In this document: one piece after another, positions 1 to 25,467 of the stretch
Numbering within the stretch: the first letter of the stretch is position 1
Layout: the number at the start of each line of letters is the position of its first letter
Origin: a virus
Length of the DNA stretch: 25,467 nt
IMG/VR virus record: IMGVR_UViG_3300042154_002453
Coordinates: 1 to 25,467 of that record
Reading direction: 5' to 3' (one strand)
Made by a program: the position numbers and the translations under genes
Notes under the pieces: generated by a model
The model's input: the letters and a program-made list of their open reading frames with translations, nothing else
Database searches by the model: none
Told to the model about the DNA's origin: nothing

Positions 1-51
1 GAGCAACCTAATTCTACATCAAGCGAAGGCGGTGAAGAAAAAAAAAATTAG
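1..51 (+). CDS. Tail assembly chaperone, upstream-frame product (C-terminal end only)
   Basis: Only the last 16 codons are in the window; the gene begins before base 1. The visible end reads EQPNSTSSEGGEEKKN followed by TAG at 49-51. It lies directly before a second reading frame and the tape measure gene, the position of the lambda G/T tail assembly chaperone pair. The last codons run over ten consecutive A residues (38-47), where a -1 slip would bypass the TAG. In this family the short product and the frameshifted long product bind the tape measure protein during tail assembly and are absent from the finished virion. The family assignment rests on position and the slippery run, not on the 16 visible residues. 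Confidence 0.6.
   Translation, partial: EQPNSTSSEGGEEKKN
38..47 (+). promoter_or_regulatory. Slippery A10 run for -1 programmed frameshift
   Basis: Ten consecutive A residues sit four bases before the in-frame TAG of the upstream chaperone frame. Reading AAA AAA AAT TAG and slipping back one base gives AAA TTA GAA TGG and joins the long downstream frame. Poly-A heptamers (A AAA AAA) are established slippery sites for -1 shifts. I see no strong GC stem just downstream, so any stimulatory structure must be weak in this AT-rich sequence. Confidence 0.65.
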
Positions 52-365
52 AATGGCTTGACATAGAAAGATATACAATGGGGGAGTGTCAAATACTTCC
101 CCATTTGTTTTGGGATATGACCATGGCTGAATTAGACTTTATTTGGTATGGTTATAGGCACAAAGAAGAGCAAGAGTGGATAAGGTCAAGATGGCAAACT
201 ACTATTCTTGTAAATTTGCAACTACCTAAAGGCAAAAAGGTTAAGCCTAGCGAACTTTTAGAGTTAGATTGTGATAAGAGGAATAAAAAGAAGAATGTTA
301 GGATAATGAGTGACGATGAGTTACAAGCAGTCTTAAAAAAATACGAAAATATTAAACCAGTATAA
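45..365 (+). CDS. Tail assembly chaperone, -1 frameshift extension
   Basis: This frame is open from just after a TGA at 33-35 to TAA at 363-365. Entry by a -1 slip on the A run gives KLEWLDIERYTMGECQ and then about 90 more residues containing the Trp/Tyr-rich stretch LDFIWYGYRHKEEQEW and a basic C-terminus. The only early ATG (78) lies inside this continuous sequence, has no clear ribosome binding site, and would drop the preceding open codons, so I treat the product as the T half of a G-T fusion rather than an independent gene. The tape measure ATG follows 2 nt after its stop, the usual order for this chaperone. If no frameshift occurs, the alternative is a 95-aa protein from ATG 78. Confidence 0.7.
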   Translation, partial: KLEWLDIERYTMGECQILPHLFWDMTMAELDFIWYGYRHKEEQEWIRSRWQTTILVNLQLPKGKKVKPSELLELDCDKRNKKKNVRIMSDDELQAVLKKYENIKPV

Positions 366-367
366 TA

Positions 368-2485
368 ATGGCGAATCAAGAAGGTGTAGATATTATAATT
401 AAGGCCACCGACCAGTACACAGCTACAATTAATAAGATAGCTGCATCTAATGAATTATTTGGTAAAAGCGTTAAGAATAATGAAAAGGAAATAGCTGCAC
501 TTGAAAAGTACATGGTAACACTAAGGGTTAATGGTATTGACCCTGCTGATGCGTCCATGGTAAAACTAAAAAATGATTATGATAATCTTAATAAATCTAT
601 TAATAGTGGTAATGGTTCATTAAAAGATGCTAATAAAAAATGGACATCTTTAGCATTAGTTGTGCAGGATTTACCTTACGGATTTAGGGGTATTCAAAAT
701 AACTTACCAGCATTATTTGGTAGTATAGCTTCTGCTGCAGGACCAGCATATTTTGCATTTTCTGCATTAGTTGCATTAGTAACTGCTTATGAGAAAGAAA
801 TAAGAGCATTATTTATAACAACAACTGCTGCCGAAAAGCAACAAGAATTATATAACAATGTAGTCAAAGAATCTGGTTCTGCTTATGTAGATGCACAAAC
901 AGAAGTAATATCTCTTACTGAAAAAGTTAAATTAGCTAAACAAGGTTATATTGATAAGCAAAGTGTAATTAACGATTATAATGATACTATTGGTAAGACT
1001 ATAGGCGAACAAAAAACTCTTGAAGGAGTAAATCAAGCCTTAATAAATCAAGGCCCAGCTTACGTTGATTATATGAATAAGTTAGCAATGGCTGTTGCTG
1101 CATCTAAACTTGTTGCTCAAGAAACTGAAAATATAATTAAAATGTCTACTAAGTCTGCAGGAGAGTTTGTAGATGGATGGGATGCTTTTTTTAATGCTAA
1201 ATTTAATTTTGGTGGGATTGTTCAATCTATGGTAGCAAGTTCTGAAGCTACTATAAAAGTTGGAGAAAAAAATAAAAAAAGTCAATTAACTTTAGCAGAC
1301 CAGACAAGAGTTAGCTATGTTAAGATAATGCAGGATATGTACAAGGCCGCTGGTGAGGCTGCTAAGAAAGCAGGAGTTGTGCCAGGTGTTGACCCAAATG
1401 CTAAAAAGGCTCCAAAGCCTACAGTAAATAAGTATTTTGAAAATCAAGCACAAGAAGAATTTAACTTTTACAAGGATAGCATTTTTGAGGCTCAAAAGTA
1501 TTATAATCAACTAAATAATATTCAGAAGATTAATGCAATAATGGAAGCGTCAATAAAAGGAGCTTCTACTGATGAACTACTTGCTATACAAGCTACTTAT
1601 AAACAAAAGGCTTTAAATTTTGAAAAAGAACAACAAAGTAAAATATTTGAAGAATTACATAAGGGTCAGCAATTAAACAAAAAATTGTCTGATGATTATA
1701 ATAAAGAAAAAATTGATGCTCAAGTTAGCTTTACTCAAACGTATATAAAATCTTTAGATGCTCAATTAAGAGCTGAATTAAGATTACATAAGGGTAATGT
1801 AAATTTACAGCAAGAAGATATTAAGGGCAAGATTGCATATCTTAAATTTGCTCAAGTATTTTCTGCTGGTAATATTAAGTCTACTGAAAATATTAATGCT
1901 GCTTTATTAAGGTTAAATGGTACATTAACTGGTGTAGGTACAAACTGGGCTAATACAGCAAATAAAATAGTTTCTATATCAAATGATTTTTTAGCTAATT
2001 CATTTGTTTCTCTTGGGGAAACTTTAGGAAAAGCATTAGCTGGTGAAAAAGTACAGCCCTTTGTTGCCTTAGCTGGTATATTAGCTGATGCTTTAACTCA
2101 ATTAGGACAAGCATTAATTAGCTTTGCCATTTTAGAAGGTGCAGCATTTGAAGCACTTAAAAATCCAGCTTCATGGCCTATAGCCTTGGCTGCTGGTGTA
2201 GCTGCAGTAGCTGCTGGAGCATTACTTAAATCAACTCTTAGTAGTAATAAAACAAAAAAATTTGCAAATGGTGGTATTATCTCTGGTCCTACAATGGGAT
2301 TAATGGGAGAATATCCAGGTGCAAGTTCTAATCCAGAAGTAGTAGCTCCTTTAGATAAACTTAAAGATATGATTGGTGGTGGTGGTGGTGGAACATTTGT
2401 ATTAAAAGGACAAGACTTACTTTTGTCAGTAAATAGAGCACAGAAGGCATCAAATATTAAAGGACAAAACATCAGCTTAGCATAA
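368..2485 (+). CDS. Tape measure protein (705 aa)
   Basis: Large protein directly after the chaperone; it would set tail length and pass through the tail tube during DNA ejection. The N-terminal part is Lys/Asn-rich and predicted helical. A hydrophobic stretch lies near residues 115-150 (LPALFGSIASAAGPAYFAFS) and a second, long Ala-rich one near 565-620. The C-terminus has the pattern FANGGIISGPTMGLMGEYPG followed by PEVVAPLDKL, which closely resembles the usual C-terminal motif of tape measure proteins (G-G-I-x-x-G-P-T ... P-E-x-x-x-P-L), and then a six-Gly run. At roughly 1.5 angstrom per residue it would span about 105 nm, a medium siphovirus-type tail. The stop TAA overlaps the next ATG by one base, indicating translational coupling. 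The functional class is secure; the tail length is an estimate. Confidence 0.9.
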   Translation: MANQEGVDIIIKATDQYTATINKIAASNELFGKSVKNNEKEIAALEKYMVTLRVNGIDPADASMVKLKNDYDNLNKSINSGNGSLKDANKKWTSLALVVQDLPYGFRGIQNNLPALFGSIASAAGPAYFAFSALVALVTAYEKEIRALFITTTAAEKQQELYNNVVKESGSAYVDAQTEVISLTEKVKLAKQGYIDKQSVINDYNDTIGKTIGEQKTLEGVNQALINQGPAYVDYMNKLAMAVAASKLVAQETENIIKMSTKSAGEFVDGWDAFFNAKFNFGGIVQSMVASSEATIKVGEKNKKSQLTLADQTRVSYVKIMQDMYKAAGEAAKKAGVVPGVDPNAKKAPKPTVNKYFENQAQEEFNFYKDSIFEAQKYYNQLNNIQKINAIMEASIKGASTDELLAIQATYKQKALNFEKEQQSKIFEELHKGQQLNKKLSDDYNKEKIDAQVSFTQTYIKSLDAQLRAELRLHKGNVNLQQEDIKGKIAYLKFAQVFSAGNIKSTENINAALLRLNGTLTGVGTNWANTANKIVSISNDFLANSFVSLGETLGKALAGEKVQPFVALAGILADALTQLGQALISFAILEGAAFEALKNPASWPIALAAGVAAVAAGALLKSTLSSNKTKKFANGGIISGPTMGLMGEYPGASSNPEVVAPLDKLKDMIGGGGGGTFVLKGQDLLLSVNRAQKASNIKGQNISLA

Positions 2486-4458
2486 TGGCATACGGATTAA
2501 GATACATGATGACTGAGAAAATGAGAGATGGAAACTCAGCTATTATAAAAATATACCAAGATTCCTATACTGGAGATTTTTATACTTATAAACTTGCCAA
2601 TATAACTCTTGCACCAAATTCTAATGAAGATGACCCTATTGGTGGAATTATATCTTCTCAATTAAATGTCTCTTTTTTAGTATCTACAACTGATGACTAT
2701 ACGAATTACCCAGATTTATTAAATGCTAATGACAGAAAGTACTATGTAGAATTAATATATACTTTTGGTGTTGGTGGAGAATTAGTAAAATGGAAAGGTT
2801 TTATATTTAATGATTATATAGAAATTCCATTTACAACTGGTTATCAAGAAGCAAAGTTTGTGTGTGTTGATGCCTTATCATATTTGAAATATTTTAAATA
2901 TAGTTCAATAAATGGTAACTTAAATTCTACAACTACATTATTAGATATAATAAATTTATGTCTAAATACAATAGCTTTCCCAACAACTACATATTTTTAT
3001 TCTTGTTGTTCATATTTTGCCTCAGCTATGGTCGATAGGGGTACTGGTGTATCAAATGAGCCATTTTCTCAAACATATATGTACAAAAGAGAGTTTGTAG
3101 GTGTTGATTACTTTACTATATTAAATAATATTGTAAAGTCTTTCGGATGTAGATTATTTCAATACGAAGGTATATGGTATATATTACCTATAAACGAAAT
3201 GGCAGCAGCTACTATTTATTTTACAAAATATCAAATAGGTTCATCTCCTTCATATATTACAAGTGGAACATTAACCACAGCAGTAACAATATCTCCATAT
3301 TCTGCAGGTAATGTTCATTTTATAGAAAATAGCCAGACTAAAATTGTAAGAAAAGGATATTCAAGAGTAATAGTAAATACAAGTTTTGAGTTTGTAGATA
3401 ATTATATAAACAATGGCGATTTTAAACAATATGGTTCAACTTCAGCCGCACCTACATCATTTGATGTAACATTAACTGGTGGTGGATTTATTACTATTTA
3501 TGATTTACCAGATGATAAATATAATGATGTAAGACTTCAAGCTGGTTCTGGTGCTCTTGGAGGAGGTACGGTTCAATTTGAAATGAGTGGAAGTTCTGGC
3601 ACTCCAGCATATTTACCATATATGATTAACCAACCTGGTTCTGTATCATTTGAATATGATTTATACTATGCAGGTCCACTTCCAGGTTTTGGTCAACCAG
3701 CAAGATGTAAAATGTTTATAATAGTTTATGTTTCTGGAACTGCTTATTATTTAAAAAATGATGATACTTGGACAACAACTGCATCGTATATAGAATTGCC
3801 AGAACATAACACAGCTGGTTTAGCTACGAGTCCAAGAGGAACGTACACAAAAAATATACCATTTGGTATAGCAGCCGCTGGTACTGGAACATATATTTAT
3901 GGATATGCAAAAGTTGGGTTCTTGCTTGATTTAAACTATAGTTATTTTAGATTTAGAGACTTTAGATTAAAGCAAGGTTCTGACACTTATTCTTCTGTAC
4001 AAATAAAAAGAACTTTAGGTTCTAATTTAGCTTTAGAAAAAACAATAGATGTTCCTTATGGAGCTACATATCCAGATACTACTCAGCCAAATACAATAGG
4101 TACATTATATAGTAGTGCATTAAATAAACTTACTGGATGGTATAGATATGGAATAGCTGGTACTTATTCTAGTTTAAACATATTATTATGTAGACAATAT
4201 TCAAACATATTCAATAAAAACATGGCTACATTAGAAGCTGATTTAGGGGCATTACAAAATAGTGGTGGTATTGGGTTATACTTACAAGCAAAATATACCA
4301 TGAGTGATACAAGTCCAGGTGCATTATCTTATAGCGGTAAAACATTTATGGCTAATAGATTAACTGTTATACCATCAGCTAATCAAACACAAGGGATTCA
4401 ATTATTAGAAATTACGAATACGGATAATGGTTCTACGGAAACAATAACCTATGAATAA
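2485..4458 (+). CDS. Distal tail / baseplate hub-like protein (657 aa)
   Basis: The first gene after the tape measure is normally the distal tail protein, followed by the tail hub. The N-terminal ~140 residues read like a beta-rich domain (KYYVELIYTFGVGGELVKWK, then a segment ending VDALSYLKYFKYS). Residues ~205-240 contain DYFTILNNIVKSFGCRLFQY and EGIWYILPINE, which fit the region of hub proteins in which a helix packs against a small beta barrel. The remainder, after ~240, is Gly/Thr/Tyr-rich and beta-like, plausibly carbohydrate-binding or receptor-contacting. No signal peptide or transmembrane segment is present. It may combine distal-tail and hub roles, because no separate genes for these follow. 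The assignment rests on position and composition; I recognise no catalytic motif. Confidence 0.6.
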   Translation: MAYGLRYMMTEKMRDGNSAIIKIYQDSYTGDFYTYKLANITLAPNSNEDDPIGGIISSQLNVSFLVSTTDDYTNYPDLLNANDRKYYVELIYTFGVGGELVKWKGFIFNDYIEIPFTTGYQEAKFVCVDALSYLKYFKYSSINGNLNSTTTLLDIINLCLNTIAFPTTTYFYSCCSYFASAMVDRGTGVSNEPFSQTYMYKREFVGVDYFTILNNIVKSFGCRLFQYEGIWYILPINEMAAATIYFTKYQIGSSPSYITSGTLTTAVTISPYSAGNVHFIENSQTKIVRKGYSRVIVNTSFEFVDNYINNGDFKQYGSTSAAPTSFDVTLTGGGFITIYDLPDDKYNDVRLQAGSGALGGGTVQFEMSGSSGTPAYLPYMINQPGSVSFEYDLYYAGPLPGFGQPARCKMFIIVYVSGTAYYLKNDDTWTTTASYIELPEHNTAGLATSPRGTYTKNIPFGIAAAGTGTYIYGYAKVGFLLDLNYSYFRFRDFRLKQGSDTYSSVQIKRTLGSNLALEKTIDVPYGATYPDTTQPNTIGTLYSSALNKLTGWYRYGIAGTYSSLNILLCRQYSNIFNKNMATLEADLGALQNSGGIGLYLQAKYTMSDTSPGALSYSGKTFMANRLTVIPSANQTQGIQLLEITNTDNGSTETITYE

Positions 4459-4469
4459 AAAATAAAAAA

Positions 4470-4868
4470 ATGGCTATTTTAGGAACTAATGTTATTTTAT
4501 ACTATTGGAATGGTTCTTCAAACATTCCATTTGGGGCAGCTACAAACTGTTCTTTTGATGCTAGTACAGACTTATTAGGAGTAGCTTCTTCATATTCAGC
4601 ATGGTTTACCGATTCAGTTCCTAATTTATCTACTTGGACAGTAAATTGTGATGGTTTTATAGCTAATGGTGATTATGAGTTTAAGTTAATGCTTGATGCA
4701 CAGTTAGCTAGAAATCCAATAACTATTAAGTTTAGTATTGGAACATCGCCAACTTATATTTTATCTGGAACAGCTAACATTGTATCAATAAATGCCACTG
4801 GTCCAGTAGAGAATGTGGTAACTTATAGAATAACGCTACAAGGAAGCGGAAGATATACAATATCTTAA
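4470..4868 (+). CDS. Tail-tube-like protein, paralogue 1 (132 aa)
   Basis: It starts MAILGTNVILYYWNG and shares its whole length with the next gene: the same MAILGTN start, TNCSFD near residue 25, CDGFI/CDGLI near 60, MLDA near 74, IGT near 89 and TGPVE near 110. The alternating polar/hydrophobic pattern and the 130-residue size fit the tail-tube/major-tail-protein fold of siphoviruses (TP901-1/phi13 type). Such a protein normally lies before the tape measure, so its place after the hub is odd. The main tube gene may lie in the missing part upstream of the window, with these copies forming a tail-tip ring or decoration. The paralogy is clear; the tube-fold assignment is an inference. Confidence 0.55.
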   Translation: MAILGTNVILYYWNGSSNIPFGAATNCSFDASTDLLGVASSYSAWFTDSVPNLSTWTVNCDGFIANGDYEFKLMLDAQLARNPITIKFSIGTSPTYILSGTANIVSINATGPVENVVTYRITLQGSGRYTIS

Positions 4869-4878
4869 AAATAATATT

Positions 4879-5496
4879 ATGGCTATTTTAGGTACAAATT
4901 TAGTTTTATCATATCGTGAATCTGGAGGCAGTTATTCAAACTTTGCAGCTTCAACTAATTGTTCTTTTGATGTAACAACATCACAGATAGATGTAACTTC
5001 TTATGCTTCAGATTGGTTTAAAGAATTTAAAAATGATATATCAGAATGGAGTACCACTTGTGATGGGTTAATTTCTATAGGTGGTTTTGATTATAAGGAT
5101 ATGCTTGATGCTCATTTGAATAGAACTAAGATAACTGTCAGATTTGATATAGGAACTGCATCAGCAAATGTTATTTATGGATTTGGTTATATTACTTCAT
5201 TAACACTTACTGGACCAGTAGAAGGAGTTGCTACGTATTCTGTTACTATTCAAGGAATAGGACCATATAGTTATAGCAATCCAACTAATTGTGGAAGATA
5301 TTATGTTACTATAACAAGTGGCGGTGGTGGAATAGTAGAATATGTTGATTGTAGCGACAATCAAACGTATGCAATAGCATTAAGTGGACCTGGTTCATTC
5401 TATCAATGTGCTCTTATATCTGGTGGATTAGCTCAAATATTTATAATAAGTGGAACTGGAACAATATCCCCAACTGGATTATGTGCAAATCAATAA
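4879..5496 (+). CDS. Tail-tube-like protein, paralogue 2 with C-terminal extension (205 aa)
   Basis: Residues 1-132 are a diverged copy of the preceding protein, beginning MAILGTNLVLSYRESGG and keeping TNCSFD, CDGLI, MLDAHLNR and the TGPVE block. It then carries a further ~70 residues that paralogue 1 lacks. This extension is Gly/Ser-rich, contains a four-Gly run and four cysteines (in NCGRYY, YVDCSDN, YQCAL and the final GLCANQ), and looks beta-rich. It resembles a small add-on domain displayed on a tail surface. The spacing to paralogue 1 is 10 nt, consistent with a tandem duplication followed by gain of a domain. No secretion signal is present. Function beyond virion structure is unknown. 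Confidence 0.55.
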   Translation: MAILGTNLVLSYRESGGSYSNFAASTNCSFDVTTSQIDVTSYASDWFKEFKNDISEWSTTCDGLISIGGFDYKDMLDAHLNRTKITVRFDIGTASANVIYGFGYITSLTLTGPVEGVATYSVTIQGIGPYSYSNPTNCGRYYVTITSGGGGIVEYVDCSDNQTYAIALSGPGSFYQCALISGGLAQIFIISGTGTISPTGLCANQ

Positions 5497-5499
5497 TAA

Positions 5500-6096
5500 A
5501 TGAAACATATTAAAGACTATTTACTAATCATTCTTATAGCATTTTTTGCTATATGGGTGTATTTAGAGTTTAACAAGACTTATAAACCAGTTGATTTTAG
5601 TGATACAAGTAAGTTTACTAAGATTAAAGAGGTTCACGATACTACGTACAAAACATTGTACGTTAATACGTACAAGAAGGGAAAGGATATACCATTATAT
5701 ATCATTGATTCTGTACAAGTTTCTGTACATGATACTTTATATGTACTAAATGACTACTATAAAGTAAAAGCCTATTCAGACACTATTAAAAAAGATTCTA
5801 ATATCTTTGTAGTAAATGATACTATCAGCCAAAATAGGATTATCTCAAGGGGATTTACAGCCAAATTAACCGAAAAAACCATCTACGTAAAAGAGTATTA
5901 TGCTCAAAAAGCCAAATTTGGTCTTTATTACGGCATAAGAGGCGATTTTAGCCAAGATAAAGGATTAGAAGTACTAAGTCCTGGATTAATGCTAAATGCC
6001 AAAAATAAGGCTCTAATAGGTCTTAACGTAAATATTAATAAAAATTATAATATTAGCTACTCTAGTAGTGTATATTTTAAAATAGGAAAAAAGTAA
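5500..6096 (+). CDS. Membrane-anchored periplasmic protein with beta-rich C-terminus (198 aa)
   Basis: Residues ~6-22 form one strong transmembrane segment (YLLIILIAFFAIWVYLEF) after a short basic start, so the protein is probably N-in/C-out. The middle repeats short strand-like elements built on a D-T core (VHDTTYKTLYV, VHDTLYVLND, VVNDTIS). The last ~60 residues alternate hydrophobic and polar residues with Gly/Asn turns (FGLYYGIRGDFSQ, ALIGLNVNINKNYNISY), like a set of amphipathic hairpins of an outer-membrane barrel. It lies at the head of the lysis block, four bases after the previous stop. A protein that anchors in the inner membrane and presents outer-membrane-like strands could act as an envelope-spanning disruption factor. 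This is an inference; no spanin family match is claimed. Confidence 0.5.
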   Translation: MKHIKDYLLIILIAFFAIWVYLEFNKTYKPVDFSDTSKFTKIKEVHDTTYKTLYVNTYKKGKDIPLYIIDSVQVSVHDTLYVLNDYYKVKAYSDTIKKDSNIFVVNDTISQNRIISRGFTAKLTEKTIYVKEYYAQKAKFGLYYGIRGDFSQDKGLEVLSPGLMLNAKNKALIGLNVNINKNYNISYSSSVYFKIGKK

Positions 6097-6097
6097 C

Positions 6098-6403
6098 ATG
6101 GCTCCCAAAAAAGAAGCAAGTATAGGATTGAACCCATTGCCTATATCGTTTAAGGATTTCGCTAAAAATCCAATCGTAGGAACTTTATTTGTCGTTTTAA
6201 TCGGCATTTCCTATTTGTACATAGATATAAAAAGCACCTTTAAAGGGCAAATCCAAAGCCAAGAATATAGAATAACTAACCTAGAGCATAAGGATTCCCT
6301 AAAAACTCAAGCCCTAATAGAGTGTAAGACTGCCCTTAGTGCAACTTCTACTAAGTTAGAAACACTAGAAGATATGGGTGCTATTAAAAAATCAGTTAAA
6401 TAA
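6098..6403 (+). CDS. Single-pass membrane protein with coiled coil (101 aa)
   Basis: It has a polar N-terminus of about 26 residues, one transmembrane segment near 27-43 (IVGTLFVVLIGISYLYID), then a charged, helical tail with heptad-like spacing (residues ~50-95, EYRITNLEHKDSLKTQ). The layout matches inner-membrane spanin subunits (Rz-like) or a holin accessory protein. It starts one base after the upstream stop and is followed five bases later by another exported coiled-coil protein. No catalytic motif is visible. The membrane topology is well supported; the lysis role is inferred from its place upstream of holin and endolysin. Confidence 0.5.
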   Translation: MAPKKEASIGLNPLPISFKDFAKNPIVGTLFVVLIGISYLYIDIKSTFKGQIQSQEYRITNLEHKDSLKTQALIECKTALSATSTKLETLEDMGAIKKSVK

Positions 6404-6408
6404 TAGCC

Positions 6409-6744
6409 ATGAAGTTAATAGTATTATCACTTATATCAATATTTACTTTAATAGGATTTGTAAATGTAGAAGCGGTAAATGAATCTCCTATAAAAAAGGA
6501 AGATAAAGAGTTCCAGCAGTTAATGAGTGATTTCAATAAAACACTAGAACATAACAAAAAGGTACAAGTACAAGCAGATGTTACTAAAGATAAGCTAATA
6601 ATAGCTACGACTAATAAGATAATTAAGTTATCTAATGAGAATAAAGAGCTAAAAAACGAACTAAATGAAATTAAAGCAATTTTGGATTCTGTGTCTATTG
6701 ATACTGGAAGCTCATTTAGCTTATTGCCAATACCCAAAGGTTAA
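6409..6744 (+). CDS. Exported coiled-coil protein (111 aa)
   Basis: The N-terminus is a classical signal peptide (MKLIVLSLISIFTLIGFVN) with a likely cleavage around the VEA at residues 20-22. The mature part is highly charged and helical, with long Lys/Glu/Asn runs that suggest a coiled coil (residues ~60-95, including NKIIKLSNENKELKNELNEI). There is no cysteine at the cleavage site, so it is probably a soluble periplasmic protein rather than a lipoprotein. Its last 80 bases overlap the start of the next gene in another frame. This nesting is reminiscent of Rz/Rz1 gene pairs, although here both partners carry export signals. Confidence 0.55.
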   Translation: MKLIVLSLISIFTLIGFVNVEAVNESPIKKEDKEFQQLMSDFNKTLEHNKKVQVQADVTKDKLIIATTNKIIKLSNENKELKNELNEIKAILDSVSIDTGSSFSLLPIPKG

Positions 6745-7069
6745 GAAGATTAACCAGGACTCGGTTGTTATTATGACCTTGGACCAAGGCAAAGAGATAA
6801 ACAATACTTTTTTACAACTTAATAATAAGATAGAGTCACTTAAAGACACTATTGTTTATTATAATAAATTAAAAACAAAATATGATAGCCTTAATAAAGA
6901 AATATATCTTAAACAAGATAGCTTCTATAATTGGAAGTGGAAATATGAAGCAAATAAAAACACTTATTACAATAGGGAAACAGAAATTCAAAAAGACAAA
7001 AAATACGACTTCGCACAAAAAGTAATTTTAATAGCAATAATATTCTTTCAATTTCAAAGTATAAAATAA
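6665..7069 (+). CDS. Candidate unimolecular spanin (134 aa)
   Basis: It begins inside the previous gene in a different frame. This start is preferred because it gives a signal sequence (MKLKQFWILCLLILEAHLAY) immediately followed by Cys21-Gln22. Cys21 could be a lipidation site (L-A-Y-C) or the -1 residue of a type I signal peptidase site before Gln. The centre is a charged coiled coil (~40-95). The C-terminus has a short hydrophobic segment (FAQKVILIAIIFFQF) ending a few residues before the stop. An N-terminal lipid anchor plus a C-terminal transmembrane segment in ~130 residues is the plan of T1 gp11-type u-spanins, which link and fuse the two membranes at lysis. Cautions: the C-terminal segment is short, and Glu15 and His17 are unusual in a signal core. 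The stop overlaps the holin start by one base. Confidence 0.5.
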   Translation: MKLKQFWILCLLILEAHLAYCQYPKVKKINQDSVVIMTLDQGKEINNTFLQLNNKIESLKDTIVYYNKLKTKYDSLNKEIYLKQDSFYNWKWKYEANKNTYYNRETEIQKDKKYDFAQKVILIAIIFFQFQSIK

Positions 7070-7278
7070 TGAAACAATTCTTTTGTGATGAAACGGGCCA
7101 ATTAAGTATGAAGCGTATATGTGGATTATTGTGCACTATGGCTTTATGTATTACTATGTATCATAATAGTTTTAGCAATGAGCATACGGCTCCATCATCA
7201 ATTCTAGTAGAATCAGTAGCTTTGTTGGCATTCGGGTGTTTAGGTTTAACATCTGTAGAGAAAATATTTAAAAAATAA
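7069..7278 (+). CDS. Holin (69 aa, two transmembrane segments)
   Basis: Small protein with two hydrophobic segments, residues ~18-32 (ICGLLCTMALCITMY) and ~45-61 (LVESVALLAFGCLGLT), separated by a polar turn, and ending in a basic tail (VEKIFKK). This is the two-pass holin layout, with both ends probably cytoplasmic. It would open the inner membrane at a timed moment to release the endolysin, which is encoded 3 nt downstream. Its start overlaps the stop of the candidate spanin, so holin, spanin and endolysin are co-translated. The assignment relies on topology and gene order. Confidence 0.75.
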   Translation: MKQFFCDETGQLSMKRICGLLCTMALCITMYHNSFSNEHTAPSSILVESVALLAFGCLGLTSVEKIFKK

Positions 7279-7281
7279 TAG

Positions 7282-7740
7282 ATGAAACTATCAGAACATT
7301 TTGCATTAGCAGAGTTTACACGTAGCGAATCAGCTAAAAGACATGGAGTATCTAACGAACCGACTCCAGAGCATTTACAAAACCTTATTAATCTATGTGA
7401 GAAAGTATTAGAGCCAATTAGAATTAAGTTTGGTCCTATTAATATTTCCTCTGGATATAGGTCTAAGGCTCTCAACCATTACATTGGGGGGAGTTTAAAT
7501 TCACAACATTGTGAGGCTAAAGCGGCAGACATAGACCAAGATGGTATGGGTGGTGCATCAAATACAGAAATATTTAACTACATAAAAGATAACTTAGAGT
7601 TTGACCAAATAATTTGGGAGTTTGGAGACAACAATAAACCAGACTGGGTTCACGTTTCTTATAATGGAGCTAAAAATAGAAAGCAAGTGTTGAGAGCACT
7701 TAAGGTTAACGGCAAGACTGCCTACGCACCTTACAAGTAG
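7282..7740 (+). CDS. Endolysin, M15A-type peptidoglycan peptidase (152 aa)
   Basis: The sequence has the zinc-site pattern of the M15A/Peptidase_M15_3 family: SSGYRS near residues 56-61, SQHCEAKAADI with His76 and Asp83, and DWVHVSY with Asp121 (catalytic acid position) and His124. Family members cleave D-alanyl or L-alanyl-D-glutamyl cross-links in peptidoglycan and serve as lysis enzymes in many phages. The length is typical for a single-domain enzyme, with no cell-wall-binding domain and no signal peptide, so export depends on the adjacent holin. It is the last gene of the lysis block. Confidence 0.9.
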   Translation: MKLSEHFALAEFTRSESAKRHGVSNEPTPEHLQNLINLCEKVLEPIRIKFGPINISSGYRSKALNHYIGGSLNSQHCEAKAADIDQDGMGGASNTEIFNYIKDNLEFDQIIWEFGDNNKPDWVHVSYNGAKNRKQVLRALKVNGKTAYAPYK

Positions 7741-7759
7741 ACTAACCAAAACAAAAAAT

Positions 7760-8467
7760 ATGGCCAAAGCCAAAAACGTAGGGATTATTGGAGATACCCA
7801 TTTTCCCTTCTGCCATCCTAAGTATCTAGACTTCTGTTATGAAGTCTTTAACAAATTCCAATGTTCTGAAATTGTCCACATCGGTGATGAAGTAGATAAC
7901 CACGCTATCTCATTCCACGAGCATAATCCTAATGGAGAATCAGCTTCTAAGGAGGCTGTTATGGCTATGCAACAATTAAACATCTGGTATAAGAGATTCC
8001 CTAATGTAAAAGTATGTATCGGTAACCACTCAGCCCTTCATAAAAGAAAGGCCGTAGCGAACGGATTACCAGAACGTTTCATTAAGTCCTATGAAGATGC
8101 TTGGGAAGCTCCTAGAGGCTGGAAATGGAGCTTAGATTGGGAAATAGACGGTGTTTTATATACTCATGGTACTGGTAGCTCTGGACAAGCTGGTGCAATC
8201 AATAGAGCAAGGGATGCTCGACAATCAACTGTTATAGGTCATATTCACTCCTTTGGAGGGGTTTTGTATTCTTCTAGTGATAAGGATATGATATTTGGCA
8301 TGAACGTAGGGTGCGGAATAGATATTAATGCCTATGCAATGGAGTACTCAAGACCTTTCCCCAAACGACCAACATTAGGATGTGGGGTAGTTTTAGATAA
8401 CGGAAGAATTGCTATATTTGTGCCGATGCCTTTAGGGTCTAAGATAATTAGGCTACCCAGGAAGTAA
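7760..8467 (+). CDS. Calcineurin-like metallophosphoesterase (235 aa)
   Basis: All five signature blocks of the family are visible in order: GDTH (Asp12, His14), GDEVDN (Asp43), GNH (Asn89-His90), THG (His136) and GHIHS (His161, His163). These residues bind a two-metal centre that hydrolyses phosphoesters. The substrate cannot be read from the sequence; phage relatives are usually described only as phosphoesterases or DNA-repair-like nucleases. It lies 19 nt after the endolysin at the end of the late operon, an unexpected position for a nucleic acid enzyme. It may act late, for instance on host nucleotides or DNA ends, but this is speculation. No signal peptide is seen. Confidence 0.88.
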   Translation: MAKAKNVGIIGDTHFPFCHPKYLDFCYEVFNKFQCSEIVHIGDEVDNHAISFHEHNPNGESASKEAVMAMQQLNIWYKRFPNVKVCIGNHSALHKRKAVANGLPERFIKSYEDAWEAPRGWKWSLDWEIDGVLYTHGTGSSGQAGAINRARDARQSTVIGHIHSFGGVLYSSSDKDMIFGMNVGCGIDINAYAMEYSRPFPKRPTLGCGVVLDNGRIAIFVPMPLGSKIIRLPRK

Positions 8468-8513
8468 CATTTAACAAACCCACTTTAGACAATTAACAAA
8501 TAAGTGTGTATTG

Positions 8514-8528
8514 TATTGATAATCAATA
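8514..8528. promoter_or_regulatory. 15-bp palindrome, candidate operator
   Basis: Perfect inverted repeat TATTGATAATCAATA (7-1-7) in the 106-bp gap after the phosphoesterase gene, about 40 bp before a TAnnTTTG motif. The size and symmetry suit a dimeric helix-turn-helix regulator. No T-rich tail follows, so it is not a terminator. Confidence 0.4.
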
Positions 8529-8564
8529 TGGTATGCACTTTTTATTTCTATATTAATTAAAACG

Positions 8565-8572
8565 TAAATTTG
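8565..8572 (+). promoter_or_regulatory. Possible Bacteroidota-type -7 element
   Basis: TAAATTTG matches TAnnTTTG. No TTG is found 17-23 nt upstream. Transcription would start at about 8577, inside or after the ATG of the 38-aa gene, so if this is a promoter it serves the 91-aa gene at 8694 and the 38-aa frame would start at its internal Met14 or lie in an untranslated leader. Confidence 0.35.
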
Positions 8573-8573
8573 T

Positions 8574-8690
8574 ATGAGTACCGCAGAAGCAAGAGAATTG
8601 ATTGACAAGTTAATGAAAGAGAGAGACTTGTTAGAAGCAAAGTTAAAAGTGATAGCAGATAAGCTGAGGTACTTAGTTTATAAAACATAG
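8574..8690 (+). CDS. Small helical protein (38 aa)
   Basis: Open frame MSTAEARELIDKLMKERDLL followed by 18 more residues, ending YLVYKT. It is one amphipathic, strongly charged helix with heptad spacing, likely a coiled coil. It starts one base after a TAnnTTTG motif and its stop is 3 nt before the next ATG. No family is recognised. The codon pattern and tight spacing to the 91-aa gene support translation, but the possible promoter overlap (see 8565) leaves the start uncertain; Met14 is the alternative. Confidence 0.45.
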   Translation: MSTAEARELIDKLMKERDLLEAKLKVIADKLRYLVYKT

Positions 8691-8693
8691 AAT

Positions 8694-8969
8694 ATGTTAA
8701 TGCACATTATACAGTTGACTGAAGATGATGAAGATGAAGGCTATGACTTAAGTGATAGTTCTGAGCAATCTGATGCGTATATAAATATCTATCAAGTAGC
8801 AAGTGTTACTGCAGATGAAGAAAATGATAAAAGATGTTTTGTATATATGGCTAATGAAGATTATTTCTATATAGATGAACCAATAGATGATTTCATTAAT
8901 AGGTATCAAGCAATACTCTATGGCTCAGTATTAACAAAATTCTACAATAGTTCTAATAAACATAATTAA
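8694..8969 (+). CDS. Acidic small protein of unknown function (91 aa)
   Basis: Very acidic N-terminal half (TEDDEDEGYDLSDSSEQSD) followed by a compact, strand-rich part (SVTADEENDKRCFVYMANED, then YFYIDEPIDDFINRY). No transmembrane segment or signal peptide. The acid-rich character is seen in DNA-mimic and anti-host proteins but is not diagnostic. It is the last plus-strand gene before the terminator at 9013 and probably has its own promoter, separate from the late operon. I do not recognise a family. Confidence 0.6.
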   Translation: MLMHIIQLTEDDEDEGYDLSDSSEQSDAYINIYQVASVTADEENDKRCFVYMANEDYFYIDEPIDDFINRYQAILYGSVLTKFYNSSNKHN

Positions 8970-9012
8970 AGATGCTCTCTCATAGGTGGTTTTGGTTTGG
9001 TTTTGGTAAGGG

Positions 9013-9040
9013 CCTCCAGGTAAAATCTGGGGGTTTTTTT
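9013..9040 (+). terminator. Intrinsic terminator, plus strand
   Basis: Stem CCTCCAG (9013-9019) pairs with CTGGGGG (9027-9033), seven pairs including one G-U, with a 7-nt loop, followed by seven T residues (9034-9040). It ends the plus-strand late and small-gene transcripts just before the convergent minus-strand genes. Confidence 0.9.
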
Positions 9041-9046
9041 ATGTAC

Positions 9047-9076
9047 AAAAAGGCCCACTATAAACATAATGGGCCT
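9047..9076 (-). terminator. Intrinsic terminator, minus strand
   Basis: Perfect 7-bp stem AGGCCCA (9051-9057) / TGGGCCT (9070-9076) with a 12-nt loop. Read on the minus strand the stem is followed by a run of five T (complement of 9047-9051). It stops the long early transcript, whose last gene ends at 9106. With the plus-strand terminator 6 nt away it forms a back-to-back insulator. Confidence 0.85.
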
Positions 9077-9105
9077 AACCTTTAATCTATCTACAAAAAC
9101 ACAAC

Positions 9106-9288
9106 TTATTTTAATTTCTGTTCTTTAATTGCAAATGTAACGATTGTTGTGATACAAAGTACATATAATGCTCTAATAAATACATTCCAGTTGATAGGAT
9201 TCCATTCTCCATATACAAATGCGAATGGAATGTAAGTAAATGTAAATAAACCAAAAATGCCAAGTAGTACTTCTTTGATGTTTTTCAT
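9106..9288 (-). CDS. Small two-pass membrane protein (60 aa)
   Basis: Two hydrophobic segments, residues ~6-25 (EVLLGIFGLFTFTYIPFAFV) and ~37-54 (FIRALYVLCITTIVTFAI), with a basic C-terminus (KEQKLK). Last gene of the early minus-strand operon; it starts one base before the end of the upstream gene's stop. It might modify the host membrane or exclude other phages, but nothing in the sequence specifies a role. A holin-like topology is possible; its operon position argues against a lysis role. Confidence 0.55.
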   Translation of the reverse strand: MKNIKEVLLGIFGLFTFTYIPFAFVYGEWNPINWNVFIRALYVLCITTIVTFAIKEQKLK

Positions 9289-9289
9289 A

Positions 9290-9541
9290 CTAGAAAGGTA
9301 GTTTTTCTTTTGTTACCGAAGGGTCTGGTTTCCATAAGTCCATTTCTACATAGAAGTCTGATTCACCAGGTTCAAATGTTTTCTTCATTTTAAATAGGAT
9401 GTTTGTCCATCCTTTGTTTTCTGCTGCAAAGTCGTTAATCTTTTTTAAGTCATCTGGACCTAGGGATATTTTCCTTAGTGGTCCGTAAGCTGAAGTTAAC
9501 GTCTTGCATCTCCCAAGATAGTTGTCTCTTGATTTGGCCAT
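9290..9541 (-). CDS. Hypothetical early protein (83 aa)
   Basis: Begins MAKSRDNYLGRCKTLTSAYG with a basic N-terminus, then a mixed region (SLGPDDLKKINDFAAENKGW) and an acidic, aromatic C-terminal half (FEPGESDFYVEMDLWKPDP). It looks like a small folded, cytoplasmic alpha/beta protein. No transmembrane segment or known motif. The gene is spaced 17 nt from its upstream neighbour and abuts the membrane gene downstream. Confidence 0.55.
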   Translation of the reverse strand: MAKSRDNYLGRCKTLTSAYGPLRKISLGPDDLKKINDFAAENKGWTNILFKMKKTFEPGESDFYVEMDLWKPDPSVTKEKLPF

Positions 9542-9558
9542 GATATTTGTTTTTATTG

Positions 9559-9768
9559 TTAAATACTATTTTTTAATTCACTCTTTAGTTTCTCTAAGTA
9601 AAGAACAGCATCCATTAATTCTTGCTGTAAATGCTCTACCCAATCCTTAACATTCAAATCTGTTCTATCTAAGTTGGTGCCGTATTTTGTAAGACCTAAG
9701 TTAGCTCTTTCTTTATACTTAACAACTACAGACTCTACTATTGAATCTAATTCTTGGTTACTCTGCAT
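9559..9768 (-). CDS. MazG-like small protein (69 aa)
   Basis: All-helical protein with the stretch YGTNLDRTDLNVKDWVEHLQ followed by QELMDAVLYLEKL. The W-x-x-H-x-x-x-E-L-x-D-A-x-x-Y-L arrangement resembles the metal-binding helix (E-E-x-x-D) of MazG-type nucleoside triphosphate pyrophosphohydrolases, with the first Glu replaced by Gln. Such phage proteins act on dNTP pools or on (p)ppGpp-linked signals. It is shorter than typical MazG domains (~100 residues), so it may be a minimal or partner-dependent form. The family link is a pattern match by eye. Its start overlaps the end of the next upstream gene by 11 nt. Confidence 0.5.
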   Translation of the reverse strand: MQSNQELDSIVESVVVKYKERANLGLTKYGTNLDRTDLNVKDWVEHLQQELMDAVLYLEKLKSELKNSI

Positions 9769-9943
9769 CCTTTCTATATTTTTTTACTTGAGCTTTAAGA
9801 GCTTCTCTCCACTTTAAATCTACTGAACCATCATCCAATATTGACTGGATAAGTTCAATCGTCTCGTTAGATACAAACTCTTTAGCCTTTTTAGTAGCTT
9901 TAGGAGCCTTTTCTGCTTTGTTTTCTAATTCTAAATCTTCCAT
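9758..9943 (-). CDS. Hypothetical Lys/Ala-rich protein (61 aa)
   Basis: The first ~25 residues are a charged, low-complexity tail (LENKAEKAPKATKKAKEF); the rest is a predicted helical segment (ETIELIQSILDDGSVDLKWR, then KAQVKKYRKDAE). Probably a small cytoplasmic, nucleic acid-associated or adaptor protein. It overlaps the MazG-like gene by 11 nt, so the two are likely translationally coupled. No family recognised. Confidence 0.5.
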   Translation of the reverse strand: MEDLELENKAEKAPKATKKAKEFVSNETIELIQSILDDGSVDLKWREALKAQVKKYRKDAE

Positions 9944-9954
9944 GTTATTTTAAT

Positions 9955-10080
9955 TTATCTGCCTTGACCTAAATATTTTTTAGGCTTAGGACTATGTTTG
10001 TTATATGATTTTTTAGCTCTACCTCTTTTACGACTTCCGAAGCTCACCTTCGATGAATTGCCAGTCTTTACTTTCGCCAT
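9955..10080 (-). CDS. Very basic 41-aa protein, overlapping the nuclease gene
   Basis: Open frame of 41 codons from ATG (10080-10078) to TAA (9957-9955), starting MAKVKTGNSSKVSFGSRKRG and continuing RAKKSYNKHSPKPKKYLGQG. About one third of residues are Lys or Arg; Gly, Ser and Pro are frequent, so it is probably extended and binds nucleic acid or an acidic protein. Its first 53 bases overlap the VRR-NUC gene in a different frame. The coherent basic composition, clean ATG and exact fit of the non-overlapping part into the gap before the next gene (12 nt) argue that it is real. Function unknown. Confidence 0.6.
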   Translation of the reverse strand: MAKVKTGNSSKVSFGSRKRGRAKKSYNKHSPKPKKYLGQGR

Positions 10081-10396
10081 CTTCATTAAATATTTTAACT
10101 ATAATTTGTTCATCTCTTAACTGTTGGCATAACATTGCTGTACCTCCGCACATTGCTAGATTGATTAAGAAAGACATCTGTTCTGGGGATGCCTTATCAC
10201 CGATAGCCTTAATCTCACAAGCCATGAATTGACCATATTTTTTACTATAGCCAATTATGTCTGGAACTCCTTTCTTACCAATAAATGCTCTACCTTTTAC
10301 TGCTAAGTTGTTATTACGCCATACTTCGTTTCCTCTTTCACGTAAATAATCTAACATCATTTTTGTTAAATCAGAAGCCGTTTTGTATGCTGCCAT
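10028..10396 (-). CDS. VRR-NUC domain nuclease (122 aa)
   Basis: Carries the VRR-NUC core: an N-terminal helix, basic AVKGRAFIGKKGVPDIIGY (the G-x-P-D acidic position, Asp ~46), then CEIKAIGDKASPEQMSFL with the E-x-K pair (Glu61 and Lys63). This PD-(D/E)XK-type fold is found as a stand-alone domain in many phages and can act as a structure-specific or Holliday-junction-like nuclease. The length matches the stand-alone form. It lies downstream of the helicase genes, consistent with processing of replication or recombination intermediates before packaging. Its 3' end overlaps the 41-aa basic protein gene by 53 nt. Confidence 0.85.
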   Translation of the reverse strand: MAAYKTASDLTKMMLDYLRERGNEVWRNNNLAVKGRAFIGKKGVPDIIGYSKKYGQFMACEIKAIGDKASPEQMSFLINLAMCGGTAMLCQQLRDEQIIVKIFNEDGESKDWQFIEGELRKS

Positions 10397-10426
10397 AAAT
10401 CAAAGTTACTATATATATTTAATATA

Positions 10427-10798
10427 TTAAGCGTGCTTAATCATTTCATCAGTAGGAAACTTTACATATTTTACTGTCTCTTCTACCTTTATCTCACTGG
10501 CTCTGAAGTATCTACGAGCTTTTTTGCGTAGCATATCAGCCCTCATAAAGTATATTCTATCTCTAAGGTCAAAGTTTATAGCAAAGAACTCAATTCTAGT
10601 GTCAGAAATACCAGATGGTTTGCCATCACGTTCATATTCTATCCAAAAATACTTATTAATTAAGGCCATGGGTGCTTGAATAACTAGCACCTTAGTATTC
10701 TTTGCGAATAGTTTAATAGCTTGATAGGTACCATCTTGGTTACGAGCTTCTTCTATCTCAAACTTTCTTCTATTTCTATAGCCATTATACTTTGCCAT
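10427..10798 (-). CDS. Hypothetical replication-operon protein (123 aa)
   Basis: Basic N-terminus (MAKYNGYRNRRKFEIEEARN), a hydrophobic strand-helix centre (TKVLVIQAPMALINKYFWIE), then RDGKPSGISDTRIEFFAINF and a basic helix (ADMLRKKARRYFRASEIKVE). The mix of strands with conserved-looking acidic residues and a basic helix would suit a nucleic acid-binding or nuclease-like fold, but I cannot identify a catalytic motif. It directly follows the helicase gene with a one-base overlap of ATG and stop, so it is translated with it. Function unknown. Confidence 0.5.
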   Translation of the reverse strand: MAKYNGYRNRRKFEIEEARNQDGTYQAIKLFAKNTKVLVIQAPMALINKYFWIEYERDGKPSGISDTRIEFFAINFDLRDRIYFMRADMLRKKARRYFRASEIKVEETVKYVKFPTDEMIKHA

Positions 10799-12132
10799 TA
10801 CTTATAATCTATAAACGTCATAGTTTCTGGTAAAAATCTAAGAGCAATATTTTTAGTACTGCCATGTCTATTTTTTTCTACCTTACAAATAACTAAATCA
10901 TTAGTTGCATATTCTTTACCACCAATTTCTATTGGGTTAGTCATTTCGTAATAATTAGGCCTCATTAACATAATAACAGCATCAGCATCTTGCTCAATAG
11001 AACCAGATTCTCTAAGGTCAGAAAGCTGTGGCATCTTATCAGCTCTTTCTTCTACTTTACGAGATAATTGAGATAGGGCGATAATCGGTACTCCTAATTC
11101 TTTGGCTAAGGATTTAAGACTTCTACTAATCAAACTTACCTCTTGCTCTCGGTTTTGGTTTGTTTTGTTTTGTCCACTCATAAGTTGCAAGTAATCTATA
11201 AAGATGACCTTTATGCCATACTTCTGCTTCATTATGGTTGCTTTAGCTCTTAATTGGGAAATACCTATACCGCCCGTATCTTCAATATGTAGAGGGGATA
11301 GTAAAATCTTATCGTCAGACTTCAAAAGAATCCTTCTTTCTTCGTCATCCATTAAATTCATTCTAAGGCGTTTTAAGGGTATCATACTCGTAATTGACTC
11401 TAACCTTTCAACTAATTGTTCGGAGCTCATTTCGAGGCTAAAAATGGCCGCTGGTACCTTCTGTACGATACATAGATGGTAAATAGTAGAAAGCATAAAA
11501 GCTGTCTTACCCATTCCTGGTCTTGCAGCTATGATTACTAAGTCTGGTTTGCACCACCCTGCTAAAGTGTTATTTATCTCCTCAAATCCAGTATTAAATC
11601 CTAAAAGTTCACCACTTTGTGCTTTATCTCTAGCATAATTAAGGGTCATAATAACATCATCTATGCTTTTTTCGTGGATATTACCGAACTCTTGTAAAGC
11701 AATTACTTTACCGTTGACCGAGCTGAGTAAATCTATAGCTTGACTTTCGTTGTCTAAACACTCCATTTCTGATTGTTTAAACAGCATATAAGCCTCACGT
11801 TTTTTATATAGTTCTACTACCATGTCAATGTGTGTAGTAATATGAGAACCACCAGTTACATTATCAGTTAACTTTGAAAGGTAGTAGGCACCTCCTAATT
11901 CTTTTACGGTCTCATCGTTTACTAATTTCTGTGCTATTGTGGATAAGTCTATAGAAACATTATCATCGTACATTTTCTTAATCGTAGAAAAGACTTTTTG
12001 GTGTCCTAAGTCGTAAAATATTTCTGTTTTTAGATGGCCAACGACTAAAGGAAGTACTCTTTTGTCTAAAAGTATTGCACCAAGTATGTTTCTTTCTAGT
12101 TCCTTGCTATATGGCAATGTGACTGCTTCCAT
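10798..12132 (-). CDS. dnaB: Replicative DNA helicase, DnaB family (444 aa)
   Basis: Full-length hexameric helicase. Residues ~8-105 form the helical N-terminal domain (SKELERNILGAILLDKRVLP). The RecA-like ATPase domain has Walker A ARPGMGKT (203-210), FSLEMSSEQL (231-240), Walker B VIFIDYLQLM (309-318), the sensor ALSQLSRKVEER (352-363) and DLRESGSIEQDAD (372-384). It unwinds DNA at the fork, driving 5'-3' on the lagging strand, and would recruit host primase and polymerase, since none is encoded here. It follows the replication protein gene at 12132 with a one-base overlap. Length and motif spacing are those of an intact enzyme. Confidence 0.97.
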   Translation of the reverse strand: MEAVTLPYSKELERNILGAILLDKRVLPLVVGHLKTEIFYDLGHQKVFSTIKKMYDDNVSIDLSTIAQKLVNDETVKELGGAYYLSKLTDNVTGGSHITTHIDMVVELYKKREAYMLFKQSEMECLDNESQAIDLLSSVNGKVIALQEFGNIHEKSIDDVIMTLNYARDKAQSGELLGFNTGFEEINNTLAGWCKPDLVIIAARPGMGKTAFMLSTIYHLCIVQKVPAAIFSLEMSSEQLVERLESITSMIPLKRLRMNLMDDEERRILLKSDDKILLSPLHIEDTGGIGISQLRAKATIMKQKYGIKVIFIDYLQLMSGQNKTNQNREQEVSLISRSLKSLAKELGVPIIALSQLSRKVEERADKMPQLSDLRESGSIEQDADAVIMLMRPNYYEMTNPIEIGGKEYATNDLVICKVEKNRHGSTKNIALRFLPETMTFIDYK

Positions 12133-12734
12133 TATTTTAATTTAATCTTGGTTGTTGATGATTCTAAATTGTTACCAAATTGGTTACTGTTACGTTTCCA
12201 TGTTCTTACTGCTGCCTTCCAATCCTTCATAGGGTTTTTACCTATCAACCATCCTCTAGCCTCATAATGGTCTATAAATTGAGAGGCATCTAATGTAAAA
12301 CCAATTTCTTTAGAATATTCATTTACTAACTCAGCCGTAGGCCTAATAAATGTATTCTTATTGTTAGTATTATTGTTAGGTAAACTTTTTATACCGATTT
12401 CGGTAAAGTTTTTTGTATGCTCTGGTAAACTTTCTTTACCATTGGTAAACTTTTTGTAATCGTTTAAATATTCCATAAATACTGACGTTACACGTAAGTG
12501 TCTAGTAGCTATACTTTTCTGTATTAACTCCTTATCTAACAATGAGTTAATAATATTCATTATGGTTTGCTTGGATAGGTCAAGGTCCTTACCCATAGTT
12601 TCTTTGCTCATGTAGCACCAATGCGATTCATTATTCTGCATACGCATAATCGTATCTAATACGCAGTATTCATTGCACGAGAGATTAAATTCTTTCCGTA
12701 CTGGATGAATTATTGTTGTGTAAAATTGTGACAT
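12132..12734 (-). CDS. Replication protein with winged helix, helicase-loader-like (200 aa)
   Basis: The N-terminal ~95 residues look like a winged helix: NEYCVLDTIMRMQNNE, then MSKETMGKDLDLSKQTIMNI and an LLDKELIQKS wing. A polar Asn-rich linker (~120-128) leads to a C-terminal domain ending FIDHYEARGWLIGKNPMKDW and AVRTWKRN, a pattern common at the C-terminus of phage replisome-organiser and DnaD-like proteins. The immediate coupling to dnaB (one-base overlap) supports a role as origin-binding initiator or helicase loader. Which one cannot be decided from sequence. A candidate binding array is at 16746-17052. Confidence 0.7.
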   Translation of the reverse strand: MSQFYTTIIHPVRKEFNLSCNEYCVLDTIMRMQNNESHWCYMSKETMGKDLDLSKQTIMNIINSLLDKELIQKSIATRHLRVTSVFMEYLNDYKKFTNGKESLPEHTKNFTEIGIKSLPNNNTNNKNTFIRPTAELVNEYSKEIGFTLDASQFIDHYEARGWLIGKNPMKDWKAAVRTWKRNSNQFGNNLESSTTKIKLK

Positions 12735-12738
12735 TAGG

Positions 12739-12948
12739 TTATTTTTTAATACGAAATACTACAACCCTAGCGTTATGGGTAAAACGCCTTTTAAGTATTG
12801 GGTTGAGTGATTCTCGTATGGTTTGTGCATTGATATTGGTCTTTCTGTTTGCTTGTGCTATTGACTTAAATGCTATCTCTTCTTTGGTATCAAGATAAAT
12901 CATTCTCACTTGTATGTTGTTCTCCAATCCCCTTATCTCTTGACTCAT
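12739..12948 (-). CDS. Small NUMOD1-like DNA-binding protein (69 aa)
   Basis: A beta start (VRMIYLDTKEEIAFKSIAQA) leads into a helix-turn-helix-like part (SIAQANRKTNINAQTIRESL) and a basic end (RRFTHNARVVVFRIKK). This order, a strand followed by S-I-x-x-A ... T-I-x-x-x-L, resembles the NUMOD1 DNA-binding module found beside homing endonucleases, here without any nuclease domain. It is encoded 4 nt before the replication protein and overlaps the upstream gene by 59 nt. A regulatory or origin-accessory role is plausible. The family call is by eye. Confidence 0.5.
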   Translation of the reverse strand: MSQEIRGLENNIQVRMIYLDTKEEIAFKSIAQANRKTNINAQTIRESLNPILKRRFTHNARVVVFRIKK

Positions 12949-13222
12949 TTGGCTTATAATGGTTTTTTAGTCCTTTCATAAATTGTTGATTACTATACTT
13001 AAACTCTCTTTTGATGAAGAACTCTTCATCGATTTCTCCTCCATCCATTGCATTGGGATATACGAGAATGTCATCATCGTAAAAGTTCCTAACCATACTT
13101 GAGTCGTATAGTATGACTTTCCAAACTGTGTTTGTATCGGAACCGTAGTCAATCCAGGCGATTGCTTTACCGTACCCAAGTGGAGTATGTACATCAATAG
13201 TATTTTTTAGTTGGTAAATCAT
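12890..13222 (-). CDS. Hypothetical protein (110 aa)
   Basis: Strand-rich first half (TPLGYGKAIAWIDYGSDTNT, VWKVILYDSSMVRNFYDDD) like a small beta barrel, then a polar, charged C-terminal tail (FKYSNQQFMKGLKNHYKPNE onwards) that lies in the overlap with the next gene. No catalytic motif, signal or membrane segment. Its ATG overlaps the TGA of the 37-aa membrane gene (ATGA). The 59-nt overlap downstream is long for this genome but both frames look coding in composition. Confidence 0.5.
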   Translation of the reverse strand: MIYQLKNTIDVHTPLGYGKAIAWIDYGSDTNTVWKVILYDSSMVRNFYDDDILVYPNAMDGGEIDEEFFIKREFKYSNQQFMKGLKNHYKPNESRDKGIGEQHTSENDLS

Positions 13223-13332
13223 TTTCTTATTAGTTCTTTAATCTCTATTATTGTCATTGCTGTGCAATAAACAATAAGAAAAACTGGTACTGAAATAAAG
13301 AAGAATTTTAACATCCCTAATGTTGCTTTCAT
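13219..13332 (-). CDS. Tiny single-pass membrane protein (37 aa)
   Basis: ATG at 13332-13330 and TGA at 13221-13219. The sequence MKATLGMLKFFFISVPVFLI then VYCTAMTIIEIKELIRK is a short basic start, one transmembrane helix (~9-28) and a charged tail. It fits exactly between two genes with ATGA overlaps at both ends (4 nt each), which is strong evidence of translation. No family recognised. Confidence 0.6.
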   Translation of the reverse strand: MKATLGMLKFFFISVPVFLIVYCTAMTIIEIKELIRK

Positions 13333-13622
13333 TTTTGTTGGTTTAAATTATACAAATATTTTGCAGCATCTTCATCTGATAATAAATTACAAAATAATGT
13401 AATCTCGCAAATTGGTTGTGCGTTAACTTCGTCAGTAACAATAGTTTTAACAGTACCATATAACTTTTCCCCACTGGGTGTTATAACCATATGCTGATTA
13501 CCTAAATCGGTTACAACTGAACAATAATTAGGATTAAAATTACGAGTTGGCAAATGTGATACATCGTCTATTGTATAATTAGGATATTTATCTCTTAATG
13601 TTTTTAGTAAATTTTTACTCAT
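13329..13622 (-). CDS. Hypothetical protein (97 aa)
   Basis: Starts MSKNLLKTLRDKYPNYTIDD, then a strand-rich middle (VVTDLGNQHMVITPSGEKLY, GTVKTIVTDEVNAQPICEIT) and a short helical end (SDEDAAKYLYNLNQQK). Cytoplasmic, no motif I recognise. It ends in an ATGA overlap with the 37-aa membrane gene and begins one base from the stop region of the 52-aa gene upstream, consistent with one transcript. Confidence 0.55.
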   Translation of the reverse strand: MSKNLLKTLRDKYPNYTIDDVSHLPTRNFNPNYCSVVTDLGNQHMVITPSGEKLYGTVKTIVTDEVNAQPICEITLFCNLLSDEDAAKYLYNLNQQK

Positions 13623-13623
13623 A

Positions 13624-13782
13624 TTATTTAGTTTTAGGCATTATAGGTTTAACTACTTTCTTCTCAGTTTTTTCAAGCCAATTAAGTACAGTATCTGCTC
13701 TTTCAAACAGTTTACTATCCATCCCTTGGCCTAAAGATACCCATAGAGCAAATTGCTCGTTACTCATTGTTGGTTGGTTCAT
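13624..13782 (-). CDS. Hypothetical small protein (52 aa)
   Basis: ATG at 13782-13780, TAA at 13626-13624. Sequence begins MNQPTMSNEQFALWVSLGQG and ends in a Lys-rich tail (EKTEKKVVKPIMPKTK). The middle is helical (SKLFERADTVLNWLE). It exactly fills the space between the genes at 13784 and 13622, with a single-base gap on each side, which supports it as a real gene despite its length. Function unknown. An alternative start is Met6. Confidence 0.55.
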   Translation of the reverse strand: MNQPTMSNEQFALWVSLGQGMDSKLFERADTVLNWLEKTEKKVVKPIMPKTK

Positions 13783-13783
13783 G

Positions 13784-14248
13784 TTATTTCTTTAATGCGA
13801 TTTTAAATGTGGTTGTACTATACTTGGGAGCTGGATAAATCATCTCGCCAGTTTCTGGGTCTACTAAAGGTTCTTTAATAGTTTTAAGTAAAGTTTCTCT
13901 TTCTTTCTGCTTATACTTTATAGCTTCTAACTCTTGATTCATTTTAAGCCATGTATGGTCTCCATCATAGGCATATTTAACGCCAGACTCAAACTTACTC
14001 ACCTCGGCTCCTAAAACCTCAGCTTTGCCTTGTGGATGACTTGATAGTATTGTTATAACATCTTCCTTCAAATCAGTTCTAATGCCATCTAAAAGCTGTA
14101 TTAAAGCCTCTGCCTTAACTAGCATCTCAAGAGGATTGTCTCCAGTCTCTCTAAAATGAGAAACAATAGTTTGCTTTAGTAATTCAATACTAAATTTTGT
14201 AGGCTCAATAGATGATAATTCAATCTTGGGTAATAATGTAAAACTCAT
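13784..14248 (-). CDS. Recombination-operon hypothetical protein (154 aa)
   Basis: Long helical protein: PTKFSIELLKQTIVSHFRET, EMLVKAEALIQLLDGIRTDL, then SHPQGKAEVLGAEVSKFESG, a DGDHTWLKMNQELEAIKYKQ helix and a Pro-rich end (EPLVDPETGEMIYPAPKYST). Helical pairs like these occur in phage proteins encoded beside single-strand annealing proteins (Gam- or Gp157-like partners that bind nucleases or DNA ends), and it directly follows such a gene, 5 nt downstream. That parallel is positional only; I cannot assign a family. No membrane segment. Confidence 0.5.
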   Translation of the reverse strand: MSFTLLPKIELSSIEPTKFSIELLKQTIVSHFRETGDNPLEMLVKAEALIQLLDGIRTDLKEDVITILSSHPQGKAEVLGAEVSKFESGVKYAYDGDHTWLKMNQELEAIKYKQKERETLLKTIKEPLVDPETGEMIYPAPKYSTTTFKIALKK

Positions 14249-14253
14249 TTTAT

Positions 14254-14949
14254 TTATTTTTTAGTTAATGATTCTTTTTTCATAGATAATAGTTTTTTGA
14301 GCTGCTCGTTAGAATCGAACATTTGCTTATAACCAAAATAGATGTCAGTTAATTGTTTCACTTTAGTGCTATTAGCTATTTCTACTTTTATAGCATCGAT
14401 GTCAACTTCTTCTTCATCTTCTACTATTTCTGCTACTACTTCTTTAACTGGCTTGTTAGGTTTTTTAGGCTCTTCTGGTGCTACAAAGTCCATCTCTTCG
14501 GCAGGAGTAGCTTCAAATCCAGCAGACTTCATTAACCATGCAAGTAAGTTACGATATGCCTTACCAATAGAACGAGTCTGTGCCATTGATAAGATTGCAT
14601 ACTCATCAAATTTCTTTTTGCTATACTCAAAGTTTGAGCATATTGCTACGCCAGTAGCTACTAATTGTCCAGTGTTAATGTTTCTTACTTCGCACTTAGA
14701 CATATACTTTATTTCTACTTGTCCTGGTTCTGTGCCTCTTCGAGTTAAGTCCGTAGTTTCTGTGATAATTGGCATTAATCCAAGAGCAGCCCCTGCAAAC
14801 TGCCATCCTTCTACGTTAACGAATTGCTTACCTTGAATATTGCTTGATAAGCCTTTCTCTTTGATAAGTTTTGCTAATTGATTTGATAGTTCAAGCATAT
14901 CATCTGCTTTAATCAAATCGTACATTGGTTTAGTTATTTGCTGTTCCAT
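14254..14949 (-). CDS. Phage recombination protein, single-strand annealing-like (231 aa)
   Basis: The N-terminal ~150 residues carry GKQFVNVEGWQFAGAALGLM, EIKYMSKCEVRNINTGQLVA and SMAQTRSIGKAYRNLLAWLM followed by A-G-F-E-A-T-P-A-E-E-M. The (S/A)-M-A-Q-T-R-x-x-x-x-A-x-R ... T-P-A-E-E-M pattern is shared by a broad family of phage DNA-binding recombination proteins (ERF/Sak/Rad52-like annotations). Then follows an acidic linker (IVEDEEEVDIDA, ~172-183) and a helical C-terminal part, a plan typical of annealing proteins whose acidic tail binds SSB. It probably anneals complementary ssDNA during replication and recombination. The exact subfamily needs a profile search. Start overlaps the upstream gene by 20 nt. 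Confidence 0.7.
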   Translation of the reverse strand: MEQQITKPMYDLIKADDMLELSNQLAKLIKEKGLSSNIQGKQFVNVEGWQFAGAALGLMPIITETTDLTRRGTEPGQVEIKYMSKCEVRNINTGQLVATGVAICSNFEYSKKKFDEYAILSMAQTRSIGKAYRNLLAWLMKSAGFEATPAEEMDFVAPEEPKKPNKPVKEVVAEIVEDEEEVDIDAIKVEIANSTKVKQLTDIYFGYKQMFDSNEQLKKLLSMKKESLTKK

Positions 14950-15142
14950 TTTTTAGTTGTTTTGTTTTTGTGATAAATTGGTTAGGGAAAAATTGTACAT
15001 GATTTATTGGGTTCTCATCCCAGTAACTAACTAATAGTTGCATTAGTTTATAGGATGCCTGGTTGTAATTCATCTCGTGAATTATTTTAGCTACGAATAG
15101 CTTTTGCTCTTGTTCTGATAATAAGTGGAATGTAGAAATCAT
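14930..15142 (-). CDS. Hypothetical small helical protein (70 aa)
   Basis: Sequence MISTFHLLSEQEQKLFVAKI, then HEMNYNQASYKLMQLLVSYW and a polar end (FFPNQFITKTKQLKNG). It is mostly amphipathic helix with no membrane segment. Coupled to the recombination gene by a 20-nt overlap. It might be an accessory of that protein. No family recognised. Confidence 0.5.
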   Translation of the reverse strand: MISTFHLLSEQEQKLFVAKIIHEMNYNQASYKLMQLLVSYWDENPINHVQFFPNQFITKTKQLKNGTANN

Positions 15143-15153
15143 AATAGTTGGTT

Positions 15154-15531
15154 TTATTGTAAGGCGTATATGTTATTTGGTGTAAATAATTGGTCCATAA
15201 CAGCATCGTATTTTTCCATGTAGAATGGTATTACTTCTATGTCGTTCACAAATGTGTGAATCCCATGTAGTATAGTTGTTCTATCCCTTTTAAAATGAGG
15301 AGCTATTTGAGCAGCTTTTTGGCAATATGCTGTATGCAATATGTAATATGCCATATTACGAGCTAAAACTAACTCTCTATTTCTCTTGGGACTTAACAAG
15401 TTTTTCATCTTTACTTCAAATACTTCGGTAACCGTTTCGATTAATTCGTTTATTAACTTGCGTTCTATCTTATAAACTTTGTTAATGTTTAAAGATTCTC
15501 TTGATGGTCTGCCTCTATTCACTGTAATCAT
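15154..15531 (-). CDS. Stand-alone DnaA domain IV-like protein (125 aa)
   Basis: Residues ~37-98 match the origin-binding domain IV of DnaA: VFEVKMKNLLSPKRNRELVL, then ARNMAYYILHTAYCQKAAQI and the signature-helix region FKRDRTTILHGIHTFVNDIE, which corresponds to the D-H-T-T-V-x-H segment of bacterial DnaA. There is no AAA+ domain, so it cannot oligomerise or melt DNA by itself. It may bind DnaA-box-like sites in the phage origin, or occupy host DnaA boxes and block host initiation. The gene lies ~1.2 kb from the repeat array at 16746-17052. The domain match is strong by motif; the role is inferred. Confidence 0.85.
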   Translation of the reverse strand: MITVNRGRPSRESLNINKVYKIERKLINELIETVTEVFEVKMKNLLSPKRNRELVLARNMAYYILHTAYCQKAAQIAPHFKRDRTTILHGIHTFVNDIEVIPFYMEKYDAVMDQLFTPNNIYALQ

Positions 15532-15712
15532 TTATTTGGTTTTTTAATGCTTCTAATTTTTTAGCATAATAAGCTGTAACAATTTCTACTGTCTCATAAT
15601 CGTGCTTATCTAAACGAGTCTTTAACAGATAAGGCGTAAGCCCAGTGATGGCACATATCTTTTTAATATCACCATGTTTAAGCATAGCCCGATAATCCTT
15701 AACTTCTATCAT
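15515..15712 (-). CDS. Small helix-turn-helix-like protein (65 aa)
   Basis: All-helical, with KHGDIKKICAITGLTPYLLK suggesting a helix-turn-helix (I-x-x-I-C-x-I-T-G-L-T-x-x-x-L), followed by ETVEIVTAYYAKKLEALKNQ, a second amphipathic helix that could dimerise. Probably a DNA-binding regulator of the early operon. It overlaps the DnaA-like gene by 17 nt and the upstream gene by 14 nt, so its position is tightly constrained. No family assignment beyond HTH character. Confidence 0.55.
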   Translation of the reverse strand: MIEVKDYRAMLKHGDIKKICAITGLTPYLLKTRLDKHDYETVEIVTAYYAKKLEALKNQINDYSE

Positions 15713-16001
15713 CTTCGGTTGGGTTGTTTTTGTTAATTAATTCTTGTCCTAGTTCTGTAAGTGTTCTACAAAAAATAGTAAAGGAGTTTCCGTCTTGTGT
15801 AAAAGTTACTTTTGCCTCTTCTGTGTTGCTAAGCACTAACTTTATAGCTGGTTCTTGGCCATCTATTTTCTCATTAGCTGCTGCGAATACTTGAGGTTCA
15901 CCATCGTTAAATTTAAAGCACCATTCCGCTGGGAATACGATTGTTTCACCTTTTACATCTACTGTTGTGTTGTCGATTAATTCTTGTTCTTGATTTTCCA
16001 T
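15699..16001 (-). CDS. Hypothetical acidic protein (100 aa)
   Basis: Acidic ends (MENQEQELIDNTTVD and NKNNPTEDDRS) around a strand-rich core (GETIVFPAEWCFKFNDGEPQ, EPAIKLVLSNTEEAKVTFTQ, GNSFTIFCRTLTELGQELIN). It looks like a small soluble beta-rich protein. No family recognised. It follows the 79-aa gene with a 2-nt gap. Confidence 0.5.
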   Translation of the reverse strand: MENQEQELIDNTTVDVKGETIVFPAEWCFKFNDGEPQVFAAANEKIDGQEPAIKLVLSNTEEAKVTFTQDGNSFTIFCRTLTELGQELINKNNPTEDDRS

Positions 16002-16003
16002 GT

Positions 16004-16243
16004 TTATTGTTGTTGTTGATTAAATAATTTATTATGTCTGTCTATTCCATGAACTGCTGCATCTAGTGATGCGTAATAAGAGCTCCTCCAGTAGAACCAT
16101 TTACCATTTAAAATTTGATTATCCCATTTAATAACCATTCCTTTATAGGTGTATTGTTTTGAAATTCTTCCGTTGCTGTTTACATAGGTGTACTCTTCTT
16201 TGATGCCTTTCTTCTTTTGTTCAAGGGTTAGTTTTTTGTTCAT
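16004..16243 (-). CDS. Hypothetical basic protein (79 aa)
   Basis: Lys-rich N-terminus (MNKKLTLEQKKKGIKEEYTY), then an aromatic, strand-rich part (SKQYTYKGMVIKWDNQILNG, KWFYWRSSYYASLDAAVHGI) and a polyglutamine end of four Gln. The aromatic and basic composition could suit nucleic acid binding, with AP2-like or small beta-sheet character, but no domain is firmly recognisable. Spaced 9 nt from its upstream neighbour. Confidence 0.5.
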   Translation of the reverse strand: MNKKLTLEQKKKGIKEEYTYVNSNGRISKQYTYKGMVIKWDNQILNGKWFYWRSSYYASLDAAVHGIDRHNKLFNQQQQ

Positions 16244-16252
16244 TGTTTAGTA

Positions 16253-16447
16253 TTATGGTGTGGTAACTGTAAACAAGACTTTTTCTTCTGATAATGCTTT
16301 GCCTAAAGATAGATTTTGATAAACTAAATACGCCTTATCGTAATCTTTACCCATAGTTCCAGAAACTATAAGTCCATCTTGCCTGGTAAAATAGAAGGTC
16401 TCGTTTAATAAAAAATCGTGCTCTTCGATAAATTGGTAGGTTTTCAT
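16253..16447 (-). CDS. Hypothetical small protein (64 aa)
   Basis: Sequence MKTYQFIEEHDFLLNETFYF, TRQDGLIVSGTMGKDYDKAY then YQNLSLGKALSEEKVLFTVT. Mostly short strands, probably a compact beta protein. No motif or membrane segment. It lies one base from the stop of the 68-aa gene and appears to be part of the first cluster downstream of the repeat region. Confidence 0.5.
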   Translation of the reverse strand: MKTYQFIEEHDFLLNETFYFTRQDGLIVSGTMGKDYDKAYLVYQNLSLGKALSEEKVLFTVTTP

Positions 16448-16448
16448 G

Positions 16449-16655
16449 TTAATTGGTTTTTTTGTTTAATTTAGAATGTCTAGTAAAATAGGTTTTTTGG
16501 TCACCGATAACAGTTTTTTTCATGAGCATTTCATACTCATAGGCATCGATAACAGTCCTTGTGGTGTCGTTAAAGTAGACTTGTTCTCCTTTGCGAACTA
16601 ATCTACCAGTAAGACTGCAATGGCAGTCAAATGTTGCGGTAATTAATCTGAACAT
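16449..16655 (-). CDS. Hypothetical small protein (68 aa), first gene after the repeat array
   Basis: Sequence starts MFRLITATFDCHCSLTGRLV, with a C-H-C pair near residues 11-13 but no second Cys pair, so a zinc site is not supported. The centre is strand-rich (RKGEQVYFNDTTRTVIDAYE) and the C-terminus basic (YFTRHSKLNKKTN). It is the first gene transcribed away from the repeat region, and I found no TAnnTTTG promoter in the 80 nt before it. Confidence 0.5.
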   Translation of the reverse strand: MFRLITATFDCHCSLTGRLVRKGEQVYFNDTTRTVIDAYEYEMLMKKTVIGDQKTYFTRHSKLNKKTN

Positions 16656-16687
16656 AATTTGTAGTTTTTTGCTTTGGTTTAGTAAAA

Positions 16688-16740
16688 TTAAAGGTTTTTT
16701 GTTATTATTTAATATATTTTAGTTAAATTATTGTTAAAGG
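16688..16740. other. AT-rich segment, candidate unwinding element
   Basis: About 53 bp of almost pure A/T between the 68-aa gene and the first 11-bp repeat, including TTATTATTTAATATATTTTA and TAAATTATTG. Adjacent AT-rich and iteron-like DNA is the normal plan of a replication origin. The role is an inference from position. Confidence 0.45.
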
Positions 16741-16745
16741 ATAAA

Positions 16746-16862
16746 AAGTTTTTGTCTATAAAAGATTTTTGTCGGTGCTAGATTTTTGGCAGGTTTTTGT
16801 CCTCATTAGGTTTTTGGCAGGTTTTTGGCTGGCAGGTTTTTGTCCCTAGCAGGTTTTTGGGC
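16746..16862. repeat. Array of eight 11-bp repeats (iteron-like)
   Basis: Eight close copies of AGRTTTTTGKC begin at 16746, 16763, 16780, 16791, 16808, 16819, 16834 and 16851. The copies at 16808 and 16819 are identical (AGGTTTTTGGC), as are those at 16791 and 16834 (AGGTTTTTGTC); the last has one extra G. The starts step by 17, 17, 11, 17, 11, 15 and 17 bp. On the minus strand the element reads GMCAAAAACCT. Such direct repeats are typical binding sites for a replication initiator; DnaA-like, winged-helix and HTH proteins are encoded nearby. No gene is credible across this stretch. Confidence 0.85.
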
Positions 16863-16883
16863 CTATAAAATTTTGCTTGGGGA

Positions 16884-17052
16884 GTTTTTGTGTACTCAAT
16901 TTTTTTTTGTACGAAGTTTTGTGTACTCGAAAATTTTTTTTTGCTCGGTTTTGCATCTCGAAAAATTTTTTTTTACGTGTTTTGGTTCTCAAAAAAATTA
17001 TTTTTGGCGGTTTGTGTTCTCCAAAAAATTTTTTTTTCGTCTCTGTGTACTC
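16884..17052. repeat. Tandem ~32-bp repeats with phased A-tracts
   Basis: Five contiguous degenerate units start at 16884, 16916, 16948, 16979 and 17010, with a partial sixth at about 17042 and a trace near 17078. Each has a G(T)n head, a core GTGTACTC or variant (exact at 16890, 16921 and 17045; GTGTTCTC at 17014), then An-Tn (A2-7 followed by up to T9) and a CG-containing end. The A-to-T junctions fall at 16899, 16933, 16965, 16997 and 17028, spaced 34, 32, 32 and 31 bp, close to three helical turns. A-tracts in phase bend DNA. It is not a CRISPR array because there are no spacers. Confidence 0.85.
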
Positions 17053-17202
17053 GTTTTATCCTCTGTTTTTTAGCCTACGTACTCTAAATTATCATTTTAA
17101 GGGCTATTTTAGGCATCTTATGACTTTTCTAGTACTTGTATTACTATTGTAATAAAGTAGCTGTAAACGTCTTATTTTGCGTTAAATAGGTAATTTACTT
17201 AC

Positions 17203-17409
17203 TTACCTTGCTAAATGTTGAAACCATGCCTTTTGCTCTTTGCTTTGCTTTGCCTTTTGTTCGTTTATCCTTTTGCCATGCTTAATTAAATTAGCCAGTG
17301 CAAAGGGGTTAATATTTTTATCCAGTGCCATTTTCTCAATGGTTAGATAATTATTAACGTAATCGATGTACAAATGAAGGGCAAAGCCTTTGTTAATTGC
17401 TTTTCTCAT
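17203..17409 (-). CDS. Small helical, probably DNA-binding protein (68 aa)
   Basis: Sequence MRKAINKGFALHLYIDYVNN, YLTIEKMALDKNINPFALAN then LIKHGKRINEQKAKQSKEQK. The TIEKMALDKNINPFALANLI part reads like a helix-turn-helix (T-I-x-x-x-A ... x-x-L-x-x-L-I), followed by a strongly basic tail. It lies between the repeat array and a terminator, so it may be a separately expressed protein acting on the adjacent array. Family not identified. Confidence 0.5.
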   Translation of the reverse strand: MRKAINKGFALHLYIDYVNNYLTIEKMALDKNINPFALANLIKHGKRINEQKAKQSKEQKAWFQHLAR

Positions 17410-17430
17410 TGTGTTTTATCTGGTTAATAT

Positions 17431-17452
17431 AAAAGCCCAATTAAGGGCCTTT
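17431..17452 (-). terminator. Probable intrinsic terminator, minus strand
   Basis: Plus-strand AAAAGCCC (17431-17438) and GGGCCTTT (17445-17452) flank a 6-nt loop. On the minus strand this is AAAGGCCC-loop-GGGCTTTT, an 8-pair stem with one G-U, ending in a T run. It follows the 71-aa gene by about 30 nt and would separate the promoter-proximal early genes from those downstream. Confidence 0.6.
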
Positions 17453-17480
17453 ATTTCGGCTAATATCAAGCCATCATCAG

Positions 17481-17696
17481 TTAACCTATTACAAAAGATA
17501 CAGGCTCTTGTAAATTGTATAAAAAATTATAATACTTATCGTAAAGAGTATCAAATATTTCTTGAGCTTCCTCTGTATAAATTGTTTCTGTTTCGTCTAT
17601 TTCCTCGTAAATTCTTATAGAATATTGCCAATTTTCATTTAGTTCGATTGCGGCCAATTCAGAGGCAGCCTCTATAATATTAATTTTAATAGTCAT
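17481..17696 (-). CDS. Hypothetical acidic protein (71 aa)
   Basis: Sequence MTIKINIIEAASELAAIELN, then a strongly acidic, Tyr/Thr-rich part (YSIRIYEEIDETETIYTEEA, QEIFDTLYDKYYNFLYNL). Probably one strand and two helices. Acidic small early proteins can mimic DNA or bind host regulators, but there is no specific evidence here. It lies 18 nt downstream of the 281-aa gene and is followed by a terminator. Confidence 0.5.
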   Translation of the reverse strand: MTIKINIIEAASELAAIELNENWQYSIRIYEEIDETETIYTEEAQEIFDTLYDKYYNFLYNLQEPVSFVIG

Positions 17697-17714
17697 TTTA
17701 TTAGGTTTTATATA

Positions 17715-18560
17715 TTAAGATAATTTAGAGCCAAATTCAAGCAAGTAGGAACGCTTAAAAGTGTGACAACCTATTTTTATTTGTGCCCCTATTTGGTCCA
17801 CTGAATAATTTAATATTTTGTCCCCTTGCTTAATTGTGCCCTCTTTTATGCTGTTATATAGTCTCTTTGCAATCTCAAGCGGTATTTGTACGGCTTGAGT
17901 AGTCTCAACCCTATTCTCATTGATACGCAAAAAATCGTATTTGTAGGTAGTGTAAAGCCTTGATATCTCAAGATTAAACCACTTTTTAATGTCTTTGTTA
18001 AACTTTTTCTTTTGCTCGGCGTCTTTTTTCTTTTGCTCGGCCTTTAAGTATTCGGCCTTTATATCGGCAAAGGCTAAAAACTCTGTTTTATCCTTGATAC
18101 TTAAAAGTGCTTTGAGTGTTTCTGGTAATTCTATGCCAAAATATGAAGCGTAAATATTAGCCGTTTTATCTATGTGAGCTAATACCGCTAGATATTTTTC
18201 TGGTTTACGTGCTTTTGCTAATTTACTGGCTCCGTCATGTTCGGCGGTTTGCTCCCAGTGCTTAAAGTTAATTTCATGGCTCCCGATAGGGTTTGCACAA
18301 AATATAATATTATCATTTTTGCAGCTCATAAAAACGCTGCTTTTGTGCTTTGCTGTAGTGTTGCTGTAGTCTCTTTCAGTGAATAAAATAGCTGTTTGCC
18401 CTTGCTCGTTTCTTACGTGCTTTGCTATTGCGAAATGGTCACCGTAACTGTAAATAGTTGACCTGTTAAAAAACATTGTGCCAGTTGATGTGCGGCCGCT
18501 GTCTTGCTGTTGGTTTGCCCATTTGTGGCAAAGTTCTGATGTTGATAGTACGTTTTTCAT
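17715..18560 (-). CDS. Large early protein of unknown function (281 aa)
   Basis: The largest early protein outside replication. N-terminal ~125 residues: CHKWANQQQDSGRTSTGTMF, STIYSYGDHFAIAKHV and RDYSNTTAKHKSSVFMSCKN, with several His residues, and a short loop CANPIGSHEINFKHWE. A charged coiled coil follows (AEYLKAEQKKKDAEQKKKFN, ~170-190), then a C-terminal part with IGAQIKIGCHTFKRSYLLEF. The YSYGDHF...A ... YSNTTAKH combination looks like a conserved domain, similar in style to uncharacterised phage and plasmid proteins, but I cannot name it. No signal or membrane segment. Its position near the early promoter suggests early host takeover or regulation. Confidence 0.6.
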   Translation of the reverse strand: MKNVLSTSELCHKWANQQQDSGRTSTGTMFFNRSTIYSYGDHFAIAKHVRNEQGQTAILFTERDYSNTTAKHKSSVFMSCKNDNIIFCANPIGSHEINFKHWEQTAEHDGASKLAKARKPEKYLAVLAHIDKTANIYASYFGIELPETLKALLSIKDKTEFLAFADIKAEYLKAEQKKKDAEQKKKFNKDIKKWFNLEISRLYTTYKYDFLRINENRVETTQAVQIPLEIAKRLYNSIKEGTIKQGDKILNYSVDQIGAQIKIGCHTFKRSYLLEFGSKLS

Positions 18561-18587
18561 TGTGTTTGTGTTTTGTAGTGTTAAAGT

Positions 18588-18692
18588 TTATTTGTATTTG
18601 GTTAAGTCTTGCCAGATAGTTTTAGCAAGGGTAAATAATAGAGTGCCGATAATTAAAAAGCTGATAAGCTCAAATAGTGTGATGTGTGTCAT
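18588..18692 (-). CDS. Tiny single-pass membrane protein (34 aa)
   Basis: ATG at 18692-18690 and TAA at 18590-18588. It reads MTHITLFELISFLIIGTLLF then TLAKTIWQDLTKYK, one hydrophobic helix (~6-23) with a charged C-terminal tail. It fits the gap between the 281-aa gene (27 nt downstream) and the 36-aa gene (1 nt upstream). The hydrophobic core and packing support it; function unknown. Confidence 0.5.
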   Translation of the reverse strand: MTHITLFELISFLIIGTLLFTLAKTIWQDLTKYK

Positions 18693-18693
18693 G

Positions 18694-18804
18694 TTATTTT
18701 ATTTTAGTTAGTAGGTAATCGGTTAACAATTTAGCGGCGTTTGATATTATTATAATAAATAATATTATTACGCTAATTAATAAGATGTTTGATAATATGT
18801 ACAT
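18694..18804 (-). CDS. Tiny single-pass membrane protein (36 aa)
   Basis: ATG at 18804-18802 and TAA at 18696-18694. It reads MYILSNILLISVIILFIIII followed by SNAAKLLTDYLLTKIK, a very hydrophobic helix and a short amphipathic tail. It overlaps the end of the 70-aa gene by 28 nt and is followed immediately by the 34-aa membrane gene. A coding frame this hydrophobic in AT-rich DNA can arise by chance, so confidence is moderate. Confidence 0.42.
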   Translation of the reverse strand: MYILSNILLISVIILFIIIISNAAKLLTDYLLTKIK

Positions 18805-18989
18805 GATTGCGTTTGTTTATTGGTTAATACTTTTAATATGTCTTTTATTTCATGGATACGATTGTATATGTACTTTAATTGTGGGCCATATACAGAGCTA
18901 TGAGTGCTACCAGTGTAAGCCTTTTTACTTACTGATAATCCCTTTTTACTTAGATACTCAAGCTCGTTTTGTAGTTCTGTTTGTGTCAT
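18777..18989 (-). CDS. First gene of the early operon, coiled-coil protein (70 aa)
   Basis: Helical protein with LQNELEYLSKKGLSVSKKAY near the start and IYNRIHEIKDILKVLTNKQT near the end. The ATG at 18989 lies about 75 nt from the predicted transcription start of the early promoter (19071). The opposite-strand frame across this region is hydrophobic shadow sequence. Function unknown; a regulator or host-interaction protein would be usual for this position. Confidence 0.5.
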   Translation of the reverse strand: MTQTELQNELEYLSKKGLSVSKKAYTGSTHSSVYGPQLKYIYNRIHEIKDILKVLTNKQTQSCTYYQTSY

Positions 18990-19070
18990 GTTTTGTAGTT
19001 TATTGGTTATTTGATAGAGTAAAGATAAGGGATTAAATTGTAAATAATGTTAAAATATGTTAAATTATTG

Positions 19071-19078
19071 CAAAAATA
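19071..19078 (-). promoter_or_regulatory. Early promoter, Bacteroidota-type -7 element
   Basis: Plus-strand CAAAAATA is TATTTTTG on the minus strand, a match to TAnnTTTG. No TTG lies at the preferred distance (nearest is 28 nt upstream), so the -33 element is weak or absent. Transcription would start near 19064 and run into the gene at 18989. The inverted repeat at 19092-19107 would lie between the -7 and -33 positions, where a bound protein would block RNA polymerase. Confidence 0.5.
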
Positions 19079-19091
19079 TTAGTTATTTATC

Positions 19092-19129
19092 GGTCTATAT
19101 TTAGACCAATGGTAAAGATATTTTACCAT
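19092..19129. promoter_or_regulatory. Two adjacent inverted repeats, candidate operators
   Basis: GGTCTA-TATT-TAGACC (19092-19107) and ATGGTAAA-GATAT-TTTACCAT (19109-19129), both perfect, one base apart. A further ACCATGGT palindrome overlaps the end (19125-19132). Neither has a terminator T run in a useful place. Their position just upstream of the early -7 element suggests binding sites for one or two dimeric repressors or activators. No CI-type repressor gene is present in the window. Confidence 0.6.
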
Positions 19130-19148
19130 GGTAGTAAGTTGTGCATAT

Positions 19149-19210
19149 ATTATATATTGTATATTGTATTATATAATGTATATTATATAATACATTATAT
19201 ATTGTATATT
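19149..19210. repeat. 17-bp direct repeat flanking a 30-bp palindrome
   Basis: ATTATATATTGTATATT occurs at 19149-19165 and again at 19194-19210. Between them lies a perfect inverted repeat, TGTATTATATAAT-GTAT-ATTATATAATACA (19165-19194), sharing one base with each repeat. All but a few bases are A or T. The symmetric layout is more ordered than simple AT richness. It could be an origin, a regulator cluster or an att-like site. Confidence 0.75.
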
Positions 19211-19434
19211 ATAATAAATAATATATCCTATATTATATTAGGACCGCTTTACCAGTTGCATCAGATTAAGCTAGTAACTATTTAGCTGGTGAGTTGTTAT
19301 GTTTTGCGATTGAGTCAGCAAGGATTATACATTAAAATAAATGAGCAAATACCCTACGAAAGTCCTCCTATTTAACATAATGCTAATTATAAGACAAAAG
19401 TATCATTGATTATCAGTACATTACATATTAAAAA

Positions 19435-19454
19435 ATAGGGTGGGTACCCCCTAT
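19435..19454. other. G/C-rich inverted repeat, candidate cos or operator site
   Basis: ATAGGG (19435-19440) and CCCTAT (19449-19454) enclose GGGTACCC (19442-19449), a perfect 8-bp palindrome. A similar patch, GGGATATACCCC, follows at 19477-19488. This is the most G/C-rich non-coding stretch seen in the window and lies about 310 bp before terminase small subunit, where a cos or pac site would be expected. The interpretation is speculative. Confidence 0.3.
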
Positions 19455-19500
19455 GGCTTTTATTCGTACCAAAAATGGGATATACCCCTTGTGCCTCTCA

Positions 19501-19508
19501 TATTTTTG
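19501..19508 (+). promoter_or_regulatory. Possible promoter for zinc-ribbon and terminase genes
   Basis: TATTTTTG matches TAnnTTTG. The nearest upstream TTG is only 9 nt away, so no correct -33 element is seen. Transcription would start near 19515, giving a ~55-nt leader before the ATG at 19570. Confidence 0.3.
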
Positions 19509-19569
19509 ATAGAAAACATTGTTTTGCGATATTTTAATATTTGGTATTATTGTTGTAGCTTTGACTTCT

Positions 19570-19764
19570 ATGAAAGATACAGTATGTAAGAGGTTGTACA
19601 AATGCAAGTGTGGGTTTATTGCGGAGGAGTATGTTTGGAGTAGTGAGATTAGGGAGAAGGAGTTTGAGTGTGAGAAGTGTGGCAAGGCACTTGGGTTTAA
19701 TAATATCAAGATAGACAAGGTAGTGAGTATTGTCTCTATCAGAACGCCAACCAAAAACCGATAA
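19570..19764 (+). CDS. Zinc-ribbon protein (64 aa)
   Basis: I chose the ATG at 19570 over the earlier TTG at 19519, because the upstream extension is hydrophobic and would need a rare start. The protein begins MKDTVCKRLYKCKCGFIAEE and has two cysteine knuckles, C-K-C-G near residues 12-15 and C-E-K-C-G near 36-40, the four-Cys pattern of a zinc ribbon with the first knuckle one residue shorter than the usual C-x-x-C (Cys6 is an alternative ligand). It is encoded immediately before terminase small subunit (1 nt from stop to next ATG), so it probably serves in packaging or regulation of the packaging genes. HNH endonucleases often occupy this position in other phages, but no HNH motif is present. 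Confidence 0.65.
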   Translation: MKDTVCKRLYKCKCGFIAEEYVWSSEIREKEFECEKCGKALGFNNIKIDKVVSIVSIRTPTKNR

Positions 19765-19765
19765 T

Positions 19766-20377
19766 ATGAATGCAGAGTTTAAGGATATAACAAAAGAAGC
19801 ATTTATCATTGCTTACAGAGAGAATTTTGGAAATATTACTATTAGTTGCCAGGCTTGTGGAATTAGTAGGACTATGTATCAAGGATGGATGAAGAACGAT
19901 GTGGAGTTTAGAAAGACGTTGGCTGAAATAGAACCAGAGGAGATAATGTTGGACTGGGGGGAGCATAAGTTGATGGAAAGGATTAGTAAGGGAGATACTT
20001 TGGCTACGATGTTTCTGTTAAAGACAAAAGGCAAAAGAAGAGGGTATATTGAAAAGACGGAGGTGGCTCATGAGGGGGATGTGGTGAAGCAGATTACTGT
20101 TAACGTGTTAAAGCCTGGTACTACATTGGCGGATATTCCAAAGTTGGATGGTGACGAGAATAAAACCTTACCAGAAAGTTCGCCAATAGAGAACTTTGAG
20201 TCTGAAAATTCTGATATTATTAACTTTGATACGCAAACTGATGATACTTATTTTGTTCCAGCTACTGCAGCTTCGGTTCCTAGTTTTGATACTGAAGAAT
20301 TAATGGAAGTTCCGCTGTATAATCACGATAAAGGAGAGATATTGGATTTGAACGAAGATGAGGAATATGAGGAATAG
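19766..20377 (+). CDS. terS: Terminase small subunit (203 aa)
   Basis: The start is the ATG at 19766, one base after the upstream stop; a TTG extension to 19730 would overlap that gene. Residues ~5-55 form the DNA-binding part, with a helix-turn-helix NITISCQACGISRTMYQGWM. The central helical region (EEIMLDWGEHKLMERISKGD, then TLATMFLLKTKGKRRGYIEK) fits an oligomerisation domain, and the long acidic, Pro/Thr-rich C-terminal tail (~130-203, ending EDEEYEE) would bind the large subunit or portal. It recognises the packaging site and delivers DNA to the large subunit. It is separated from the latter by a 387-bp gap with repeats, an unusual spacing. Confidence 0.85.
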   Translation: MNAEFKDITKEAFIIAYRENFGNITISCQACGISRTMYQGWMKNDVEFRKTLAEIEPEEIMLDWGEHKLMERISKGDTLATMFLLKTKGKRRGYIEKTEVAHEGDVVKQITVNVLKPGTTLADIPKLDGDENKTLPESSPIENFESENSDIINFDTQTDDTYFVPATAASVPSFDTEELMEVPLYNHDKGEILDLNEDEEYEE

Positions 20378-20484
20378 TGTTTAAAGGCCATTTTAAGGCG
20401 ATTCTAGCCATTATCTATACCATAGTAGTATATTGACCTTAAAAATATATTGTCTTGTCTTAAATTGCTTTTAATTGCTTTTTG

Positions 20485-20517
20485 TTGATGTTACCAATAT
20501 GGTTACATTTACATTTG
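20485..20517 (+). promoter_or_regulatory. Bacteroidota-type promoter upstream of terminase large subunit
   Basis: TTG (20485-20487) and TACATTTG (20510-20517) separated by 22 nt match the TTG/TAnnTTTG promoter with 17-23 nt spacing. It lies in the gap after terminase small subunit, and gives a leader of ~240 nt to the large-subunit gene, which contains the repeats described next. Confidence 0.6.
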
Positions 20518-20611
20518 TTCGTACTAAAAAGTGTTATTAGCTTACATAAATCGGTAGTATTACTACTAAAATAATAAAAAAAGTAAACCTATAACTTGAC
20601 TTTTTGACTTA

Positions 20612-20687
20612 TATCAATCACTAATGTGTCTTATATAGGTCAAAATGAGCCGATTTTGATTGATATACGGCTCATTACTGATTGATA
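20612..20687. repeat. Three copies of TGATTGATA before terminase large subunit
   Basis: TGATTGATA occurs at 20657-20665 and 20679-20687, 22 bp apart, and in inverted form (TATCAATCA) at 20612-20620. The first two are extended by a tenth common base (T or its complement). A 22-bp step is about two helical turns, so the two direct copies face the same side. They could be sites for terminase small subunit or a regulator. Confidence 0.65.
20645..20675. repeat. 8-bp inverted repeat around a TGATTGATA copy
   Basis: ATGAGCCG (20645-20652) and CGGCTCAT (20668-20675) are perfect complements with a 15-nt loop that contains one TGATTGATA copy. No T run follows on either strand, so a regulatory or packaging structure is more likely than a terminator. 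Confidence 0.55.
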
Positions 20688-20764
20688 CCCCTACCTTGCT
20701 ATAAAACCAAAAAGTTGTAGCTTCGTTTCACCAAACCATATTTTTTAATTTTTCCCCATGACTT

Positions 20765-21901
20765 ATGAACGTAACCACCAATGTCGTTTTCGAAATACTA
20801 CAAGGAAGCCAAAAAAAAATATCCGTCATGCAAGGCGGAACAAGAAGTGGCAAGACTTACAATATCTTGACCTGGTTTGTAGTAAAGCTCTTACAGGAAA
20901 GCGGAAAGACCTTGACTATCTGTCGTTCCTCGCTACCGTCTATAAAGGGCTCTGTAATGAGAGACTTTGTAGAGATACTGTCGAAATATGGTTTGTACTC
21001 AGAAGAAAAACACAACAAATCAGAAAACCTTTATTTTTTGGGTAACAATACGGTAGAGTTCGTATCAACAGACCAACCGCAGAAAATTAGAGGTAGAAAA
21101 CGTAATTACCTTTTTATCAACGAGGCCAACGAGGTGAACTACGAATCTTGGATGCAGTTAGCACTAAGAACCACAGAAAAGATAGTTATTGACTATAACC
21201 CCTCAGATTATTACAGTTGGATTTACGACAAGGTCGTTCCAAGAGAAGATGCTGACTTTACCATCACTACTTACAAAGACAATCCGTTTTTAGAGAAGTC
21301 ACTCGTAGAAGAGATTGAAAGACTAAGAGATTCAGATGCTCAGTACTGGAGAGTTTATGGTTTAGGAGAAAGAGCAATATCAGAAGCAACTATTTACACT
21401 CATTGGAAACGTAGACGTAACTTCCCAGAAGGCGGAGAAATATTTTATGGCCTAGATTTTGGTTATAACAATCAAACAGCATTAGTTCGTGCCAAGCACT
21501 ACGATGGTGAGATATACGTGGAGCAACTCGTGTACGAGACCAAAATGTCTACTTCGGTACTTATCGACAAACTAAAGTCTTTGGGCCTTGGTAAGCGAGA
21601 TGAAATATTCGCAGATGCCGCAGAGCCTAAAACTATTGCAGAGATTAACAAAGCTGGGTTTAACCTAAAGACAGCAATTAAAGATGTTTTCGCTGGAATC
21701 AATAAGGTAAAATCATTTTCTTTGTATGTTAAAAGCGATAGCTTAGATTTGTTGGATGAGGTCAAAAACTATAAATGGAAAACCGACCATGATGGCAATA
21801 CCCTCGATGAACCAGTTAAGTTTAGAGACCACTTAATGGATGCCATGAGGTATGCCATATACACAAAATTCGCCAAACCAAAAAGGGGTTGGGTAGTGTA
21901 G
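20765..21901 (+). CDS. terL: Terminase large subunit (378 aa)
   Basis: The two-domain packaging motor. ATPase: Walker A GGTRSGKT (residues 24-31), Walker B YLFINEANE (~113-121), and a coupling segment with IDYNPSDYYSWIYDKV. Nuclease: GLDFGYNNQTALV (~227, first acidic position), FADAAEP (~283) and DHLMDAMRYAI (~356-366). It uses ATP to drive DNA into the prohead and cuts the concatemer. At 378 residues it is shorter than most (about 420-550 aa) but all catalytic blocks are intact. The ATG at 20765 is used, because the overlapping frame from 20758 is a shadow. The compact PBSX/phage_terminase_3 type fits best. Confidence 0.93.
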   Translation: MNVTTNVVFEILQGSQKKISVMQGGTRSGKTYNILTWFVVKLLQESGKTLTICRSSLPSIKGSVMRDFVEILSKYGLYSEEKHNKSENLYFLGNNTVEFVSTDQPQKIRGRKRNYLFINEANEVNYESWMQLALRTTEKIVIDYNPSDYYSWIYDKVVPREDADFTITTYKDNPFLEKSLVEEIERLRDSDAQYWRVYGLGERAISEATIYTHWKRRRNFPEGGEIFYGLDFGYNNQTALVRAKHYDGEIYVEQLVYETKMSTSVLIDKLKSLGLGKRDEIFADAAEPKTIAEINKAGFNLKTAIKDVFAGINKVKSFSLYVKSDSLDLLDEVKNYKWKTDHDGNTLDEPVKFRDHLMDAMRYAIYTKFAKPKRGWVV

Positions 21902-21922
21902 GCTAAAAATTTGTTACTTTTG
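21889..21922 (+). promoter_or_regulatory. Bacteroidota-type promoter for the head operon
   Basis: TTG (21889-21891), 23 nt, then TACTTTTG (21915-21922) matches TTG/TAnnTTTG. It overlaps the end of the terminase gene and would start transcripts near 21929, just before the portal GTG at 21940, giving an almost leaderless mRNA. The same transcript probably continues through the head genes. Confidence 0.6.
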
Positions 21923-21939
21923 TAAAAATATCATATAGC

Positions 21940-23352
21940 GTGAAATTAAATGAAATATTAGCAGCGATTAATCCTTTTCAACAAAAGGCTAAAGCTCCAA
22001 ACGGAATGATAAATGTTACAAGTCCATTTGCCGATTTTGGAGGATTACTTGCTGGAAGAACCTTATATCCAGAACTTAACCAAAGAAAATTTGTACTTGA
22101 CTACGAAAACAATAGTGAGGTATATGCAATCATAAAGCGTATATCTAAAACTGTATCTACTGTACCATTTTACGTTTACAAAGTAAAAGACAAGAAATCA
22201 CTTATTCGCTACTCAGCACTCACTAAAAATTCTACAACTACTCAAGACTTGGCTAAAGCTGAGTTAATGAGAGTTAAGGCAATTAGTGAGATTGCAGATT
22301 CCCCATTAAACGATTTATTAGAAAAACCAAACGAATATCAATCTCTTTCTGAGTTTATTGAAAGCGTTATTGGTTATAAACTTATTTGCGGCAATTCTTA
22401 TGTATGGGCTAACCGATTAGAAAACGGTAAGGTCCAAGAATTAGTCGTGCTCCCTCCGCAATACATGGCCATCATTTCTGATGGTACTATCAATGGGGTT
22501 GAAGGTTATTCTTTTACACTTGTTGGATGGGACTTCTTAGATGCGAAAGACGTAATCCATCTAAAATACTTCAACCCTTACTTTGACACTAACGGTAATC
22601 AACTATATGGACTTAGTCCTTTACAAGCTGCTTACAGAACTGTTCAGCGTAGCAACGATGCCAAAGATACATCTGTTGGTATGTTACAAAATCAAGGACC
22701 TAAAGGTATCTTGTATGCTGACGAAGGTAATAACTTCGGACAAGAAGAAGCTGGTAAGTTAAAAGAAGATTTCTACAATCAGTACGGAACTAAGAGTCAA
22801 GGACAAATTGTTCAGAACGCTGGTAAGATTTTAATTGCTGGTGCTAAGTTAGGATGGGTTAACATGGGATTATCTCCTATTGACCTTCAGCTTTTAGAAT
22901 CTGAGAAAGTTACTCTTAGAGAACTTTGTAATGTGTACGGAGTTAACTCTGCGTTATTTAACGACCCAGATAACAAGACTTATAACAACATGAAGGAAGC
23001 TAAAAAGGAAATGCTTACGCAAGTAGTACTTCCAGAGTTAGTAGCACTTCGTGATGCTTTCAATAGATTCTTTGCAGTTGAAATTGGCAATGGCTACTAT
23101 ATCGATTTTGATATTACAGTATTCCCAGAGTTGCAAGAAGATATGAAAGAGCTTTCTGCTATCCTATCTCAATCATGGTGGATTACGCCTAACGAGAAAA
23201 GAGCAGCTATGCGTTATGATACAGTTGAGAATGGGGTTATGGATGAAATATTTATCCCTGCTGGTTATTTACCTATTGATGAGCTAACTATGCTACAAGA
23301 CCCAACAAGTGCACAACAACAAGGAGATTATAATATACCACCAGTAAAGTAA
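21940..23352 (+). CDS. Portal protein (470 aa), HK97 type
   Basis: Starts with GTG (21940); no ATG exists nearby in frame and the residues before the first Met are coherent (KLNEILAAINPFQQKAKAPN). Residues 50-100 (FVLDYENNSEVYAIIKRISK, TVPFYVYKVKDKKS) and the middle (GYKLICGNSYVWANRL, YGLSPLQAAYRTVQRSNDAK, SVGMLQNQGPKGILYADEGN) match the wing and stem order of HK97-family portals. It forms the dodecameric ring at one capsid vertex through which DNA is packaged and to which the tail joins. It follows terminase by 38 nt and overlaps the next gene by one base. Confidence 0.9.
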   Translation: MKLNEILAAINPFQQKAKAPNGMINVTSPFADFGGLLAGRTLYPELNQRKFVLDYENNSEVYAIIKRISKTVSTVPFYVYKVKDKKSLIRYSALTKNSTTTQDLAKAELMRVKAISEIADSPLNDLLEKPNEYQSLSEFIESVIGYKLICGNSYVWANRLENGKVQELVVLPPQYMAIISDGTINGVEGYSFTLVGWDFLDAKDVIHLKYFNPYFDTNGNQLYGLSPLQAAYRTVQRSNDAKDTSVGMLQNQGPKGILYADEGNNFGQEEAGKLKEDFYNQYGTKSQGQIVQNAGKILIAGAKLGWVNMGLSPIDLQLLESEKVTLRELCNVYGVNSALFNDPDNKTYNNMKEAKKEMLTQVVLPELVALRDAFNRFFAVEIGNGYYIDFDITVFPELQEDMKELSAILSQSWWITPNEKRAAMRYDTVENGVMDEIFIPAGYLPIDELTMLQDPTSAQQQGDYNIPPVK

Positions 23353-24191
23353 TGGCTAAAATAGTCACAGCTTCTCAGCAGTTTGCTTTGCAGCAAAAGA
23401 TTGCAAGGAAATCAGTTAGAGAGTATCAGCCTAAAATATTGGCTGCTTTACAATCTGATTTTGACAGAGCTGCTCAGTTGGTTAAGGATTATGGAGCACA
23501 ACAAACTATCAATAATCAGAACGCATTATTTGACGGAAAGAATATTAATAATATTTTACGAACTTTGTACGAGACCACTGGCGGTTATACTGCTATGAGG
23601 TACGAAAAGATATTTGACAAGTATAAAAAAGACGAATCAGTAGATTTAGACCCTCTGAACATTATGGATGAATGGTTAGCTTTTATGTTGTCTTATTGGA
23701 CAACCTATAGCGGAACTAAAATGTACGGAATTGAAAATACTACCAAGAATGAGATTACAAGAATATTGAACGGCTCTATTAGATACGGACAAAAAAATAA
23801 CTTGAGTCTTAACGAGGTTAATTCACTTGCGATTAAAAACCTACAAGAAGGTAAAATTAACAACGCAAGGAGTCTGCTGATTGCTAGAACGGAATCTCAT
23901 CAAGCACTAAGTGCTGGTATGATGGGAGCAGTTAATTTTGTTAACATACCTTTGCTCAAGCAATGGGTGGCAGCAGATTATCCTGCTAAGAATAATAGGT
24001 ATCGAGATTGGCACAGAAGTTTGGATGTGAAAACTAATCCAGATAGAGGCGGAGTCAGAATACCAGTTAATCAACCGTTCATGGTTAATACGCCAGAAAG
24101 AGGAGTAATTGAGATGCAATACGCACATGATGCAAACGGAGGTGCAATGAATAATTGTAACTGTAGATGTTGTACGGTGTTTATTGCTTAA
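23352..24191 (+). CDS. Minor head protein, SPP1 gp7-like (279 aa)
   Basis: Phage head morphogenesis (Mu gpF / SPP1 gp7-type) protein. The N-terminal half is helical (ASQQFALQQKIARKSVREYQ). The C-terminal part has the family block ARTESHQALSAGMM (~180-193), KQWVAADYP...RYRDWHRSLD (~205-225), and the end AMNNCNCRCCTVF, the Cys-rich tail seen in this family. It binds portal and DNA and helps load the procapsid or aid ejection. The gene is coupled to portal through an overlapping TAATG. Function is well supported by motifs and position. Confidence 0.85.
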   Translation: MAKIVTASQQFALQQKIARKSVREYQPKILAALQSDFDRAAQLVKDYGAQQTINNQNALFDGKNINNILRTLYETTGGYTAMRYEKIFDKYKKDESVDLDPLNIMDEWLAFMLSYWTTYSGTKMYGIENTTKNEITRILNGSIRYGQKNNLSLNEVNSLAIKNLQEGKINNARSLLIARTESHQALSAGMMGAVNFVNIPLLKQWVAADYPAKNNRYRDWHRSLDVKTNPDRGGVRIPVNQPFMVNTPERGVIEMQYAHDANGGAMNNCNCRCCTVFIA

Positions 24192-24201
24192 ACAAATATA
24201 T

Positions 24202-24972
24202 ATGAGTAATTTTTATAACAAGAAAGCAGTTAGTGGTGTTCCAGTCGATATGGCTGATGACACAAGAACTATTGAAGTTTACTATTCTGCGTTTGGAAAT
24301 GTAGATAGCGATGGCGATATAATTATGCCAGGCTCATTTACTAAGTCTATTAAAGAGAATGGTCCACAAGGCAAGAATAGAATCTGGCACTTGTTTAACC
24401 ACTCTACAGACAAACCAGTATCTAAGCCAAAAGAATTGGTGGAAGATGCGTTTGGTTTAAAGGCAATCGTTAAGATGCCAAATACAACTTTAGGTAGAGA
24501 TACTTACGAGTTGTATAAAGAAGGTCATATCACAGAACATAGCATTGGATTCCAGACTGTAAAGTCTCAAGCTAAGTCTGGGTATAACGAAATACAAGAA
24601 ATTAAATTGTTTGAAGGTTCCTCAGTTTTATGGGGAGCTAATTCTAATACGCCAACAGTTATGGTTAAGTCTGAAATCAAAATAACACTAATAGACGAGA
24701 TAGCTAAAACTATTAAGTCTTTGAGAAATGGTTTCTACACAGATGAAACTTTTGGTTTGTTAGAGTTAAAGCTAAAACAATTACAACAATATCTCGCAGA
24801 GATGGAAGATGAAGAATCAGTCGTTTCGGAAGAACAACCGCCAGTAGAGGCACCAACTGAGTTGCAACCAGAAGGTGAATCAGAGATGGCATTGGAAGAA
24901 GAAGAGGACCCGATGGTTTCCATTGAAATTGAGGTAAGCAAATATTTACAATCATTTAAAATTTTTAACTAA
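24202..24972 (+). CDS. HK97-type prohead protease (256 aa)
   Basis: The ATG at 24202 is preferred to the TTG at 24184, which lies inside the previous gene. The protease fold shows VYYSAFGNVDSDGDIIMPGS (residues ~27-46), then WHLFNHSTDKPVSK with catalytic His67, and EHSIGFQTV with Ser114. It processes the capsid delta domain and itself before DNA packaging. The C-terminal ~60 residues are acidic, Glu/Pro-rich (EDEESVVSEEQPPVEAPTEL), beyond the catalytic domain, and may be a scaffold-like or targeting tail. Ends in an overlapping TAATG with the capsid gene. Confidence 0.9.
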   Translation: MSNFYNKKAVSGVPVDMADDTRTIEVYYSAFGNVDSDGDIIMPGSFTKSIKENGPQGKNRIWHLFNHSTDKPVSKPKELVEDAFGLKAIVKMPNTTLGRDTYELYKEGHITEHSIGFQTVKSQAKSGYNEIQEIKLFEGSSVLWGANSNTPTVMVKSEIKITLIDEIAKTIKSLRNGFYTDETFGLLELKLKQLQQYLAEMEDEESVVSEEQPPVEAPTELQPEGESEMALEEEEDPMVSIEIEVSKYLQSFKIFN

Positions 24973-25467
24973 TGGTAGAAGAAATTAAAAGTGCTTTCGA
25001 AGGCGTTAAAACCGAAGTAAACGGTGCTATCGAAACACTAAAAGCTGATAACGCAGTAGCGGTAGATGGCTTAAAATCAGAATTAGAAGAATTAAAATCT
25101 CAAGTTGCTGTAGTAAAAGATGCTGCAGACAAATTAGAGGCAAAAAACAATCGTAAGACAATGAACGAAAATCAATTTAAAGGTTTCAATGCCACTTTGA
25201 GTGAGCAAATTGAAAAAAATGCGGATAACATCGCAAAATTAGGTCGTGGTGAAATGAAGAATACTTCTTTCATTATGGACACTAAAGCAGTAGGTAACAT
25301 GACAGAAGCAGTTAACTTGACTGGAGATATTCCTCGTCAATATGCTAATCAAGTTTATGGTTTGCCTTCTCGTAAAATCCACGTTAGAAGTTTGTTACCA
25401 GTAGGTACAATTTCTCAAGGATTATTTACTTTCCCTCAAGAAACTGGTGGCGAAGGTGCTCCAGCTA
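24972..25467 (+). CDS. Major capsid protein, HK97 type (N-terminal 165 residues, cut by window end)
   Basis: Starts at ATG 24972, overlapping the protease stop, and runs off the window. Residues ~1-85 are a coiled-coil delta domain (EEIKSAFEGVKTEVNGAIET, KLEAKNNRKTMNENQFKGFN), which acts as an internal scaffold and is removed by the protease. Shell sequence then begins (KNTSFIMDTKAVGNMTEAVN, IPRQYANQVYGLPSRKIHVR, FPQETGGEGAPA). The typical HK97 order delta domain then N-arm then E-loop is followed. The cleavage point is probably between ~95 and 115, but this cannot be fixed from sequence. Confidence 0.92.
   Translation, partial: MVEEIKSAFEGVKTEVNGAIETLKADNAVAVDGLKSELEELKSQVAVVKDAADKLEAKNNRKTMNENQFKGFNATLSEQIEKNADNIAKLGRGEMKNTSFIMDTKAVGNMTEAVNLTGDIPRQYANQVYGLPSRKIHVRSLLPVGTISQGLFTFPQETGGEGAPA

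Follow-up and report, generated by a model that had tools for sequence, protein, structure and literature searches.

Two distinct repeat arrays lie side by side in a gene-free stretch ahead of the replication genes of a tailed phage, and the question is whether they are its replication origin, as the initial annotation proposed, or serve another function. The window, i.e., the whole stretch of DNA that was analyzed, is a linear contig of 25,467 bases with genes for TerL, a portal protein, head morphogenesis and an endolysin. The early genes are encoded on the minus strand, which is also the natural orientation of the arrays, along the early operon. On this strand p17715 and p17481 are followed by a terminator-like hairpin, p17203, the repeat region (17053-16681), p16449 and further genes up to p15515, the gene for a DnaA-domain-IV protein and, further downstream, the genes for a winged-helix initiator and DnaB. 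A DNA similarity search against annotated phages gave no match, and no RNA family was matched in an RNA family search.

Two repeat arrays at the head of the replication operon

The region from 16656 to 17202 is indeed without a convincing gene, the listed open reading frames being repeats in translation. The 11-bp array (16746-16861, minus strand) consists of eight G(A/C)CAAAAA(C/T)CT elements, all in operon direction and spaced by 11-17 bp. The eight elements noticed earlier were borne out: six match GVCAAAAAYCT exactly on the minus strand and two have one mismatch. CAAAAAYYT is found eight times in the 130-bp cluster, versus a maximum of two in 1000 local dinucleotide shuffles. The adjoining long array (16862-17053, minus strand; unit GAGWACACAAAAC..CG plus A9T4-5) has a poorly preserved outermost unit (17044-17053). 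It had been described as composed of units of about 32 bp; the repetition was corroborated, with a lag-31 identity of 0.68 compared to a shuffle maximum of 0.52 (n=1000), while the unit length turned out to be mainly 31 bp (Tandem Repeats Finder: periods 31-32 across 16886-17052). Together, the arrays (16746-17053) present multiple direct repeats in one orientation, as in an iteron origin, and they are bounded by a terminator on one side and the replication operon on the other.

The reported step from the last 11-bp element into the long units is real. The CAAAA cores of the long units keep the register of the last 11-bp element every 30-32 bp (16859, 16890, 16921, 16953, 16984, 17014), and in five relatives (L090, L097, L168, L177, L189) the iteron-proximal long unit (GAGTACCAAAAATCC or GAGTGCCAAAAATCC) doubles as a perfect core of the 11-bp type. 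Both observations support the postulated common origin of the two repeat families, and on their account the long array seems to have grown out of the short one, its unit apparently lengthened, with an A-tract as the spacer, to three turns of the helix and its cores fading distally. It is restricted to few relatives, the five just named and L194, and a scan with the exact pattern retrieved only five stretches, none of them with genes of the family. An essential origin part was thus rejected as its role, since it is present in only a handful of relatives. Many others have palindromes such as AATGTTTAAACATT, TGTTGCAACA and GTTGTTTATGCAAC in its place (distal side; at least 81 distinct arrays).

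In a wedge model, the 31-bp array is predicted to be the most curved 93-bp stretch of the window (152 degrees). Across the family the curvature at the array site has a median of 95 degrees versus 79 degrees for random stretches, under the 95% point of the latter. The bent DNA of the initial annotation therefore holds as a strong predicted curvature in this phage, but not as a feature of the family.

On the operon side of the array lies a conserved A/T-rich segment (TTTAACAATAATTTAACTAAAATATATTAAATAATAACAAAAAACC; 16681-16738, minus strand), a candidate unwinding or UP-like element. What had been called nearly pure A/T (16688-16740) is A/T-rich, at about 87% A+T by letter count. The segment past the array (TTTAACAATAATTTAAC...) contains TTAACA in 62 of 71 relatives, with 83% A+T over 50 bp, and belongs to the five weakest duplex stretches of the window and of four of the ten long relatives; a candidate A/T-rich unwinding element adjacent to the repeats, as in iteron origins, is thus present at the array. 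Within it, a promoter -7-like box (TAATTTTA; 16683-16690, minus strand) precedes the start codon of p16449 by 35 bp. The box is found in 63 of 71 relatives, versus 9% of shuffles, at a median distance of 34 bp from the first start codon. The -7 consensus of Bacteroidota is TAnnTTTG/TAnnTTCG, for which a literature search returned nothing; TAATTTTA fits it in part only, and no -33 element was seen beside the box. Upstream of the array, an intrinsic terminator-like hairpin (GGCCCTTAATTGGGC) is followed by a T run (17427-17449, minus strand). A co-oriented terminator within 700 bp upstream of the array was detected at 51 of 76 loci, versus 0.4% of shuffles, and in only two of 222 pieces of equal length downstream. 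Because the terminator precedes the array, the replication operon needs its own promoter there. Both the terminator in front and the promoter-like box, whose distance from the first gene is fixed, are what is expected of a promoter/operator region.

Conservation of the array and its candidate reader

Scans of IMG/VR, by DnaB, by the DnaA protein and by the motif on its own, uncovered a large family of uncultured phages of the Bacteroidota type that share this gene order. The proposed comparison with related phages showed that the array is kept: all 28 loci that were found by protein alone, free of any use of the motif, and that have the array slot in view contain at least three units. At least 81 distinct arrays with at least 533 units were collected, with 4-10 asymmetric 9-11-bp sites each; the loci counted across the family are not independent events. 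The commonest spacing is 11 bp (37%), while 13, 15 and 17 bp are also common, so that the spacing across the 11-bp arrays is loosely helical (phase vector 0.30). Among the matches listed, the units in the extracted stretches share one orientation by 538 to 1. In counts over whole records the copies of the core are mostly at the place of the array, and they lie on one strand in 19 of 20 records. At loci without family genes, a scan for three elements mostly hit coding sequences or simple repeats, and six hits are clear arrays of the family type. The array and the DnaA-domain-IV gene are both absent from the relatives of p14254 (L226-L231; 47-70% identity), which come from Adhaeribacter, Cesiribacter, Hymenobacter and a Bacteroidetes MAG.

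The distal side of the array is variable, with palindromes in many relatives and the 31-bp array in few. Close relatives part from the window precisely at iteron boundaries (16788/16799), distal elements and upstream genes are swapped among relatives, and insertions of genes up to about 2 kb long occur within the array or next to it, among them cytosine-methylase-like genes and, within the array, small ORFs. The methylase-like genes (MAKILVACEESQ...), present in or beside the array in L011, L016, L074, L094, L127, L129, L166 and L169, carry 4-5 array elements on their coding strand, compared to about one after synonymous permutation, and some of these elements overlap start or stop codons. Upstream of the array, p17203 (17203-17409) and the corresponding genes of L004, L035, L045, L061, L083, L090 and L097 encode unrelated small proteins with a similar tail, approximately (E/Q)(Y/H)LA(K/R/N)*, which was spotted by eye. 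The shared tail suggests that gene bodies are exchanged while the 3' end is fixed.

Which protein might read the array? The neighboring replication genes named in the initial annotation, for DnaA domain IV, DnaB and a winged-helix/replication-initiation protein, were all confirmed. The stand-alone DnaA domain IV protein (15154-15531, minus strand; Pfam Bac_DnaA_C, E 5.8e-16) has the RD[R/H][T/S]T signature and no ATPase, and its gene is present in all 80 loci that span its slot. The 11-bp sites are asymmetric 9-11-mers, a form that would suit a protein binding as a monomer, such as DnaA domain IV, and the array is probably read by this protein. As its recognition helix varies (RDRT/RDHT) and the 11-bp site has no matching change, the binding is put forward as a proposal. 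DnaA boxes of the TTATNCACA type are not enriched in the window (61 observed versus 89 expected). The product of p16449 (16449-16655, minus strand; 68 aa), the first gene past the array, is unlikely to be the binder, since it is absent from some relatives that retain the array, and the winged helix of the initiator was rejected as the binder of the 11-bp array for lack of co-variation. The conserved 65-aa helical protein p15515 (15515-15712, minus strand) has a helix-turn-helix-like arrangement in its predicted model.

Repeats within the initiator gene

A second set of repeats was found in the initiator gene (12132-12734, minus strand), directly upstream of the gene for the DnaB-type replicative helicase (10798-12132, minus strand). 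The initiator has an N-terminal winged helix (type T1), a disordered linker and a C-terminal domain; its predicted structure resembles winged-helix/MarR/DnaD proteins only. Four repeats (GGTA)AAAAA(G/C)TTTACC (12379-12460, minus strand) encode the linker, which is disordered in the predicted model. They adjoin an A/T-rich segment (TAACAATAATACTAACAATAAGAATACATTTATTA; 12343-12378, minus strand), although the A/T content next to them is modest (in the window, 0.775 across 40 bp; for types T1-T3, 0.72-0.78 across 50 bp, versus a gene mean of 0.685).

Among 74 distinct initiator genes, a conserved C-terminal part is combined with five unrelated types of N-domains (T1 47, T2 10, T3 6, T4 5, T5 6 genes), and the linker repeats differ by type (RAAASTTTACY, CCGANKTC, TTGCA, CAGCCGAAAA-like and TATTCGGAA, respectively). 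All 74 genes contain at least two copies of the repeat of their own type, and none contains two or more copies of that of another type. The motifs were defined by inspection of the same linkers, and therefore the agreement of each gene with its own type is partly given by construction, in contrast to the absence of foreign repeats and to a synonymous-codon permutation test, in which own-type repeats exceeded the expectation for T1, T2, T3 and T5. The N-domain and the in-gene repeats are seen to be exchanged jointly, in front of the conserved C-terminal part and dnaB. The sites within the initiator genes are largely palindromic, as would be expected for dimers.

The 11-bp array, with its 4-10 units, is unchanged across all five types of N-domains, while the in-gene repeats co-vary with them, which weakens the interpretation of the array as the origin. 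The repeats of an iteron origin would be cognate to the initiator, and this is not the case for an array that is the same with five unrelated N-domains. The features of an in-gene origin are present in the initiator gene, i.e., repeats between the domains of the initiator that are cognate to its DNA-binding domain, with A/T-rich DNA next to them. Judged from sequence comparison, the more likely and best origin candidate is thus the set of in-gene repeats, 4.3 kb from the arrays. One may even suppose, with considerable reserve, that two separate recognition systems for replication exist throughout the family, a fixed array of new 9-bp sites with the DnaA-domain-IV protein and an exchangeable cassette of initiator domain and origin repeats in five unrelated types.

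Control region or origin

Our preferred, if tentative, interpretation, which we place slightly below an even chance, is that the array region heads the replication operon (p16449 to dnaB) as its control region. A row of 4-10 sites of 9-11 bp, all pointing the same way and joined in this phage by the curved 31-bp A-tract version of the site, would be recognized by a DNA-binding protein of the phage. The most likely reader is the stand-alone DnaA-domain-IV protein, which is encoded 1.2 kb downstream. Once bound, the reader would control transcription initiation at the neighboring A/T-rich, promoter-like segment, and the transcript would lead to the initiator and the helicase and also pass through the likely true origin inside the initiator gene, where the winged-helix domain of the initiator itself would bind (the plan of lambda O and SPP1 gp38). 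In this scheme the identity of the binder, the promoter activity and the functions of array and in-gene repeats are inferred. Against it, the sites are located about 65-200 bp upstream of the -7-like box, far for a classical activator, the box was seen without a -33 element and matches the consensus only in part, and repeats with A/T-rich DNA would suit an iteron origin as well.

The possibility that the array is a replication origin, be it the main one or one that exists in addition to the in-gene origin, is a serious one, even if we rather doubt it. DnaA-IV would then bind the 11-bp iterons, the curved 31-bp array would help wrapping, and the A/T-rich TTTAAC segment would melt for the loading of DnaB. 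The adjoining conserved A/T-rich segment, the single array of this kind per genome on one strand, the strong predicted curvature in this phage and the universal DnaA-IV gene are in line with such an arrangement, and SPP1, which has two origins, oriL and oriR, provides a precedent. In addition, a contig of a relative (L083, 1-5461; sample 3300020042) closes on itself via a 121-bp end repeat to a 5.34-kb circle, which contains the array, the DnaA-IV gene and early genes, but neither the initiator gene nor dnaB; this also speaks against the control region. Its junction runs from p12890 to the gene upstream of p17715. The circle may stem from a deletion, or it may have been produced by the assembly, as its end repeat resembles a k-mer overlap. 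In the same sample, positions 1-185 of contig L001 have an inverted junction, at which window position 15683 is joined to 12963, near the junction of L083. Apart from the constancy of the array under swaps of the initiator domain, several findings disfavor an origin at this site. The unit spacing is only loosely helical, in contrast to most plasmid iterons (PMC5043065), the curvature is not shared by the family, and genes of up to about 2 kb sit in or beside the array. The suggested GC-skew check gave no pointer to the array, as the skew follows the gene strand: in five relatives with end repeats its extremes coincide with changes of the coding strand, 1.1-3.6 kb upstream and 7.3-9.1 kb downstream of the array. 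From the original proposal, the layout, the conservation, the shared ancestry of the repeats and the neighboring proteins have thus been retained, but not the array as the site of action of the initiator.

Two further explanations have a lower probability. Very improbably, the origin is a tandem repeat of A/T-rich sequence (19145-19240), located in the gap from which early and late genes diverge. This repeat contains the least stable 60 bp of the window, each of the ten long relatives has its weakest stretch 1.5-3.3 kb upstream of the array, the minimum of the detrended GC skew lies 1.1-3.6 kb upstream of the array, and AT tandem repeats recur in the divergent gap; however, the skew is explained by gene-strand switching, divergent promoters are expected in that gap, and low-complexity AT repeats have no initiator-like sites. 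It is also unlikely, if less so, that the array serves a different process as a docking site, for instance in genome partition, packaging or recombination; one such role would be that of a joint between modules at which upstream gene cassettes and inserted methylase genes are exchanged. The divergence of close relatives at iteron boundaries, the exchange of distal elements and upstream genes, and the insertion of small ORFs and of methylase-like genes, some with more elements than expected, would fit a joint, but breakpoints within repeats are an expected by-product. Moreover, the array is situated in the early operon, distant from terS (19730), and its strict single orientation and its conserved A/T-rich, promoter-like neighbors suggest a regulatory or replicative role.

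The main yield of the analysis is the second set of repeats, in the initiator gene, with its five-way match; the conserved array is the probable switch of the replication operon. Two short regions can be tested cheaply, the predicted pairs being the winged-helix initiator with the repeats of its own gene and DnaA-IV with the array at 16.7-17.0 kb. If the five-way match holds, these phages offer natural orthogonal pairs of initiators and origins and a direct test of the evolution of initiator specificity.

A literature search, within the limits of the collection searched, yielded no description of such a system, nor did it turn up an origin or a control region of replication in phages of this group. 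The closest parallels to the in-gene repeats are known from SPP1, whose oriL is part of gene 38 and serves as the binding site of gp38 (PMC6316719), and from lambda, in which the repeats are inside the initiator gene O (PMC5043065, PMC7466680) and transcriptional activation of the origin is required (PMC5043065). As at 12343-12460, repeats and A/T-rich DNA lie in an initiator gene next to that of a DnaB-type helicase or its loader. In contrast to SPP1 and lambda, the N-domain in front of the conserved C-terminal part appears to have been swapped among five unrelated types that come with repeats of their own. The array itself resembles the iteron origins of plasmids (P1, RK2, R6K, pSC101), with 4-10 short direct repeats in one orientation and an A/T-rich neighbor, but it differs by its loosely helical spacing and the lack of co-variation with the initiator, and its promoter-like box and upstream terminator suggest a start of transcription. 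The origin of chromosome 2 of Vibrio cholerae contains 12-mers and 39-mers that are bound by RctB, and as in this phage a short and a long family of sites adjoin. However, there is no RctB here, and the 31-mers, present in few phages only, cannot be an essential inhibitory element. Lastly, the asymmetric sites of about 9 bp in one orientation are reminiscent of DnaA boxes, and the phage protein shares the RD(H/R)(T/S)T signature of domain IV, but CAAAAAYCY differs from TTATNCACA and the phage protein has no AAA+ domain. A DnaA domain IV protein that stands alone and has an array of sites to itself would represent a new use of the DNA-binding domain of DnaA.
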